Assembly: GCF_005871165.1 (NCBI RefSeq)
Contig: NZ_SWKP01000003.1
Span: 558,001 to 622,000 of the forward strand
From: Maricaulis alexandrii
Lineage (GTDB): Bacteria; Pseudomonadota; Alphaproteobacteria; Caulobacterales; Maricaulaceae
Direction of reading: 5' to 3'
Length of the DNA stretch: 64,000 bases
In this document: positions 1-64,000 of the stretch, piece by piece
Position numbering within the stretch: the first letter of the stretch is position 1
Layout: each line of letters begins with the position of its first letter
Notes under the pieces: model-generated
What the model was told of the DNA's origin: nothing
Databases searched by the model: none
Seen by the model: the letters and a program-made list of their open reading frames with translations, nothing else
Translations under genes and position numbers: made by a program

Positions 1-629
1 GCGTGGAAGGCCTCGCGCGGGGTGAGACTTCCGATGGTTTCCAGCACACGGTCACCAAAGCGGGCCTGATTGCGTTGGGCATGGCCATTGCCAACGATCA
101 GGATGACGCGGTCAACGTCTTCCGCCAATGCCTGAAGGCGCCGTGACATGGCCTGGTCCCGGGGTCGCGGCAGATCATCCAGATCCGCATCCGGCTCACC
201 GCGGTCCACGGCACGCAGGCTGAGCGCGGCCCCGTCCGCGATCCGCTGACGCGTGCGCTCGATCAAGTCGAGCATGGCCGCACTGCTGCGCCCGTCCTGG
301 AACGACGTCATCCAGCGTTCGCTGGACGCAATCGTGCGCCGGGCTGCCTCGCCGCCATCCGAGGCGATATAGGCGTCATAGAGCGGTTGCTCATCGACGG
401 TCCGTTCCAGCGCGAGCACCACGGTCTCGCCGCGGGCCAGGGCCAAACAGACAAAGGCATCGGCCGCGGCCGGTGCTTCATTCGTGCCGTGCAATTCTCC
501 CAGCAGGAGGATGGGCGCCGGCGTATTGGCAAGGAACTCTGCCGCGCCCGCCGGGGCGTTGCAGGCTTCATCGGAAACGGCAGGGCTGGCTGCCGCCACG
601 AACAGGGCAAGACTCGTCAGATACAACAT
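1..629 (-). CDS. Secreted ChaN/erythromycin-esterase-like protein, 3' end cut off by the window
   Basis: The reading frame opens with ATG at 629 and stays open to base 1, so at least 209 residues are present and the C-terminus is missing. The first 19 or so residues form a hydrophobic export signal. GELHGTNE follows at residues 44-51 and a GNGHA motif (His183) lies near the cut. A GE-x-HG-x-x-E motif after a hydrophobic strand plus a late G-x-GHA strand is the pattern of the ChaN/EreA/TraB superfamily, whose members include haem-binding lipoproteins and esterases. The substrate cannot be told from the sequence. It is transcribed away from ndk. No shadow frame gives comparable codon usage, so this frame is the real gene. 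Confidence 0.7.
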   Translation of the reverse strand, partial: MLYLTSLALFVAAASPAVSDEACNAPAGAAEFLANTPAPILLLGELHGTNEAPAAADAFVCLALARGETVVLALERTVDEQPLYDAYIASDGGEAARRTIASSERWMTSFQDGRSSAAMLDLIERTRQRIADGAALSLRAVDRGEPDADLDDLPRPRDQAMSRRLQALAEDVDRVILIVGNGHAQRNQARFGDRVLETIGSLTPREAFH

Positions 630-715
630 GGGGCGGAAGCTACCGGCACTGCCACGCGGGTCAAATTAAACTCAATCAACGCACCGCCAAATGTCACGAA
701 CGCCCTTCCGGCCAC

Positions 716-746
716 AAAAAAGGCCCGGCGTTTCCGCCGGGCCCTT
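716..746 (-). terminator. Rho-independent terminator of ndk
   Basis: On the minus strand a 9-bp GC-rich stem (GGCCCGGCG / CGCCGGGCC) with a GAAA loop is followed by a run of six T. It lies about 20 bases past the ndk stop codon. Confidence 0.85.
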
Positions 747-768
747 CAAACTTGATAAGGCGAAAGCC

Positions 769-1191
769 TTAGCCGACGATTTCGGCGTCCGTGAAGAAGA
801 ATTTGATCTCTTCAGCGGCGGTTTCCGGAGCGTCGGAACCGTGCACGGAGTTTTCGCCGATCGACAGGGCGAATTCCTTGCGGATCGTGCCATCAGCGGC
901 TTCGGCCGGATTGGTGGCGCCCATGACTTCGCGGTTCTTCGCGATGGCGTCTTCACCTTCCAGGACCTGGACCACGACCGGCTCGGAGATCATGAAGTCG
1001 ACCAGTTCGCCGAAGAAGGGGCGTTCCTTGTGGACCGCGTAGAAGCCTTCGGCCTGCTCGCGGGTCATGTGGATACGCTTGGACGCGACGATACGCAGAC
1101 CGGCTTCCTCGAACTTGGCGATGATCTTGCCGGTGAGGTTACGCTTGGTCGCGTCGGGCTTAATGATGGAGAAGGTGCGCTGGATCGCCAT
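769..1191 (-). CDS. ndk: Nucleoside diphosphate kinase
   Basis: Cytosolic enzyme that moves the gamma-phosphate from ATP to NDPs through a phospho-histidine, balancing NTP and dNTP pools. The product is 140 residues, the usual length. The active-site signature NSVHGSD places the phosphorylated histidine at residue 117, and the N-terminal IIKPDA strand is typical. The frame is open up to 1248, but the ATG at 1191 is chosen because it gives the family's standard MAIQRTF start and has AAGGA about 9 bases upstream. It is monocistronic and ends in its own terminator. Confidence 0.96.
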
Positions 1192-1409
1192 GGGAGACTT
1201 CCTTGATACGTGACTAGTAGAGCGGGGTTGCCCGGAGGGACCGGCCAATGAATTCGCGCGGCTTATAGCGGGGGATGGCGGGAATGGGAAGGTCGCAGCG
1301 TTGTTTGAACTGAGTGCACCTGAAACACCGGCTTGACCCTGCCACTAGCGGCAAGCCGCTAGGCCATGCTCAGGCGCAGTTTTGCGCTTTCGACAAACAG
1401 GAAAGTTGA

Positions 1410-2180
1410 ATGAGCATGACACAAGACAATGCATGGACCGACAAGGTCGCCATCGTCACCGGCGGCAGTTCGGGAATCGGCCGTGCCACCGCCCTGGCCC
1501 TGGCCGAACGCGGCGCCAAGGTCGTCATTACCGGACGGGACCTCACCCGACTGGATGCGGTCGCGGACAGCCACGCCAACCTTCTGCCCTTGCGGGCCGA
1601 CAGTGCTGACCCCGCCTCGGCCAACCAAGCCGTCGCTGTTGCCCTGGGCGAATGGGGACAGCTCGACCTGCTGGTGAACAATGCCGGCGCCGGGGGAATG
1701 GCCCCGGTCGAGCGTTATGATGCGGACACGATCGCCCGCATGTGCGCGATCAATATCCTGGCCCCCTCCTTGATGCTGAAAGCCGCCCTGCCCGGTCTGC
1801 GGGACAGCCGCGGCGCCGTCATCAATATCGCCACAGCCGTCTCCCGCCGGGCCGCACCCGGACTGGCGCATTATGCCGCAACCAAAATCGCCTTGGAGCA
1901 TCTGACCCGATCCTGGGCCGCTGAACTGGCGGGGGATGGCATTCGCGTCAACGCGATTGCGCCCGGCCCGGTCGAGAGCGGTGCCCTGACCGGAATGATG
2001 GGGCTGACACCCGAAATGGCCGCAGCAGTCAAGGCGGACGAAGCCGAGCAAATTCCGCTGGGCCGACGAGGCGTCACGGATGACCTCCTGCCCTGGATCC
2101 TGCAATTGGGCAGTTCCGACAATGCTTGGCTGACGGGTCAGGTGATCACCGTGGATGGCGGCTGGTCAAACCGGAACTAG
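1410..2180 (+). CDS. SDR-family NAD(P)-dependent oxidoreductase
   Basis: A 256-residue classical short-chain dehydrogenase. The dinucleotide-binding motif TGGSSGIG is at residues 17-24, NNAG at 90-93 and the catalytic YAATK at 155-159. The residue 13 positions before the catalytic Tyr, normally Ser, appears to be Thr142. The C-terminal GQVITVDGG strand is typical of the family. The start has AGGAAAG upstream; a second ATG two codons later is also possible. Substrate unknown. A MerR-type regulator begins 80 bp downstream on the same strand and might control or be co-transcribed with it, but nothing in the sequence proves this. Confidence 0.85.
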   Translation: MSMTQDNAWTDKVAIVTGGSSGIGRATALALAERGAKVVITGRDLTRLDAVADSHANLLPLRADSADPASANQAVAVALGEWGQLDLLVNNAGAGGMAPVERYDADTIARMCAINILAPSLMLKAALPGLRDSRGAVINIATAVSRRAAPGLAHYAATKIALEHLTRSWAAELAGDGIRVNAIAPGPVESGALTGMMGLTPEMAAAVKADEAEQIPLGRRGVTDDLLPWILQLGSSDNAWLTGQVITVDGGWSNRN

Positions 2181-2203
2181 CCCACACCGGGTGACATCTT
2201 GTG

Positions 2204-2252
2204 CTTCCGCTTTGCCGACCTCACCTGTTCTTCCGGGACGGCAAAGCGGAAG
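2204..2252 (+). promoter_or_regulatory. 14-bp perfect inverted repeat in the merR-like leader
   Basis: CTTCCGCTTTGCCG at 2204-2217 is repeated as its exact reverse complement at 2239-2252, with 21 bases between. The right arm runs into the Shine-Dalgarno sequence (GGAAGGA, 2248-2254) of the gene starting at 2261. It could be an operator dyad for the MerR-type protein or an RNA stem that hides the ribosome binding site. Confidence 0.55.
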
Positions 2253-2260
2253 GATGCCCG

Positions 2261-2635
2261 ATGCAGATCAAGGAAGCCGCCGAACGTCTGGGACTGACCC
2301 AGAGAAGGCTGCGCCATTACGAACAGGAAGGCCTGCTGGATATTGCACGGTCCGACACCGGCTATCGCGTCTTCACCGAGGCCGATTTGCGTCGCGCCGG
2401 TCGGATTCGGGACCTCATCGCCTCGGGCTTTTCAACGCGGGAACTCCGCAAGATGTCCGACTGCCTGTCCGACGCAGGGGACGCCCCCTGTGAAGGCGGT
2501 ATTCCGCTCATGCGTGACAAGCTGGCCAGCATCGACCGGATGCGGGCCGAGCTGGAGACCCGCCGTGAAGCCGTGCTGCAGCGACTGGCTGCCCTGGAGC
2601 AATCCCTGTCCCGGGAACGGGCGCGCGCCAGCTAG
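2261..2635 (+). CDS. MerR-family transcriptional regulator
   Basis: A 124-residue protein. Residues 1-38 form a MerR winged helix-turn-helix (IKEAAERLGLTQRRLRHYEQEGLL, then GYRVF). Residues 85-120 are a long charged helix for antiparallel dimerisation. The frame is open from a GTG at 2201, but the ATG at 2261 is preferred: it gives the usual MerR N-terminus and has GGAAGGA 6 bases upstream. Two cysteines (68 and 77) lie between the DNA-binding domain and the coiled coil, where metal- or redox-sensing members carry ligands, but the spacing does not match a named subgroup. The effector is unknown. Confidence 0.85.
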   Translation: MQIKEAAERLGLTQRRLRHYEQEGLLDIARSDTGYRVFTEADLRRAGRIRDLIASGFSTRELRKMSDCLSDAGDAPCEGGIPLMRDKLASIDRMRAELETRREAVLQRLAALEQSLSRERARAS

Positions 2636-2643
2636 CGCAATGC

Positions 2644-3420
2644 CTACTCCGCCAGCCCCGCCAACGCCCAGATTTCCTCCGGTGTGGCGTCCGTCAGTGC
2701 AATCGCATCCCGTCCGCTGAACTCCATCGCCTGCTGCACGATGAAGCGTCCGGTACGATAGCCGACGCCGTCGCGACCGTCGGGATGGGCAAACATCCAC
2801 TGGCCGTAGTCGGCATTGACCGGCAGGTCGCGGATTTCCAGGGCCCAGGCTGTGGCGACATCGTCTCCCGGCGGAGCATTGCCTTCATGGTGGCGCCCGG
2901 TGAGCTGTTCGGCATAGGCGACGGCCAGGCCTTCATTGACGGCAGCAATGGCGATGCCCGGCCTGTAGCGGTTCTCCATCATGGTCCAGCCGCGCACCAG
3001 ATGGTGCAGCTCGTGGGCGAAGGCGGGCTCCAGCCCATCCGTAATGGCAGCCAGGACGCCGCCCTCTCCTGTGGTACTGATCTCGATCACGACCCGGCCC
3101 GGCGCGTCGGCACGGCCCGAGACACCGCCAACCGAGGACAAATCCCGTTCCACGGGTACCACGGTGACTTCGACAATGTCCGCCAGCTCGGGAAAGTCCG
3201 TCCGAACCGCGGCATGCGTATTGTCGAGCACGGACTGGATGCGTGTGCGCTGTTCGGCCGAGAAGCTGAACTCACCCGCGGTCTCGAAACGGGCCTGCAC
3301 GCCGATCCGGTAATAGCTGACCGCTTCACCCGTCTTAAGGGCGGGCGAGGCCGCAGCCAGTCCTGCAATGGGCAGACCCAGGGCCAGAAGCGCGGCCCAC
3401 GCGATTTGTGTATGTTTCAT
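2644..3420 (-). CDS. Exported DUF2268-like zinc metalloprotease
   Basis: A 258-residue protein with a signal peptide (residues 1-24, ending LAAASPA). It carries the zincin motif HELHH at 136-140, with His136 and His140 as expected zinc ligands and Glu137 as base, and NEGLA at 162-166, whose Glu163 fits the third ligand. HExxH followed about 25 residues later by NEG is the arrangement of the DUF2268 predicted Zn-dependent proteases. Probably periplasmic; no substrate can be named. The ATG at 3420 starts the signal peptide directly. The ATG one codon earlier is equally possible, and the ribosome binding site is weak for both. It is convergent with the MerR gene, with 8 bp between stops. Confidence 0.72.
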   Translation of the reverse strand: MKHTQIAWAALLALGLPIAGLAAASPALKTGEAVSYYRIGVQARFETAGEFSFSAEQRTRIQSVLDNTHAAVRTDFPELADIVEVTVVPVERDLSSVGGVSGRADAPGRVVIEISTTGEGGVLAAITDGLEPAFAHELHHLVRGWTMMENRYRPGIAIAAVNEGLAVAYAEQLTGRHHEGNAPPGDDVATAWALEIRDLPVNADYGQWMFAHPDGRDGVGYRTGRFIVQQAMEFSGRDAIALTDATPEEIWALAGLAE

Positions 3421-3602
3421 CATCTTTGTTCCCGGCTCGGGCCGAACCCGACCATCTTGCGCCCCCGCGCGTTGGCAGCCTCCTATCAAGCCGGGTGCCT
3501 GAGGGTGAACGGGATTGTGCCCCCTCGGCGTCCCCCTCGGGCCGCACCTTTGAGAGCCAGGCGCTTGCGCCCTGTCACAAGCCGCGCTAACCGCCTCCTC
3601 CC

Positions 3603-5486
3603 ATGTTGCACATCAATGACCTCACCTATCGCATCGAAGGGCGGATGCTGTTCGATCAGGCGACCCTCTTCCTGCCCGCCAAAACGCGGATGGGTCTGGT
3701 GGGGCGCAATGGCACGGGCAAGTCCACCCTGTTCCGCCTGATCCGGGGCGAGATCACGCCGGAAAGCGGCGATGCCCGCGTGCAGAAAGGCGCCCGCATC
3801 GGCTGGGTCGCCCAGGAAGCGCCGGGCGGTGATGAAAGCCTGATGGATGTGGTTCTGGCCGCCGATACCGAGCGGGCCGCCCTTCTGGTGGAAGCGGAAA
3901 CTGCCACCGATCCCCACCGGATTGCCGAGATCCAGACCCGCCTGGCCGATATCGAAAGCCATACGGCCGAAGCCCGCGCCGGCTCCATCCTGTCGGGTCT
4001 GGGCTTTACAGGCGAGGAACAACGCCGGCCCTGCCGGGAATTCTCCGGCGGATGGCGCATGCGTGTGGCGCTGGCCGCCACCCTGTTTGCCCGGCCGGAC
4101 TGTCTCCTGCTGGACGAGCCGACCAACTATCTCGACCTGGAAGGCGTGATGTGGCTGCAGACCTATCTGCGCAGCTTCCCCGGTGCCGTCCTGGTGATCT
4201 CGCACGACCGCGACCTCTTGAACGGGTCGATGCAGAAGATCGCCCATCTCAAGGATGGCAAGCTGACCGTGTTCGACGGCGGCTATGATGATTTTGAGAA
4301 GGCGCTGGCGGAGAAACAGCGCTTGCAGATGAAGCTGGTCGAAAAACAGGAGGCCGAACGCCGGCATCTGCAGAGCTTCGTCGACCGGTTCAAGGCCAAG
4401 GCCTCCAAGGCCAAGCAGGCCCAATCGCGCGTGAAACGGCTGGAGAAGATGCAGGTCATCGCCACCCAGGTGGATGATCCGATCGCGCCTTTCGACTTTC
4501 CCAATCCGGAACGCCGCATGGCGCCGCCGATTGTGCGCATGCTGGACCTGGCCGTGGGCTATGAGCCGGACAAGCCGATCCTCAAGGGCGTCTCGCTCAA
4601 TATCGATCCGGATGACCGGATCGGCATTCTCGGCCGCAATGGGGCGGGCAAGTCCACCCTGGCGAAACTCCTCAATGACAAGCTGGAGCCTAGCGAGGGC
4701 TTCCTGAGGAAGCACAAGAAGCTGCAGATCGCCTTCTTCGCCCAGCACCAGATCGAGCATCTCTCCCCGGAAGTGTCCGCCTATCAGCATGTGATCGAGC
4801 TGATGCCGGATGCAACCGAGGCCCAGCGCCGGGCGCGTCTGGCGCGTTTCGGCCTGCCCGGCGATCGCCAGGAGACGCCGGCCAAACACCTCTCCGGCGG
4901 CGAAAAGGCACGTCTCCTGTTCAACCTGATCACCTTCGAGGGTCCGCACCTGCTGATCCTCGACGAACCGACCAACCACCTCGACATGGACAGTCGCGCC
5001 GCCCTGATCTCCGCGATCAACACCTATGAGGGTGCCGTCGTGCTGATCTCCCACGACCGGCATCTGATCGAAACCTGTGTCGACCGGCTCTGGGTCGTGG
5101 GCGACGGCACCGTCAAACAATATGACGACGATATCGAGACCTACCGGCAGAGCCTGCTCGGCCGGGTTCAACGCGAACCCAATGCCAAGAAGAAGGCCGC
5201 TCCGCCGGACGAGAAGACCCAGCGCCGCCGCGACAAGGCCGTCCAGCGCGAAGCCCTCAAACCCATCAAGGCCGAGATCGCCCGCTGGGAAAAGGAAGCC
5301 GACCGCCTGCGCGGCGTCATCGAGGTGATCGACAAGGGTCTGTCAGCGCCGGGGCTGTATGAGAAGGATCCGAAGACCGCGACGGACCTCCAGATCAAGC
5401 GCGCCAAGGCTGTGGACCTGCTGGATACGGCCGAGATGAACTGGCTGGAGGCGGAGGAGCGGTTGGAAGCGGCGCAGGCAGATTAG
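3603..5486 (+). CDS. ABC-F family ATPase (Uup/YheS-like)
   Basis: A 627-residue soluble protein of two ABC ATPase domains and no membrane segments, the ABC-F architecture of ribosome-associated translation factors. The first domain has GRNGTGKST at 34-42, FSGGWRMR and LLLDEPTNYLD near 170. The second has GRNGAGKST near 342, LSGGEKAR and LILDEPTNHLD near 453. A basic linker rich in Lys and Ala (about 235-290) matches the P-site tRNA-interaction motif. The last 100 residues form a charged coiled coil. It stands alone, divergent from the metalloprotease. It probably acts on stalled ribosomes; which ABC-F subfamily is not settled. Confidence 0.9.
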   Translation: MLHINDLTYRIEGRMLFDQATLFLPAKTRMGLVGRNGTGKSTLFRLIRGEITPESGDARVQKGARIGWVAQEAPGGDESLMDVVLAADTERAALLVEAETATDPHRIAEIQTRLADIESHTAEARAGSILSGLGFTGEEQRRPCREFSGGWRMRVALAATLFARPDCLLLDEPTNYLDLEGVMWLQTYLRSFPGAVLVISHDRDLLNGSMQKIAHLKDGKLTVFDGGYDDFEKALAEKQRLQMKLVEKQEAERRHLQSFVDRFKAKASKAKQAQSRVKRLEKMQVIATQVDDPIAPFDFPNPERRMAPPIVRMLDLAVGYEPDKPILKGVSLNIDPDDRIGILGRNGAGKSTLAKLLNDKLEPSEGFLRKHKKLQIAFFAQHQIEHLSPEVSAYQHVIELMPDATEAQRRARLARFGLPGDRQETPAKHLSGGEKARLLFNLITFEGPHLLILDEPTNHLDMDSRAALISAINTYEGAVVLISHDRHLIETCVDRLWVVGDGTVKQYDDDIETYRQSLLGRVQREPNAKKKAAPPDEKTQRRRDKAVQREALKPIKAEIARWEKEADRLRGVIEVIDKGLSAPGLYEKDPKTATDLQIKRAKAVDLLDTAEMNWLEAEERLEAAQAD

Positions 5487-5532
5487 TCTCCTTTCAAAAC
5501 CTCCGCCTTTCCAAGACCTTCCACCAACCCAA

Positions 5533-5546
5533 CGTCGTTAACGACG
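5533..5546. promoter_or_regulatory. 14-bp perfect palindrome, candidate operator
   Basis: CGTCGTTAACGACG is a perfect dyad in the 218-bp gap after the ABC-F gene. A GANTC site (GATTC, 5547-5551) touches its right edge. It is too short for a terminator and has no T tract. Function unknown. Confidence 0.35.
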
Positions 5547-5704
5547 GATTCACACTCTACTCATACGATATTACCGCGTTCAGAATGAAGGTGGTTGGAT
5601 CATGCGATCCATGAGTGCGCGGCCGGGCGTTCTCCCAATGATGAGACAGGTCCCGGCAGCCGACATAACAGCGCAGAAGCGCGTGCCAGCAGGCGGAGCC
5701 GGTC

Positions 5705-6004
5705 ATGAAGATTGACCGTCCGGCCCCGGCTACGTCAGCGCCGCGTACAGGCGCACGCCCGCATGCTCCCGCAGCGGCCGCGACGCGGCGTGACCATTCC
5801 TTCCATACCTCTGATGATTTGCGCATCGACGTTGTCGTCGAGGCCTTCCCCGACCCGGACGATCCACCGGAATTCGAGGGGCCGGAACTGGACCCGGCGC
5901 ATGCCCGCGAAGCCGCACACGAGATTTCCGACTGGCTGGCGGCGCACGGCCTGTCCATCGCCAATGCGCAGAGCCATCGTCTCCAGCACCTGTTTGCGGA
6001 CTGA
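5705..6004 (+). CDS. Small hypothetical protein
   Basis: A 99-residue protein I do not recognise. The first 30 residues are rich in Ala, Pro and Arg and probably disordered. The middle is acidic with many prolines (FPDPDDPPEFEGPELDP). The last 35 residues look helical (AREAAHEISDWLAAHGLSI). There is no signal peptide or membrane segment. Codon use is GC3-rich like its neighbours and GGCGGAG lies 6 bases before the ATG, which supports a real gene. It stands alone, with a repeat element directly after the stop. Confidence 0.55.
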   Translation: MKIDRPAPATSAPRTGARPHAPAAAATRRDHSFHTSDDLRIDVVVEAFPDPDDPPEFEGPELDPAHAREAAHEISDWLAAHGLSIANAQSHRLQHLFAD

Positions 6005-6011
6005 AAACCAT

Positions 6012-6192
6012 CCTTCCCCTTGATGGGGAAGGTGGATCGGCGCGTAACGGCGAGACGGATAGGGTGAAGCCCGGCAGTTCCTGGATAGAGCTCGCCCCCA
6101 CCCCCTCCGTCCCGCATACGCCCGGCCTTCGTCGCGCCGAACAGTCCCCCGGACTGTCCTTGGGCTCCTCAGCCCCCATCAAGGGGGAGGAT
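6012..6192. repeat. Family I intergenic repeat, copy A
   Basis: A roughly 180-bp element bounded by hairpins: CCTTCCCC-TTGAT-GGGGAAGG at 6012-6032 and CCCCCATCAAGGGGG at the right end. The stretch 6141-6190, read on the minus strand, matches 61160-61211 over about 50 bp with few differences. It fills the gap between the hypothetical protein and the I78-like gene and carries no gene. Confidence 0.7.
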
Positions 6193-6211
6193 AGATGGGA
6201 CTTTTATGGCC

Positions 6212-6568
6212 CTAGCCGCAGGCCATGCTTTCCACGACATCCTGGTCATTGACGCGGATAGTGAGCCGGTTGGGCCGGTAATCCATGGTGACGGGCGAGT
6301 TCGGGCCGACGACGCGGTACAGGTCCGGCATGGCGCTGCGCGGAACGCTGGTGCGCGGTTGGCCGACATAGTGCTGAAGGCTTTCCATGCCGCAATTGCC
6401 GGTGATGGGCGGTGTGACCTCGCCGCCACCGACATCCTCGGCCTCGCCCAGAGGCGGCAGCGCGTCGGCCATTTGCGGCGTGTCCGGTGTGGCGGACGGT
6501 CCTGTCTGCGTGGTGACCGCACATCCGGCCACGAAACAACCGATCAAAAGGGCCAGACGCTTGTTCAT
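6212..6568 (-). CDS. I78-family peptidase-inhibitor-like lipoprotein (second of tandem pair)
   Basis: A 118-residue lipoprotein: the signal ends in lipobox VAGC. The mature C-terminal 60 residues match the I78 peptidase inhibitor pattern (CGMESLQHYVGQP, later RVVGPNSPVTMDYRPNRL, ending MACG), with two cysteines at the domain edges that could pair. I78 inhibitors block serine proteases, and many members are small envelope proteins of unknown target. The start is the ATG at 6568; a GTG at 6574 is the alternative, and neither has a clear Shine-Dalgarno site. The paralogue ends about 23 bp upstream on the same strand. Inhibitor activity is inferred from the family only. Confidence 0.7.
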   Translation of the reverse strand: MNKRLALLIGCFVAGCAVTTQTGPSATPDTPQMADALPPLGEAEDVGGGEVTPPITGNCGMESLQHYVGQPRTSVPRSAMPDLYRVVGPNSPVTMDYRPNRLTIRVNDQDVVESMACG

Positions 6569-6591
6569 GGACACTACTCGCTACAGAAGGT

Positions 6592-6912
6592 TCAACCGCA
6601 CCAGGGCCGCAGGATGACGCCATTGTCGTCGAGGTCAAGATTCAAGCGGTCGGGGCGATGGTCCATCGTGACGGCATCGCCCGGCCGGATGACCCGGACA
6701 GTGCGGGCCAGCGTGTCCAGATCCACTTCGGACACCGGCTGACCGATGAGATAGCTGCGCGCTTCGGCACCGCAGCTGTCATCGCCGACGGGTCGCGCAT
6801 CATCAAAACGGGGCGTATCCAGTGCATTGCCGCTGTCCGGCATGCCATTGCCGGTAGCGGAGCACGCGGTCAGGGCAAGACCGGCGGCCAGAGCGATCCA
6901 GGCGTGTCTCAT
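6592..6912 (-). CDS. I78-family peptidase-inhibitor-like lipoprotein (first of tandem pair)
   Basis: A 106-residue paralogue of the gene downstream. Lipobox LTAC is followed by a short disordered linker and an I78-like domain (CGAEARSYLIGQP, RVIRPGDAVTMDHRPDRLNL, ending PWCG). The key pattern G-Q-P, V-[IV]-x-P-G/N and D-[YH]-R-P-[DN]-R-L is shared by both copies. The start at 6912 overlaps the holC stop by 4 nt (ATGA) and has GGGAGAAG upstream, so it is translationally coupled to holC. Why a replication clamp-loader subunit is coupled to a lipoprotein inhibitor is not clear; the link may only be positional. Confidence 0.72.
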   Translation of the reverse strand: MRHAWIALAAGLALTACSATGNGMPDSGNALDTPRFDDARPVGDDSCGAEARSYLIGQPVSEVDLDTLARTVRVIRPGDAVTMDHRPDRLNLDLDDNGVILRPWCG

Positions 6913-7361
6913 GCTTTCTTCTCCCAGCGCCCCTCGGGCGATTGGCGCCAGTAGGACACGGTGATGCCCTGGCCCGACGCGGTCTTCCACAGGCTGCGCG
7001 CATCCTGCACGGCCATCTCATCATGCCCGTCGAACATGACGATCATGCGTTCGAACGCGTCCGGATTGACCGGTTCCGCCCCGTCCAGAAGGAAGAGGCA
7101 CTGGGCCTGGTTGGGATTGGCCTCGTCCTCGGCGATCAGGACGGGCTGACGCGCATCCTCGCCCTCGCCGGCCTGGGCGTGGGGGATGAAACTCTCCTCG
7201 CGCCAGGTCCAGAGATGCTTGTCGAGCGCCTCGCGATGGCGGGCATCCGGCGACCGCACCAGCGCCCGCCAGCCCCGCGCCAGCGTCTTCTCGAGCAATT
7301 CCGGCAGGACCTCGTCCAGCGAGGACTGCTCGAGATGATAGAACCAGAGTTCAGCGCTCAT
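6909..7361 (-). CDS. holC: DNA polymerase III subunit chi
   Basis: A 150-residue protein matching HolC: the FYHL N-terminal strand, the EKTLARGWRALVR helix-strand, HLWTWREESFIPHAQAG, then PVLIAEDEANPNQAQCLFLLDG. Chi belongs to the clamp-loader complex and bridges it to single-strand binding protein. No Shine-Dalgarno site is visible, because a hairpin with a T run abuts the start codon. It lies downstream of pepA, as in many proteobacteria, and its stop overlaps the next start. Confidence 0.9.
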   Translation of the reverse strand: MSAELWFYHLEQSSLDEVLPELLEKTLARGWRALVRSPDARHREALDKHLWTWREESFIPHAQAGEGEDARQPVLIAEDEANPNQAQCLFLLDGAEPVNPDAFERMIVMFDGHDEMAVQDARSLWKTASGQGITVSYWRQSPEGRWEKKA

Positions 7362-7365
7362 GCAT

Positions 7366-7391
7366 GAAAAAGGGCGACCGGCGGCCGCCCT
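7366..7391 (-). terminator. Terminator-like hairpin between pepA and holC
   Basis: On the minus strand AGGGCG and CGCCCT pair around a loop that adds a CC/GG pair, and five T follow. The T run ends only four bases before the holC ATG at 7361, so it may act as an attenuator or translational block as well as the pepA terminator. Confidence 0.65.
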
Positions 7392-7411
7392 CTCCCTTTC
7401 CGTCAGGCCGA

Positions 7412-8890
7412 TCAGGCCTCGTAATTATTGCGGACCAGACGGTCCAGGATGCGGACACCCCAGCCCGTGCCCCAGCTCGGCTGGCGCGGATCGTCCTTCA
7501 TGCCGCCCATCGCCGTGCCGGCAATGTCGATATGGCACCAGGGACGGTCATTGACGAAGCATTTCAGGAATTCCGCGGCCGAGATGGAACCGGCCAGGCG
7601 GCCCTCACCGACATTCTTGATGTCGGCATTCTTGGTCTCGATATGCTTTTCATAGTCGGCACCCAGCGGCATGCGCCAGACCGGCTCGTCACTGTCATTG
7701 CCGGCGGCGAACAGGTTCTCGGCCAGTTCGTCATTGTTCGAGAAAATGCCGGCGCGGCTATTGCCCAGCGCAATCAGCATGGCCCCGGTCAGCGTGGCCA
7801 GGTCGATGATCAGCTTGGGCTGGAACCGGTCCTGCGCGTACCAGAGCACGTCGGCCAGGACGAGACGGCCCTCGGCATCCGTGTTGTGGATCTCGATCGT
7901 GGTGCCGTTCATGGCCGTGACGATGTCACCCGGGCGCTGGGCCTTGCCGTCCGGCATGTTCTCCACCAGGCCGACAATACCGATGGCATTGACCTTCGCC
8001 TTGCGGCCGGACAGGGCCCGCATCAGGCCGACCACGGCAGCGGAACCGCCCATGTCGCCGCGCATCTCGTCCATGCCGGCACCCGGCTTCAGCGAGATAC
8101 CGCCACTGTCGAAGGTCAGGCCCTTGCCGACGAAGAGAAGCGGCGCTTCGCCCTCCGGGCCGCCGGACCATTTCATGATCGCGATCTTGGCTTCGAACTC
8201 GGAGCCCTGGCTGACGCCCAGCAGCGAGCCCATGCCCAGTTCGCGCATCTTGTCCTCACCGATGATCTCGATCTCCAGACCATGCTCGGCGAGACCCTCG
8301 ATCTTCTCGGCATAGGAGGCGGGATACAGCACATTCGGCGGCAGATTGGTGACGTCGCGGGCCAGATCCACGCCGTCAGCCACAGCGCCCCAGCCGGCCC
8401 ATTCGGCTTCGGCGGCGGCGACATCGCCGGCGGTAATCGTGACGGTGGCGAGCGAAGGCTTCTGCTCATCCTTCAGCTTGGTGCGGAACTGGTCATAGCG
8501 GTAGGCGGCCAGGCGGGCCCCCAGACCAGCCCGGGCCACGCCCTCGGCATCGGTTTCACCGGCGAGGGCGAGGGTCACGGCGCTCTCGCCGCCGGTCAGC
8601 AGGAGCTTGGCGACAGCGGCCCCGGCCTTTTCCAGCGTGGAGGCGGTGCGCTTGTTCTTTTCGCCCAGGCCGAACAGCACGATGCGCGAGGCGTCGATCC
8701 CGGCCGGCGCCACGATTTCAAGCGTCTGGCCCGGCTTGCCGGAGAAGCGGGACGCCGCGATGGCACGCTTGACCGCACCGGAGGTCGAGGCGTCCAGCTC
8801 GGCTGCCACGTCCGACAGGCTGGCTTCGGCGTAAACCGGGACGGCGATCGCTCCAGCAACGGTTCCAGCGGCGGCAAATTCGATTTTCAT
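7412..8890 (-). CDS. pepA: Leucyl aminopeptidase (M17)
   Basis: A 492-residue cytosolic aminopeptidase that removes N-terminal residues with two metal ions. The M17 signature NTDAEGRL is at 336-343. Metal and catalytic residues are visible as Lys256, Asp261, Lys268, Asp279, Asp338 and Glu340 (KGLTFDSGGISLKPG, MRGDMGG). The N-terminal 170 residues form the family's regulatory domain. It is divergent from the lptF operon and followed by a terminator-like hairpin and holC. In other bacteria PepA is also a DNA-binding repressor; this cannot be judged here. Confidence 0.95.
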   Translation of the reverse strand: MKIEFAAAGTVAGAIAVPVYAEASLSDVAAELDASTSGAVKRAIAASRFSGKPGQTLEIVAPAGIDASRIVLFGLGEKNKRTASTLEKAGAAVAKLLLTGGESAVTLALAGETDAEGVARAGLGARLAAYRYDQFRTKLKDEQKPSLATVTITAGDVAAAEAEWAGWGAVADGVDLARDVTNLPPNVLYPASYAEKIEGLAEHGLEIEIIGEDKMRELGMGSLLGVSQGSEFEAKIAIMKWSGGPEGEAPLLFVGKGLTFDSGGISLKPGAGMDEMRGDMGGSAAVVGLMRALSGRKAKVNAIGIVGLVENMPDGKAQRPGDIVTAMNGTTIEIHNTDAEGRLVLADVLWYAQDRFQPKLIIDLATLTGAMLIALGNSRAGIFSNNDELAENLFAAGNDSDEPVWRMPLGADYEKHIETKNADIKNVGEGRLAGSISAAEFLKCFVNDRPWCHIDIAGTAMGGMKDDPRQPSWGTGWGVRILDRLVRNNYEA

Positions 8891-8915
8891 GGCATCTCTC
8901 TCCGGTCTGGTACGG

Positions 8916-8937
8916 CCTCGAATCGTGCAATTCGAGG
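8916..8937. promoter_or_regulatory. Inverted repeat in the pepA/lptF divergent promoter
   Basis: CCTCGAAT at 8916-8923 and ATTCGAGG at 8930-8937 are perfect reverse complements around a 6-base centre. A GANTC site (GAATC, 8920-8924) overlaps the left arm. It lies 26 bases from the pepA start and about 76 from lptF. Confidence 0.4.
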
Positions 8938-9013
8938 AAAAATCATGTGTCGTGAAAGTGGTATCCGATCACGACGTGAGATAGAAGGCGGATCACGCAG
9001 CACAAGCCCGGCC

Positions 9014-10141
9014 ATGATTCTCGTACAGCGGTATTTCTTCAACCAGTTGCTCTGGCCCCTGCTTGTGGCCGTGGCGGCCTTTGCGGGTCTGGCCCTGCTG
9101 ACGCAGTCCCTGTCGAATATCGACCTGATTTCCGGCTATTCGGAAACGACCTTCACCTTCCTGAAAGTCACCGTGCTGGCGCTGCCGCAGCTGACCGCCC
9201 TGCTGGTTCCGCTGGCCCTGTTCGTCGCCGTCCTGTCGACGCTGAACCGGCTGACCGGCGACAGCGAAACCGTGATTGCCTCGGCCGCCGGGATGAGCCG
9301 GTTCGGCCTGATCGCGCCGATCCTGCGCCTGGCCGTCTATGTCATGATCGCCAATCTGGTGATCAATCTCTTCGTCCAGCCCCTTGCCTACCGGGAGATG
9401 CGGCGCAGCCTGCACGAGCTGCGCTCGGATGTCGCCGCCAGCCTGGTCACGCCGGGCGCCTTCACCCAGCTGGGCGCGGGCGTCACCATGTATGCGCGCG
9501 AACGCGACCGCGACGGGCGCATGCATGACATCCTGATCCACGATACGCGCGGCACTTCCCAGGCGACCTTCACGGCACGCGAGGGCTATGTGGTCCGAAC
9601 GGACGCGTCCTCTATCATGGTGCTGATCGATGCCAACCGGCAGGAGATCGACGAGGCAGGCGAGCTCTTCTACGGCACATTCGACCGGACCGAGTTCGAC
9701 CTGGGCGATTTCGTCGGCCCGGTCGACGCCATGTTCTTCAAGGAATCCGACCGTTTCCTGCACGAGCTGATCTGGCCCGATGCCGGCACGATCGCGCGGA
9801 CCGGGGGCCCGGAACGGGCCTGGGCCGAGGGGCATTACCGCCTGTCCGCCCCACTCTACAATCTGGCCTTCGCCCTGATTGCAGCGGCCGTCTTCTTGGG
9901 CGGGGATCATTCGCGCATGGGCTATTCACGCCGCGTGATGATCGGTGTGGCCGCTGGCATGACGATGCGCCTGGTCGGTTTCGGCGTGCAATCGGCCAGT
10001 GCCGATGATGCCGCCATGAATGTCGCGCAATACCTGGTGCCGCTGGCCGGCGTCATCGGATCGCTCCTGATCATCTACTGGCCGGCCCGCCGCCGTCCCA
10101 AACGCCAGTCACAAGCCCTGCAGGCGGAGGTGCCGGCATGA
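9014..10141 (+). CDS. lptF: LPS export ABC transporter permease LptF
   Basis: A 375-residue inner-membrane permease that, with LptG and LptB, extracts lipopolysaccharide and passes it to the periplasmic bridge. Three N-terminal and three C-terminal membrane segments flank a periplasmic beta-jellyroll domain (about 120-265), the LptF/G layout. The frame is open far upstream because it crosses antisense pepA. The ATG at 9014 is taken because MILVQRYFFNQL is a normal LptF start, although no Shine-Dalgarno site is visible. It overlaps lptG by 4 nt and starts the envelope operon. Confidence 0.92.
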   Translation: MILVQRYFFNQLLWPLLVAVAAFAGLALLTQSLSNIDLISGYSETTFTFLKVTVLALPQLTALLVPLALFVAVLSTLNRLTGDSETVIASAAGMSRFGLIAPILRLAVYVMIANLVINLFVQPLAYREMRRSLHELRSDVAASLVTPGAFTQLGAGVTMYARERDRDGRMHDILIHDTRGTSQATFTAREGYVVRTDASSIMVLIDANRQEIDEAGELFYGTFDRTEFDLGDFVGPVDAMFFKESDRFLHELIWPDAGTIARTGGPERAWAEGHYRLSAPLYNLAFALIAAAVFLGGDHSRMGYSRRVMIGVAAGMTMRLVGFGVQSASADDAAMNVAQYLVPLAGVIGSLLIIYWPARRRPKRQSQALQAEVPA

Positions 10142-11235
10142 TCGGAGGCCGCCTCAACCGCTACATGATGACCCAGACCCTGTCCGGACTGGGTCTGGCC
10201 GCACTGACCATTTCCACCGTCATCATCCTGGTGGATTTCGTGGAACAGTCGCGCGCCATCGGCACGCGGGTGGAGGCCTCTACCTTCGATCTCCTGAGCC
10301 TCACCCTGCTCAAGACGCCATCCCTTCTGGAAACCACCCTGCCCTTCATTTTCCTGTTCGGCATCCTGACCTCGCTCTTCCGGCTCAACCGGCGCAGCGA
10401 GCTGATCGTGATGCGCGCATCGGGCATGTCAGCCTGGCGGATCCTGACCGCCCCCATGCTGCTGGCGGTCTTTGCCGGGATTGCCGGGGCGGTCGCGCTG
10501 AACCCGCTCGCTGCCATGGGCAATGCGGAATACCAGAACCGCCGCGACACGCTGATGAATGTCCAGCGCGCCACCGGCGTGGAAGAGCCGATCTGGCTGC
10601 GGGAGACGTCGCCGGAAGGCTATACGGTGATCGCCGCCAGCGCGCTGCGCGAGAACCGTCAGGAACTGCTCAATCCGGTCTTCTATGTCTTCACTGTGAA
10701 TGCGGACGGCGTGCCCAATCTGGACCGCCGCATCGATGCGGAAAGTGCCCGTCTGAGCAATGGGTTCTGGACCATCACCGAGGCCGTGGAACGCTCGCCC
10801 AATGCCTCGACCCGGGAGCTGAGCGAGGAAACCCTGCCGACCCAGATCAACCGCCAGGCCCTGTTCGAGCGTTCGCGGTCGCCGGAAGGCGTCTCCTTCT
10901 GGGATTTGCCGCAGCTGATCCGCTCCGCTGGAGAAGCCGGCCTGGCGACGGAACGGTATGAACTGCGCTGGCACAGCCTGCTGGCCCTGCCCCTGACCCT
11001 GCTGGCGGCGACCCTGATCGCGGCCGCGGCCACCCTGCGCCTGCACCGGCTGGGCGGCGCGGCGGCCTTTGCGCTGGCTGGCGGACTGGCGGGCTTCGTG
11101 ATGTTCTTCCTGCAGGAATTGCTCAGCTCGATGGGGGCCACCGGCGCTCTGCCGCCGCTGACTGCCGCCTGGGCCGCACCGGCCCTCACCGCGCTGATCG
11201 CGCTCACCTATATCGCGTCCACGGAAGACGGATGA
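10138..11235 (+). CDS. lptG: LPS export ABC transporter permease LptG
   Basis: A 365-residue partner of LptF with the same plan: membrane segments at about 15-35, 60-80 and 100-120, a periplasmic domain, then three more segments at the C-terminus. The cytoplasmic loop RLNRRSELIVMRASGMSAW matches the conserved coupling region facing LptB. The start overlaps the lptF stop (ATGA) and its own stop overlaps the first possible lptD start, so the three are likely made from one mRNA. Confidence 0.93.
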   Translation: MIGGRLNRYMMTQTLSGLGLAALTISTVIILVDFVEQSRAIGTRVEASTFDLLSLTLLKTPSLLETTLPFIFLFGILTSLFRLNRRSELIVMRASGMSAWRILTAPMLLAVFAGIAGAVALNPLAAMGNAEYQNRRDTLMNVQRATGVEEPIWLRETSPEGYTVIAASALRENRQELLNPVFYVFTVNADGVPNLDRRIDAESARLSNGFWTITEAVERSPNASTRELSEETLPTQINRQALFERSRSPEGVSFWDLPQLIRSAGEAGLATERYELRWHSLLALPLTLLAATLIAAAATLRLHRLGGAAAFALAGGLAGFVMFFLQELLSSMGATGALPPLTAAWAAPALTALIALTYIASTEDG

Positions 11236-11318
11236 CGTCGTGGACGCAGCCACCGGCATCGGCTAGTCAGAAAGAGGCGGTTCAGCCGGGGGCCGGACAA
11301 GATGAGGGAGTGACGCGC

Positions 11319-13520
11319 ATGGCGTCGCAGTTTCGCCGCTTTGCGGCTGCGTTGATGAGTTCCAGCGCGCTTGCGCTCACCGGTGCCGCCCTCGCCCAGG
11401 AAGCTGCATCCTCGGATGCACCCGTCTATCTGGAAGCGGACCATCTGGAAGACATGGCCGGCGGCGGCTATCTGGCGACCGGCAATGTGCGTGTGCGCCA
11501 GGAAGGCCGCACCCTGATGGCCGACGAGCTGGAATACCATCCCGAACTGGACCGCGTTATCGCCCGCGGCCATGTCGTGATCACCGGCCAGACGCCCTAT
11601 CCGCAATATGCCGACGAGGTCGAGCTTGATTCGGCCCTGGCCTCCGGGGTCGCGCTGGGCTTTGCCTCCATGCTGGAAGGCAATGGCCGGATCGCCGCGG
11701 CCTCTGCCATCCGCGACGCCGATGAAAGCCTGACCCTGCGCCAGGCCTACTACACGGCCTGTGAACTCTGCGAGGACGGCGAAGGGGAGCCGACCTGGCG
11801 CCTGCGGGCCCGCGAAGTGCGCCAGGATGCCGAAGAGCAGATGATCTATTACCGGGATGCCCGGTTCGAGTTCATGGGCGTCCCGGTGCTCTACACACCG
11901 GCCTTTTCCCATGCCGACCCGTCCTCGGAACGGCGCTCGGGCTTCCTGTTTCCGAAAGTGGGCGTCTCGTCCCGTCTCGGCTTCGTCTACCAGCAACCCT
12001 ATTTGTGGTCGATTTCCCCGTCCCAGGATCTGGTGATCGCGCCGCGCTACATGAGCAATGTGAACCCGCTGCTATACGGCGAATACCGCAAGCGCTTCTG
12101 GTCCGGCTTTGTGGATTTCGAGGGCAGTGTCACGAATGAGGCCGAGATCGACAGTGACGGCAACCGCTTCGGCGACGAAGAGTGGCGCTGGCACGTTTTT
12201 GGGGGCGGCCGCTTCCGGATCGCCGAGGACTGGCGGTGGGGTTTCGGTGTCCAGCGCATTCATGATTCCGAGGATGATCTCTATCTGCGCCGCTATGATT
12301 TCTCGGAAATGCTCAAGGATTATGGCCAGCCGATCGAAGCGCTGAGCCGACAGCTGGTCAGCCAGCTCTATGTCGAGAACCGCACCGAGGACCGCTACGC
12401 CTCAATCATTGCCGCCGGCTATCAATCGGTTCGTGCCAATGTGGATGACGACACCCTGCCGGTGATCGCGCCGCAGCTCAGCCTGCGCCAGGTCTTCACC
12501 GCGCCGCCGGGCTGGGGCCGCGTCAATCTGGATGCCGACGCCACCGTACTGACACGCAGTGAAGGCGTCGACTACACCCGCGCCAGCACGGCCGTGGACT
12601 GGCGAACCCGCTGGATCGGACCGGCCGGCATTGTCGTGGAACCTTTCGCCCTGGGCCGGATCGACTATTACGAGTTGGGGGACATCCCCACCACCGGAAC
12701 CGCCACGACATCGGAAAGCTTCAGCCGCGAGCTGGGCCTGGTCGGGACCGAGATTTCCTGGCCCTTCTTCCGCGGTGGCGACACTGTCGATGTGATCATC
12801 GAACCCGTGGTCTCCTTCATTGCTGCAACGGATGATCCGGAGGGCAACCGGCTGATCAATGAGGACAGCCTCACGCTGGACCTCGATGAGAGCCTGTTGT
12901 TCGAACCGGTCCGGGCCTCCGGCTATGACCTCTGGGAAGAAGGCCAGCGTGCCAATTACGGGGTGCGGGCCACAGCCTTCTTCGGTGATAACGGCTATGC
13001 CCGCGGTTTTGTCGGCCGGTCGGAACGCCTGGATGGTAATGCCGTCTTCTCACCGACGAGCGGCCTGTTCGAGAACGCGTCCGACTATGTCGTGTCCGGT
13101 GAAGTGGACTGGGGCGCATTTGCGGTCGAAATGACCACGCGCCTGGACACCGAAGACTTTGACATCAACACACTGCAGCTCAACGCCTCCTACAGAACCG
13201 ACCGTTTCGGTGTTGCGATCGGCTATCTGGATTCCAGTGATGAGGCCGCCCTTTCGACCCGCGGTCCGCAGCGCGAACTGCGCACGGATCTGAGCTGGCA
13301 GCTGAATGATGAGTGGAGCCTGGTCAACCGGGCCACGCTCGACCTCGACGCCGAGACCACCCGCCGCTCGGAGACGGGCTTCCTGTACCAGGATGAATGT
13401 TCCCAGTTCGAAATTCTCTATCAGCGCGAGGATATCGGAATTGCTGATCTGGGCCCGTCGGAATCCATCCAGTTTCGTATTACCCTCTTCACGCTCGGCA
13501 GCCTCGATCCCGACAGCTAA
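11319..13520 (+). CDS. lptD: LPS-assembly outer-membrane protein LptD
   Basis: A 733-residue protein: signal peptide ending ALAQ, an N-terminal OstA/jellyroll domain (about 35-150; LEADHLEDMAGGGYLATGNV is typical) and a C-terminal beta-barrel that inserts LPS into the outer leaflet. Only three cysteines are visible: Cys148 and Cys151 in CELC after the jellyroll, and Cys694 near the C-terminus. This fits an N- to C-terminal disulfide as in E. coli LptD, with a reduced set. The ATG at 11319 has GGGAG upstream and starts the signal peptide; the frame is open to 11232, where an ATG overlaps lptG. Confidence 0.93.
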   Translation: MASQFRRFAAALMSSSALALTGAALAQEAASSDAPVYLEADHLEDMAGGGYLATGNVRVRQEGRTLMADELEYHPELDRVIARGHVVITGQTPYPQYADEVELDSALASGVALGFASMLEGNGRIAAASAIRDADESLTLRQAYYTACELCEDGEGEPTWRLRAREVRQDAEEQMIYYRDARFEFMGVPVLYTPAFSHADPSSERRSGFLFPKVGVSSRLGFVYQQPYLWSISPSQDLVIAPRYMSNVNPLLYGEYRKRFWSGFVDFEGSVTNEAEIDSDGNRFGDEEWRWHVFGGGRFRIAEDWRWGFGVQRIHDSEDDLYLRRYDFSEMLKDYGQPIEALSRQLVSQLYVENRTEDRYASIIAAGYQSVRANVDDDTLPVIAPQLSLRQVFTAPPGWGRVNLDADATVLTRSEGVDYTRASTAVDWRTRWIGPAGIVVEPFALGRIDYYELGDIPTTGTATTSESFSRELGLVGTEISWPFFRGGDTVDVIIEPVVSFIAATDDPEGNRLINEDSLTLDLDESLLFEPVRASGYDLWEEGQRANYGVRATAFFGDNGYARGFVGRSERLDGNAVFSPTSGLFENASDYVVSGEVDWGAFAVEMTTRLDTEDFDINTLQLNASYRTDRFGVAIGYLDSSDEAALSTRGPQRELRTDLSWQLNDEWSLVNRATLDLDAETTRRSETGFLYQDECSQFEILYQREDIGIADLGPSESIQFRITLFTLGSLDPDS

Positions 13521-13576
13521 CAGTGTCCGGTGATTGCACCCCTGCCGAGTTTGAGTAATGTTCGCGCCGAACCGAT

Positions 13577-14857
13577 ATGCGATTGCTTATGACCTGCGCC
13601 AGATTTCTTGTTTCTTTCCTGTTTGCCGCGCTGGCCATGTCCGGCCCGGTTTCGGCCCATGCCCAGTCCACCGAAGGCATCGCCGCGCTGGTCAATGACG
13701 AGCCGATCACCACGGTGGATGTGCGCAACCGGATGCGCTTGATCATCGCCTCCACCGGCATGGCCCAGGTTGATGAGGCCACCCTCGCCCGGATCCAGGA
13801 CCAGGCGGTTCGCGGTCTGGTCGACGAGCATCTGCAATTGCAGGCCGCCCGTGACTACGAGATTCAGGTCGAGGACGAGGAAATCACCGCCTCCCTGCTC
13901 GATCTCGCACAACGCAACAACACCACGATCGACGCCATCATCGCCGACCTGCAGAATTCCGGCGTCGACGTCTCCACCCTGCGCCACCAGCTGGAAGCCG
14001 AAATTGCCTGGCGCATCCTGGTGAACGGCCGCTACGGTTCGCGGGTGCGGATTTCCGAACAACAGATCGAGCTGGCCCTGGAACGCCTCGCCGCCAGCGC
14101 GTCCCAGCCCCAATACCGCATTTTCGAGATGTATTTCGAAGTGCCGGCCCCGGGTCAGGAAGATGCCACGGTGCAACGCGTGGTCGCCGTGATGAACCAG
14201 CTCCAGCAAGGCGCTGCCTTCCCAGAACTGGCCCGCCAGTTCTCCGACGCGCCGTCCGCGGCCTCCGGTGGCGATATCGGCTGGATCACCGAATCCCAGC
14301 TGCAGCCGGAAGTCGCCGCCATCATGCCGATGATGCGCCGCCAGTATGAACAGTCGGGTGGCCGTGGCGCCCTGTCGAACCCGGTCCAGGTACCGGGCGG
14401 CTACATGGTGATTGCCCTGGTCTCGGTGCGCGATGGCACGACCACGCTGCAATATGACCTGGTGCAGATCTCCCTGCCCAACAGTGCCGTCAACGAGGAC
14501 AGCCGCGAAGCCTTCCAGCGCCTGCTCGACCAGGAGCCGACCTGCACCATCGCCGAAAACCGCATCGGCGAGATCGAAGGGGCCATCCTGACCGATCTGG
14601 GCAGCATCAGCGCCGATGCCGTCCTGCCGCAGATCCGCGAGGCCCTGGAGCCGCTGACACGCGACCAGAATACCGGCCTGATCGAGAATGCCTCCGGCCT
14701 GCAGGCCCTGATCGTCTGCGACCGCCAGATTGCCGGTCCGGGCGTGCCCTCGCGCGATGATCTGGAAAACCAGCTGCGCGGCCAGCAACTCTCCTTGCAG
14801 GCCCGTCGCTGGCTGCGGGATCTGCGCCGCGAGTCGACCATCGAGATTCGCGAGTAA
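13577..14857 (+). CDS. surA: SurA-like periplasmic chaperone/peptidyl-prolyl isomerase
   Basis: A 426-residue protein. Residues 1-30 are a signal peptide ending SAHAQ. The SurA N-terminal chaperone domain (IAALVNDEPITTVDVRNRM) covers about 33-160, and a parvulin domain covers about 175-290 (FPELARQFSDAPSAASGGDIGW is the family signature). A degenerate second PPIase region follows. It escorts unfolded outer-membrane proteins, including LptD, to the BAM complex. The lptD-surA-pdxA-ksgA order is conserved in proteobacteria. Its stop overlaps the pdxA start by one base (TAATG). Confidence 0.9.
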   Translation: MRLLMTCARFLVSFLFAALAMSGPVSAHAQSTEGIAALVNDEPITTVDVRNRMRLIIASTGMAQVDEATLARIQDQAVRGLVDEHLQLQAARDYEIQVEDEEITASLLDLAQRNNTTIDAIIADLQNSGVDVSTLRHQLEAEIAWRILVNGRYGSRVRISEQQIELALERLAASASQPQYRIFEMYFEVPAPGQEDATVQRVVAVMNQLQQGAAFPELARQFSDAPSAASGGDIGWITESQLQPEVAAIMPMMRRQYEQSGGRGALSNPVQVPGGYMVIALVSVRDGTTTLQYDLVQISLPNSAVNEDSREAFQRLLDQEPTCTIAENRIGEIEGAILTDLGSISADAVLPQIREALEPLTRDQNTGLIENASGLQALIVCDRQIAGPGVPSRDDLENQLRGQQLSLQARRWLRDLRRESTIEIRE

Positions 14858-15873
14858 TGACGACTCCGGCACCCATCGTCGTGTCGATGGGTGATCCGGC
14901 CGGCGTCGGCCCCGAGATCATCCTGAAAGCCTGGCATCAGCTGCGCCATCATCCGATGGCGTTCGCGGTAATCGGTGAGTTCGATCTCTTCGCTCGCAGC
15001 GCCGAGGCGCTCGGCCTGGCCGCGCCCATCCCGGTCGACACGCCAGCACAGGCGCTCGAGCATTTTGCCGAATGCCTGCCGGTGCTGGGGACAGAGGCGG
15101 CGCTGAGCGAACCGGTCGTGCCAGGCCAGCCCAATCCCGCCCATGCCGCCGCGACCAAGGCCGCCATTGAGGCCGGGGTGCGCTATTGCCTCAACGGTGA
15201 GGCCAGCGCGCTGGTCACCGCCCCGATTGCTAAATCGGTCATGTATGAGGCCGGTTTCACCTTCCCCGGGCATACCGAATTCCTCGCAGGGCTGACGGCC
15301 CATGTGCCGCAGGACGGCCCCAGAGGGCCGGCCATGATGCTGACCGGCGGCGGACTGCGCGTCGTGCTGGTGACCATCCATGAGCCGCTGCAGCGGGCCA
15401 TTGCGCTGATCGATAAAGACCGCATCCGCCATATCGCCCGCCTCACCCATCACGCGCTCCAGCGCGACTATGGCATCGCCCGCCCACGCCTGGCCCTGGC
15501 CGGTCTCAATCCGCATGCCGGTGAAGACGGCTCACTGGGCGATGAAGAGATTCGCATCCTCAATCCGGCGGCGGCGAAGCTCCGCGCCGAGGGGATCGGG
15601 ATCAGCGATGCGCGCTCGCCAGACACGCTGTTCCACGAAGACGCCCACCGGACCTATGACGCGGTTGTCTGCATGTATCATGATCAGGGCCTGATCCCGG
15701 TAAAGACGCTGGACTTCCATGGCGGGGTGAATGTGACACTCGGTCTGCCGATCATCCGCACCTCGCCGGATCACGGCACCGCCTTCGACATCGCCGGCAC
15801 GGGCCAGGCCCGGGCTGACAGCCTCCTGGCCGCGATCCGCGAGGCCAAGGCCATTGCGAGCCACCGGACATGA
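14857..15873 (+). CDS. pdxA: 4-hydroxythreonine-4-phosphate dehydrogenase
   Basis: A 338-residue enzyme of pyridoxal-phosphate synthesis that oxidises 4-phosphohydroxy-threonine with NAD. The N-terminal SMGDPAGVGPE motif is typical. The metal-binding histidines appear as His175, His220 (NPHAGE) and His275 (MYHDQGLIP); their spacing of 45 and 55 equals that of the E. coli enzyme. It sits between surA and ksgA with overlaps on both sides, the usual neighbourhood. Confidence 0.95.
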   Translation: MTTPAPIVVSMGDPAGVGPEIILKAWHQLRHHPMAFAVIGEFDLFARSAEALGLAAPIPVDTPAQALEHFAECLPVLGTEAALSEPVVPGQPNPAHAAATKAAIEAGVRYCLNGEASALVTAPIAKSVMYEAGFTFPGHTEFLAGLTAHVPQDGPRGPAMMLTGGGLRVVLVTIHEPLQRAIALIDKDRIRHIARLTHHALQRDYGIARPRLALAGLNPHAGEDGSLGDEEIRILNPAAAKLRAEGIGISDARSPDTLFHEDAHRTYDAVVCMYHDQGLIPVKTLDFHGGVNVTLGLPIIRTSPDHGTAFDIAGTGQARADSLLAAIREAKAIASHRT

Positions 15874-16724
15874 GCCTCGATTCCCTTCCGCCGCTGCGGG
15901 ATGTCATCGCGCAGCATGATCTCGGCGCCAAGAAGGCGTTCGGGCAGCACTTCCTGCTGGACCTCAACCTGACCGGCAAGATCGCCCGCCTCGCCGGGGA
16001 TCTCAGCCAGGCCCATGCCATTGAAATCGGCCCCGGTCCGGGCGGCCTGACGCGCGGCATCCTGGAGGCCGGCGCCAAAAGCCTGACTGTGGTGGAAAAG
16101 GATGCCCGCTTCCTGGGCGCGCTGGACGATATCAACCAGGCCTCGGGCGGCCGTCTCACCGTTCACCAGGCCGATGCGCTGGATGTGGACGAAGACGCGC
16201 TCCTGCCGTCTGACGCGCCGCGCATCATCCTGTCCAACCTGCCCTATAATGTCGGCACGCTCTTGCTGATCAAATGGCTGGAAGCGGACCCGGCCTGGTG
16301 GACCCGCGCGGTCCTGATGTTCCAGCGCGAAGTCGCCGACCGCGTCGTCGCCCAGCCGGGCAGCAAGGCCTATGGCCGGCTCGCCGTGATCTCCCAATCG
16401 CGCTGTGATGTGCGCATGGGGCTGAAAGTCCCGGCCCGCGCCTTCACCCCGCCGCCCAAGGTGGAAAGCGCTGTCGTGGTGCTCGACCTTCTGCCGGAAG
16501 CCAAGCGCTTCGCTGATGTGCAAGCCCTGGGCATTGTGACAGCTTCGGCTTTCGGACAGCGCCGCAAGACCTTGCGCCGCAGCCTTGCCCAGGCGGCCGG
16601 ACAGACGAAAGCCAGTGCCGAGGACCTGCTCAATGCTGCCGGGATCGATCCGGGCGCCCGGGCCGAAGTGATTGATGTGGACGGCTTCCAGCGCCTGGCC
16701 ACCGAGTGGCGCAAGGCGCGCTGA
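15870..16724 (+). CDS. rsmA: 16S rRNA dimethyladenosine transferase
   Basis: A 284-residue KsgA/RsmA enzyme that dimethylates two adjacent adenosines near the 3' end of 16S rRNA during small-subunit maturation, using S-adenosylmethionine. Motif I EIGPGPGGLT is at 52-61, the catalytic NLPY at 123-126, and the N-terminal KKAFGQHFL is characteristic. The start overlaps pdxA by 4 nt (ATGA). It ends 18 bp before the stop of convergent gmk. Confidence 0.95.
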   Translation: MSLDSLPPLRDVIAQHDLGAKKAFGQHFLLDLNLTGKIARLAGDLSQAHAIEIGPGPGGLTRGILEAGAKSLTVVEKDARFLGALDDINQASGGRLTVHQADALDVDEDALLPSDAPRIILSNLPYNVGTLLLIKWLEADPAWWTRAVLMFQREVADRVVAQPGSKAYGRLAVISQSRCDVRMGLKVPARAFTPPPKVESAVVVLDLLPEAKRFADVQALGIVTASAFGQRRKTLRRSLAQAAGQTKASAEDLLNAAGIDPGARAEVIDVDGFQRLATEWRKAR

Positions 16725-16742
16725 TCGCGCAGGGCTTGGGCC

Positions 16743-17399
16743 CTACTGCTCCATGATCGCGCCGACAAAATCTTCCAGCCAGGGATGACGCATGCGTTTG
16801 AGGCGTTCGGCGTGGAGGATCTGGTTCAGCTTTTCCAGGGCGCGGGCGAAGTCATCATTGACGATGACATAATCATACTCGTGCCAGTGCGAGATCTCGT
16901 CCTTGGCGCGTTCCATCCGCCCCTTGATGACGTCCGGCGTGTCCTGACCGCGCTTGCGCAGCCGGTCTTCCAGCAGCTCCAGAGAGGGCGGCAGGATGAA
17001 GATACGGACCGTGTCTTCCGGCGCCTGTTCGGCGAGCGCCTGGGCGCCCTGCCAGTCAATGTCAAAGACCACGTCGCGGCCTTCCTCGACGGCTTCCATG
17101 ACCGGGGATTTCGGCGTGCCGTAATAGCGGCCGAACACCTCGGCCCATTCGAAGAACTCTCCGGCCTCGATCTTGTCCTTGAAGTCCTCGACGGAGAGGA
17201 AGTGGTAGTCCTGGCCATCCACCTCGCCCGGACGCGGCTGGCGCGTGGTGGCGGAGACGGACAGGATCACATCGGGATTCTGGCTCAGCAGGCGCTTGGA
17301 CAGAGTCGTCTTGCCGGCACCGGACGGGCTGGACAGGGCCAGCAGGACACCGCGGCGGCGTCCACGAAAAATCGGTCCGGAATGGCCGTCACTCGACAT
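16743..17399 (-). CDS. gmk: Guanylate kinase
   Basis: A 218-residue enzyme that phosphorylates GMP to GDP. The P-loop PSGAGKTT is at 25-32, followed by the GMP-binding region SVSATTRQPRPGEVDGQDYHF. The frame extends upstream to 17444, but the ATG at 17399 is chosen because upstream residues lie inside yicC. The start overlaps the yicC stop by 11 nt. The mltG-yicC-gmk order is common in alphaproteobacteria. With guaA at 62 kb it covers two steps of guanine nucleotide synthesis. Confidence 0.95.
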   Translation of the reverse strand: MSSDGHSGPIFRGRRRGVLLALSSPSGAGKTTLSKRLLSQNPDVILSVSATTRQPRPGEVDGQDYHFLSVEDFKDKIEAGEFFEWAEVFGRYYGTPKSPVMEAVEEGRDVVFDIDWQGAQALAEQAPEDTVRIFILPPSLELLEDRLRKRGQDTPDVIKGRMERAKDEISHWHEYDYVIVNDDFARALEKLNQILHAERLKRMRHPWLEDFVGAIMEQ

Positions 17400-18264
17400 T
17401 CTGTACCTGCTCCCTGAACTGGTCGATCGTGTTCTTGAGCGCAAGACCGATCTGGGTGAGTGAAGAATCGGAGGACTTCGAGCATAGAGTGTTCGCCTCG
17501 CGATTAAACTCCTGGCACAGGAAGTCCAGTTTGCGGCCCACCGGCGAGCCGCCGGTCAGCAGTTCGCGGGCCGACGCGATATGCGCGTTCAGACGGTCGA
17601 TCTCCTCACGGACATCCATTTTCACGGCCATGGCGGCGGCTTCCTGGGTCAGCCGGTCTTCGGGCAGATCGCCCTGGATGAGTTCGGCGAACTTGGCCTT
17701 GTACCGGTCCCGGATGCTCTCGATGCGGACCGCAGAACAGGCCGCCGCTTCGGTCGTCAGGCGCTCGATCTCGTCGATATGACCCCCGAGTACGGGAGCG
17801 AGGGCGCGGCCCTCATCCTGCCGCGCGGCCTCGAGGGCGGTCAGGGCCGCATCCAGACCGTCCAGAAGCGCCCGGTCGAGCGCGTCATCCGGGGCCGTCA
17901 GATCCTCGCTGCCGAGGACGCCCGGGATCTGCAGGAGATCGCCAAAACCGGGCCGCGACACGCTGCCGGCCTCGATATAGGGCTGGCTGGCCTTCAACAG
18001 GGCGGCCAGCCGCTCCTGGTCGATCACGACCGCGGAGGCCGCACCGTCGCGCTTCAGGGAGAGAGAGGCCTGGAGGCTGCCCCGGTTGAACCGGTTCTTG
18101 GCCAGCTCCCGGGCCTTGATGTCGAGCCGGTCAAACCCCGTCGGCAGGCGGAATCGCGCTTCCAGCCCCTTGCCGTTCACGCTGCGCACTTCCCAGGCCC
18201 AACGCCAGTCCTCATGCGTGCCGTCCTGGCGCGCAAAACCGGTCATGCCGGACAGAACCGCCAT
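17389..18264 (-). CDS. YicC family protein (putative endoribonuclease)
   Basis: A 291-residue protein with the YicC N-terminal domain (SGMTGFARQDG, then WEVRSVNGKGLEARFRLP) and the C-terminal DUF1732-type domain (VREEIDRLNAHIASARELL, FLCQEFNREANTLCSKS). E. coli YicC is reported to be an endoribonuclease affecting RNA turnover. The start shares a base with the mltG stop (TAATG), so the two are translationally coupled; gmk overlaps its end. Confidence 0.93.
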   Translation of the reverse strand: MAVLSGMTGFARQDGTHEDWRWAWEVRSVNGKGLEARFRLPTGFDRLDIKARELAKNRFNRGSLQASLSLKRDGAASAVVIDQERLAALLKASQPYIEAGSVSRPGFGDLLQIPGVLGSEDLTAPDDALDRALLDGLDAALTALEAARQDEGRALAPVLGGHIDEIERLTTEAAACSAVRIESIRDRYKAKFAELIQGDLPEDRLTQEAAAMAVKMDVREEIDRLNAHIASARELLTGGSPVGRKLDFLCQEFNREANTLCSKSSDSSLTQIGLALKNTIDQFREQVQNVE

Positions 18265-19310
18265 TATTGGCCCCCTCCGGCGCGGCGCTGGCGTTCAATG
18301 CGACGCCATTGGGCGACATTGCGCTGGTGCTGGGCGTAAGTGTCGGCAAAAACATGCCCGCCCGTGCCGTCCGCGACGAAGAAGAGCGCCGTGGTCTCCG
18401 CCGGGTTCAGCACCGCAGCCAGCGATTCCCGGCCCGGATTGGCGATCGGCGTCGGGGGCAGGCGCGGGATCTGGTAGGTGTTCCAGGCATTGTCTTCATT
18501 GTCGATTTCCGACCGGCGCAGACCGCGGCCCAGCGGTTCGCCCTGGCTGATGCCGTAAATGATGGTCGGATCGCTCTCCAGACGCATGCCGCGGCGCAGA
18601 CGGTTGATGAAGACGGCCGCCACTTCCGGACGCTCCGAGGCCACACCGGTCTCCTTCTCCACGACCGAGGCCAGGATGATGGCTTCCTCGCGGGTCTCGA
18701 TCGGCAGGTTGGGCGCCCGGTTCGGCCAGAGCTCGTCCAGAAGTTCGCGCTGGTCGCGCGCCATGCGGTCCAGCAGGTCCTGGCGGGATGTGCCGCGGGT
18801 GACGTGATAGGTCTCCGGCAGGAGCGTGCCCTCGGCCGGAACTTCGGTGATCTCGCCGGTCAGCACATCTGACTCGTTCAGCACGGCCACGATCATGGCG
18901 CTGGTCAGGCCTTCGGCGAACGTGACCGAGTGCTGGATCGTCTGACCGGAGCGCAACAGCTCATAGACCTGCGCCATGGAGGCGCCCGCCGGGATGCTGT
19001 ACTCGCCGGCCCGCAGGGAGCGGTCGCCCTGGTCCAGGGTCACCGCCGCCCGGAAAATGCGCTGATCGGTGATGACGCCTTCATTTTCCAGCTGGGCGGC
19101 AATGCGGATCAGACCGGAGCCACGCGGCAGCATGACCACCGTATCCTCGACCGTCGGTCCCGGCGCCGCGAACTGGGCCTCCAGCCATTTATAGCCGCCA
19201 TAGAGCGCCCCCAGGGCGCCGAGGACGAGCACGGCCAGGACCATCACCGATATCAGAAGGAATTTCGCCAGCCCGCCGGATTTGGGCTTGGACATCTCCG
19301 CCTCACTCAT
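18264..19310 (-). CDS. mltG: Endolytic murein transglycosylase MltG
   Basis: A 348-residue membrane-anchored lytic transglycosylase that cuts nascent peptidoglycan strands. One N-terminal membrane helix lies at about 16-38, then a LysM-like part and the YceG catalytic domain with EKETG (the catalytic Glu lies here), VFINRLRRGMRLESDPTIIYG and TYQIPRLPPTPIANPG. ATG at 19310 is used; MSKPK five codons later is an alternative. It ends the fab cluster, with fabF 22 bp upstream. Confidence 0.94.
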   Translation of the reverse strand: MSEAEMSKPKSGGLAKFLLISVMVLAVLVLGALGALYGGYKWLEAQFAAPGPTVEDTVVMLPRGSGLIRIAAQLENEGVITDQRIFRAAVTLDQGDRSLRAGEYSIPAGASMAQVYELLRSGQTIQHSVTFAEGLTSAMIVAVLNESDVLTGEITEVPAEGTLLPETYHVTRGTSRQDLLDRMARDQRELLDELWPNRAPNLPIETREEAIILASVVEKETGVASERPEVAAVFINRLRRGMRLESDPTIIYGISQGEPLGRGLRRSEIDNEDNAWNTYQIPRLPPTPIANPGRESLAAVLNPAETTALFFVADGTGGHVFADTYAQHQRNVAQWRRIERQRRAGGGQ

Positions 19311-19332
19311 GCTGGGAATCCCCGATCAACAG

Positions 19333-20616
19333 CTATTCAGCCGCAACAAATACCACGGAGGCATTCGTCCCGCCGAATCCAAACGAGTTCGACAGGGCCG
19401 CTTTCACCGGCTTTTTCACAGCCGCCTTGGGCGCCAGATTGATGTCGGTCTCGACGGACGGATTGTCGAGATTCAGGGTCGGCGGGCAGACGCCGTCGCG
19501 GATCGCCAGGATCGAGAAGATACCCTCGATCGCCCCGGCGGCGCCCAGCAGATGGCCCACGGCAGATTTGGTGGAGGACATGACCAGCCCGTCGGCATGG
19601 TTGCCGAACAGGCGCTCCACGGCGCGCAGCTCGATCTCGTCGCCCAGCGGGGTGGAAGTGCCGTGCGCGTTGACATAATCGATATCGCCCGGCTGCAGCC
19701 CGGCATCCTTGAGCGCGGCCGACATGGAGCGGAAACCGCCATCGCCATCCTCGGCCGGGGCCGTGATGTGATAGGCGTCGCCGGACAGGCCATAGCCCTT
19801 CACCTCGGCGTATATCTTCGCGCCGCGCGCCTTGGCGTGCTCGTATTCTTCCAGGACGACAATGCCGGCGCCCTCGCCCATGACGAAACCGTCGCGGTCC
19901 TTGTCATAGGGGCGCGAGGCCGCTTCCGGCGTGTCGTTGAAACCGGTGGAGAGGGCCTTGCAGGCGATGAAACCGGCAATGCCCAGACGGCAGACCGTGG
20001 CTTCGGCGCCGCCGGCCACCATCACATCGGCATCCCCGCGCGACACGAGACGCGCCGCATCGCCAATGGCATGGGCCCCGGTGGAGCAGGCCGTCACCAC
20101 AGCGTGGTTGGGGCCTTTCAGGCCATGACGGATCGAGACCTGGCCGGAGACCAGATTGATCAGCATGGCGGGAATGATGAAGGGAGAGAGGCGACGCGGC
20201 CCCTTCTCGTGCAGATCGACCGAGGCATTGTAGGTCGTTTCCAGACCGCCAATGCCTGATCCGATCATGACGCCGGCACGGTGCTTGTCCTCTTCGGTCT
20301 GGGGTTCCCAGCCCGAATCCGCCAGCGCTTCGTCGGCCGCCGCAATTCCGTAGAGGATGAAATCATCCACCCGGCGGCGGTCCCGGGCGCTCATCACGCT
20401 GTCAGGGTCGAACACCCCGGCATCGCCTTCGCGCCCGCCACCTCGTCCATCGGTGCGGGGAACCAGTCCGGCGATCTTGCAGGCAAGATCATCGGTTTCG
20501 AAATGCTCGATCTTCCCCAGCCCTGAACGACCGGCGAGAAGGCGTTCCCAAACGACTTCCCGCCCGCAACCCAGTGGCGTGACGAGGCCGATTCCCGTGA
20601 CAACGACGCGACGCAT
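19333..20616 (-). CDS. fabF: Beta-ketoacyl-ACP synthase II
   Basis: A 427-residue condensing enzyme of fatty-acid elongation. The catalytic triad is visible: Cys177 in VTACSTG, His318 in NAHGTSTPLGD and His355 in KSAVGHLLGAAG, with Lys350. It uses malonyl-ACP and acyl-ACP. acpP is only 10 bp upstream and mltG 22 bp downstream, so they probably share an mRNA. Confidence 0.96.
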   Translation of the reverse strand: MRRVVVTGIGLVTPLGCGREVVWERLLAGRSGLGKIEHFETDDLACKIAGLVPRTDGRGGGREGDAGVFDPDSVMSARDRRRVDDFILYGIAAADEALADSGWEPQTEEDKHRAGVMIGSGIGGLETTYNASVDLHEKGPRRLSPFIIPAMLINLVSGQVSIRHGLKGPNHAVVTACSTGAHAIGDAARLVSRGDADVMVAGGAEATVCRLGIAGFIACKALSTGFNDTPEAASRPYDKDRDGFVMGEGAGIVVLEEYEHAKARGAKIYAEVKGYGLSGDAYHITAPAEDGDGGFRSMSAALKDAGLQPGDIDYVNAHGTSTPLGDEIELRAVERLFGNHADGLVMSSTKSAVGHLLGAAGAIEGIFSILAIRDGVCPPTLNLDNPSVETDINLAPKAAVKKPVKAALSNSFGFGGTNASVVFVAAE

Positions 20617-20626
20617 GAAGGGGTCG

Positions 20627-20863
20627 TTAGCCCACCTTCTCGGAGATGAACTTCACGGCGTCACCGACCGTCTGGATGTGCTCGGCGGCATCATCCGGAA
20701 TCTCGATGTCGAATTCTTCTTCGAACGCCATGACGAGTTCGACATTGTCCAGGCTGTCAGCGCCCAGATCATCAATGAAGGACGCCTTCTCGGTGACCTT
20801 TTCCGCATCCACATCAAGATGCTCGATAACAATTTTCGTAACGCGCTCGAGAACGTCAGACAT
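20627..20863 (-). CDS. acpP: Acyl carrier protein
   Basis: A 78-residue acidic four-helix protein. [10 protein letters not shown] places the phosphopantetheine-bearing serine at residue 37. It carries growing acyl chains for FabD, FabG and FabF. GAGGG precedes the ATG, and a GANTC site lies at 20880-20884 in the 158-bp leader that separates it from fabG. That gap is long enough for its own promoter. Confidence 0.97.
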
Positions 20864-21021
20864 TTCAGACCCTCATAATGATTCACCGCGGAACTATAGC
20901 GGCGCAGGAGAAGACGGGAAGGGCCCAAATACAACCCAATTCCCAAGATGCGCGGGCAGTTAACATGTTTCATTCCGTCAGGCCAGAATGTCGCACAATG
21001 CCCGCAAGCGGATTTATGCCA

Positions 21022-21759
21022 TCAGATCATGGCCATGCCGCCATTCACATGCAGTGTCTGGCCGGTCATGTAGTTGGCTTCCTGGCTGGCGAGATACACA
21101 ACAGCCCCGGCGATGTCATCGCCCGAGCCGAGATCGCCGGCCGGAATTTTCGAGAGGATGGCGGATTTCTGGTCGTCGGTGAGGACATCCGTCATCGGTG
21201 AGGCAATGAAGCCCGGGGCGACACAGTTCACGGTGACACCGCGCGCCGCCACTTCCTGGGCCAGGGATTTGGAGAAACCGATCATGCCGGCCTTGGAGGC
21301 GCAGTAATTGGTCTGGCCCGGATTGCCGGTCACCCCCACCACGGAGGTGATGCCGATGATGCGGCCCCAACGGGACTTCATCATGCCGCGCAGGGCCGCG
21401 CGGGACAGGCGGAAATAGCTTTCCAGATTGATGCGGATGACCTGGTCCCAGTCCTCATCCTTCATGCGCATGAGGAGCTGGTCCTTGGTGATGCCGGCAT
21501 TGGCAACCAGGATGTCCAGCGAGCCCATGGCTTCGGCGGCCTGCTTGGGCAGCGCGTCAACGGCTTCAGCATCGGACAGGTTGCACGGCAGGACATGGGC
21601 ACGCTCGCCCAGATCGTCGGCCAGTTCCTGCAGCACGGCTTCGCGCGTACCGGACAGGGCAACAGTAGCGCCCTGGGCATGCAGCTTGCGGGCAATCGCA
21701 TTGCCGAGGCCGCCGGTCGCACCGGTCACGAGGGCATTCTTGCCAGTCAGGTCAAACAT
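21022..21759 (-). CDS. fabG: 3-oxoacyl-ACP reductase
   Basis: A 245-residue SDR that reduces beta-ketoacyl-ACP with NADPH. TGATGGLG at 12-19 binds the cofactor, and Ser139, Tyr152 and Lys156 (YCASK) form the catalytic set. The C-terminal TGQTLHVNGGMAMI is typical of FabG. It belongs to the fabD-fabG-acpP-fabF cluster, but here an unrelated 139-residue gene separates it from fabD. Confidence 0.95.
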   Translation of the reverse strand: MFDLTGKNALVTGATGGLGNAIARKLHAQGATVALSGTREAVLQELADDLGERAHVLPCNLSDAEAVDALPKQAAEAMGSLDILVANAGITKDQLLMRMKDEDWDQVIRINLESYFRLSRAALRGMMKSRWGRIIGITSVVGVTGNPGQTNYCASKAGMIGFSKSLAQEVAARGVTVNCVAPGFIASPMTDVLTDDQKSAILSKIPAGDLGSGDDIAGAVVYLASQEANYMTGQTLHVNGGMAMI

Positions 21760-21782
21760 TCGGTTTCCTCTCCCTCCGGAGG

Positions 21783-22202
21783 TTAATTCAGAAATCCCGG
21801 TAGCACAGCTGCAACTATAGCGGCCAACGCCGCAACAATCGCCGCCACAACCGAAACCATGTTTTGCCGCTGTCGAATTTCGTTATCGGCCAATGTCGAT
21901 ACGAATGTTAGCAACATGCTCAGTTCAGATTCAGACAGAGGAGGTATCTCCCCGGACTTTGGCTTTACATCCTGCACCAATCGGCGGGCATAGCGCGCCT
22001 GCAGCGAATAGACGGGACCACCCTCGGCTCTATCTTTCCGACGGAATAGGCTCGGAAACCCCTCGAACACGGCTTCCAACTTTTGCCTGTCCAATGAGAG
22101 TTCATTGGCGAGTTCGTCTGAAGAACGTGCCCACCAATGCTGGTTTGCACCCAGATAGACGATTGCTGGCAGCAAGTAGTCGATGTTGCTCGAGTAGTTC
22201 AT
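21783..22202 (-). CDS. Hypothetical membrane-anchored protein between fabD and fabG
   Basis: A 139-residue protein I cannot assign. Residues 1-70 look like a small helical or winged-helix-like domain (DYLLPAIVYLGAN, then SSDELANELSLDRQKLEAVFEGFPSLFRR). Residues 85-110 are a polar helix and 113-137 a hydrophobic tail (VVAAIVAALAAIVAAVLPGF), suggesting a tail anchor with the domain in the cytosol. Base composition is visibly lower in GC than the flanking fab genes, which suggests later insertion. The gaps to fabD (30 bp) and fabG (23 bp) are short, so it should be co-transcribed. Confidence 0.75.
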   Translation of the reverse strand: MNYSSNIDYLLPAIVYLGANQHWWARSSDELANELSLDRQKLEAVFEGFPSLFRRKDRAEGGPVYSLQARYARRLVQDVKPKSGEIPPLSESELSMLLTFVSTLADNEIRQRQNMVSVVAAIVAALAAIVAAVLPGFLN

Positions 22203-22232
22203 CTCGCGCAGACTGATCTCCCCAAAACAGCC

Positions 22233-23180
22233 CTAAGCCTTCAGGCTAGCCGCGAAGGCTTCCAGATCGGCCGCGCTGTTGAGCGCGACGCCTGAAGCCT
22301 CCTTGGTGGTGCGCTTGAGCATGGTGGTGAGCACCTTGCCCGAACCGGCTTCGGCCAGCGTGGTGATGCCCGCCTCTTCGACCATCCACAACACGCTCTC
22401 GCGCCAGCGGACCCGGCCAGTGACCTGTTCAACCAGCTGTTTGCGGATCGTCTCGACATCATCGGTCGGACGGGCGGTGACATTGGCAACGACCGGAACG
22501 GCCGGGGCATTGATGGTGGCGGAGGCCAGCGCCTCGGCCATGGCATCGGCCGCGGCCTGCATCATCGGACAGTGGAAGGGCGCAGACACTGGCAGTTTCA
22601 TCGCCTTCTTCAGGCCCAGCTCGCCCGCCTTGGCGATGGCGGCGTCGATGGCGGCGGTGGAACCGGAGATCACGATCTGGCCCGGGGCATTGTCATTCGC
22701 GATGGCGCAGACACCGGCTTCAGCACCGGCGGCGACAGCCTGGGCGGCGAGATCCTCGTCGGCGCCCAGCAGGGCTGCCATCGTCCCCTCGCCCACCGGC
22801 ACGGCTTTCTGCATGGCCTGGCCGCGCAGTTTCAGCAGTTTGGCAGCGTCGGTGACGGAGAGCGCACCGGCAGCGGCCAGGGCTGAATACTCACCAAGAC
22901 TGTGACCGGCAACGAATTCGGCGGCATTGACCTTTACGTCAAACTCGCTCTCGAGAACTTTCATCACGGCGAGGCTGGCGGCCATCAGGGCCGGCTGGGC
23001 ATTCTCGGTCAGCGTGAGGTCTTCGATCGGGCCGTTGGCCATCAACCCGCTCAGGTCCTGGCCCAGCGCCGCGTCCACTTCGTCGAAGACGGCCTTGGCG
23101 GCCGCAAAGTCCTTGGCCAAGTCCTGGCCCATACCGACGGCCTGGCTTCCCTGACCGGGAAAGACAAAAGCGAATTTCAT
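22233..23180 (-). CDS. fabD: Malonyl-CoA:ACP transacylase
   Basis: A 315-residue enzyme that loads malonate onto ACP. GQGSQ at 9-13, the nucleophile Ser94 in GHSLGEY and His203 in APFHCPMM form the active site. It is the first gene of the minus-strand cluster and is divergent from rpsF across 241 bp. Confidence 0.96.
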   Translation of the reverse strand: MKFAFVFPGQGSQAVGMGQDLAKDFAAAKAVFDEVDAALGQDLSGLMANGPIEDLTLTENAQPALMAASLAVMKVLESEFDVKVNAAEFVAGHSLGEYSALAAAGALSVTDAAKLLKLRGQAMQKAVPVGEGTMAALLGADEDLAAQAVAAGAEAGVCAIANDNAPGQIVISGSTAAIDAAIAKAGELGLKKAMKLPVSAPFHCPMMQAAADAMAEALASATINAPAVPVVANVTARPTDDVETIRKQLVEQVTGRVRWRESVLWMVEEAGITTLAEAGSGKVLTTMLKRTTKEASGVALNSAADLEAFAASLKA

Positions 23181-23318
23181 TTGAGATTCTCTCCGGTGAA
23201 TTTCGGCTGACCGCTCGATAGACCGTCAAAGACCCGCAGCGCAAGGGCGCTTGCGACTTGCACGGCTCAGGCTTTTCCGCTAATGCCCGCGCTTCGCTTG
23301 GTTGCGGTCCTTCTTCCA

Positions 23319-23348
23319 CCAGGTCCCGTGCAAGGTGCACGAGGCTGG
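23319..23348 (+). promoter_or_regulatory. Hairpin in the rpsF leader, possible S6:S18 autoregulatory site
   Basis: CCAG (23319-23322) pairs with CTGG (23345-23348) around an internal loop, and GTGCA pairs with TGCAC inside it. It lies about 75 bases upstream of rpsF in the expected transcript. Bacterial rpsF leaders often carry an S6:S18-binding stem, but I cannot confirm the consensus here. Confidence 0.3.
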
Positions 23349-23421
23349 AAGCGGGAGCCACCGCGGACTTGCCCGACCCTTCGGCATGGTCTGCGCCGCA
23401 ATCGCACTGAAGGGAGCCGAA

Positions 23422-23778
23422 ATGGCACTTTACGAGCATATTTTCATTGCGCGTCCGGACATTTCCCCGGCGCAGATGGAGTCTCTCCTGGAAGAGACGA
23501 AAGCCCTGATCGAAGAGAAGGGCGGCAAGACCGGCAAGACCGAATACTGGGGTCTGCGCAATTTGGCCTACCGCATCAACAAGTCGCGCAAGGGTCATTA
23601 CGGCCTGATCGACATCGATGCCCCGGCTGATGTTGTCGCCGAGCTGGATCGTCTTCAGCGTCTCTCCGAAGACGTGATCCGTCACATGACGGTCCGCGTT
23701 GAAGAGCACACCGAAGAGCCCACCGCGATCCTGTCCAAAAAAGACGATCGCCGCGGCCCGCGTCGCGACCGTAACTAG
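23422..23778 (+). CDS. rpsF: 30S ribosomal protein S6
   Basis: A 118-residue S6 with [18 protein letters not shown], then [19 protein letters not shown] and a charged C-terminal tail ([13 protein letters not shown]). The frame is open upstream to 23302, but the ATG at 23422 follows AAGGGAG at a proper distance and gives the normal N-terminus. First gene of the rpsF-rpsR-rplI operon. Confidence 0.96.
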
Positions 23779-23792
23779 GAAAGGACGCCCAG

Positions 23793-24047
23793 ATGTCTTC
23801 CGGAAACATTTCCAATCTCCCGGCACGCCGTCCGTTCATGCGTCGCCGCAAGGTCTGCCCGTTCTCCGGCGAAAATGCGCCGAAGATCGACTACAAGGAC
23901 CCCAAGCTCCTGCTTCGCTACATGTCCGAGCGTGGCAAGATCGTCCCGTCCCGCATCACCGCGGTGTCGGCCAAGAAGCAGCGTGAACTGGCCCGTGCGA
24001 TCAAGCGCGCCCGCCAGCTGGCCCTGCTGCCGTATGTGGTCGATTGA
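23793..24047 (+). CDS. rpsR: 30S ribosomal protein S18
   Basis: An 84-residue S18: basic N-terminus, RRRKVCPFS, then [50 protein letters not shown]. It binds S6 on the 30S platform. AAAGGA precedes the start; 14 bp separate it from each neighbour. Confidence 0.97.
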
Positions 24048-24061
24048 GGGAGGACTGAACA

Positions 24062-24694
24062 ATGAAACTGGTTCTCCTTGAACGCATTGAAAACCTGGGT
24101 GTGATCGGCGACGTCGTCTCCGTCCGTCCGGGTTTCGCCCGCAACTTCCTTCTGCCGCAAGGCAAGGCCCTGCGCGCGACCGAAGCCAACATGGCGCGTT
24201 TCGAAGCCGAGCGCGAAGTGCTCGAGAAGCGCAATGCCGAACGGGCAGCGGAAGCGGCTGAAGCCGGCAAGTCGATCGATGGCGAAAGCTTCGTCATGAT
24301 CCGCCAGGCCGGTGAAAGCGGTCAGCTCTACGGTTCTGTCACCTCGCGTGACATTGCCGACATCGTGTCCGAAAGCGGCACCAAGGTCGTGCGCTCCCAG
24401 GTTGCCCTGAACGCACCGATCAAGACGCTGGGTCTGCACGAGCTGAAGATCAAGCTGCACGCCGATGTCTCCGTGACCGTGACGATCAACATCGCCCGTT
24501 CCGAAGACGAAGCCGAACGCCAGGCTGCCGGTGAAGACGTGATCGCCTCCCAGGCGGACGAAGATCGCGCCATCGCCGAAGCCCAGGCTGCCGAACTGTT
24601 CGAAGCCAGCGAAGAAGGCCAGGAACTGGCCGCCCAGCAGGCTGCCGAAGAGGCTCCGGCCGAAGACGGCGAAACGGAAGAGACCGAACAGTAA
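24062..24694 (+). CDS. rplI: 50S ribosomal protein L9 with acidic C-terminal extension
   Basis: A 210-residue protein; L9 is usually about 150. Residues 1-147 are L9: the N-terminal domain with VGDVV-like VIGDVVSVRPGFARNFLLPQGKA, a long connecting helix and the C-terminal domain ending VTVTINIAR. Residues from about 150 on are extra and very rich in Glu, Ala and Gln (EAQAAELFEASEEGQELAAQQ), probably helical or disordered. GGGAGGA lies before the ATG. It ends the operon at a strong terminator. Confidence 0.95.
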   Translation: MKLVLLERIENLGVIGDVVSVRPGFARNFLLPQGKALRATEANMARFEAEREVLEKRNAERAAEAAEAGKSIDGESFVMIRQAGESGQLYGSVTSRDIADIVSESGTKVVRSQVALNAPIKTLGLHELKIKLHADVSVTVTINIARSEDEAERQAAGEDVIASQADEDRAIAEAQAAELFEASEEGQELAAQQAAEEAPAEDGETEETEQ

Positions 24695-24720
24695 GTCTGT
24701 TTCTCTTCAAGCTAATCGGG

Positions 24721-24750
24721 AAAAGGGCAGCTTTCGGGCTGCCCTTTTTC
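24721..24750 (+). terminator. Rho-independent terminator of rpsF-rpsR-rplI
   Basis: AAAAGGGCAGC and GCTGCCCTTTT pair around TTTCGG, and a T-rich run follows. It lies 27 bases after the rplI stop. Confidence 0.92.
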
Positions 24751-24818
24751 TTTTGGTTGCCATAACCAACCGGAATATCGTCTAGTCTGCGATCAACCCC
24801 GCAGGAAGCGAGCGCCTG

Positions 24819-25256
24819 ATGTCGTCCAGGACGGATCCTGAAAAACGCCACGTCGAACGCTGGATCGCCTTTGCGATCTCGCTCTTCCTGACCCTGGCTG
24901 CGAGCTATTTCGTGCTCGGCCTGCTATCAGCACCGGTCGAGGAGTATGTGAACCTGCAGGACGATATCGTTTTCGAGGACGTCCAGCCCGTGGTCGGCCC
25001 GGCCCTGTTCAGCGTGCTGGTCGCAACCGCCGTGCTGTGTGCCATCGCCACTCTGCTTCAACTGATCAATTCGCGCTGGAGCCTGCCGGTCCTGCTGGCC
25101 TATTTCGTCACCGCGAAACTGTCCTGGGTCATGTCGTCCTTCCTGCCCAATTATGATGGCGGGGCCACGGGCGCAGTGCTGACCCTGATCCAGTTGCTGG
25201 TCCTGTTCCTGGTCTTCCGGACCCAGGGACACAAATGGCTGCGTCTGGCCGCCTAG
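24819..25256 (+). CDS. Four-helix membrane protein, paralogue 1
   Basis: A 145-residue protein with four predicted membrane helices (about 14-36, 58-82, 90-108, 118-136) and a short charged N-terminus. Family unknown. A motif set is shared with the next gene: [ED]DV[QR]P after helix 1, SRWS-x-P, AK-x-x-W-x-MS-x-FL-x-NYDG, and RTQG-x-KW at the C-terminus. The conserved NYDG and RTQG lie next to helices 3 and 4 and may form a functional site. A small inverted repeat (TTGGTT-gccat-AACCAA, 24753-24769) lies upstream. Confidence 0.8.
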   Translation: MSSRTDPEKRHVERWIAFAISLFLTLAASYFVLGLLSAPVEEYVNLQDDIVFEDVQPVVGPALFSVLVATAVLCAIATLLQLINSRWSLPVLLAYFVTAKLSWVMSSFLPNYDGGATGAVLTLIQLLVLFLVFRTQGHKWLRLAA

Positions 25257-25294
25257 CCTGCCCAAGCACCCACATTCGGCGGAATTCCGGCTTT

Positions 25295-25338
25295 CATAGT
25301 TAAATACTATGACAATTCATTACGTTACGTTCGTAATT
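25295..25338. promoter_or_regulatory. Two adjacent inverted repeats in AT-rich spacer
   Basis: CATAGT-taaat-ACTATG at 25295-25311 and ATTACG-ttacgtt-CGTAAT at 25319-25337 lie in the 138 bp between the two paralogous membrane genes. The segment is far more AT-rich than its surroundings, as expected for a promoter with operators. Confidence 0.45.
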
Positions 25339-25397
25339 GCTCCCTAGTGTTGAGGCAGACTGGCGGATTATGACGATCCGCGCCAACAGAAGACGTG

Positions 25398-25850
25398 ATG
25401 ATTACGAGCCCGCTTTCCGCAGATCGGCAGACGCGACGCCGGATCGAACGCTGGACCGGCATTCTGGTCACCGCGGGACTGACCCCGGTTGCCGTCTATT
25501 ATGCTCTCGGCGTGGCCGGCATTCCGATCGAGCACATTGTCGATCTGGACCGGACCACGCGGTTTGACGACGTCCGTCCGATGATCAGCCCCTTGCATGT
25601 GAGTGCCCTCATTGTTTCCGGCATCAGTGTGATCGCCTCCTTGATCCTTCAGGTCCTGGATTCCCGCTGGTCCATTCCGGCCCATATCATCTATTTCACC
25701 GGTGCGAAGATCGGCTGGATCATGTCCGCCTTCCTGGCCAATTATGACGGATCTCCTGTGGGGGCCGTGACCACGATTTTCCAGCTTTCCGTGCTGGTCA
25801 TCCTGGTGCGCACCCAGGGCGGAAAATGGTTTGGCCCGCCCGGCCGCTGA
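25398..25850 (+). CDS. Four-helix membrane protein, paralogue 2
   Basis: A 150-residue paralogue of the preceding gene with the same four helices and the same conserved motifs (DSRWS-x-P, AKIGWIMSAFLANYDG, VRTQGGKW). It has its own AT-rich upstream region, so it may be regulated separately. The ATG at 25398 is preferred over the GTG one codon earlier. No functional family recognised. Confidence 0.8.
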   Translation: MITSPLSADRQTRRRIERWTGILVTAGLTPVAVYYALGVAGIPIEHIVDLDRTTRFDDVRPMISPLHVSALIVSGISVIASLILQVLDSRWSIPAHIIYFTGAKIGWIMSAFLANYDGSPVGAVTTIFQLSVLVILVRTQGGKWFGPPGR

Positions 25851-25859
25851 GGGGGCAGT

Positions 25860-26099
25860 TGTGGATAAGGCAAGTCCGGCAAGGCCTTGTTTTCCGGGTA
25901 CTGACAATTTCCGGACAGGCGGGTTAACCAATTGAGGCAGCACCGTCTCGCCCGGTTTTCCACACGTCTCAACACGATTTCTCAAATGGCAGGAATCAAC
26001 TGATTCTGGCCGGATTCAGGTGTGGCCTTCCCATCGGCCTGCCGGTATTCAACCTGTCTTCTCCGCGCCGGTGCGTGCGGAGATCAGGGGACCAGATTC
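25860..26099 (+). promoter_or_regulatory. dnaB regulatory region with DnaA boxes and clustered GANTC sites
   Basis: TGTGGATAA at 25860-25868 is the reverse complement of the consensus DnaA box TTATCCACA, and TTTTCCACA at 25956-25964 differs from it by one base. Four GANTC sites (25993, 26002, 26013, 26095) lie in the last 107 bp, against about one per 300 expected at this GC. CcrM methylates GANTC in Caulobacter-like bacteria, and methylation state times transcription there. Confidence 0.6.
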
Positions 26100-27587
26100 A
26101 TGACTACCGCTTTGCAGCCGTTCATCGAGAACGACTCCCAAATTGCTGATGTCGAAACGGCGCCGCACAATCTGGACGCCGAACAGGCCTTTCTGGGCGC
26201 CCTCCTGTACGATAACGAGCTCTTCCACCGCGTCGCCGACTGGCTGAAGCCGGAGCATTTCTACGATCCGGTCCATGGCCGCATCTTCGACACGGCCTCC
26301 GACCTGATCGGCCGGGGCTCGCTGGCCGATGCCGTCGTGCTGAAGACCCAGTTCGACAAGGATGACGGCCTGCGCGAGATCGGCGGCACGACCTATCTCG
26401 CCGTCCTGATGGAAGGCGCGGTCAGCGGCAATGCCGCCATCGAATATGCCAAGATCATCTATGAACTGGCCCTGCGCCGCGAGCTGATCCGGATCGGCCA
26501 TGACCTGGCCAATGCCGCCAGCCAGGATGCGGAAATCCAGGCCCGCTCCCTGATCCAGGATATCGAGCAACAGCTCTACAATCTGGCCGAGGAAGGCTCC
26601 GCCTCCCGCGGTTTCGTCAGCTTCAAGCAGGCGTTGGCGGAGTCCGTGGAATCCGCCTCGGCCGCCTATGAGCGCGATGGTGGCCTGGCCGGGATTTCCT
26701 CCGGCCTCAACGAGCTGGACCGCAAGCTGGGCGGGCTGCACCCGTCGGACCTGATCATCCTCGCCGGTCGCCCGTCCATGGGTAAGACCTCGCTGGCGAC
26801 CAATATCGCCTTCAACATCGCCAAGGCCTACCAGTACGAGGAACAGCCCGACGGTTCGAAGAAAACGGTGCGCGGTGGCGTGGTCGGCTTCTACTCGCTG
26901 GAAATGTCGGCCGAGCAGCTGGCCACCCGTCTGATCGCCGACCATACTTCCATTCCGGGCTACATGATCCGCCAGGGCACGATCGACGCGGCCCAGTATG
27001 AGGAGATCCGGGACGGTGTGCTGGAGATCCAGGCCCTGCCGCTCTTCATCGACGATACGGGTGGTCTGCCGATTTCCGCCCTCGCCGCCCGCGCCCGCCG
27101 CCTGAAGCGGACCCACGGGCTCGACATCATCATCGTCGACTACCTGCAGCTGATCACCTCCTCGCGTGCCCGCGCCGGCGCCAGCCGTGTGGAAGAGGTC
27201 TCCGAGGTGACGCAGAACCTCAAGGCGCTGGCCAAGGAACTCAATGTTCCCATCATCGCCCTGTCCCAGCTTTCGCGTCAGGTGGAAAACCGTGACGACA
27301 AGAAGCCGCAATTGTCCGACCTGCGTGAATCCGGCTCGATCGAGCAGGATGCTGACGTCGTGCTGTTCGTGTATCGCGAAGCCTATTACAAGGAACGCGA
27401 AAAGCCGCGTGAGGACACGCCGGAATATCTCGCCTGGGAAGAAGAGTTCCGCCGGATTGAGAAAGTCGCTGAAGTCATCATCGGCAAACAGCGTCACGGC
27501 CCGATCGGATCGGCAAAGCTCGCCTTTGATGGCATGCTGACCAAGTTCACCGATCTGGAAACCCGGTATGACGACGAGCCCAACTGA
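26100..27587 (+). CDS. dnaB: Replicative DNA helicase
   Basis: A 495-residue hexameric helicase. The N-terminal domain (PHNLDAEQAFLGALLYDNE) is followed by a linker and a RecA-like ATPase with Walker A (AGRPSMGKTS) at about 222-231, the IIIVDYLQLI Walker B strand and QLSRQVENR. The frame is open to 26022; the ATG at 26100 fits the family start and follows AGGGGA. The stop lies 20 nt inside alr, an overlap that suggests coupled expression. Confidence 0.95.
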   Translation: MTTALQPFIENDSQIADVETAPHNLDAEQAFLGALLYDNELFHRVADWLKPEHFYDPVHGRIFDTASDLIGRGSLADAVVLKTQFDKDDGLREIGGTTYLAVLMEGAVSGNAAIEYAKIIYELALRRELIRIGHDLANAASQDAEIQARSLIQDIEQQLYNLAEEGSASRGFVSFKQALAESVESASAAYERDGGLAGISSGLNELDRKLGGLHPSDLIILAGRPSMGKTSLATNIAFNIAKAYQYEEQPDGSKKTVRGGVVGFYSLEMSAEQLATRLIADHTSIPGYMIRQGTIDAAQYEEIRDGVLEIQALPLFIDDTGGLPISALAARARRLKRTHGLDIIIVDYLQLITSSRARAGASRVEEVSEVTQNLKALAKELNVPIIALSQLSRQVENRDDKKPQLSDLRESGSIEQDADVVLFVYREAYYKEREKPREDTPEYLAWEEEFRRIEKVAEVIIGKQRHGPIGSAKLAFDGMLTKFTDLETRYDDEPN

Positions 27588-28677
27588 CACAGCCACCGAG
27601 CCCGCACCGCGCCTGATCATTGATCTGGCGGTCATCCAGCAGAACTACGCCAAGGTCCGCGAACTGGCGCCCAATGCCGAGGCCGGTGCCGTCGTCAAAG
27701 CCAATGGCTATGGCCTGGGCGCGACCGAGATCATCCCCGCCCTGGCCGATGCGGGCTGCCGCAATTTCTATGTGGCGCACACGACCGAAGGCCGCGAAGC
27801 CCGCCAGGCGCTCGCCGGACGCCCCGCCAACATCTACGTCTTCAACGGGTTCTGGGCGTCCGAACTTCCGGCCCTGCGCCAGTCCGAACTGTTTCCGGTC
27901 ATCAATGAACTGGCCCAGTTGGAAGCCCTGCGTGAGCTCGCGCCGGATCTGCCCTGCGCGATCCATTTCGACACCGGCATGAACCGGTTGGGACTGGGCG
28001 CCGACGAGACCGAATTGCTGATCCGGGAACCCTCCCGTCTGGATGCCATCGATGTGCGCCAGATCATGAGCCATCTGGCCTGCGGCGATGATCCGGAGCA
28101 TCCGCTCAACGCGCAGCAACGGGACCGGTTCGCCCGCATCCGCGCGGCCTTCCCGGGCATTCCCGCCAGCCTGTCCAATTCCGCCGGTCTCCTTCTGGGC
28201 CCGGACTATCATTTTGACGTGATCCGACCGGGCCTGGCCCTGTTCGGCGGCGTGCCCGCGCCCGGCCATCCCTCGCCCTTCGAGCCGGCCGTGGAGATCG
28301 ACGCGCCCATTCTGCAGATCCGCGATCTCAAACCCGGGGACACGATCGGCTATGGCGCGACCTACACGGCGAATGAACCGCGCCGGATCGCCACCGTGGC
28401 TGCCGGCTATGCCGACGGATTGCTACGCGCCTTCGGCAATGGCGGCTATGGCCGCATCCATGACCACCGCGTGCCGATCACCGGCCGGGTCTCGATGGAC
28501 CTGATCGGCGTGGACGTCACCGAGGCCGGTGATGTGAAGCCGGGCGATCCGGTCTGCTTCCTCGGTCATGACATCGAGGACATGGCCGACAGCGCCGCGA
28601 CGATTTCCTATGAATTCCTGGTCCGTCTGGGACTGCGCTTTCACCGCATCTACAAGCCGGGCAAGACCAAGCGCTAG
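27568..28677 (+). CDS. alr: Alanine racemase
   Basis: A 369-residue PLP enzyme that makes D-alanine for peptidoglycan. The PLP lysine is Lys44 in VVKANGYGLG and the second catalytic base is Tyr266 in IGYGATYTAN; GRVSMDLIGVDVT is the C-terminal signature. It overlaps dnaB by 20 nt. The pairing dnaB-alr-radA-cvpA-purF occurs in other alphaproteobacteria. Confidence 0.95.
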   Translation: MTTSPTDTATEPAPRLIIDLAVIQQNYAKVRELAPNAEAGAVVKANGYGLGATEIIPALADAGCRNFYVAHTTEGREARQALAGRPANIYVFNGFWASELPALRQSELFPVINELAQLEALRELAPDLPCAIHFDTGMNRLGLGADETELLIREPSRLDAIDVRQIMSHLACGDDPEHPLNAQQRDRFARIRAAFPGIPASLSNSAGLLLGPDYHFDVIRPGLALFGGVPAPGHPSPFEPAVEIDAPILQIRDLKPGDTIGYGATYTANEPRRIATVAAGYADGLLRAFGNGGYGRIHDHRVPITGRVSMDLIGVDVTEAGDVKPGDPVCFLGHDIEDMADSAATISYEFLVRLGLRFHRIYKPGKTKR

Positions 28678-28683
28678 GCCGCG

Positions 28684-29136
28684 TCAGCGCAATTGGCGGC
28701 GGTTCGACAGCATGCTCAACAGGACCAGGGCAATCATTTCCAAGGTGAAGATCACCAGGCCGGGCCAAGCCGGCACATACGGATTGAACGCGACACGGAC
28801 CCAGATCATCAGATGCAGTCCGACAGCGACCAGCAGGACGGTCCGGGCCCGCTTGCGACCCAGCGCCAACAGCACCAGAACAGTCAGGATCAGGGCTTTA
28901 AACACACCGGCGACGAACCCCATGGTGAAGGCCGGCATGGATTCAATGACCATGCTGGCGTCCGTCCCGAACATGGCGAAGTCGGCCCGGCCGAGCTTGA
29001 CCAGCAATCCGGCGATCTGCCAGGCCGAAGCCTGCAGGAAAACCAGACCCAGACAGACGAAGATCGCCCGCCGTGCCCAGATGCTCCATGCGTCCGGCGA
29101 CGGTTTACCTGTCACCCGTTTGTCGTTTCGCGTCAT
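28684..29136 (-). CDS. Hypothetical four-helix membrane protein
   Basis: A 150-residue protein with membrane helices at about 22-46, 72-93, 98-118 and 124-144, a basic N-terminus and a basic C-terminal tail (NRRQLR). No motif that I recognise and no charged residues inside helices to suggest a channel or enzyme. Convergent with alr (6 bp between stops) and divergent from radA across about 220 bp. Function unknown. Confidence 0.72.
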   Translation of the reverse strand: MTRNDKRVTGKPSPDAWSIWARRAIFVCLGLVFLQASAWQIAGLLVKLGRADFAMFGTDASMVIESMPAFTMGFVAGVFKALILTVLVLLALGRKRARTVLLVAVGLHLMIWVRVAFNPYVPAWPGLVIFTLEMIALVLLSMLSNRRQLR

Positions 29137-29358
29137 GGTGTCCTTGCCCAGAACCCTGATAGGTCCTGTTTAGGCGAAACACGGCGCCCGGGGAATGTTC
29201 AGCGCCTGAGGCGCGAGCCAGAAGACACGCTGCCCGCTCAAGTCTCCGTGCCGGATCGGGGCTGCATCCCCCCTGTTTTCCGGAGGCGACGCAGGGTAAG
29301 GACTCTTTTTGTCGCCCTGCCCGATTAGAACGCACGGGGCTAGAAGGAGACGAACACC

Positions 29359-30735
29359 ATGGCCCGTGCCGATAGCATTTATGTCTGCCAATCCTGTGGC
29401 TCGACCCATTCCAAATGGGCCGGCCGGTGCAGCGATTGCGGTGAGTGGAACACGCTGGTCGAGGAGACCCCGTCCGCCCCGCTGGGCACCCAGGCGAGCG
29501 CGGCCAAGCGGCGCAGCAAGTCAGCCCGTCTGGAACTGGTGGACCTCGGCGCCGAGACCCCGGAAACCCCGCGCCTGATTTCCGGCATTGCCGAGCTTGA
29601 TCGGGTCGCCGGCGGCGGTCTGGTACCGGGTTCCGCCATTCTGGTCGGCGGCGATCCCGGCATCGGCAAATCAACACTCCTGCTGCAGCTCATGGCCCAG
29701 GTGGCCGGTGCGGACACGAAGGCCATCTACATCTCCGGCGAGGAAGCCATCGACCAGGTCCGCCGCCGCGCCAAGCGGCTGGGCCTCGCCGACAGCCCGG
29801 TCGCGCTGGCCTCGGAGACCTCGCTCAACGACATTCTCGACGGGCTGAAGGCGGAAAAGCCGGACATTGTCGTCATCGACTCCATCCAGACCCTCTGGTC
29901 CGACCAGCTGGCCGCCGCACCGGGGACGGTGGCGCAGGTGCGCGCCTGCGCCCAGGAACTGGTCCGCTTCGCCAAGAAGCGCAATTGCACCATGATCCTG
30001 GTGGGTCATGTCACCAAGGACGGCCAGATCGCCGGTCCCCGCGTCGTCGAACACATGGTCGATGCGGTCCTGTATTTCGAGGGCGAGCGCTCGCACCAGT
30101 TCCGCATCCTGCGCGCCGTGAAGAACCGTTTCGGCCCGACCGACGAGATCGGCGTGTTCGAAATGGGCGACAAGGGACTGGGCGAAGTGGCTAACCCGTC
30201 CTCCCTCTTCCTGGACGGGCGCGGCGAAGCCAATCCGGGTGCCGTCGTCTTTGCCGGCATGGAGGGCACCCGCCCGGTGCTCAGCGAAATCCAGGCCCTG
30301 GTCGCGCCGGCTGCCTTCGGCACACCGCGCCGGGCCGTGGTCGGCTGGGATTCCGGACGTCTCGCCATGGTGCTGGCCGTGCTGGAAGCGCGCTGCGGTT
30401 TCAACATCTCCAACCGGGACATCTTCCTCAATGTGGCCGGCGGACTGAAAATCGCTGAACCGGCCGCTGACCTGGCCGTCGCCGCCGCCATTGTGTCCTC
30501 CGCCCTGGACGTGGCACTACCGGGCAAGGGTGTTGTTTACGGAGAAATCAGTCTTTCCGGTGATATTCGTCCGGTCGGCCGCAGTGATTCGCGTCTCAAG
30601 GAAGCAGCCAAGCTGGGCTTCACGGAAGCCATTGCCCCCGCTGCCTGCGCCGATGATACCGCACCGATCAAGGTCCGGGGCTTGGCCACTGCCCTCGAAC
30701 TGGTGCAGACTTTGAACGCCTTGGCTGGCGAGTAG
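29359..30735 (+). CDS. radA: DNA repair protein RadA
   Basis: A 458-residue branch-migration helicase for homologous recombination. The N-terminal zinc finger has Cys10, Cys13, Cys24 and Cys27 (CQSCGSTHSKWAGRCSDCG). The RecA-like core has GGDPGIGKST near 97-106, and the RadA-specific KNRFG is at 255-259. The C-terminal Lon-protease-like domain lacks peptidase activity in the family. AAGGAG precedes the ATG. Confidence 0.96.
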   Translation: MARADSIYVCQSCGSTHSKWAGRCSDCGEWNTLVEETPSAPLGTQASAAKRRSKSARLELVDLGAETPETPRLISGIAELDRVAGGGLVPGSAILVGGDPGIGKSTLLLQLMAQVAGADTKAIYISGEEAIDQVRRRAKRLGLADSPVALASETSLNDILDGLKAEKPDIVVIDSIQTLWSDQLAAAPGTVAQVRACAQELVRFAKKRNCTMILVGHVTKDGQIAGPRVVEHMVDAVLYFEGERSHQFRILRAVKNRFGPTDEIGVFEMGDKGLGEVANPSSLFLDGRGEANPGAVVFAGMEGTRPVLSEIQALVAPAAFGTPRRAVVGWDSGRLAMVLAVLEARCGFNISNRDIFLNVAGGLKIAEPAADLAVAAAIVSSALDVALPGKGVVYGEISLSGDIRPVGRSDSRLKEAAKLGFTEAIAPAACADDTAPIKVRGLATALELVQTLNALAGE

Positions 30736-30747
30736 GGAGCGATACCC

Positions 30748-31392
30748 ATGGACGGGACGCTGAGCGTATTTGACGGGATCGGACTGGCAGTATTGCTGGC
30801 CTCCGGACTCTTGGCCCTGACACGGGGTTTTGTTCGTGAAGCCCTGTCGATGACCGCCGCAGTCGCCGCCTCCCTGGCCACGCTCTGGTCCCTGCCCGCC
30901 TTCATCGGTCCGGCCCGTGACATCATCGACCCGGACTGGCTGGCCCCGCTTCTGGTGGCCGGTTCGGTCTTCCTGTTGATCTATCTGGCGGTCACCTTCG
31001 TGACCTCCTCTCTCTCCAAGGGCCTGGCCAAGGGCGAGGATGTAAATGTGGTCGACCGGACGCTCGGCTTCGCCTTCGGTCTGGTCCGCGGCCTGGTTCT
31101 GCTGGGATTGTCCGTCCTCTTCATGGCCGCCATGCTGGGTGAGGATGGTCGCCCGCCCCGTTTCGTGACCGAAGCCCGCATCTATCCTCTGGTGAATGCC
31201 ACAGCCCGGGCATTGCAGACTCTCGCGCCTGAAACCTCACGCCTGGCCGAAACGCCGCCCCTGCCCGGTGGCACGGACGACCCGATTGCAGAAACAATAA
31301 GAAATAATGACAGCTCCTATGGCCGTCGCGATCGAAACCGACTAGATGACCTCATCGGTTCGACCACGGATGACCAGGACGACGACGGATGA
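30748..31392 (+). CDS. cvpA: CvpA family membrane protein
   Basis: A 214-residue protein with four N-terminal helices, including GLLALTRGFVREALSMTAA, the CvpA signature, and VDRTLGFAFGLVRGL before helix 4. The last 60 residues are a hydrophilic disordered tail. CvpA is named for colicin V production in E. coli and is often coupled to purF, as here: its stop overlaps the purF start by 4 nt. Molecular role not established. Confidence 0.9.
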   Translation: MDGTLSVFDGIGLAVLLASGLLALTRGFVREALSMTAAVAASLATLWSLPAFIGPARDIIDPDWLAPLLVAGSVFLLIYLAVTFVTSSLSKGLAKGEDVNVVDRTLGFAFGLVRGLVLLGLSVLFMAAMLGEDGRPPRFVTEARIYPLVNATARALQTLAPETSRLAETPPLPGGTDDPIAETIRNNDSSYGRRDRNRLDDLIGSTTDDQDDDG

Positions 31393-32870
31393 GCTCCACG
31401 CACGCCTTTCCTGCCACGCTCACCTATGATCCTTCGACGGATCGCCCCCAGGAAGAATGCGGCGTTTTCGCCGTTTACGGCACCAAGGATGCCGGCATCC
31501 TGACCGCGCTCGGGCTTCACGCCCTGCAGCATCGCGGACAGGAAGCCTGCGGAATCGCGACCCATGACGGGTCGCGTTTTCACATTGAGCGCTATCTCGG
31601 CCTGGTCGGTGAAAACTTCACCTCGCCGGACATGCCGGAACGCCTGCCGGGCAATGTCGCCATCGGCCATGCGCGCTATTCCACCCAGGGCGCCTCGGTG
31701 CTGCGCAATGTGCAACCGCTTTATTGTGATGTGCGCGGCGGCGGTATCGCCCTGGCCCATAACGGCAATCTGACCAATGCCCGCGTCTTGCGCGAGGAAT
31801 TGGTCAATCAGGGCGCCATCTTCCAGTCGACCTCGGACAGTGAAGTGGTGCTGCACCTCGCGGCCCAGTCGAAAAAGACCAAACTGACCAATCGCGTCCT
31901 TCAGGCTCTCAAACAGGTCCAGGGCGCGTTTGCTTTTGTGGCCCTCGTCAATGACCGACTGATCGCCGCGCGTGACCCGTTCGGCATTCGTCCGCTGGTG
32001 ATGGGCAAGCTGGGCGATGCCTATATCTTCGCCTCGGAGACCTGCGCCCTCGACATGGTCGGTGCCACGTTTGAACGCGAGATCGAGCCGGGTGAAGCTG
32101 TCGTCGTCAATGAGGACGGTATCCGGTCGGAACGCTTTGCGCCAGAACACAAGGCTAAGGTCTGCGCTTTCGAATATATCTACTTTGCGCGTCCGGACTC
32201 GGTGATCGGTGGCCGCAGCGTCTATGAGGCCCGTAAGGAAATGGGCCGTCAGCTGGCGCTGGAAAGCCCGGCCGAAGTCGATGTCGTCATTCCGGTGCCC
32301 GACAGTGGTGTGCCTGCAGCGATCGGCTATTCGGAAGCCTCCGGCGTGCCCTTCGAGCTGGGTATCATCCGCTCGCACTTTGTCGGCCGGACCTTCATCC
32401 AGCCGACCCAGGACCGGCGCGACCTCTCGGTGCGCCGCAAGCACTCTGCCAATGCCGCGGCCGTTCGCGGCAAGCGCGTCCTTCTGATCGATGATTCCAT
32501 CGTGCGCGGCACGACCTCTCTGAAGATTGTCCGCATGATGCGCGAAGCCGGCGCCAAGGAAGTCCATTTCCGCTCCGCCTGCCCGCCGATCCGCTTCCCG
32601 GACTTTTACGGCATCGACATGGCCGGCCAGAAAGAGTTGATCGCAGCCTGTATGGATCTGTCGGAGATGACGGACAAGCTGGAAGCCGACAGCCTCGGCT
32701 TCCTGACCGTGGACGGTCTTTACCAGGCCGTGATCGGCGAGCCTCGCAATGACGCCGACCCGCAGCTGGCCGACCATTACTTCACCGGTGAATATCCGAC
32801 TCTTCTGGTCGACCACGATCGGGATCTGTCGGCCAAGGAATTCCAGCTCTCGCTTCTGGTGGACGCATGA
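31389..32870 (+). CDS. purF: Amidophosphoribosyltransferase
   Basis: A 493-residue first committed enzyme of purine synthesis; it makes phosphoribosylamine from PRPP and glutamine. The nucleophile Cys24 (EECGVF) follows a 23-residue N-terminal stretch that should be a cleaved propeptide. LLIDDSIVRGTTS near 365-377 is the PRPP site. In the propeptide class an iron-sulfur cluster is usual, but the region before FTGEYPT lacks the CxxC ligands and the FPCFYGID cysteine is Asp here. Overlaps cvpA and the next SDR (ATGA both). Confidence 0.95.
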   Translation: MSSTHAFPATLTYDPSTDRPQEECGVFAVYGTKDAGILTALGLHALQHRGQEACGIATHDGSRFHIERYLGLVGENFTSPDMPERLPGNVAIGHARYSTQGASVLRNVQPLYCDVRGGGIALAHNGNLTNARVLREELVNQGAIFQSTSDSEVVLHLAAQSKKTKLTNRVLQALKQVQGAFAFVALVNDRLIAARDPFGIRPLVMGKLGDAYIFASETCALDMVGATFEREIEPGEAVVVNEDGIRSERFAPEHKAKVCAFEYIYFARPDSVIGGRSVYEARKEMGRQLALESPAEVDVVIPVPDSGVPAAIGYSEASGVPFELGIIRSHFVGRTFIQPTQDRRDLSVRRKHSANAAAVRGKRVLLIDDSIVRGTTSLKIVRMMREAGAKEVHFRSACPPIRFPDFYGIDMAGQKELIAACMDLSEMTDKLEADSLGFLTVDGLYQAVIGEPRNDADPQLADHYFTGEYPTLLVDHDRDLSAKEFQLSLLVDA

Positions 32871-33583
32871 CCGACATTGATCTGAAAGGCCGCCTCGCTC
32901 TCGTCAGCGGGGCCTCGCGGGGTATTGGCTATGCCATGGCGCTGGAGCTGGCCAAGGCCGGAGCCCATGTGATCGCCACCGCCCGGACCCAGGGCGGTCT
33001 GGAAGAGCTGGACGACAAGATCAAGGCCGCCGGTGGCACCGCCACCCTGGTGCCGATGGACCTCCTGTCGGAAGACGGGATCGAACAGCTCGGCCAGATC
33101 ATCAATGAGCGTTGGGGCAAGCTGGACATTCTGCTGGCGAATGCCGGCGCGCTGGGCGAGCTGACACCGGCAGCCCAGGTCAAGGCCAAGCAATGGCAGA
33201 CCGTGGTCGGTGTGAACCTGATTGCCCCGGCCCGCATGATCCGCGCCTTCGAAGGCCCGCTCCTGGCCTCCGATGCCGGCCGGGCCGTCTTCATCTCCTC
33301 CGGGGCTGCCGAGTCGCGCCGGGCCTTCTGGGCGCCCTATGCGGCGTCCAAGGCCGGTCTGGATGCGCTGGTGCAGTCCTGGGCCAAGGAGCATGAGACC
33401 CAGGGCAAGCTGAAGGCGAATGTGGTCTATCCCGGCGTCATGCGGACCATCATGCGCGCCAAGGCCTTCCCGGGCGAAGATCCCAAGACGCTGCCGCACC
33501 CGTCCGTGCTGTGGCCGCTGATCTCCGAACTGGTCAGCCCGGATTGCACGCGCCATGGCGAGATTGTGAAATACGAAGGCTAG
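32867..33583 (+). CDS. SDR-family oxidoreductase
   Basis: A 238-residue short-chain dehydrogenase. SGASRGIG near residues 14-21 binds the cofactor; NAGALGEL follows, then the SSGAAESRRAFWAPYAASKAG segment holds the catalytic Ser, Tyr and Lys. It is coupled to purF by a 4-nt overlap, which suggests constitutive co-expression rather than a purine role. Substrate unknown; YciK-like SDRs resemble it in the absence of a specific C-terminal signature. Confidence 0.85.
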   Translation: MTDIDLKGRLALVSGASRGIGYAMALELAKAGAHVIATARTQGGLEELDDKIKAAGGTATLVPMDLLSEDGIEQLGQIINERWGKLDILLANAGALGELTPAAQVKAKQWQTVVGVNLIAPARMIRAFEGPLLASDAGRAVFISSGAAESRRAFWAPYAASKAGLDALVQSWAKEHETQGKLKANVVYPGVMRTIMRAKAFPGEDPKTLPHPSVLWPLISELVSPDCTRHGEIVKYEG

Positions 33584-33620
33584 GCTTCACTGCCCTCTGA
33601 CACAGGCGTGAGCGGACGCG

Positions 33621-33644
33621 GGAGCGACGGAGTGCTATCGCTCC
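33621..33644 (+). promoter_or_regulatory. Hairpin just upstream of the GNAT start
   Basis: GGAGCGA at 33621-33627 pairs exactly with TCGCTCC at 33638-33644. The ATG of the GNAT gene is at 33648, so the stem covers the place where a ribosome binding site should be. No T tract. Confidence 0.35.
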
Positions 33645-33647
33645 GGC

Positions 33648-34130
33648 ATGCGAAAGCCTGCCCCGATCCGGTTCGCGCGTCTGCGTGACATGCCCCTGTC
33701 CGACATCCAGGCCCATATGCGTCATCCGCGTCTGGCCGAACACATGCCCTTGCTCACCGGCCGTTGGGATCTGGACCAGTGCCAGGCCCTGGTCGAGGCC
33801 AAGGAGGCCTGCTGGGCGCGGGACGGGCTGGGCCATTGGGCCTTCATGGCCGGCGGGACCTATGTCGGCTGGGGCGGTTTCCAGAAAGAGGGAGAGGACT
33901 GGGATTTCGGCCTGGTCCTGCATCCGGACCATTTCGGTCTCGGCCTCGCCATCACGCGCAAGGCCCTCGCCTTCGCCCGCGACAACGCCCGGCTGGACGC
34001 GATCACATTCCTCCTGCCGCCGTCGCGACGACATCTGGGCGCCCTGTCGCGCCTGGGAGCGGTCGCCCTTGGCGACACCGAGCATGGCGGTCATGTCTTC
34101 CGCAAATTCCGCCTCGACCTGCCTGACTGA
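33648..34130 (+). CDS. GNAT-family N-acetyltransferase
   Basis: A 160-residue single-domain acetyltransferase-like protein. The typical order can be followed: IRFARLRDMPLSDIQAH, a WAFMAGGTYVGWGGFQ strand, LVLHPDHFGLGLAITRKALAFA as the acetyl-CoA loop region, and a late strand FRLDL. The usual Q/R-x-x-G-x-G/A loop is only loosely kept (HFGLGLA). Target unknown. A hairpin replaces a Shine-Dalgarno site. Confidence 0.75.
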   Translation: MRKPAPIRFARLRDMPLSDIQAHMRHPRLAEHMPLLTGRWDLDQCQALVEAKEACWARDGLGHWAFMAGGTYVGWGGFQKEGEDWDFGLVLHPDHFGLGLAITRKALAFARDNARLDAITFLLPPSRRHLGALSRLGAVALGDTEHGGHVFRKFRLDLPD

Positions 34131-34186
34131 CACCGGCAGCCCGCACGCCTGCCTCGACGCCCCGGGAAAATCATCCTAAGCCTCAG

Positions 34187-35452
34187 GTGGACAGGGAAAA
34201 GGGGCTAGCCCCCGGCCGGCTGGGGGAGCGGATCATCATCTGGCTTGAAGGAGTGGTCGCGACCCTGCTCGCCTGGACGGTTCAGGGCTATCTTCTCCGG
34301 GATCTCGCCCCCGCACGCCTTGTCGGCGATGAATCCGAATACTTGGCCGTGAGCCTTGGCCAACGGGCGGACGGATTGTGGATCCGGGTTCCCCTGTTTC
34401 GAGCCATCCTGTGGCCCGTCCGGGTCAGCCCGCTTTCTCCCCGCCTCTTCATGTCCGGGCTGAACGCGCTGGTCTGTGGTGCGGCCGTGATCTATTCCGG
34501 TCATCTGGCCGGACCTCTCGCCGCAGCCGTCACAGCCGTCCTGCTCTGCTCCAGTCTCGAAAGAGCCCTGCTCTCCTGCCATGTCTGGCCCGACACGCTG
34601 ATGGGTGGGGTTTTGCTCTTGCTGGCGGCGATCCTCGGCCAGGCCGAGACACCGGGCGACTGGGCCCTGGCCGGCAGCGTGATCGCTCTGGCGGTGTTGA
34701 TCCGGATCGACTTCACCGCCCTGGTGCTGACGGGCACCGGCTTGATCCTCGCTTCGCCCTCGCTGGAGATGGCCAGCCTTGCCGGTCTGTTGGGGCCACC
34801 GGTCACGGTCCTGCTGGTTACGACGCTGCACAATGGTCTGCGCTGGTCAGTCTGGGCGCCGGACACCACGCTGGCGTTCAATCTGCGTGTGGCCCGAATC
34901 GAGTTGGGCGCACCGCCAGAAACGCCGATTGCAACACTGATGGGGGCCGCCGCCGCCGGACGAAATAGCCTGTCAGATACTGGTCATCGCAGGATTGGTG
35001 CACACATGCTTCTGCCGCGCATCGGTCTTCGCCTGATCAGAAGAGTTCAAACATTGATCGGAGCCGAAACCTTTTGCTCGCAAGGTCTTCTGGCCGCGAA
35101 TGCGCCAGGCTACCGGACGAACAGCCGGATCCGATCCAGTCGCTTGGCCCGGCTGATCATCCGCTATCATTTCCTGGCCCTCGGCCTCGCCCTGATCGTG
35201 TCATGGCCAATACTGGATCCGACAGCCGGCCTTGTCATCGTGACCATGGCCGCCGTATTCAGCCTCGTTCAGACGCGCAGCCGCTACCGGATGGCCCTTC
35301 TGCCCGTGATGGCCGTATTCCTGCCCGCCGCCTGGCTGGGCGGCAGCGAAAATGCCGTAGTCCCGGCCAGCCATTGGCTGGTCGGCACAGGCCTTGCCTT
35401 GTTCATGGCGGGTTTGGCAAGCCTTCCGGGCGCGCGTGCAGAACGCCGTTAG
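34187..35452 (+). CDS. Polytopic membrane protein, GT-C glycosyltransferase-like
   Basis: A 421-residue protein with about nine to ten membrane helices. After the first helix a non-cytoplasmic loop has GDESEYLAVSLGQ, and acidic DE pairs at this place are the metal/lipid-phosphate site of GT-C enzymes such as ArnT and the mannosyltransferases. A second soluble loop lies at about 250-310. The start is GTG at 34187, with no clear Shine-Dalgarno site. It might add a sugar to a lipid or glycan; no neighbour tells which. It overlaps the end of der by 4 nt (convergent). Confidence 0.6.
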   Translation: MDREKGLAPGRLGERIIIWLEGVVATLLAWTVQGYLLRDLAPARLVGDESEYLAVSLGQRADGLWIRVPLFRAILWPVRVSPLSPRLFMSGLNALVCGAAVIYSGHLAGPLAAAVTAVLLCSSLERALLSCHVWPDTLMGGVLLLLAAILGQAETPGDWALAGSVIALAVLIRIDFTALVLTGTGLILASPSLEMASLAGLLGPPVTVLLVTTLHNGLRWSVWAPDTTLAFNLRVARIELGAPPETPIATLMGAAAAGRNSLSDTGHRRIGAHMLLPRIGLRLIRRVQTLIGAETFCSQGLLAANAPGYRTNSRIRSSRLARLIIRYHFLALGLALIVSWPILDPTAGLVIVTMAAVFSLVQTRSRYRMALLPVMAVFLPAAWLGGSENAVVPASHWLVGTGLALFMAGLASLPGARAERR

Positions 35453-36945
35453 CCGCGGCCTGTCGGCTTCATCCGGGCCGGCTTCTTGGAGGTCGCCTTG
35501 CCTGCCGTGGCCTTTTTCGGTGTGGCCTTCCGGGGCACCGGACGCTTTCCGGCACCCGGTTTCTTGGCGTCCGCACCGGAACCACCCCGATCGCCTTCGG
35601 CGTAGGGGTTCTTGCCCGCTTTCACGATCAGGCGGATCGGAACGCCCGGCAGTTCGAACGCCTCGCGCAATCCATTGACCAGATAGCGCTTGTAGCTTTC
35701 CGGGAGTTCGGAGGCGCGCGAGCACATCATGACGAAGGTCGGTGGGCGGCCCTTGGTCTGGGTGATGTAGCGCGGCTTGACGCGGCGGCCATTGATCGAG
35801 GGCGGCGGGTGGCGCTCGATCATTTCGTGCAGCCAGTCATTGAGATCGCGGGTCTTCACCTTGGCATCCCAGTCGGCATGCAGCTTGGCCAGGGTCGGCA
35901 TGATCTTGTCCAGACCCTTGTTCTTCACCGCGGAGATCGGAATGATCGGCGCGCCGCTCATCTGCGGCAGGAGCCGTTCGAACTCGACCTGGATGTCCTT
36001 GATGAAAGCCTCGCGGTTCTGCACCAGATCCATCTTGGACACGGCGATCGCGACGGCCCGGCCTTCCTTGTAGGCCATGTCGGCCAGGGTCAGGTCCTGC
36101 TTCTCCAGCGGGTGACCGGCATCCATCATTAACAGCACGACCTCGGCAAATTTCACCGCGCGCAGCGTGTCGGCGGCGGACATGCGTTCCAGCCGGTCAC
36201 TGACCTTGCCGCGCTTGCGCAGCCCGGCCGTGTCGTGCAGCCGGACCCTGTGACCATCCCACATCCAGTCCACGGCGATCGCATCCCGGGTAATGCCCGC
36301 CTCCGGACCGGTGATCAGGCGTTCCTCACCGATCAGGGCATTGATCAGGGTCGACTTGCCCGCATTCGGACGGCCGATCACGGCGATGCGCAGGGGCGGA
36401 TTGTCTTCGGCGGCCTGGCGCTTGCGGGCCTGTTTGGCGAGCGGGCCCAGCCCCTCTTCCACTGCGTCATACAGCTCGCCAATCCCGCCGCCATGGGCAG
36501 CCGAGACGGGAACCGGTTCGCCCAGGCCGAGTTCGAACGCGTCCATCAGGCCGCTATCACCGAACTTGCCTTCGCACTTATTGGCGACCAGTACGACCGG
36601 ACGGCCAGAGCGGCGGATGACATCGGCGAAGCTCTGGTCGAGCGGCGTCACGCCGGCGCGGGCATCGATCATGAAAAGGCAGAGATCGGCATGTTCGAGT
36701 GCCATCTCCGTCTGGGTGCGCATCTCGAAGTCCAGACCGTCCTTCTCGGCATCATCATAGCCCGCGGTGTCGATCAGGAGGAGATTCATGTCGCCCAGCC
36801 GGCCACGCGCCTCGCGCCGGTCGCGCGTCACGCCCGGGCGGTCGTCGACAATGGCCAGCGGTTTGCCGGCCAGCCGGTTGAACAAGGTGGATTTTCCCAC
36901 ATTGGGCCGTCCCACGACGGCGATGCGGGGCAGGTGTGCAGTCAT
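35449..36945 (-). CDS. der: Ribosome biogenesis GTPase Der
   Basis: A 498-residue protein with two GTPase domains: GRPNVGKST at 12-20 and GRPNAGKST at 191-199, each with its DTAG and NKC/SKMD motifs, then a KH-like domain (KPRYITQTKGRPPTFVMM). It helps assemble the 50S subunit. From about residue 450 there is an extra Lys/Ala/Pro-rich tail (KATPKKATAGKATSKKPA) that should be disordered and bind RNA. It follows bamB, the usual order. Confidence 0.96.
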   Translation of the reverse strand: MTAHLPRIAVVGRPNVGKSTLFNRLAGKPLAIVDDRPGVTRDRREARGRLGDMNLLLIDTAGYDDAEKDGLDFEMRTQTEMALEHADLCLFMIDARAGVTPLDQSFADVIRRSGRPVVLVANKCEGKFGDSGLMDAFELGLGEPVPVSAAHGGGIGELYDAVEEGLGPLAKQARKRQAAEDNPPLRIAVIGRPNAGKSTLINALIGEERLITGPEAGITRDAIAVDWMWDGHRVRLHDTAGLRKRGKVSDRLERMSAADTLRAVKFAEVVLLMMDAGHPLEKQDLTLADMAYKEGRAVAIAVSKMDLVQNREAFIKDIQVEFERLLPQMSGAPIIPISAVKNKGLDKIMPTLAKLHADWDAKVKTRDLNDWLHEMIERHPPPSINGRRVKPRYITQTKGRPPTFVMMCSRASELPESYKRYLVNGLREAFELPGVPIRLIVKAGKNPYAEGDRGGSGADAKKPGAGKRPVPRKATPKKATAGKATSKKPARMKPTGRG

Positions 36946-36963
36946 ATGTTTGCGCCTTGGAGC

Positions 36964-36997
36964 CCTCCCGGCGTGATTACCAAATCACGCGGGGAGG
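36964..36997 (-). promoter_or_regulatory. Strong hairpin between bamB and der
   Basis: CCTCCC pairs with GGGAGG and GCGTGATT with AATCACGC around a 4-base loop, with one G/G mismatch, giving a 14-bp stem. There is no T tract on the minus strand, so it is more likely an attenuator, processing site or stabilising element than a simple terminator. Confidence 0.5.
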
Positions 36998-37029
36998 TCA
37001 AAATTTTCTCATCAAGGCGCCGGCGGTCG

Positions 37030-38397
37030 CTAGCGAAGAGCGATCAGCCGCGCCTCGTCGGTGAGCACATACACGGTTTCATTGGCAATGACAGGACCAA
37101 TGAACACATCATCACGCAAATCCATCTCCCGGATCACCTCGCCATCATAGGCATTCAGGACCCGCGCTTCGCCATTGCTGGCGGCCACGAAGACCCGGCC
37201 ACCGGCCAGCAGAGGACCGGTCCAGGCGATGCGGCGGCGACGCTTGTTCGGATCCTCGAACAAGTCCAGCTCGGTGATCCAGAGCACGTCGCCGGTGTGA
37301 CGGTTGAGACAGGCGATCTCGGCTTCATTCGTGGTGATGAAGAGATAATCACCCGCGACCCAGGGGGCGTGCGCCCCGCCGGCCGGCTGCGTCCAGAGGC
37401 GTTCCCCGGTGCGCAGCGAGATCGCGGCGAGAAGACCGGAATGGCTCATGGCATAGACGGTGTCATTCATGATGACCGGGCTGCCGGCCACATCATTGAT
37501 GTCCGACAGGGCCGTCAGGCCGGTGGAGCCGCTGAGGCTGTCCGACCAGATCGGGTTGCCGTTCTGCACGCGCAGGGCAATCAGCTCGCCCGAGGCGAAC
37601 GGCGCTACAACCAGATCCCCCAACACGGCCGGGCTCGGCGCGGTCAGCAGGCGGGCGGTCTCGACAATGCCCTGATAGGTCCACATCACCGTGCCGGTAT
37701 CGGCCTCGATGGCGATGAGTTCATTGTCGTCCGAGGTCACGAAGACGCGGCCTTCAGCGACAGTCGGCGCGCCGTGGAACGGCACAAGCGTCTCGGTACG
37801 CCAGATTTCAGACCCGGTATCGGCATCCAGGGCGACGAAATAATTGTAGCCGGCATGGGCGAAGATGCGGCCGTTTTCATAGGCCACGGCACCACCGAAG
37901 GACATGCGGTCACGACGGGTCGGGCCTTCCAGGCGGTGCGACCAGAGACGGCTGCCATCGCTGGCGGAATGGGCGGTCACGGTGCCGTTGGCATCGATCG
38001 CGAAAATGCGTTCGTCGGCGATCACCGGACGGCCGATCAGACGGCGGTCATTGTCCGACCCCTGACCGAAGCTCTGACGCCAGGCCACATCCAGCGGCCC
38101 GCTGGCCTGGGTGTGCTGCAGGGCGTGGGTGGGATAGCCCCCCGGCTGCGACCAGACCAGATTGGCATAGGCCGTCGGCAGCTGCACCGACTCCACATCG
38201 CCGTCCAGTTGCAGGCCCTGCTCGAAACTCATGATCGAGATCCGGCCATCATCCGGCGCGGTGCCGTTCAGCTCGTCCTGGTCGTCGCCCCCGAAACCCG
38301 GGATCGCATCGATCGGGTTGGGGATGGAAGAACAGGCCGCCAGCGGGGCCAGGGCCGCCGCGAGCAGGAAGGAACGGATACGCGTTACATCAATCAT
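37030..38397 (-). CDS. bamB: Outer-membrane assembly lipoprotein BamB
   Basis: A 455-residue lipoprotein: signal with lipobox APLAAC (Cys22), then an eight-bladed PQQ-like beta-propeller with repeated W-x-L/A-D-x-x-T/G-x-x-[IL]-W motifs (DADTGSEIWRTE, EADTGTVMWTY, SLRTGERLW, RHTGDVLW). It assists BamA in inserting barrels such as LptD. The open frame extends to 38616, but the ATG at 38397 starts the signal peptide. It overlaps the YfgM-like gene by 8 nt. Confidence 0.92.
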   Translation of the reverse strand: MIDVTRIRSFLLAAALAPLAACSSIPNPIDAIPGFGGDDQDELNGTAPDDGRISIMSFEQGLQLDGDVESVQLPTAYANLVWSQPGGYPTHALQHTQASGPLDVAWRQSFGQGSDNDRRLIGRPVIADERIFAIDANGTVTAHSASDGSRLWSHRLEGPTRRDRMSFGGAVAYENGRIFAHAGYNYFVALDADTGSEIWRTETLVPFHGAPTVAEGRVFVTSDDNELIAIEADTGTVMWTYQGIVETARLLTAPSPAVLGDLVVAPFASGELIALRVQNGNPIWSDSLSGSTGLTALSDINDVAGSPVIMNDTVYAMSHSGLLAAISLRTGERLWTQPAGGAHAPWVAGDYLFITTNEAEIACLNRHTGDVLWITELDLFEDPNKRRRRIAWTGPLLAGGRVFVAASNGEARVLNAYDGEVIREMDLRDDVFIGPVIANETVYVLTDEARLIALR

Positions 38398-39142
38398 CGC
38401 CTGAATCCCCGGCGCTGGTGTCCTCATGGGTCGCGTCCGGCGTGTCGGCCGGCGCGGCTTCGGTCTCTGCCTCGGACGCGGCCGGCGCAGCGAGCGCTTC
38501 ATCGCGTTCGATGATGGCCAGGGCTTCCTGGGCCCGGCGGCGAACGCCGTCCGGAGCTTCGAAGGCGAAGCTGATGAACTGGTAGGCGGAGCGGGCCCGC
38601 ACCAGGTCGCCATCACGCAGGGCCGCGGCCCCGATCGTTTCGCGGGCGAGGAAGCGGTAGGGCGAGGTATCGCCGGTCAGCGGCTGCAGGCGGATTTCGA
38701 CATCCGCCGCGCTCAGACTGTCCCAGCGGGCCCAGACGGCCCGGATCTCGGCCATGTCACGAACAACCGGTTCGGACGTGGCAGCCGCAGCCTGTTCGAA
38801 GAAATCCGCAGCCGCGGCCATGTCACCCTGTTCCAGGGCCACGGACCCGCGCTGCAGAAGCGCCAGAGCCGGGTAGCCGGCCACGCCGGTCTCGGCGAGC
38901 GTCTCGAATCCGGTCGCTGCAAGGGCGAGCTGATTCTCCTCGGTCGCGCGGATCGCGCTGATCATCGCATCCGAAGAGGCTTCGCGCTGGCCCAGACTGC
39001 TGGCCTGGAACCATTGATAACCCGCTGCCACGGCAATGATTCCGATCGCGCCACCCAGCGCCCACGGACCATATTTCCTCAGCAGTTCCTGATACTTGTC
39101 TTTGCGAAGTTCTTCGTCGACTTCTTCGAAAATATCGACCAC
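38390..39142 (-). CDS. YfgM/TPR-21-like membrane protein
   Basis: A 250-residue protein: cytoplasmic N-terminus (DIFEEVDEELRKDKYQELLRKYG), one membrane helix at about 27-46 and a periplasmic TPR-like region (about 60-215), then a disordered Ala/Glu-rich tail. This is the tetratricopeptide family of E. coli YfgM, a SecYEG-associated factor; the gene stands upstream of bamB in E. coli too. The start is GTG at 39142, with GGAG 13 bases before it. Confidence 0.85.
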   Translation of the reverse strand: MVDIFEEVDEELRKDKYQELLRKYGPWALGGAIGIIAVAAGYQWFQASSLGQREASSDAMISAIRATEENQLALAATGFETLAETGVAGYPALALLQRGSVALEQGDMAAAADFFEQAAAATSEPVVRDMAEIRAVWARWDSLSAADVEIRLQPLTGDTSPYRFLARETIGAAALRDGDLVRARSAYQFISFAFEAPDGVRRRAQEALAIIERDEALAAPAASEAETEAAPADTPDATHEDTSAGDSGDD

Positions 39143-39228
39143 GTCGATGCGGCTCCGTGTCTTAAACGCTAATGCCCAAAAGGTGTTGGCGGGACCCTAG
39201 CCTTGAAGGCGCGCAGCGGCAACCAAGC

Positions 39229-40056
39229 TCAACCGTCGATGCGCCGCAGCGTGTAGACCTCATTATCGGAGGGGAAGACCCGGCTGCGCACATCGGCGGC
39301 ATATTGCGCCACGGCAGCATCGGTCCGCTCGGCCATATTGTCGTAGCGTTTGACGAATTTCGGCGTCCAGTCGAACACGCCCAGCATGTCCTGGGTGACC
39401 AGGATCTGGCCGTCACAGGCGGCCGACGCGCCAATGCCGATGGTCGGCACTTTCACCTGGGCCGTGATCTCGCGGGCCAGATCCTCCGCCACGCCTTCGA
39501 TGACGATGGCAAAGGCGCCGGCCTGGGCGGTGGCGACGGCCTCCTCGATCACGCGGTGGCGTTCAATATCATTGCGTCCCTTGGCCTTGAACCCGCCATC
39601 GGCGAGCGCCGCCTGCGGACGCAGACCGATATGGCCGATCACCGGAATGGAGCGCTGCGCCATGAAATCGATCGTCTCGGCCGCATAGGTGCCGCTCTCG
39701 ATCTTGATCGCCTGGCAGCCCGTCTCCGACATGATGCGCGCGGCATTCTCGAAGGCCTGCTGCGGCGAGCTTTCATAACTGCCAAAGGGCATGTCCACGG
39801 CGACCAGCGCCCGCTTGGCGCCGCGCATCACGGCCTGGCCATGCATGATCATCATGTCCAGCGTCACGCCGATCGTGGAGTCCAGCCCGTGCACGACCAT
39901 GCCGACACTGTCGCCGACCAGAAGCAGGTCGCAATGCGGATCGAGAATGCGGGCCATCGGCGCGTCATAGGCGGTCAGGCAAACCAGCGGCTCGCCGCCC
40001 TTGCGGGCACGGATGTCGGACGCGGTGATACGGCGGGTCTGGGTCTGGGCGGACAT
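39229..40056 (-). CDS. panB: 3-methyl-2-oxobutanoate hydroxymethyltransferase
   Basis: A 275-residue enzyme of pantothenate synthesis, transferring a hydroxymethyl group from methylene-tetrahydrofolate to alpha-ketoisovalerate. LLVGDSVGMVVHG, KIESG, VIGHIGLRPQ and IVIEGV are the conserved metal and substrate segments. ATG at 40056 with GGAGTG upstream gives the normal start; the frame is open 36 codons further. No panC is nearby. Confidence 0.95.
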   Translation of the reverse strand: MSAQTQTRRITASDIRARKGGEPLVCLTAYDAPMARILDPHCDLLLVGDSVGMVVHGLDSTIGVTLDMMIMHGQAVMRGAKRALVAVDMPFGSYESSPQQAFENAARIMSETGCQAIKIESGTYAAETIDFMAQRSIPVIGHIGLRPQAALADGGFKAKGRNDIERHRVIEEAVATAQAGAFAIVIEGVAEDLAREITAQVKVPTIGIGASAACDGQILVTQDMLGVFDWTPKFVKRYDNMAERTDAAVAQYAADVRSRVFPSDNEVYTLRRIDG

Positions 40057-40493
40057 GGCACTCACTCCATTTGGGTGGCGGGAGCCTATCCCAGCATGCT
40101 GCAGCGCAAAAGCGCTTTGCTGCATGGCGTGAATACGGGGCTGGGGATGCAGGTTCAGCTCCACAGGTTTTCACCTTGGAGGGATGAGAGGTGTGCGGGA
40201 GACCTGACGGGTCGGATTTAGCTATGAGTGTGAGTGACCTGACAGGTCTCCCGCACGCGGAGGTTTGATCGTCTTCCCTTGCGGGCGACGCACCGAAACC
40301 GCCTGGGTGCCAGCACGGTCGTGACCTTGTGCCGTGTGGCCCGGGCGATGGCCCTGCCGGAGCTTGGGATGTCACCCCCTCGCGCGGACAGGCTCCGCAC
40401 ACTTCCGGGCACAAGGGACTGAGCTCGCGCCTCTCTTCCCGGAAGTCGAGAAGGAGTCTCTCACAGGTTTGGAGGGTGGGGATAAGTTTTGGT

Positions 40494-40608
40494 GGGCCGC
40501 TTGCGCGGCCGCCCCTCACCCGGGGCTGCGCGCCACCCTCTCCCGCAAGGGGAGAGGGAGTAGGATCAAGCCCTACGTCCTTCTTCTCCCCTTGCGGGAG
40601 AAGGAGGG
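40494..40608 (+). repeat. Family II intergenic repeat, copy 1
   Basis: The first 66 bp, from GGCCGCTTGCGCGGCC to GGGGAGAGGGAG, match 63123-63188 (minus strand) with about three differences. A second hairpin (CTTCTCCC-cttgc-GGGAGAAG) follows. Confidence 0.75.
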
Positions 40609-40757
40609 AACAGGCCACACACCATCTGTGCTGCGTCTACTGAGTGGCACTCACAAGGCTTAGGTTTGGATCAGGCGAGCCTGAATTCCGGCCTGGTTAT
40701 TGGGTGTGCGTCCTGCGGGACATGTCCCTCGGCACCAAGATTCATTCCTTTCCAGAC

Positions 40758-40852
40758 GTCATCCCCCGGCTTGTCCGGGGGACCTCGACCAACCGGCCGG
40801 CGGGTGAGCTCAGGTCCCCCGGATGCCGGCCTTGCCGTCACCGTGGGATGAC
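40758..40852. repeat. Family III intergenic repeat, short copy
   Basis: Bounded by GTCATCCC (40758-40765) and GGGATGAC (40845-40852) as terminal inverted repeats. The inside is palindromic (CCCCCGG..CCGGGGG; ACCGGCCGGCGGG). Same ends as the element at 60942-61134. Confidence 0.6.
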
Positions 40853-40889
40853 GGAACGTGATGCTCGTCGGTCGAGCCCACATCGCGCG

Positions 40890-40938
40890 CCTCATCCGGC
40901 GCATGCGCGCCACCTTCTCCCCGGTGGGGGAGAAGGTT
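40890..40938 (+). repeat. Family II intergenic repeat, partial copy
   Basis: CTCATCCGGCGCATGCGCGCC followed by a C/T-rich hairpin matches the centre of the other family II copies. It ends about 30 bases before the next gene's stop. Confidence 0.55.
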
Positions 40939-40967
40939 TGCCAAAGCCGATGATAGAAAGAAAAGCC

Positions 40968-41309
40968 CTAGGTCAGACGGCGGGGCAGAACCACGGCGAC
41001 CATGCCGACGGCGACGGCCATGGCGGCGGCGGCCATGACTTCCGGGGACATGAGGAAAGCCGCATTGGCCAGGAGGCCCTCCGTGGGCAGGTTCACATTG
41101 CCGAACAGGCCTTCCAGCTGGGTGCCGGCGATGGCGGAGCCCGTGGAGCCGGCACCGCCGAGGATCAGGACGCGCTTGCGGTCCGGATTGGACAGGCGGT
41201 CCATCACCGTCTTGGTGAAGCGGTCCGCCTCGCTCTCGCGCTCCAGCGGGGCTGTGGCGTCGGCAAAGGCCGCCTTCAGCCTCTGATCGAATGCATCATC
41301 CATCGTCAT
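40968..41309 (-). CDS. Putative anti-sigma factor, module B
   Basis: A 113-residue protein. The cytoplasmic N-terminus (about 1-45: AAFADATAPLER, then DRFTKTVMDRL) is followed by two weakly hydrophobic segments (about 48-66 and 84-108). It matches the N-terminus of the module A protein in the order AAF-x-A..P..D-x-F-x-x-x-VM. The start overlaps the ECF sigma stop by 4 nt (ATGA), so it is coupled to the sigma gene. Position and membrane topology suggest an anti-sigma factor, but no ZAS zinc motif (HxxxCxxC) is present. Repression is inferred from context only. Confidence 0.65.
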   Translation of the reverse strand: MTMDDAFDQRLKAAFADATAPLERESEADRFTKTVMDRLSNPDRKRVLILGGAGSTGSAIAGTQLEGLFGNVNLPTEGLLANAAFLMSPEVMAAAAMAVAVGMVAVVLPRRLT

Positions 41310-41848
41310 GACGCCATTACCTCTGCTTCCTGGAAGTAGGCCTGCAATTTGGCCCTTCCGCGGTTCACATGCGACTTCACCGTTCCCAGCGGCATGCCGG
41401 TGGCTTCGGCCGCTTCGGAGTGTGACATTCCACAAGAGTAACACATCACAACCAGCGTGCGTTCCTCTTCTTTCAATGTGGCCAGTCCGCGATCCAGATC
41501 AACCACACTCCCCATATCGCGGGGCGCTTCGGTGTCTTCAACACCGGTCTGGAACTTCTCCATCACCCGTTCGGTCGATTTGCGCTTGCGCGCCGACTTC
41601 AGGAACTCGGTATAGGCGATGGAACACATCCAGGACTTGAAGGAGCCGGTTCCCTTGAAGCTCCCGATCTTCTCATAGGCGCGGATGAAGGTGTCCTGCG
41701 CCAGGTCATCCGCGAGGGCATGGTTGCGGCACATGCGCTGCAGCATTCCTCGCACGATGCCCTGATGGCGCCGGACAAGCTCTCCGAAGGCCGCCGGATT
41801 TTTCGTGGCGACAACCAGAGCAACCAATTCTTCGTCCGGCGCCTGCAT
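41306..41848 (-). CDS. ECF RNA polymerase sigma factor, module B
   Basis: A 180-residue ECF sigma factor with region 2 (LVRRHQGIVRGMLQRMCRN, ADDLAQDTFIRAYEKIGSF, FKSWMCSIAYTEFL) and region 4 (LKEEERTLVVMCYSCGMSHSEAAEATGMPLGTVKSHVNRGRAKL). The ATG at 41848 follows GGGGA; the longer open frame runs antisense into the neighbour. It is downstream of a DUF6249-like gene and coupled to a two-helix protein. The conserved promoter-like site 5' of module B is a likely target of this factor or its paralogue. Confidence 0.9.
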   Translation of the reverse strand: MQAPDEELVALVVATKNPAAFGELVRRHQGIVRGMLQRMCRNHALADDLAQDTFIRAYEKIGSFKGTGSFKSWMCSIAYTEFLKSARKRKSTERVMEKFQTGVEDTEAPRDMGSVVDLDRGLATLKEEERTLVVMCYSCGMSHSEAAEATGMPLGTVKSHVNRGRAKLQAYFQEAEVMAS

Positions 41849-41873
41849 GGACCGATCCCCTCCCCGGCTCGAC

Positions 41874-42251
41874 CTAGTCGGACTTCTTGTTGCCCAGCAG
41901 GCCGAAGCCCAGCAGGACGAGACCGATGAAGCCCGGGAAAGCCGACATGCCCAGGAAGACCTGGAAGGCCTCTTCTTCGCCCGCCATCGTACCGATGGTC
42001 CAGCCAAACACGATCATGGCCAGGGCGACCGCAATCAGGATACCGCCGGACTTCAGATCGCCGTTGGAATTCTTTTGCGGCATGCCCAGCGCGCGGATCG
42101 TTTCCGGGGTCATTTGCTGACCGGCGCGGATTGCCTCCTGAACCGTGGCCAGGATCGCCTTGCGCTTTTGAATACCGCCATTGACGGCGATGAAGACGAT
42201 CAGGACGACCATCGCGAACAGGCCCGTCGGGACGAGAACTTCTACTCCCAT
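41874..42251 (-). CDS. DUF6249-like membrane protein, module B
   Basis: A 125-residue protein: one membrane helix near the N-terminus (6-27), a cytosolic stretch (IQKRKAILATVQEAIRAGQQMTPETIRALG) and two helices at the C-terminus. The middle motif, a helix followed by [GQ]-x-x-x-P-E/S-x-[IL], is shared with the module A protein (YTAAGKEPPSELLASLD). It resembles DUF6249 proteins often found with sigma factors. A strong Shine-Dalgarno GGAGG precedes the ATG. Possible sensor or signal-transmitting partner; unproved. Confidence 0.7.
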   Translation of the reverse strand: MGVEVLVPTGLFAMVVLIVFIAVNGGIQKRKAILATVQEAIRAGQQMTPETIRALGMPQKNSNGDLKSGGILIAVALAMIVFGWTIGTMAGEEEAFQVFLGMSAFPGFIGLVLLGFGLLGNKKSD

Positions 42252-42294
42252 TTCAACCTCCGTTACCGACCGCACCATGCGGCCTTTGTCCCCT

Positions 42295-42323
42295 AGATGC
42301 ACGGGGTTCAGGAATTGGATGCA
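42295..42323 (-). promoter_or_regulatory. Candidate ECF-type promoter, module B
   Basis: On the minus strand TGCATCC (42323-42317), 16 bases, then GCATCT (42300-42295), then GGGACAAAGG. The same arrangement with the same spacing stands before module A. A 16-bp spacer is normal for ECF promoters. The site starts 6 bases from the NnrU stop. Confidence 0.55.
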
Positions 42324-42328
42324 GCGAT

Positions 42329-42886
42329 TTAGCCGATAATCGCGACACCAAACAGATACATGTGCAAATTCATGAGGATAAGCGAGACAAGAACGCCCAG
42401 GACAATCGCAGTCAGATCCCCGCCCCAGCCTTTCACGACCGGCGGCGGCGTCTCGCGCAGACAGGCTGCAACGAAGGTGATCGCCGACCAGGCCAGGAAG
42501 CTGCCGAACAGGATCAGGGCGGCCAGCTCGCCATTGGCCAGGAAATGGGCCCCGGACCACAGGACGACACCGGCCAGCATGGGGTGACGCACCCAGCGGC
42601 GGATATGGCCCGGCGCGTAGGAGGACACGATCAGGATCAGGCCGATGGGCACGAGTGTGAAAGCGAGATGCCGGGTCCAGGCCGGCGGTACCCAGACCAC
42701 CTCACTGGGGTGGGCCAGGATCTTGCCGTAGATGATCAGGCCGAAGCCGACCAGGGACAGCGCGGTATAGACCAGCTTGTAGGGGGTTTCCCCGAGCTGC
42801 GCCTGGAGGCCGCTGCGCGCCCCCGGGATCACACGCAGAAAATGCACGCCAAGAAACAGGACAAGCCCGGCAATCAGGACCAGCAT
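42329..42886 (-). CDS. NnrU family membrane protein
   Basis: A 185-residue protein with five to six membrane helices. LVLFLGVHFLRVIPGARSGL at the start and IRRWVRHPMLAGVVLWSGAHFLANGE in the middle are NnrU signatures and also recall isoprenylcysteine methyltransferase-like proteins. NnrU was named in denitrification, but most members have no proven role. GGGAGG precedes the ATG. It lies between the two ECF modules on the same strand, so module A could be read through it. Confidence 0.85.
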   Translation of the reverse strand: MLVLIAGLVLFLGVHFLRVIPGARSGLQAQLGETPYKLVYTALSLVGFGLIIYGKILAHPSEVVWVPPAWTRHLAFTLVPIGLILIVSSYAPGHIRRWVRHPMLAGVVLWSGAHFLANGELAALILFGSFLAWSAITFVAACLRETPPPVVKGWGGDLTAIVLGVLVSLILMNLHMYLFGVAIIG

Positions 42887-42964
42887 GGACGCCTCCCCTC
42901 CATTTTGTCCTGACTATAGACGATTCATTCCGGCATGACGGACAAAACGTCCGGCGGCTCCGGC

Positions 42965-43312
42965 TCAGAAAATCCGGAAACGGCGCCAGCGCAGGAGCGG
43001 CCTGTCAGGATTGCGGCGCAGCCAGGCCTGGCCGGCATAGGCCACCAAGCCGGTGACCAGCAGCACCACCAGCAGCTCCAGCAAGGGCGCCCCCAGCGAA
43101 ACGGCCAGCTGGTCGATGACCGGCATGAGCAGGCCGGCCAGCACAACGAGACCCGCCAGAACAGCGGCGCGGACGGCCAGGCCGATGCGGAAACGGCGGC
43201 GGGCAACAGCCTCCATCACCTCGATCCGGAAAGCCGGGTCGACGGACGGCACCTCTCCCGCCTGGAAGAAGGCGGCGAGTGGATCGGTTTGCTGTTCGGG
43301 TTCGCGTGTCAT
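42965..43312 (-). CDS. Putative anti-sigma factor, module A
   Basis: A 115-residue protein: cytoplasmic N-terminus (LAAFFQAGEVPSVDPAFRIEVMEAVARRRFRIG), then two membrane helices (about 44-65 and 70-92) and a basic C-terminal tail. The N-terminal pattern matches the module B homologue. The start overlaps the sigma stop by 4 nt (ATGA). No zinc-binding HxxxCxxC motif. Anti-sigma role is inferred from position. Confidence 0.65.
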   Translation of the reverse strand: MTREPEQQTDPLAAFFQAGEVPSVDPAFRIEVMEAVARRRFRIGLAVRAAVLAGLVVLAGLLMPVIDQLAVSLGAPLLELLVVLLVTGLVAYAGQAWLRRNPDRPLLRWRRFRIF

Positions 43313-43839
43313 CCGCTCACTCCAAGGATCTCCATCAGCCGGGTGCGTCCCCGGCTGACATGGGATTTTACCGTACCCAGCGGCATTTCCAAGACTTGGG
43401 CCGCGTCGGCATGGGTCCAGCCGCCCGCCAGACACAGGGCCACGGCGGCGCGCTGGTCTTCGGGCAGCCGGGTCAGGGCCTGCTGCATGGCCAGATGCAT
43501 GTCACGATCCGGGCTCTCGGCCTGATCCTGAACGTCATGCCAGGCCTGGTCCCGATTGCGGCGGCGCGCCATGGAGCGGGCCGTCATCTTCGACTGCCGC
43601 CAGGCAATCCCGAACAACCAGGATTTCAGCTTGCGGCCATCATCCAGCAGGCGCAGCCGGGTCCAGGCGGTCAGAAAGACCTCCTGGGCGATGTCGTCGG
43701 CATCGGACTCATAGACGCAGATCCGCCGCAAGAAGCTGCGGACCGGCGACTGGTAACGGTCGACGATCCGCGCGAAGGCTGCGTCCGAGCCCGACCGGGC
43801 CGCCGCGACCAGCGCAGCGTCCGTGGGCTGCCCGGTCAT
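43309..43839 (-). CDS. ECF RNA polymerase sigma factor, module A
   Basis: A 176-residue ECF sigma factor: region 2 (FARIVDRYQSPVRSFLRRIC, ADDIAQEVFLTAWTRLRLL, LKSWLFGIAWRQSKM) and region 4 (ALTRLPEDQRAAVALCLAGGWTHADAAQVLEMPLGTVKSHVSRGRTRLMEIL). The stop of the upstream DUF6249-like gene shares a base with its start (TGATG). Region 2.4 and 4.2 helices resemble those of the module B factor, so overlapping promoter choice is plausible. Confidence 0.92.
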   Translation of the reverse strand: MTGQPTDAALVAAARSGSDAAFARIVDRYQSPVRSFLRRICVYESDADDIAQEVFLTAWTRLRLLDDGRKLKSWLFGIAWRQSKMTARSMARRRNRDQAWHDVQDQAESPDRDMHLAMQQALTRLPEDQRAAVALCLAGGWTHADAAQVLEMPLGTVKSHVSRGRTRLMEILGVSG

Positions 43840-44255
43840 CAGTCGTGCCGGCGACGCTTGCCCTTGAACAGGCCGCCGACCAGGAAGGCCAGCGACAGCA
43901 CGCCCAGGATCATGGCAACGAAGTACAATTCCTCCCGGACATCGCCCAGCAGGCCGGCATAGCCGGCATAGGCGAACACGCCGGCCAGACCGGCAAACAG
44001 GATGACCAGGAAGGCGTTGGACGAGCTGCCATCGCCGCTGCCCCCGTCTTCCTCATGCCAGTCGTGGCGGCCATCGTCGGGCTTGTCGAGCGAGGCCAGG
44101 AGTTCGGACGGCGGCTCCTTGCCGGCGGCGGTGTAGGTCTTGATCAGGTCGATCTTGGACTGGTGGCGCTTGTAACGCATGAAACTGCCCCAGCCCGCAG
44201 CCACGAACCAGCCCAGCGGAAACAGCAGCCACCAATAATGAAACAGGAAATCCAT
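43839..44255 (-). CDS. DUF6249-like membrane protein, module A
   Basis: A 138-residue protein: N-terminal membrane helix (3-22), then a cytosolic segment with KIDLIKTYTAAGKEPPSELLASL, an acidic Gly/Ser linker and two helices at about 82-102 and 110-128. The layout matches the module B protein. The ATG at 44255 is chosen because the frame upstream continues into the promoter-like site and has no matching partner in module B. It is the first gene of module A and is coupled to the sigma gene. Confidence 0.7.
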   Translation of the reverse strand: MDFLFHYWWLLFPLGWFVAAGWGSFMRYKRHQSKIDLIKTYTAAGKEPPSELLASLDKPDDGRHDWHEEDGGSGDGSSSNAFLVILFAGLAGVFAYAGYAGLLGDVREELYFVAMILGVLSLAFLVGGLFKGKRRRHD

Positions 44256-44301
44256 GTCGTCCTCGCAGTCTTGAAGCGCCTGATTGCGCCCTTTGTCCCT
44301 G

Positions 44302-44330
44302 AGTTGCCGCCGGATGCCGGTCTGGATGCA
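44302..44330 (-). promoter_or_regulatory. Candidate ECF-type promoter, module A
   Basis: On the minus strand TGCATCC (44330-44324), 16 bases, then GCAACT (44307-44302), then GGGACAAAGG. The spacing equals that of module B. The -35-like part lies inside an inverted repeat (CCGGTCT / AGACCGG, 44317-44340), which could bind a regulator. Confidence 0.55.
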
Positions 44331-44359
44331 CAAAGACCGGTTTTTATGCAGCCGCCGGT

Positions 44360-44995
44360 TCAGCCGGTCTCGACCGGGGTCCAGCAACAGCCTTCCATGA
44401 GGCGCGCACCGGTTTCGTCGCGCATGTCGATCATGGCTTCCCAGCCATAGTCGCGCTCACTCATCCCGTCGGAGCACTGGGCGGGCCGGATCAGGGCCAT
44501 GCCCGTCAGCTCACCGTCGAAATGATAGATGAAGGGCGCAAACCGGCCGCGCGCCGTCCGGGCGTCGGTGATCGCCACCGCCCGGTCTTCGCCCAGCGTC
44601 ATCATGTCATGATAGACCGCCGATCCATCCGGATTGATTGCGACACCCCAGAAGGGTTCCGTCCCGGCGCAGTGCAGGCCGGCCGGTGCGTCGAACCCGG
44701 CCACACTCGGCCGTTCCATCCCGTCCAGATAGGCCAGGCTGATCCAGCCGGACCCTTCCCCGCTGAGGATGCGGCCCCAGCCATGCCGGGTTTCCAGCAC
44801 CTCGACGGAGCGGGCAGTCGGCGCCAATTGCCCGATGATCGCCGATGTCGGGCTGGGCGTGGCCCGGATGTTCAGCGTGTCATGCGCGTCGACATTCACC
44901 ACCCGGTAGAGCGGCGGCGCGGCCTGGGCGTCTGCGGGCGCCGCACTCATCCAGACCAGTCCGCCCAGCACGGCGGCGATGACATATCGATGCAT
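44360..44995 (-). CDS. Secreted SH3b-domain protein with COG3650-like C-terminus
   Basis: A 211-residue protein: signal peptide ending ADAQA, a bacterial SH3 domain at about 29-90 (YRVVNVDAHDTLNIRATPSPTS, then GWISLAYL), and a C-terminal domain with LHCAGTEPFWGVAI near 107, the start motif of the COG3650 family. It ends with two adjacent cysteines (EGCCW). Periplasmic; SH3b domains often bind cell wall, but the ligand is unknown. It is the nearest gene upstream of ECF module A. Confidence 0.78.
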   Translation of the reverse strand: MHRYVIAAVLGGLVWMSAAPADAQAAPPLYRVVNVDAHDTLNIRATPSPTSAIIGQLAPTARSVEVLETRHGWGRILSGEGSGWISLAYLDGMERPSVAGFDAPAGLHCAGTEPFWGVAINPDGSAVYHDMMTLGEDRAVAITDARTARGRFAPFIYHFDGELTGMALIRPAQCSDGMSERDYGWEAMIDMRDETGARLMEGCCWTPVETG

Positions 44996-45052
44996 GGGCT
45001 CCCCCTGTCTCCGTGGCGCAGACTAGCGGGGTGCGCCGGGTCGGGCCAGTGA

Positions 45053-46594
45053 TCATCCGCCCGCAGCGGGCGCGGCCAGCGCCGTGCGGACTTTCGGCAT
45101 GATGCGACGGCTGACCGGCACCTCCTCGCCCTGGGACAGGGTCAGGCGCCCCACCCCGCCGGCATCCCGCTCCAGCGCACTGACAAAAGCGGTATTCACG
45201 ATATGGGAGCGGTGCACGCGCAGGAAGGTTTCCGGCAGTTCGGCCTCCAGCCCGGCCAGCGTGCCGTTGAACAGGGCCGTGCGGCCGTCGGCATAGTGCA
45301 ACTCGACATAATCGCCCGCGCCCTTGAGCTGCACGATCCGGTCCGTGGAGACATATTCCACCCGCCCGGAACTGACGAGCTGCAGCTGGGCCGGTGCGGC
45401 CCGCTGGCGCGCTTCGGCCAGGGCGGTTTCCAGCCGGCTGGCCCGGGTCTGTTCCGCCAGCCGCTCCCGGCGCGCCCGCACCAGGGCCTGTGCCTGCCGG
45501 TAAAACAGGAAGAGCAGGATGCCGGCGCTGCCGACATAGAGATAGAGATCCAGGAAGCGGCCGCCGAAGATCGGGATCAGCACGGCCAGGCCGGCAAACA
45601 CGGCAAAATGACTGAAGGCGCCGGCCTTGCCGCGCAGGGCCCACCACAGGCTCCAGCCCGCCCCGTGCACCAGGGCGGCGAGCAGGGCGAACCCCGTCTT
45701 GCCGTCAAACCCGCTTGCCGTCGCGACAATGGCCAGCATGACCAAGGCCAGACCGGCGAGGATCAGGCTGCGCATGCGGGCCGAATAGCCGGACAGGGTC
45801 TTGAACAAATAGGCGTTGAGGCACAGCCCGAAGGCAAAGGCGAAGGCGACAATCGCCATGAGGCGGATGTCATGCACGGGATAGGGATAGGCGAACACGC
45901 CGCGCGAGACTTCCCAGACGAGCTGTCCCCCGGCACAGAAAGAGGCCAGGGCCAGGATGACCGAGCTTTCCCGCGCCTCGCCCCGCCACGCCATCACACC
46001 GAAGAAGACCAGGCCCAGAACAAAGAAGCCCAGCGTCACCAGGGCCGGCCAGTAATGCATGGCGATCAGATCGGTCAGCTGCGTATAGGGGATCAGTCCG
46101 AGTGCATGCATGGGCGCATTCAGCCGGACATGGCTGTGATGGCCGGACAGGTGCAGGACAACGCGATTGCCCTCCGGCTGGAGCCAGGCCCGCGGGACAT
46201 AGAAGATCGCGTCCATCCGCCCCGGGATCTCCTCCCGGGCGCTGGCGCCGGGCTGGCCATTGCGCCCCAGGGCGTGCCCGTTGAGCCAGACTTCCGATGC
46301 CGCCTTGCCGGACAGGACCAGGCCCAACGGGGTACGGCCGGCCAGGTCTGTGTCACGAACCGGCAGGACGGTCTCGACCCAGAGCTCGCGATTCTGGGTG
46401 TCGAGTGAATACAGACCGGTCTGCTCGCAGTCCGGACCGTCGAACCGGTCAGGCCGGCCGCCATCGGGACCGGGCGGGCAGACAGTGAGAACCAGCCCGC
46501 CATGGGCGGCTGGCGGCTGGGCATCAGCCGGACTGCCGGACAGACCGGCAAACAGGAGCATGGCGCCAAGCGCCGACACGAAAAGCGATTTCAT
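45053..46594 (-). CDS. 7TM membrane receptor fused to a LytTR DNA-binding domain
   Basis: A 513-residue protein. Signal peptide (1-25), a beta-rich periplasmic domain (about 30-175), seven membrane helices (about 180-375), a coiled coil (about 380-410) and a LytTR domain at about 415-505 (LKGAGDYVELHYADGRTALFNGTL, FLRVHRSHIVNTAFV). No kinase or receiver domain, so it would sense outside and bind DNA directly from the membrane. It matches the 7TMR-DISM plan. Divergent from a secreted hydrolase 132 bp away, a possible target or co-regulated gene. Confidence 0.82.
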   Translation of the reverse strand: MKSLFVSALGAMLLFAGLSGSPADAQPPAAHGGLVLTVCPPGPDGGRPDRFDGPDCEQTGLYSLDTQNRELWVETVLPVRDTDLAGRTPLGLVLSGKAASEVWLNGHALGRNGQPGASAREEIPGRMDAIFYVPRAWLQPEGNRVVLHLSGHHSHVRLNAPMHALGLIPYTQLTDLIAMHYWPALVTLGFFVLGLVFFGVMAWRGEARESSVILALASFCAGGQLVWEVSRGVFAYPYPVHDIRLMAIVAFAFAFGLCLNAYLFKTLSGYSARMRSLILAGLALVMLAIVATASGFDGKTGFALLAALVHGAGWSLWWALRGKAGAFSHFAVFAGLAVLIPIFGGRFLDLYLYVGSAGILLFLFYRQAQALVRARRERLAEQTRASRLETALAEARQRAAPAQLQLVSSGRVEYVSTDRIVQLKGAGDYVELHYADGRTALFNGTLAGLEAELPETFLRVHRSHIVNTAFVSALERDAGGVGRLTLSQGEEVPVSRRIMPKVRTALAAPAAGG

Positions 46595-46726
46595 CCACCC
46601 AGAATAGCGCGCCGTTCACCGAACGCCGATGCCGCTGACCGGTTTGTCACAGCCGCTGACAGATCGGACCGTGATTTCACGCGGGCATTTTCCAGTTTGG
46701 GGGCCAGCCCCATTGAGAGGAAACCC

Positions 46727-48178
46727 ATGTCCCTGATCAAACCCGTCTGCCTCGCCCTGTCGCTCGCCGGGACCGCGCTCGCAGCCCCGGTCACCCTGGC
46801 CGAAGAGACCCCGATCCAGTTCACCGCCCAGTCCGGCGACAGTGTGGCCGCCTTCCAGGGTCATCTCGACGTGCCGGAGAACCGGGCCGATCCGGACAGC
46901 CGCATGATCCGGGTGAGCTATGTCCGCTTCCCGGCCACGACCGACACGCCGGGTCATCCCATCGTCTATCTCGCCGGCGGCCCCGGCGGATCCGGCAGTG
47001 CCACGGCCCGCGCCCACCGGTTCGAGCTTTTCATGCAGATGCGCCAGCACGGTGATGTCATCGCCTTTGACCAGCGTGGCACGGGCGACAGTACCGAACT
47101 GCCGGCCTGCACGTCCTCGGTGGTGATCGCCGACACCCAACCGGCCACGGATGACGAGATCGCATCGGCCTATCGTGCAGCGGTCGAGGAATGCGGGGCC
47201 TTCTGGCAGGGAGAAGGTGTGGACCTGACCGGCTATACCACAAGCGACAGCGTCGCCGACCTGTCGGACCTGCGGGCGCATCTGGGTGCCGAGCAGATTG
47301 ATCTGTGGGGGATTTCCTATGGCAGTCACCTCGCCCTCGCCGCGCTCGACGAGATACCCGACGAGATCGGCCGCGTGGTCATCGCCAGCGCCGAAGGCCT
47401 GGACCAGACCGTGAAACTCCCCGCCCGCACGGATGCCTATATCGCGCGCCTCCAGGCTGCGGTGGACAGCCAGCCCGCCGCCCGTGCCGCCTATCCGGAC
47501 ATTGCCGGCCTGATGCGCCGGGTCCATGCCCGGCTGGAGGCGAACCCCATGCCGCTGGAAATCCCGCAAGCGGACGGATCGATGGCGCCCTTCCTGCTGC
47601 AGCGTCACCATTTGCAGGAATATGCCGCCGGCCTGATTTCCGACCCGAACTGGGCGCGGATCATGCTGGCCCTCTATGCCAGCCTGGATGCGGGCGAACC
47701 CGGCCTCGCCATCGGCCTGCTGCAACGCTTCCACACGCCGGGCGAACCGATCACCCTGCGCGCCATGCCCACGGCCATGGATCTGGCGTCCGGAATCGGT
47801 GACGCCCGCCTCGCCACGGTCGAGGCCCAGGCCCGGGACAGCCTGCTCGGCGCCTATCTCAACTTCCCCATGCCGCAGATCCGCGGCGCCTGGGACGGGT
47901 TCGATCTGGGTGATGCGTTCCGCACACCGCCGACCGGCGACACGCCTGTCCTTCTTCTGACCGGCACGCTGGACGGACGGACCTATCCGGAAGGCCAGGC
48001 CGAGGCGGTCGCCGGGCTCAGCCAGGCCACGCAGGTCCTGGTCCACAATGCCGGCCACAATCTCTTCATGAGCTCACCGGAGGTCCATGATGTGATCCAC
48101 ACCTTCATGCGCGCAGAGCCGGTCATGGTGCATGACATCACGGTCGACCTGCCGGACTTCACACAATTGCCGTTCTGA
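46727..48178 (+). CDS. Secreted alpha/beta hydrolase, S33 prolyl-aminopeptidase-like
   Basis: A 483-residue protein with a signal peptide ending TLAEE. The catalytic triad is visible: Ser in GISYGSHL (about residue 203), Asp in TGTLDGRTYPEGQ, His in NAGHNLF. HRFELF and DQRGTGDS are typical of the S33/TAP-like branch, which removes N-terminal residues from peptides in the periplasm. The frame is open upstream to 46502, but the ATG at 46727 starts the signal peptide after GAGAGG. Divergent from the 7TM-LytTR regulator. Confidence 0.82.
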   Translation: MSLIKPVCLALSLAGTALAAPVTLAEETPIQFTAQSGDSVAAFQGHLDVPENRADPDSRMIRVSYVRFPATTDTPGHPIVYLAGGPGGSGSATARAHRFELFMQMRQHGDVIAFDQRGTGDSTELPACTSSVVIADTQPATDDEIASAYRAAVEECGAFWQGEGVDLTGYTTSDSVADLSDLRAHLGAEQIDLWGISYGSHLALAALDEIPDEIGRVVIASAEGLDQTVKLPARTDAYIARLQAAVDSQPAARAAYPDIAGLMRRVHARLEANPMPLEIPQADGSMAPFLLQRHHLQEYAAGLISDPNWARIMLALYASLDAGEPGLAIGLLQRFHTPGEPITLRAMPTAMDLASGIGDARLATVEAQARDSLLGAYLNFPMPQIRGAWDGFDLGDAFRTPPTGDTPVLLLTGTLDGRTYPEGQAEAVAGLSQATQVLVHNAGHNLFMSSPEVHDVIHTFMRAEPVMVHDITVDLPDFTQLPF

Positions 48179-48261
48179 CTCCCAATACCGCAAGAACGGG
48201 AACGCCAGGCGGGTGCGGACCGGGTGGAATGATCTAGACTGACCCACAGGAGGATCCTTCC

Positions 48262-49107
48262 ATGAGACCCGATAACCGCGCCCGCTATGCCGATCGCATC
48301 GACCGCGTTCTGGCGCACATCGAAACATCGGGCGCGCCCGAGAGCCTGGACCTGGAGGAGCTGGCCGGTATTGCCGCTCTCTCCTCCTTCCATTTCCACC
48401 GCGTTTTCCGCCTGATGACCGGGGAAACCCTGACCGAGACGCTGCGCCGGGTCCGTCTGGCGCGCACCCTGCCGGAGCTGGGCGACGAAACGGCCAGCAT
48501 CACCCGGGCCGCCGGTGCCGCCGGCTATTCCACCTCGCAGAGCTATGCCCGCGCCGTCCGGTCGGCGACCGGCGGCACGGCCAGCCAGTTGCGCCGCGAT
48601 CCGGCCCTGATGGCGCGCCTGCTCAAGCCGGAAACGCCGGACGGGACTGCCATGCCGGTGGAGATCGTCTCGACCGATCCTCTGCGGCTCCTGGCGATCC
48701 GCAATATCGGCGCCTATGCGGAACTCAACGAAACCTATGAAGCCCTGTTCGGCCGGGTCTTCGAAACCATGCCGATGGATGCGCTGCGCGGCATTTGGGG
48801 CGTGTGGCACCAGGATCCGCGCTTTGCCGCGCCGGAGCGTCTGGCGTTCGACTGCGCCATCGATGTCGGCGACAGGCCCGCACCGGACGGGGTCGATATC
48901 CTGGCCGTCGATGGCGGGCGCCATGCGCGCCTGCGTCATGTCGGTGATTATGACAGCCTGCACGACAGTATCGACCGTCTCTATGCCCGAATGATCGAGG
49001 CCGAGGAGGTTCTGGGCGACCGGCCGCTCTTCGTGAACTATGTCGATGATCCGGAGACCCGCCCGCCAGAGGAATGGCGCTCGGACATCTACCTTCCCCT
49101 CGCCTGA
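48262..49107 (+). CDS. AraC-family regulator with GyrI-like domain
   Basis: A 281-residue protein. Residues 1-110 are the AraC helix-turn-helix pair (LEELAGIAALSSFHFHRVFRLMTGETLTETLRRVRLARTL). Residues 120-281 are GyrI-like (VEIVSTDPLRLLAIRNIGAYAELNETYEALF, ending WRSDIYLPL), a fold that binds small hydrophobic effectors. It has a strong AGGAGG before the ATG. A drug- or metabolite-responsive activator; targets unknown. Confidence 0.88.
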   Translation: MRPDNRARYADRIDRVLAHIETSGAPESLDLEELAGIAALSSFHFHRVFRLMTGETLTETLRRVRLARTLPELGDETASITRAAGAAGYSTSQSYARAVRSATGGTASQLRRDPALMARLLKPETPDGTAMPVEIVSTDPLRLLAIRNIGAYAELNETYEALFGRVFETMPMDALRGIWGVWHQDPRFAAPERLAFDCAIDVGDRPAPDGVDILAVDGGRHARLRHVGDYDSLHDSIDRLYARMIEAEEVLGDRPLFVNYVDDPETRPPEEWRSDIYLPLA

Positions 49108-49191
49108 CACAGCGGCGAGGCCACCTGCCTGCCCGCCCTTGCCAGTCCCGCCGCTGCGGCCAAGACTGGCGGGGCGATCAGGAGCCGGACC

Positions 49192-49887
49192 ATGTGCGGA
49201 CGCTTTACACAGCTTTGGACCTGGGCAGAACTCCAAGGCTATTTCTCGATGTTCATGCCCGGCGCCTCGAATTTCGAGCCGGAATACAATATCGCCCCGA
49301 CGCGCGAGATCTGGGCCCTGATGCCGGAGAATGACGGGCTGAAACTGACCCGCGCCCGTTGGGGCCTGGTGCCGGCCTGGTGGAAGAAGCCGTTCAAGGA
49401 CCTGCCCAGCGCCTTCAATGCCCGCAGTGAAAGCGCCGCCGAACGCCCCTTCTTCCGGAGCGCCTTCAAACAGCGCCGCTGCATCATCCCGGTGAGCGGG
49501 TTCTATGAGTGGACCGGCAAGAAGGGCGAGCGCAAACCGCATTATTTCACGCGCCAGGACGGCAAGCCGCTCTTCCTGGCCGGTCTCTATGAAGACCACA
49601 CGGATGCGGAGACCGGCGAGATCACGACCAGTACGGTGATCCTGACCTGCGCCGCCAATCGCTTCATGTCGCACTTCCATGACCGCATGCCGGTCATCCT
49701 GGAGCCCGACGACATGCAGGCCTGGGTGGAAACGGGCTCTGAGGCCCTGCTCTCACCGGCCGACGAGGATGTATTGCAGGAATGGGCGGTGGACCCGAAG
49801 GTCAATTCCAGCCGCTATCAGGGGTCCGATGCGACCGATCCCTGGGAAGAAATGCCGACCCTCGGCCTGGCCCAGCCCAAGGGCTGA
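49192..49887 (+). CDS. SRAP domain protein (abasic-site DNA crosslinker, YedK/HMCES-like)
   Basis: A 231-residue protein. Cys2 (MCGRFTQ) becomes the N-terminal nucleophile that forms a stable crosslink with abasic sites in single-stranded DNA, protecting them from cleavage. The supporting residues Asn76 (FNARSES), Glu106 (GFYEW) and His161 (SHFHDRMP) match the YedK set with one-residue offset. AGGAGC precedes the start. Likely part of DNA-damage tolerance. Confidence 0.92.
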   Translation: MCGRFTQLWTWAELQGYFSMFMPGASNFEPEYNIAPTREIWALMPENDGLKLTRARWGLVPAWWKKPFKDLPSAFNARSESAAERPFFRSAFKQRRCIIPVSGFYEWTGKKGERKPHYFTRQDGKPLFLAGLYEDHTDAETGEITTSTVILTCAANRFMSHFHDRMPVILEPDDMQAWVETGSEALLSPADEDVLQEWAVDPKVNSSRYQGSDATDPWEEMPTLGLAQPKG

Positions 49888-49897
49888 GACGATCGCC

Positions 49898-50107
49898 TCA
49901 ATAGTGCGGCGGTTTGTGGGCTTCCGGCCCCGGCGCCAGGTCTTCCAGCGTCTCGACACGGCCCATCAGCTTGTCCAGACGACGCGTGATCCGTGTGATT
50001 TCCTCACGCTGGACCAGGATGACGGAATTCATGTCCTCGATTTCCTTTTCGGTATGCGCCAGGTGCGCTTCCAGGGCTTCGATACGCTCAAGCGTCTTGT
50101 CGGACAT
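49898..50107 (-). CDS. slyX: SlyX family protein
   Basis: A 69-residue coiled-coil protein with the SlyX pattern: ERIEALEAHLAHTEKEIEDMNSVILVQREEI and a C-terminal PHY (HKPPHY). The ATG at 50107 has GGAGACC upstream; a TTG 4 codons earlier is not needed. Function unknown in the family. It is convergent with the SRAP gene, with 10 bp between. Confidence 0.88.
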   Translation of the reverse strand: MSDKTLERIEALEAHLAHTEKEIEDMNSVILVQREEITRITRRLDKLMGRVETLEDLAPGPEAHKPPHY

Positions 50108-50186
50108 GCGGGTCTCCAAATTCGGACGCGGTTTCTAAGGCCGGCCCGGAGGCGAGGCCAGAGGCCTGCGCAGGTGTCTTACACAT

Positions 50187-50214
50187 GAAAAGGGCGGAGC
50201 CGAAGCCCCGCCCT
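50187..50214 (-). terminator. Rho-independent terminator of katG
   Basis: On the minus strand AGGGCGGGGC-TTCG-GCTCCGCCCT forms a stem with one G-U pair, then TTTTC. It lies 29 bases past the katG stop. Confidence 0.85.
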
Positions 50215-50242
50215 GTCATAAAGTTGTGGGTTGATGAACCGG

Positions 50243-53083
<2,841 letters not shown>

Positions 53084-53104
53084 CGCACGGGCCCGACCAG
53101 GCGG

Positions 53105-53935
53105 CTAGAGCTCCATCGGGTCATCCTGCGCGCCAAAGGCAATGGTGTATTGAATGGGCGCGTGATCATTCTCCTGCCACCACATGTACGGGTCGAAGGG
53201 CGGCGTGGCCTCAACCGTGCCCGCCAGGTCACCGCGCCAGATATAGTCCAGAACCTTGGGCTTGTATCGCGGATTGCGGGACCTGTGCGTCTCTGCCAGC
53301 CCCGGTGGCACGGCTTCCCATCCCATTGAATTCAGGATCATTTTGTCGTGCGCGGGAATGCTCTTGAACCCGACATTCATGTCACCGATCAGGGCGGCCG
53401 GCTTCTTCCAGCCTTCGAGTTCCCCACAGCAGTCCACGATCTGGCGCATCGCCGCCTCGTGATTGGCCGCCTTGGCATGGATCCCGCCGATGACAGCGCG
53501 CCCGGCATCCATTTCGATCATCGGACGCGCGTGGTCGGGCAACCAGACGAAATCCGTCCGGTCTCCCAGCCCGGTCAGCCCATCGACCTCTTCATCCCAG
53601 ACATAGGCGAAATTGCAGACACTCTTTCTCTGTTCCCGGGTTTCGGACCAGCGAAAACCGCCACGCATGCCGGGCCTGGGATATCCGATCGTATTGATGC
53701 GGTTGGCGATCGTCTGGGCGAAGGCATCGCCCTTGCCTTTCGCGTCAGGCACTTCCGCCATGATGAGAATGTCAAACTTGGACAGCCGGTACCAATCCAT
53801 GATCTGGTCGATCAGGTACTGGGTGGAGGCCGGGGCCCGATAGCCCAGCGGAGCATTCTCATCCAGCGTCACAGAGGTGTGCTTCTCGACGTTCCAGAAG
53901 CCCACTGAAAGAAAGTCCACACCGCGTACGGGCAT
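53105..53935 (-). CDS. DNase I-like endonuclease/exonuclease/phosphatase superfamily protein
   Basis: A 276-residue protein with the EEP catalytic set in order: Asn15 (GFWNVEKH), Glu60 (IMAEVPD), His152 (GGIHAKAAN), Asp184 and Asn186 (GDMNVGF), Asp229 (VLDYIW), Asp256 and His257 (ENDHAPI). It could cut DNA, RNA or a phospholipid head group; no signal peptide is visible from MPVRGVDF. The ATG at 53935 follows the strong site AGGGGAGGG. Divergent from the beta-rich protein at 54087. Confidence 0.78.
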   Translation of the reverse strand: MPVRGVDFLSVGFWNVEKHTSVTLDENAPLGYRAPASTQYLIDQIMDWYRLSKFDILIMAEVPDAKGKGDAFAQTIANRINTIGYPRPGMRGGFRWSETREQRKSVCNFAYVWDEEVDGLTGLGDRTDFVWLPDHARPMIEMDAGRAVIGGIHAKAANHEAAMRQIVDCCGELEGWKKPAALIGDMNVGFKSIPAHDKMILNSMGWEAVPPGLAETHRSRNPRYKPKVLDYIWRGDLAGTVEATPPFDPYMWWQENDHAPIQYTIAFGAQDDPMEL

Positions 53936-54086
53936 GCGCCCTCCCCTGAATCGCCTTGTGACGGACCTGCACCGCCAAACCCAAATACCATACGGCTTGA
54001 GCGTGCCTGATTTTCTCACTCCATTCCAGATTGCACCGCAATTCAGCGACTGCTAGCGTCCGGTTTCACAATGACAATCGGGGAAG

Positions 54087-54977
54087 ATGGCGATGAGAAC
54101 GATCTACAAGCAGGCGGTTTCCGGCACGCTTGCCTCGGTGGAAAGCGACACCACTGTCAGTGTCCAGCTCTCCAACAATCTGGCCTTCAGCATCAATCTC
54201 TACGCCACCACCAGCACCGGGTCCCGGCAATTCGTGCAGACCATCGGACATGACAATGGCGCCACGATTACCGGCACGGAAGGCGACGCGATCATCGTCA
54301 CCTGTCTGATGTCGGGCAGCTTCATCTGCTCATTCACCCTTTCGGGCTCCGTGAGCAATATCGCCGTCGCCCCATCCGTGCTGACACCGCCCAATGATAT
54401 CGGCCCGATTCCGCAACCGACGACCGAGATCCTGGTGCCCGTGAACTCGCCCCTGGTCATGGTCGGGACCAACCTCCTGCCCAATGGGAATATCATCACC
54501 CGTGAGCAGTACTGGAACCTTCAGGGTGACAGTTACAGCCTGGTGGTCGGGGAATCGCGGACCGTGAGCTATTCGACCGCTTCGGGCCGGCAATCGACCT
54601 CTTCCAGCGAAGAATCCGTGGCGGCCTCCATCGGCGTCAACGGACAGATCGGCTGGGGACCGGTCTCGGCGGGCCTGTCCGGCAGCCTGAATGCCCAGTC
54701 CAGCCACTTCCAGCAGGTCACGGTGGAAGAGGAAAGCACCGCCTATTCATCCGAGACGGTCTCCAACGACACGACGGAAGACTTCGTGGTTTTGCGCTGG
54801 CAGATGATGGATCTGATCACGGTCTATGAGCCCGCCCAGTTCAATCCGATTTCCTCGGTTGTGAGCGGGCTCAGCCCCGTGATCGTCCAGCGCTACGACA
54901 TTTCCAGCCTGGTCGGGACCGAGGCGGATGCCCTTCCGGCCCCCCGGACGGTCCCGGTCACGGCCGTCCTGAACTGA
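54087..54977 (+). CDS. Beta-rich protein with aerolysin-like repeat pattern, function unknown
   Basis: A 296-residue protein I cannot place in a family with certainty. The first 100 residues look like a beta-sandwich (VSVQLSNNLAFSINLYATT, GSRQFVQTIGHD). From about 130 there is a Ser/Thr/Gly-rich alternation (ESRTVSYSTASGRQSTSSS, ASIGVNGQIGWGPVSAGLSG, EEESTAYSSETVSNDTT), then LRWQMMDLITVYEP. Amphipathic Ser/Thr stretches around a gly-rich insert are found in aerolysin-type pore-forming proteins. There is no signal peptide. Convergent with a small membrane protein gene that overlaps its end by 20 nt. Confidence 0.6.
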   Translation: MAMRTIYKQAVSGTLASVESDTTVSVQLSNNLAFSINLYATTSTGSRQFVQTIGHDNGATITGTEGDAIIVTCLMSGSFICSFTLSGSVSNIAVAPSVLTPPNDIGPIPQPTTEILVPVNSPLVMVGTNLLPNGNIITREQYWNLQGDSYSLVVGESRTVSYSTASGRQSTSSSEESVAASIGVNGQIGWGPVSAGLSGSLNAQSSHFQQVTVEEESTAYSSETVSNDTTEDFVVLRWQMMDLITVYEPAQFNPISSVVSGLSPVIVQRYDISSLVGTEADALPAPRTVPVTAVLN

Positions 54978-55122
54978 CCGGTCCGTCCGCAAGACCCCGG
55001 TCCGCCGGCGCGTTCATCGCACCGCCATCCTCGCCGGACGGCCAGGCCAGGACGGGCAACCAGATCAGCACGGTCAGGGCCAGCGTGATCCGCAATTCCC
55101 ACACGGACCGGCGCCGCCTCAC
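54958..55122 (-). CDS. 54-residue small membrane protein
   Basis: GTG start at 55122, TGA at 54958-54960. Residues 2-6 are a basic run (RRRRS), 9-29 a hydrophobic helix ([20 protein letters not shown]), then a polar tail. The start overlaps the stop of the DUF1348 gene by 4 nt (GTGA), which fits translational coupling and supports a real gene despite its length. Function unknown. It would be the last gene of the PNPOx-like/DUF1348 operon. Confidence 0.5.
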
Positions 55123-55595
55123 AGGCCCAACTCCGTCAGGCCGGGATGGTCATCGGGCCGGCGGCCCTGGGGCCAGTGGAAGAGCCGGTCCGCGTCCGCG
55201 ATGGCCTGGTCATTGATGCTGGCCACGCGCCATCGCATCAGCCCGTCCGGGGCGAATTCCCAGTTCTCATTGCCGTGCGCGCGGAAGCACCGGCCCGCCG
55301 CATCGCGCCATTCATAGGCGAAACGCACCGCAATCCGGTTGTCGCGCCAGGCCCAGATTTCCTTGATCAGGCGATAGTCCAGTTCGCGGGCCCATTTGCG
55401 GGTGAGGAAGTCGACGATCGCCGCCCGCCCGGTCAGGAAAGTGTCGCGATTGCGCCACTCACTGTCCGGCGTATAGGCCAGCGCCACGGCCTCCGGATCG
55501 CGGGAATTCCAGGCATCCTCGGCCAGGCGCACCTTGCGGGCCGCCGCCTCCCGTGTCTCGAAGGGCGGCAGGGGCGGACGGATGGCGCGGGTCAT
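55119..55595 (-). CDS. DUF1348 (NTF2-like) protein
   Basis: A 158-residue protein of the nuclear-transport-factor-2-like fold. Conserved DUF1348 segments: [78 protein letters not shown]. These pockets usually bind small ligands; the role is unknown. ATGA overlap with the PNPOx-like gene upstream and GTGA with the small protein downstream. Confidence 0.9.
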
Positions 55596-56239
55596 GTCCG
55601 GTCCTCCGCATTGTCCCGACGGGCCAGTGCCAGTTCGGCCCGCAAGCGGGCATTCTCGTCCTCCAGCCCGGTCAGCCGCTCCCGGACACCCCGCAGGCTT
55701 TCGATGATCTCGTCTTCGGTGAAACGCGGGGTGATGTGCTGCGGACAGTTCCAGTCGAAAGCGGCCAGACGCAGCAGGACGATGCGTTCCGGCCGGGCGC
55801 GGTAGTCCGCAGACAGGACCTCACCCGCCAGGGCGCTCTCCGCCTCAACGGGCAGGAACTCCACCCGCGCATAGATCTTCAGCCGCATCTGCCGGGTGTA
55901 ATCCATAAGGATCAGGGCCACCCGGTCATTGGCGCGCAGATTGCCCGTCGAGATGTATTGGCGGTTCCCCCGATAATCGGCGAAGGCCAGGGTGCGCTCG
56001 TCCAGGATGGTGAGAAATCCCGCCGGACCACCCCGGTGCTGGACATAGGGCCAGCCGGTTTCCGACACGCTGGCCATGTAAAAGCTGTCGCGCGCGGCAA
56101 TGAAATCCATCTCATGGCGGGTGAAGGCATCAAAGGCGCGGTCACCCTGGAAATGGTCGAAGACATGGGCGCTGCCCATTTCCGCCTGCACGGCCCGGAC
56201 GCTGGGTGTCCGGGCGATGTCGAGAAATCCGTAGCTCAT
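55592..56239 (-). CDS. Pyridoxamine 5'-phosphate oxidase-like flavoprotein
   Basis: A 215-residue protein with the split-barrel PNPOx-like fold. [24 protein letters not shown] and [16 protein letters not shown] are typical of the FMN-binding part, and a coiled-coil stretch ([22 protein letters not shown]) ends it. Family members reduce small molecules or haem; PLP synthesis is unlikely here. AGGAGG precedes the ATG at 56239. It heads the three-gene run with DUF1348 and the small membrane protein. Confidence 0.85.
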
Positions 56240-56276
56240 GGCGAGCCTCCTGTCCGTATCACCTGGCAAAGAAGAC

Positions 56277-56301
56277 GGGCGGACCGGAGACCGGTCCGCC
56301 C
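56277..56301 (-). terminator. Hairpin terminator after the CMD-family gene
   Basis: GGGCGGACCGG pairs with CCGGTCCGCCC around a 3-base loop, and GTCTTCTTTG follows on the minus strand. It also separates that gene from the PNPOx-like operon. Confidence 0.75.
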
Positions 56302-56309
56302 GCAGGGGA

Positions 56310-56855
56310 TCAGGCCGCTTCCGTGACCGACACGACGGGGAAGTCGATATCGGTCCGGGCGACATTGTTGATCAGGTTGGTGAAGACGTTCTCGGCCGCC
56401 AGCGCGATGATCTCGATGATCTGGCTGTCGGAATAGCCGGCCTCACGAACCGCCGCGATATCGGCATCGCTGACCTGGCCACGCTCACGAACGACTTTCG
56501 CGGCAAAGCCGACGGCCAGCGCGACCTTGGCATCGCCGGAACTGCCGGCCCGGTTGCGGGCAATCTCTTCCGGCGTCAGCTTGGCCAGGTTGAGCCCCAG
56601 ATAGGTATGGGCCGACAGGCAGTACTCACAGCCATTGATCTGTGCCACAGCCAGCGCGATCCGCTCACGGGTCTTCACGTCCAGGGTCCGGGCCAGGGCG
56701 CCGTTATTGCCGATAAAGCCTTCCAGAACAGCCGGGCTGGACGAGACGAGACGGAACATGTTCGGCACCACGCCGAGCTGTTTGTGGACGGCATCCAGGA
56801 TCGGCTTGGAGGCTTCCGGGGCATTGTCGAGATCGGGGATGGGCAGACGGGACAT
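56310..56855 (-). CDS. Carboxymuconolactone decarboxylase/AhpD-like peroxidase-family protein
   Basis: A 181-residue helical protein. The AhpD-like catalytic pair is Cys76 and Cys79 (CEYCLSAHT) with His83 and Glu64 (RERIALAVAQINGCEYC), fitting alkylhydroperoxidase proton-relay chemistry. NMFRLVSSSPAVLEGF is the N-terminal signature. AAGGAG precedes the ATG. It is the likely target of the divergent LysR regulator. Confidence 0.88.
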   Translation of the reverse strand: MSRLPIPDLDNAPEASKPILDAVHKQLGVVPNMFRLVSSSPAVLEGFIGNNGALARTLDVKTRERIALAVAQINGCEYCLSAHTYLGLNLAKLTPEEIARNRAGSSGDAKVALAVGFAAKVVRERGQVSDADIAAVREAGYSDSQIIEIIALAAENVFTNLINNVARTDIDFPVVSVTEAA

Positions 56856-56980
56856 TCGTTTTCTCCTTGAAGGTCGGGGCGATCCGGTTGGACCGCGTCT
56901 TGCCGGGGAGAAATAGAGATTTCATTTTTGATTATAATACCGCACAATCGGAAATCACTTTTCCAATTATCGGAATTATC
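56856..56980. promoter_or_regulatory. Divergent promoter between the CMD-family gene and LysR
   Basis: A 125-bp AT-rich gap with ATTATAAT at 56931-56938, a palindrome that gives TATAAT on both strands, and a direct repeat AATTAT-cgg-AATTAT at 56965-56979 touching the LysR start codon. Divergent LysR spacers usually hold T-N11-A operators; candidate dyads exist but none is unique. Confidence 0.5.
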
Positions 56981-57889
56981 ATGGACCGTCTCAAAGCCAT
57001 GTCGATCCTGGTGCGGGTGGTGGAAACGGGCAGTTTCTCGGCAGCCGGCCGCGATCTCGGCATCCCGCTCGCCACGGTCAGCCGTCAGGTGACCGAGCTG
57101 GAAGCCCATCTGGGCACCCGCCTGCTCAACCGGACGACGCGCACCCTCGCCCTGACCGATGCCGGGCAGGCCTATCTGGCCTCGGCCCGCCGCATCCTGG
57201 ACCAGGTCGAGGAGGCCGAGCAGGCGGCCTCGGGTGAGTTCCACACGCCGCGCGGTGAGTTGTCCGTCACCGCCCCGGTCTGTTTCGGCCATCTCCACAC
57301 CCTGCCCGTGGTGGAGGAATTCCTGGCCGCCTACCCACAGATCAATGTCCGGCTGACCCTGTCCGACCGCAATCTCCACCTGATGGATGACCATATCGAC
57401 ATGGCCGTGCGGATCGGCCCCCTGCCGGACAGCGGGCTGATCGCAACGAAGATCGGGGAGGTACGCACCGTCGTGGTCGCCGCGCCCGACCTGCTGGCGG
57501 CCCACGGCACGCCGAAAACCCCCGACGCCCTGTCCGCCCTGCCCGGCGTGCATTTCGACATTCTCTCACCGGGCGGGCGCTGGTCCTTCACCGGGGCTGA
57601 CGGCAAGACCCGGGACGTGAGCCCGCAGCCGCGCCTGACCGTGTCCGCAGCGGCTCCGGCCATCCAGGCCGCCTGCGACGGTGTCGGTGTCACCCGGGTG
57701 CTGAGCTATCAATGCGCCGAGGCCGTGCAGACCGGCCAATTGCGGATCCTGCTGGACGACCATGAACCGGCTCGTCTGCCCGTGCATCTCCTGCATGCGG
57801 CGCGCGGTACATTGCCCACCAAGATGCGGGTCTTCCTGGATTTCGCCAAAACCCGCCTGCGCGAACGCCTGACGGCTTTGGCCTGCTAG
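56981..57889 (+). CDS. LysR-family transcriptional regulator
   Basis: A 302-residue regulator: N-terminal helix-turn-helix (AMSILVRVVETGSFSAAGRDLGIPLATVSRQVTELEAHLGTRLLNRTTRTLALTDAG) and a periplasmic-binding-like effector domain from about 90. It belongs to the branch with the PRGELSVTAP segment. The frame is open to 56867, but the ATG at 56981 gives MDRLKAMSIL. It should activate or repress the divergent AhpD-like gene. Confidence 0.93.
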   Translation: MDRLKAMSILVRVVETGSFSAAGRDLGIPLATVSRQVTELEAHLGTRLLNRTTRTLALTDAGQAYLASARRILDQVEEAEQAASGEFHTPRGELSVTAPVCFGHLHTLPVVEEFLAAYPQINVRLTLSDRNLHLMDDHIDMAVRIGPLPDSGLIATKIGEVRTVVVAAPDLLAAHGTPKTPDALSALPGVHFDILSPGGRWSFTGADGKTRDVSPQPRLTVSAAAPAIQAACDGVGVTRVLSYQCAEAVQTGQLRILLDDHEPARLPVHLLHAARGTLPTKMRVFLDFAKTRLRERLTALAC

Positions 57890-57890
57890 C

Positions 57891-58589
57891 TCAGCGCGAT
57901 TTCGCCTGCCTCCGCCGAAGGGCCACATAGTCGCGCAGCAGGCCAACGCGGCGCGGCCGGAAGTTTTCCGTCCCCGGAGCCAGCGTTTCGATACGGGCGA
58001 CATGGAATACCCGGTAATCCCGCCGCAAACGGCAATGGGCCAGCAGCATCAGCGTGCCCTCACCATAGGACAGGCCCAGCGGCCAGATCTCCCGTTCGGA
58101 CACCTGGTCCTTGAGATCCCGATAGCGCATCACCAAGCTGGTCTCGTCCCAGCAGGCCTGGCGCAAGAGATCGAGATCGATGCGAACCTCCGGCCGCGTA
58201 TCCGTCGGGTACCAGGCCCGCATGGCCGAGTGCAGGGCCTGTTGTGACTGTGTATCCGGCAGGGTCGCAATGATCCGCGCCAGCGCGTCCTGGCCGGCCC
58301 GGGTCAGGCTGTCATCCCCGATACGCTCCAGCGAGCTGATGGCCAGGCTCAGCGCCTCGATTTCCAGACGGGAGAAGCTCTGTGGCGGCAGGGCCGGATC
58401 CTCGGTCAGCGTATAGCCGACCCCGGCCGCCCCATCGATCAGGGCTCCACCCGCCCGCAGCGTGGCGATGTCGCGATAGAGCTGGCGCAGGGAAACATCG
58501 GTCTCCTCGGCCAGCCGGGCCGCGGTCACCGGCGCCGGCAGGCGGCGCATCAAATCCAGAAGGCGCATCAGACGATCTGTGCGGGCCAC
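57891..58589 (-). CDS. WYL-domain (YafY-like) transcriptional regulator
   Basis: A 232-residue protein: N-terminal winged helix (RLMRLLDLMRRLPAPVTAARLAEETDVSLRQLYRDIATLRAGG), a linker, and a WYL domain (about 120-230; MRYRDLKDQV, EREIWPLGLSYGEGTLMLLAHCRLR, FHVARIETL). WYL domains bind ligands or nucleic acids. The GTG at 58589 follows AGGAGAAAAG; an in-frame TTG at 58607 is less likely. It may regulate the divergent GST. Confidence 0.88.
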   Translation of the reverse strand: MARTDRLMRLLDLMRRLPAPVTAARLAEETDVSLRQLYRDIATLRAGGALIDGAAGVGYTLTEDPALPPQSFSRLEIEALSLAISSLERIGDDSLTRAGQDALARIIATLPDTQSQQALHSAMRAWYPTDTRPEVRIDLDLLRQACWDETSLVMRYRDLKDQVSEREIWPLGLSYGEGTLMLLAHCRLRRDYRVFHVARIETLAPGTENFRPRRVGLLRDYVALRRRQAKSR

Positions 58590-58662
58590 GCTTTTCTCCT
58601 GCCGCAATCTGTCAGCAGGCAGGGTTTAGGACACGGCCCTGGGATCACAAAGGAGAAACGCC

Positions 58663-59259
58663 ATGCCCACCCTCTTCCACGCCCCGATGAGCCGCTCCTC
58701 GGGCATTGTCACCCTGATCGATGAGCTCGGTGCCGATGTGGACATCCGCCAGGTCTCGATTCCCCGCCAGGACGGCAGTGGCCAGACCGACCCGGCCAAT
58801 CCCCATCCCGAGGGAAAAGTCCCCTTCCTGGTCGATGGCACGGATACGGTCCGGGAACGCGGCGCCATCGTCCTCTATCTCACGGACCAGTACCCGGAAG
58901 CCGGTCTGGGCCCGATCGAGGGCAGTCCGCAGCGCGGCGAATACCTGTCCTGGCTGTTCTATTATCAGGGTGTGATGGAGCCGGTCTTCATCCTGCATGC
59001 GGCCGGGCTGAGCCATCCGATGGTGTCGGCCAGCCTGCGCGACATGGAGGCCATGCTGGCCCGTCTGTCAGACGCGCTGGAAACGCGCCCCTATCTGCTG
59101 GGCGAGCGCTATTCGGCCGCCGACCTGCTCTGCTCCAGCCCGTTCCAATGGTTCAGCGACCTCTTGCCCGACAATCCGCGCATCCGGGACTGGGTGGCAC
59201 GCTGTGCCGACCGGCCGGCAGCAAAGCGGACGCTGGAACGGGAGATGGCCGAGGCCTGA
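58663..59259 (+). CDS. Glutathione S-transferase family protein
   Basis: A 198-residue GST. N-terminal thioredoxin-like domain (LFHAPMSRSSGIVTLIDELG, NPEGKVPFLVDG-like HPEGKVPFLVDG, then RERGAIVLYLTDQ) and a helical C-terminal domain (GERYSAADLLCSSPFQW). Ser11 or Ser13 near the N-terminus could activate glutathione. Divergent from the WYL regulator across about 73 bp, a layout often seen for regulated detoxification genes. Confidence 0.88.
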   Translation: MPTLFHAPMSRSSGIVTLIDELGADVDIRQVSIPRQDGSGQTDPANPHPEGKVPFLVDGTDTVRERGAIVLYLTDQYPEAGLGPIEGSPQRGEYLSWLFYYQGVMEPVFILHAAGLSHPMVSASLRDMEAMLARLSDALETRPYLLGERYSAADLLCSSPFQWFSDLLPDNPRIRDWVARCADRPAAKRTLEREMAEA

Positions 59260-59297
59260 GCGCAAGGCCCGGGGCCAGGGGCCCGGGCCCCGACCGG

Positions 59298-59528
59298 TCA
59301 GTAAACGCGAAAGCGGGGGCGCTGCGGAACGGTCTTCTTGGCCGGCTCGGGCGCGGGTTCGGCTGCCTCGCGGGCCAGACGGGCCTCGCGGAGTTTGCGG
59401 GTGAGCGCGGTACGCTCATCGGTTTCAGCCTGGCGAATATCCCGGACGACCTGATCGGTCATTTCCGCCTTGTTCTTCACCGGGCCAGTTTTCAGCTTGA
59501 AGACATCGTCTTCGATCTTGCGGACCAT
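59298..59528 (-). CDS. Small hypothetical coiled-coil protein
   Basis: A 76-residue charged protein from the ATG at 59528 (MVRKIEDDVFKLKTGPVKNKAEMTD). The middle (ADTDERTALTRKLREARLAREAAE-like) is helical and coiled-coil prone; the end is Pro-rich and basic (KKTVPQRPRFRVY). No family recognised. GGAGAGGAGG precedes the start. It lies downstream of cspA and may be read through the terminator between them. Confidence 0.6.
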   Translation of the reverse strand: MVRKIEDDVFKLKTGPVKNKAEMTDQVVRDIRQAETDERTALTRKLREARLAREAAEPAPEPAKKTVPQRPRFRVY

Positions 59529-59560
59529 GCTCGGTCCTCCTCTCCTGGGAGATAAAAGAA

Positions 59561-59588
59561 AAGGGGCCGGACTGATGCCCGGCCCCTT
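59561..59588 (-). terminator. Rho-independent terminator of cspA
   Basis: AAGGGGCCGG and CCGGCCCCTT pair around an 8-base loop, and TTTTCTTTT follows on the minus strand. Confidence 0.85.
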
Positions 59589-59640
59589 CATCGTCTCTGA
59601 TCTGCGCGGCCGGCATCCGGCGCGCAAATGCGCTGTCAGC

Positions 59641-59850
59641 CTAGACGGCTTCCAGCTGGTCAGCAGCGCTCTTGCCGCTGCGCTTGTCCTGGACCACTTC
59701 GAAGCTGAGCTTCTGGCCTTCGGTCAGCGGCAGCATGCCGGCGCGCTCGACTGCGGTGGCGTGGACAAAAACGTCCGTGCCGCCATCATCCGGAGCGATG
59801 AAACCGAAGCCTTTGGTGGTATTGAAGAATTTAACGGTACCAGTAGCCAT
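59641..59850 (-). CDS. Cold shock protein
   Basis: A 69-residue CspA-family single-strand nucleic-acid binder. RNP1 is KGFGFIAP and RNP2 VFVHATAV; the fold is a five-stranded OB barrel. It acts as an RNA chaperone and anti-terminator. AAGGAT precedes the ATG. About 195 bp lie upstream, room for a long leader, but no known leader motif was seen. A terminator follows. Confidence 0.95.
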
Positions 59851-60045
59851 GACGAGATCCTTTCAATCAGTCACGTGAATGTGGGCCCAAGCGGCCGAGT
59901 GCCGAGGGAGCCCGAGTGTCGATTTTGGAAGGAAGAGCGTCAGAGCGACGGCGCAAGGCCGTGGCCGGAAGATTCGGCATTCAAGATCGAGTGACGTCTT
60001 TATGGGCCGGAACTGTGTTGAAAGCAAGGCAGGACAGTTCGCGGA

Positions 60046-60915
60046 CTAGCCCAGTTCGAAAGTCGTGACGCCAAACACGCGCTCATGAGCCATGTCCGGG
60101 ACGCCACCCAGATACATGCGGGCACAGCCGAATGTCTCGCTCAGGCCATGCCGTTTCACCAGGGCCTGGGCGCCGGACTGGTTCTCCGGGGCATCAAGGA
60201 TCAGCGTGTCACCGGCGGCGAATTCCGCCAGCGACTGGAACACGGCCTCGGCCCCTTCCGCATCATCGGCAAAGAGCGGCCCGATCTTGCAGCCCTTGCC
60301 GCAACGCCGGATCACGCCATAGCCGGCCAGCCGGCCGTCCCGCACCAGCCCGACCGCCTTGCGCTCCGGCAGGGAGATCCAGGCCTTCAGGAAGGCCTCG
60401 CGCGGGCCGGGGAAACAGGTGCGGTCGTATTCGGTCAGCGCCTCGAACGGCACATCCGCCAGAGGCACGACCTGTTCGGCGGTTGGCGCCACCGTGAAAT
60501 CCGCCGGCCAGGCGCGCTCATAGCGCAGATTGCGATGGGAGAAGACGAAGCCGCCCCTGGCATACCAGTCCGCCATCTCGAACACGCCATCCATGCCGAT
60601 CACCGCGCCCGGTTTCAGCCGCGCGATCAGCCGGTCCCGCCGCGCCTGCCAGAGCTGCGTGCCCAGCCCCTGGCGCCGGATCTCCGGCTGCATGATGAAC
60701 AGCCCCATGAAACCGTACGCATCCCCATAGGCCGTGATCGCCCCGCCCCCGATGATCTCGCCCTCCAGCTCGGCCGCAATGAAGGCCTCCGGATCACAGG
60801 CCCAAAAGGCCTCGTCGTCATGATAACCCGGGAACCAGCCTTCCGCGTCTGCCAGCCTGATATGGGCAAAGGCTTCATCGCGGGTCATGGGGCGGATGGT
60901 GGGGGTTTGGGTCAT
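60046..60915 (-). CDS. Two-domain GNAT acetyltransferase (YitH-like)
   Basis: A 289-residue protein. The N-terminal GNAT has the coenzyme-A loop RRQGLGTQLWQARRDRL near residue 83. The C-terminal half (RTCFPGPREAFLKAWISLP, GYGVIRRCGKGCKIGPLFAD) matches the YitH-type GNAT_C domain. The start has no Shine-Dalgarno site; ATG at 60888 is an alternative. Substrate unknown. Confidence 0.85.
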   Translation of the reverse strand: MTQTPTIRPMTRDEAFAHIRLADAEGWFPGYHDDEAFWACDPEAFIAAELEGEIIGGGAITAYGDAYGFMGLFIMQPEIRRQGLGTQLWQARRDRLIARLKPGAVIGMDGVFEMADWYARGGFVFSHRNLRYERAWPADFTVAPTAEQVVPLADVPFEALTEYDRTCFPGPREAFLKAWISLPERKAVGLVRDGRLAGYGVIRRCGKGCKIGPLFADDAEGAEAVFQSLAEFAAGDTLILDAPENQSGAQALVKRHGLSETFGCARMYLGGVPDMAHERVFGVTTFELG

Positions 60916-60941
60916 GGGGGGAGATTATCGGAACCCCACGC

Positions 60942-61134
60942 CTTGTCATCCCGGATGGATGCCCGGCGCAGGCCGGTCCCCTGCCTTCGCAGGGATAAAC
61001 TCCAGTCCGGGCCCCATAATCCCGGTTCGAGTTTGGCCAGCTACGGACACCGAGACTGCTTTCGGGTTTGTTCCGCGCGTATGGGTCCCGGCTCTGCGGC
61101 CTGCTTTCGCAGGCCATTCGGCCGGGATGACAAG
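60942..61134. repeat. Family III intergenic repeat, long copy
   Basis: 193 bp bounded by perfect 13-bp terminal inverted repeats (CTTGTCATCCCGG, and its reverse complement at 61122-61134). Inner hairpins include GGCCTGC-tttc-GCAGGCC (near 61098-61115). No open frame of interest. Confidence 0.75.
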
Positions 61135-61158
61135 CTATGCACTGAAGGGAATATACGC

Positions 61159-61331
61159 CCTCCTTCCCCTTGATGGGGACGGAGGAGCCCAAGGACAGTC
61201 CGGGGGACTGTCCGACGTGACGACGGCCCGAAGGGCCGGAAGGGGTGAAACGCGCGGCGTTCCAAATCTTGGAAGGTCACCCACTCCACCGCGCATCTGC
61301 GCGGTCCCCCTCGCCCATCAAGGGCGAGGAC
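61159..61331. repeat. Family I intergenic repeat, copy B
   Basis: Hairpin ends CCTTCCCCTTGATGGGGA and CGCCCATCAAGGGCG. 61160-61211 equals 6141-6190 read on the minus strand, so the central block is inverted relative to the flanks. It lies directly beside the family III element. With it, it fills the 424-bp gene-free gap before guaA. Confidence 0.7.
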
Positions 61332-61339
61332 CTAAAACC

Positions 61340-62914
61340 CTACTCCCACTCAATCGTCCCCGGCGGCTTGGACGTCACGTCATAGACCACCCGGTTCACG
61401 CCGCGGCATTCATTGATGATCCGCGTCGCCACGCGGCCGAGGAAGTCGTGTTCGAAGGGGTAGTAGTCGGCGGTCATGCCGTCGACGGAGGTGACGGCGC
61501 GCAGGGCCAGGACGTGGTCATAGGTGCGTTCATCGCCCATCACGCCGACCGTGCGGACCGGCAGGAGGACGGAGAAGGCCTGCCAGATCTTGTCGTAGAG
61601 GCCTTCCTTGCGGATCTCGTCGATATAGATGCTGTCGGCCTTGCGCAAAATGTCGGCCTTTTCCTTGGAGACGGCGCCGGGGATGCGGATGGCCAGGCCC
61701 GGTCCCGGGAAGGGGTGGCGGCCGACAAAGGCTTCCGGCAGGCCCAGTTCGCGGCCCAGGGCGCGGACCTCGTCCTTGAACAGTTCGCGCAGCGGCTCGA
61801 CCAGTTTCATGTTCATGCGTTCCGGCAGGCCGCCGACATTATGGTGCGATTTGATCGTCACCGAGGGCCCGCCATCAAAGCTGACGCTTTCGATCACATC
61901 CGGATAGAGCGTGCCCTGGGCGAGGAAATCGGCGCCGCCGGCTTCCTTGGCCTTGGCCTCGAAGACATCGATGAAGAGCTTGCCGATCGTCTTGCGCTTC
62001 TTCTCCGGATCATCGACGCCTTCCAGCGCATCCAGGAAGAGCTTTTCCTCGTCGGCATGGACGAGCGGGATATTGTAGTGCTCGCGGAACAGGGTCACGA
62101 CCTCGTCCGCCTCGCCCAGGCGCATCAGGCCGGTATCCACGAAGACACAGGTCAGCTGGTCGCCAATGGCTTCGTGCAGCAGCACGGCCACGACCGAACT
62201 GTCGACACCGCCGGACAGGCCGCAGATCACCTTCCCGTCGCCGACCTGGGCGCGGATCTTCATGATCGCCTCGTCCTTGAAGGACTTCATCGACCAGTCA
62301 CCGGCCAGACCGGCAATCGTGTGGGTGAAATTCTTCAGCAGGGCCGCACCGCGCGGCGTGTGCACGACTTCCGGGTGGAATTGCACACCGTAGAAGCGGC
62401 GCGCCTCGTCGGCGATCGCGGCGAAGGGCGCATGGCCGGACTTGGCAATCACCTTGAAGCCCGGCGGCAGGGCCGAGACGCGGTCGCCATGGCTCATCCA
62501 GACGCGCTCTTCATGACCGATCGGACCGAAGCCCTCGAACAGCGGGCTGTCCTCGACCAGAGTGATGTCGGCGCGGCCGAACTCGCGATCATCCGAGGCT
62601 TCCACCGCCCCGCCCAACTGGGCGCACATGGTCTGCTCGCCATAGCAGATGCCCAGGACCGGCAGGCCGCGGGTGAAGACGCTGTCATCGGCGCGCGGGG
62701 AATTGTCCCAATGCGTGGAGTGCGGCGAACCGGACAGGATGATCGCCTTGGGATCAAAATCGTCGATGAAGGCGGCGTCGGCGCGATTATAGGGATGCAC
62801 CTCGCAATACACGCCGCTCTCGCGGACGCGGCGGGCGATCAACTGCGTCACCTGGCTGCCGAAATCGATGATCAGCAGTTTTTCATGGTTCTCGGAAATC
62901 AGGTCATCAGTCAT
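61340..62914 (-). CDS. guaA: GMP synthase (glutamine-hydrolysing)
   Basis: A 524-residue enzyme that turns XMP to GMP. The class I amidotransferase domain has Cys90 ([10 protein letters not shown]) and the His-Glu pair in FHPEV; the ATP-pyrophosphatase domain has LSGGVDSSV near 233, and the C-terminal domain ends KPPGTIEWE. No Shine-Dalgarno site is seen at the ATG; a small hairpin lies 10 bases upstream. It complements gmk at 17 kb and purF at 31 kb. Confidence 0.96.
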
Positions 62915-62923
62915 GCGCGCACT

Positions 62924-62941
62924 GACCCGCAGGCGCGGGTC
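62924..62941 (-). promoter_or_regulatory. Hairpin in the guaA leader
   Basis: GACCCGC pairs with GCGGGTC around four bases, 10 nt before the guaA start codon. It could hide the start region. No purine-riboswitch pattern (the conserved TATA-x-GG and pyrimidine loops) was found. Confidence 0.4.
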
Positions 62942-63071
62942 TCCCGAAGGTCAAATTGTGAGGGGTTGGCCGAGTCGTTCATCAGCATGCGGCCCGATAG
63001 CGCGGAACGGGCGGCAAGGCTAGTGCCGAGCGGCATTGGCGGGGGATTTTTGTCGCCCCAAGCCCCGACGG

Positions 63072-63189
63072 CCTCCTTCTCCCCGGGGAGAGGAAAGATG
63101 GTCGTCAGAGCTCAGTGGAAACTCCCTCTCCCCTTGCGGGAGAGGGTGGCGCGCATGCGCCGGGTGAGGGGCGGCCGCGCAAGCGGCCA
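63072..63189 (-). repeat. Family II intergenic repeat, copy 2
   Basis: 63123-63188 matches 40494-40559 on the opposite strand with about three differences, plus a second hairpin (CTTCTCCCC-ggggag) to the left. It sits in the 389-bp gap between guaA and the YceI-like gene. Confidence 0.75.
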
Positions 63190-63303
63190 TCAAGAGTTCC
63201 ACATCATTTTATCAAGGAAAACCGCAGCCTCTCCGGCTTCGCCTCTTGAACCGCGCGGCTCACCGGCTCACCTTTGCCATCAGCGCACACCAAGGAGCCT
63301 GCC

Positions 63304-63903
63304 ATGATCCGCCGTCTTTCCGCCCTCGCCCTTCTTCCGGTCCTGGCTGTGGCCACGGCCTGTTCCCAGCCGGCGGCCCAGGGTGACTGGACACTGGATG
63401 CCGAGGCGTCTCAGCTCAATTTCGTGTCGATCAAGTCAGGCGATATCGCCGAAGTGCACCATTTCTCCGGCCTGAGCGGGTCTGTCTCCGAAGATGGTAC
63501 GGCAGAACTGGTGATCGACCTGGCCACGGTGGAAACCGGGATCGTGATCCGCAATGAGCGCATGCGGGAGCACCTGTTCCAGACGGACACCTATCCGCAG
63601 GCGCGGCTGACGGCCGAGATCGACCTGGCCGCCCTGTACGACCTGGCCCCCGGTGACCAGACCGAGCTGACGCTGGACGGCGTGCTGGACCTGCACGGGG
63701 TGCAGTTGCCGATTTCCGCCGATGTGCTGGTGTCCGACCTCAACGGATCGCGCGTCATCGTCTCCACCCAAGGGCCGGTGATGATCCATGCCGAGGATTT
63801 CAACCTGCAGGCCGGGCTCGACACGCTGCAGGAGCTGGCCGGCCTGCCCTCGATCACGCCCGCCGTACCGGTCACGGCCACACTGGTCTTCCAGCGCGAC
63901 TGA
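63304..63903 (+). CDS. YceI-like lipid-binding lipoprotein
   Basis: A 199-residue protein with lipobox TAC (VATACS, Cys20) and the YceI lipocalin-like domain (WTLDAEASQLNFVSIKSGDIAEVHHFSGLSGSV, RNERMREHLFQTDTYPQARL). These proteins bind long hydrophobic chains such as isoprenoids, probably at the periplasmic face of a membrane. AAGGAG precedes the ATG at 63304; the frame upstream is not used. Confidence 0.87.
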   Translation: MIRRLSALALLPVLAVATACSQPAAQGDWTLDAEASQLNFVSIKSGDIAEVHHFSGLSGSVSEDGTAELVIDLATVETGIVIRNERMREHLFQTDTYPQARLTAEIDLAALYDLAPGDQTELTLDGVLDLHGVQLPISADVLVSDLNGSRVIVSTQGPVMIHAEDFNLQAGLDTLQELAGLPSITPAVPVTATLVFQRD

Positions 63904-64000
63904 GTCACATTGCGGCGAGATTGTGATCGCAAGTTACGCCTGCATGAAAATTCCATAAAATATTGAAATTGTTTAACTTCAGGCTCACGCCCAAGACAGT
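63904..64000. other. Terminal 97 bp without a gene
   Basis: No open frame or hairpin is supported here. The last 50 bases are AT-rich (ATAAAATATTGAAATTG), as in a promoter of a gene beyond the window. Confidence 0.5.

What the first reader, a model, noticed from the sequence alone, without database searches (positions are those of the whole stretch)
40968..44255. Two tandem paralogous ECF-sigma modules with coupled membrane partners
Seen: two sets in the same order and strand, each DUF6249-like protein, ECF sigma, short two-helix protein. Module A is 44255-42965 and module B is 42251-40968, with an NnrU-family gene between. The sigma and the two-helix gene overlap by 4 nt in both. The two-helix proteins share AAF-x-A..P..D-x-F-x-x-x-VM but lack a ZAS zinc site, so they could be an undescribed type of membrane anti-sigma factor. 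Inference: signal passes from the DUF6249-like protein or the two-helix protein to the sigma factor, and the two modules may cross-regulate.
Basis: partly seen in the sequence, partly recalled or inferred. Interest (0 to 1): 0.75.

Follow-up and report, generated by a model that had tools for sequence, protein, structure and literature searches.

The report
Duplicated membrane-linked sigma factor module
This stretch carries two sister copies of a three-gene bacterial signalling unit (a small membrane protein, a transcription switch and a second small membrane protein that probably holds the switch off), and one copy appears to control a set of cell-surface and secreted proteins.

Summary
Two D-S-T modules (DUF6249-type protein, ECF sigma, small membrane protein without a zinc site) lie in tandem in a Maricaulis-like genome, with NnrU between them. 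In the best 80 loci fetched by the sigma alone, 137 of 137 sigma genes have T beside them and 136 of 137 have D; the one miss is at a contig end. T and D are paralogous between modules. In 56 two-module loci, the S, D and T trees each need one change to separate first from second module: one whole-module duplication, no partner swapping. New here: module-specific promoter motifs before D. Both share a TGCATCC -35, but the -10 differs: A type in 42 of 90 D_A promoters, B type in 65 of 98 D_B, no crossover. In Maricaulis the B motif also marks a regulon that includes DUF2807 proteins, peptidases and an efflux operon; the A motif marks little beyond its own module. T is most likely a minimal, zinc-free membrane anti-sigma factor and D an accessory membrane part. 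Binding was not testable; coevolution was inconclusive. Promoter-level cross-regulation is not supported.

The parts
44303..44329 (-). Module A promoter-like element: -35 GCATCC, N15, -10 GGCAAC
   Evidence: G000:C1:602303-602329, one of 2 exact matches in the genome; same type in 42 of 90 D_A upstream regions
43839..44255 (-). D_A, DUF6249-like small membrane protein, 138 aa
   Evidence: PF19762 E 0.0058, under the cut-off; homologous to D_B by hhalign
43309..43839 (-). S_A, ECF sigma factor, 176 aa (start overlaps D_A stop by 1 nt)
   Evidence: Sigma70_r2 and Sigma70_r4_2
42965..43312 (-). T_A, putative zinc-free membrane anti-sigma factor, 115 aa (4-nt overlap with S_A)
   Evidence: no Pfam family above its cut-off
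42329..42886 (-). NnrU-family membrane protein between the modules; not part of the conserved unit
   Evidence: PF07298 E 1e-51; present in 9 of the 57 two-sigma loci of L081-L160
42294..42322 (-). Module B promoter-like element: -35 GCATCC, N16, -10 GCATCTA
   Evidence: G000:C1:600294-600322, one of 3 exact matches in the genome; same type in 65 of 98 D_B upstream regions
41874..42251 (-). D_B, DUF6249-type small membrane protein, 125 aa
   Evidence: (PF19762 E 1.1e-7, 32.2 bits against 33)
41306..41848 (-). S_B, ECF sigma factor, 180 aa
40968..41309 (-). T_B, putative zinc-free membrane anti-sigma factor, 113 aa (4-nt overlap with S_B)
   Evidence: no Pfam family

Best explanation
Each module is a self-contained, autoregulated ECF signalling unit. 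Shown by sequence: in the loci read, T and D are encoded with the sigma in the order D-S-T wherever the flank is long enough; all three appear to have duplicated together once and kept their partners; a module-specific promoter motif stands upstream of D in about half (A) to two thirds (B) of the cases; and in Maricaulis the B motif also stands upstream of secreted, envelope and efflux genes. Inferred: T is the anti-sigma factor. Its short (about 40 residues) zinc-free N-terminal segment, the only part shared by T_A and T_B, holds the sigma at the inner membrane. T is too small for a large periplasmic domain, so the signal is read in or at the membrane, probably with help from D (DUF6249). Release of the sigma switches on its own operon and, for B, an envelope-protection regulon. 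The two sigmas read the same -35 (TGCATCC) but different -10 elements, which keeps the sister circuits apart. Module A controls little beyond itself.
For: Conserved unit: 137 of 137 sigma genes with T and 136 of 137 with D in the best 80 of 378 sigma-selected relatives; 120 of 137 S/T pairs overlap by the start codons chosen in the script. Outside the order, 11 of 16 DUF6249 hits have an ECF sigma next, and 7 of those 11 a T recognised at E<0.01. First/second module label: 1 change on each of the S, D and T trees over 56 two-module loci. Promoters: A type 42 of 90 D_A, 0 of 98 D_B; B type 65 of 98 D_B, 0 of 90 D_A; base-shuffled upstream regions give about 0.01 (A) and 0.03 (B) per 188. B regulon: 129 matches in 13 Maricaulis genomes at spacing 16 against 396 over the ten other spacings from 11 to 21 (525 in all; Poisson p 2e-29). 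37 of 60 fetched sites precede genes of 11 homologous clusters seen in 2-5 of 6 genomes. 21 of 60 have an ORF of at least 200 aa starting 5-50 nt downstream, against 417 of 17,800 window positions and 548 of 28,400 random positions.
Against: No direct evidence of S-T binding. Direct-coupling analysis (189 modules, effective number 110) gave only a slight S-T excess (30 of 17,424 pairs above 4 sd against 21 of 21,120 for D-S and 12 of 11,880 for D-T), and its top pair sits in the gene overlap: inconclusive. T has no convincing sequence match among solved structures (best E 0.17 and 0.034, no anti-sigma factor). 24 of 90 D_A and 12 of 98 D_B upstream regions lack even GCATCY, and 24 and 21 have it without a recognised -10; the motif patterns were chosen by eye on this same set. 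A wide B regulon was not seen in Caulobacteraceae: 34 matches in 40 genomes, control 7. 23 of the 60 Maricaulis sites fall in no cluster, and two of the six genomes (G000, G063) are close, so agreement between those two is weak evidence. Four of the 11 sigma loci outside the order have a small membrane protein without significant T similarity.
Confidence: 0.72

Rival explanations
1. D (DUF6249), not T, is the anti-sigma factor or main negative regulator, through its basic cytosolic loop between the first and second membrane segments; T is a co-factor or sensor.
For: D is as tightly linked to the sigma as T (136 of 137), is conserved over more of its length than T (hhalign D_A-D_B 99.3% over 119 columns against T_A-T_B 96.5% over 53), and lies beside an ECF sigma in other families too.
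Against: D also occurs without a sigma gene beside it on the same strand (5 of 16 hits outside the order). Gene overlap with the sigma is mostly a T feature (120 of 137). The part of T kept between paralogues is its predicted cytosolic segment.
Confidence: 0.13
2. T and D are not regulators but co-expressed effectors (envelope proteins of the response); the sigma is controlled by its own transcription or by an unlinked anti-sigma factor.
For: The operon carries its own sigma-type promoter motif, so all three proteins would rise together. S-T coevolution is inconclusive.
Against: Complete linkage in the loci read, gene overlap, one co-duplication and no partner swapping are unusual for mere targets. 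The ten B-motif products scanned elsewhere in Maricaulis are not DUF6249 and look unlike T (unlike T by eye).
Confidence: 0.1
3. The TGCATCC motifs are sites of a classical transcription factor, and the sigma factors read other promoters.
For: The B motif is a near direct repeat (GCATCY-N16-GCATCW), which a dimeric activator could bind.
Against: The A motif has the same first half but an unrelated second half at 15 nt. Spacing and distance to the start codon fit -35/-10 elements, and each type follows its own sigma paralogue with no crossover.
Confidence: 0.05

Closest known systems
Class II anti-sigma factors (CnrY of Cupriavidus, NepR), as described in PMC8103513 (section '5. [quoted passage not shown]
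   Same: Short segment expected to bind an ECF sigma; CnrY's two helices wrap its sigma CnrH (PMC7406223, passages). That CnrY is zinc-free, membrane-anchored and encoded with its sigma is recalled.
   Different: No sequence match found; T has one to three predicted membrane segments and is paired with DUF6249. Binding is untested.
Class I anti-sigma factors (RseA, RsiW; many with the zinc ZAS motif)
   Same: Protein encoded beside an ECF sigma, often membrane-bound.
   Different: No HxxxCxxC in 190 T proteins, and a median of only 38.5 residues before the first hydrophobic segment; the class I survey removed domains under 50 residues as possible class II (PMC7406223, passages).
Bacillus subtilis SigY-YxlC/YxlD and SigM-YhdL/YhdK (recalled, no call)
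   Same: ECF sigma controlled by two small membrane proteins encoded beside it.
   Different: Both partners lie downstream there; no homology was tested here.
Sigma-linked Toastrack (DUF2807) contexts, PMC11237479 (passages read)
   Same: DUF2807 proteins tied to membrane-stress signalling, in one context with an operonically linked sigma factor.
   Different: There Toastrack is predicted to be intracellular and operon-linked; here the DUF2807 proteins are unlinked putative regulon members with signal-like N-termini (by eye).

Membership tests
ECF sigma factor (S_A, S_B) | Sigma regions 2 and 4 only, about 170-190 aa | tested here: met
   Pfam Sigma70_r2 and Sigma70_r4_2 above cut-off in both; 176 and 180 aa
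ECF sigma factor (S_A, S_B) | Operon under positive autoregulation by its own sigma (common but not universal) | tested here: inconclusive
   Module-specific promoter-like motifs upstream of D; dependence on the sigma not shown
DUF6249 (PF19762) (D_A, D_B) | Score above Pfam's gathering cut-off (33 bits) | tested here: not met
   D_B 32.2 bits, D_A 17 bits, so neither window protein passes on its own; kinship is nevertheless supported: 66 of 67 members of the D_B-type alignment match at E<=0.01 and D_A is homologous to D_B
ZAS-type anti-sigma factor (T) | HxxxCxxC zinc motif | tested here: not met
   0 of 190 distinct T proteins
[quoted passage not shown]
   Length and lack of zinc motif fit (median 38.5 residues before the first hydrophobic segment, range 28-99); no sequence match to solved chains
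[quoted passage not shown]
NnrU (PF07298) | Score above Pfam's cut-off | tested here: met
   175.7 bits against 24.7

The most novel reading that the evidence does not exclude
DUF6249-sigma-T is a widespread, so far unnamed class of ECF signalling system that works inside the bilayer: no zinc site, no periplasmic sensor domain, a T protein whose roughly 40-residue segment (F, then V and/or M four to five residues on) is a new minimal anti-sigma fold, and DUF6249 as its co-sensor. In Caulobacterales one whole-module duplication produced two sister sigmas that kept a common -35 and diverged at the -10, one serving mainly itself and the other running an envelope regulon in Maricaulis.
Probability: 0.42. 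Interest if true: 0.75.

Novelty: new variant of a known kind. Interest (0 to 1): 0.6.

Why it matters
It gives a likely role to an uncharacterised domain (DUF6249) and to a small membrane protein family with no Pfam entry that I could find. The module occurs in named Caulobacter loci (for example L095), and DUF6249 itself is over its cut-off in the Caulobacter vibrioides control genome (its neighbours there were not read), so a model organism is at hand. The work predicts promoter elements, a regulon and which sister sigma reads which promoter, all testable with simple reporters. It also offers a clean natural case of how a duplicated sigma circuit may become insulated: same -35, new -10, no partner exchange.

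Tried and rejected
Cross-regulation through shared promoters: not supported (0 crossovers in 107 typed promoters); the common -35 keeps weak crosstalk open.

Coevolution as proof of S-T contact: tried and left as inconclusive (one search stopped with an error after the matrix was saved; read out).

Other names for T: the holin hit of T_A is E 0.049, under the cut-off, in 1 of 80 T_A-type members. DUF5056 hits 4 of 80 T_A-type members, best E 6.7e-4, and 1 of 58 T_B-type; DUF1737 hits 7 of 58 T_B-type members, best E 0.0045. These are leads only.

radA as a member of the A regulon: an A-type site lies before a radA-like gene (named by eye) in the window (29264-29290), but no other A site parsed has such a gene as its longest downstream ORF, so it may be chance. 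Of 30 A sites in 13 genomes (control 7), 29 were parsed (L219 was not) and 9 precede D_A.

B regulon in Caulobacteraceae: my first pattern was wrongly specified and found 0 of 11 genomes; the corrected one found 34 matches in 22 of 40 genomes, control 7. No wide regulon is shown there.

In one search, 57 of the 60 sites had an ORF of at least 60 aa (37 clustered, 20 single).

Literature: one paper of the library holds DUF6249 and its title is on plant kinases (listing). The listings (titles and abstract starts; several capped far below the number found) showed me no description of this module. The 2021 ECF reclassification paper is not held, so the group may already be listed there.
Full report
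WHAT IS THERE. The window is part of a 3.35 Mb assembly. The best named relatives by S_A are Maricaulis records (60-73% identity), so I call the genome Maricaulis-like. On the - strand it carries D_A-S_A-T_A (44255-42965), NnrU (42886-42329) and D_B-S_B-T_B (42251-40968). Both S are ECF-type (regions 2 and 4). D is DUF6249-like, T matches no family above a cut-off, and NnrU is clear.

CONSERVATION. T_A was found in 44 and T_B in 49 of 200 genomes of the order at E<=0.01. Of the 46 and 51 matches, 30 each became loci; in all 60 a sigma of this family lies directly upstream (L047 and L079 are the same place). In these 80 loci 137 of 137 sigma genes of the family have T directly downstream and 136 of 137 have D directly upstream; the exception (L112) begins at the contig end. 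57 of the 80 hold at least two such sigma genes. Over all loci read (222 sigma genes, some genomes counted twice) T is missing in 14 cases, where the locus ends inside the sigma gene, and D in 3, where the locus begins at it. More distant sigma relatives were not read.

LAYOUT. In Caulobacter and Phenylobacterium loci such as L090, L117 and L088 the second D starts within about 170 nt of the first T; in some Brevundimonas loci (L093, L097, L137) about 0.9 kb lies between. NnrU lies between the modules in 9 of the 57 loci: seven named Maricaulis, one unnamed alphaproteobacterium and one Hyphobacterium. NnrU is thus a lineage-specific neighbour, not a part.

BEYOND THE ORDER. At E<=1e-4 DUF6249 was found in 29 of 398 Pseudomonadota genomes and, among 14 named controls, only in Caulobacter vibrioides and Bacteroides ihuae. 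Of 16 hits outside the order, 11 have an ECF sigma directly downstream. Seven of these 11 are followed by a protein that the Caulobacterales T profile recognises (E<0.01, small database) and 4 by another small membrane protein. Five hits have no such sigma beside them on the same strand. The context in the two control genomes could not be read.

HOMOLOGY AND HISTORY. Separate alignments of T_A and T_B match over about 53 N-terminal residues only (E 7.7e-10); D_A and D_B match over 119 columns (E 9.2e-21); four T-D controls do not match. On unrooted FastTree trees of S, D and T (136 rows each), the label first or second module, given by gene order in 56 two-module loci, needs exactly one change on each tree. 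The simplest history is one duplication of the whole unit before these genera diverged, with no later exchange of components. This is the strongest evidence that the three genes form one specific machine.

ANATOMY OF T. None of 190 distinct T proteins carries HxxxCxxC and 146 lack cysteine; the median length is 109, and a median of 38.5 residues (range 28-99) precede the first hydrophobic segment. The conserved core is an F followed by V and/or M at +4/+5, then basic residues. That the N-terminus is cytosolic is inferred from the basic residues before the first membrane segment. Proteins of this size and layout leave little room for a periplasmic domain, so the signal is probably read in or near the membrane, or by D. 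Both points are inference.

PROMOTERS. Upstream of D stands GCATCY-N15-GGCRAC in module A and GCATCY-N16-GCATCW (mainly Maricaulis and kin) or GCATCY-N17-CYTCT in module B. Of 188 distinct upstream regions, 42 of 90 D_A carry the A type and 65 of 98 D_B the B type, with none of the opposite type; 24 D_A and 21 D_B regions have only the first half, and 24 and 12 have neither. Base shuffling predicts about 0.01 and 0.03 per set, but the patterns were chosen by eye on the same regions, so the genome scans below are the better test. The simplest reading is a common -35 and a module-specific -10, each read by its own sigma. Which sigma reads which element is inferred from linkage.

REGULONS. In the window's genome the A pattern has 2 matches (D_A and a radA-like gene) and a strict B pattern 3 (D_B, a DUF2807 gene, an efflux operon). 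In 13 Maricaulis genomes (own included) GCATCY-N16-GCATCW has 129 matches, reversed-pattern control 0. The reversed control is imperfect because the order of bases differs, so I used other spacings: 525 matches at spacings 11-21 leave 396 for the ten others, 39.6 each, against 129 at 16 (p 2e-29). Of the 129 sites I fetched 60, in six genomes: all sites of those six but the D_B sites and two sites of one genome. 21 of 60 have an ORF of at least 200 aa starting 5-50 nt downstream, against 2.3% of 17,800 window positions and 1.9% of 28,400 random positions. 37 of 60 precede genes that fall into 11 homologous clusters present in 2-5 of the six genomes; in several clusters the spacer has diverged while the motif stayed. 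Two of the genomes (G000, G063) are close relatives, so agreement between those two alone is weak. The other 23 sites may be chance.

WHAT B CONTROLS. Pfam on 10 products: two DUF2807 proteins, an S41-type and an M1-type peptidase, an outer membrane efflux protein, a cupin protein, DUF5694, a bactofilin-like protein below its cut-off, and two without a family. The efflux gene begins a run with, by eye, a periplasmic adaptor and a 1072-aa RND-type transporter. At least six of the ten have signal-like N-termini by eye; no signal-peptide program was run. DUF2807 belongs to the Toastrack group tied to membrane stress (PMC11237479, passages read), although that paper predicts Toastrack to be intracellular. 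An envelope-stress role for S_B is the best reading. In Caulobacteraceae a fitting motif gives under one match per genome (34 in 40, control 7), so the wide regulon is shown for Maricaulis only. The A pattern gives 30 matches in 13 genomes (control 7); of 29 parsed, 9 are D_A. S_A therefore seems to serve mainly its own operon.

HOW IT MOST LIKELY WORKS. T holds S at the membrane until a membrane or envelope disturbance, perhaps read together with D, frees it; S then drives its own operon and, for B, the envelope set. The review PMC8103513 (part 1 of the section on regulation of ECF activity read) names class II anti-sigma domains such as CnrY and NepR that embrace the sigma; T would work like these. 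The class I survey PMC7406223 (passages read) removed anti-sigma domains under 50 residues, so proteins like T could have been dropped there. Membership in class II is not claimed: there is no sequence match and no structure.

LIMITS. Coupling analysis was inconclusive. The 2021 ECF reclassification could not be read, so the group may already be listed there; the only paper of the searched library that holds the word DUF6249 is on plant kinases by its title.

Noticed in passing
window 29264-29290 (+): An exact module-A-type promoter match lies 68 nt before the start of a radA-like gene (named by eye); no other A site parsed in the 13 Maricaulis genomes has such a gene as its longest downstream ORF.
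   Followed up: partly
L009 (G000:C6:549000-556500), 3649-4597, - strand: Another ECF sigma (194 aa) overlaps a 144-aa small membrane protein, close to an RpoH-like sigma gene (by eye): a second sigma/small-membrane-protein pair, apparently of another family.
   Followed up: no
L035, L036, L038, L040, L043 and others, upstream of D_A: Several Caulobacteraceae loci show an additional D_A-like match directly upstream of D_A (a duplicated or split D gene).
   Followed up: no
   Followed up: no
L307, L310, L311 downstream of the sigma: A 71-aa protein with one membrane segment overlaps the sigma gene where T would be: possibly a still smaller anti-sigma type.
   Followed up: partly
window 45053-46594 (-): A protein with several hydrophobic stretches (by eye) ending in a LytTR DNA-binding domain, two genes upstream of module A.
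   Followed up: no
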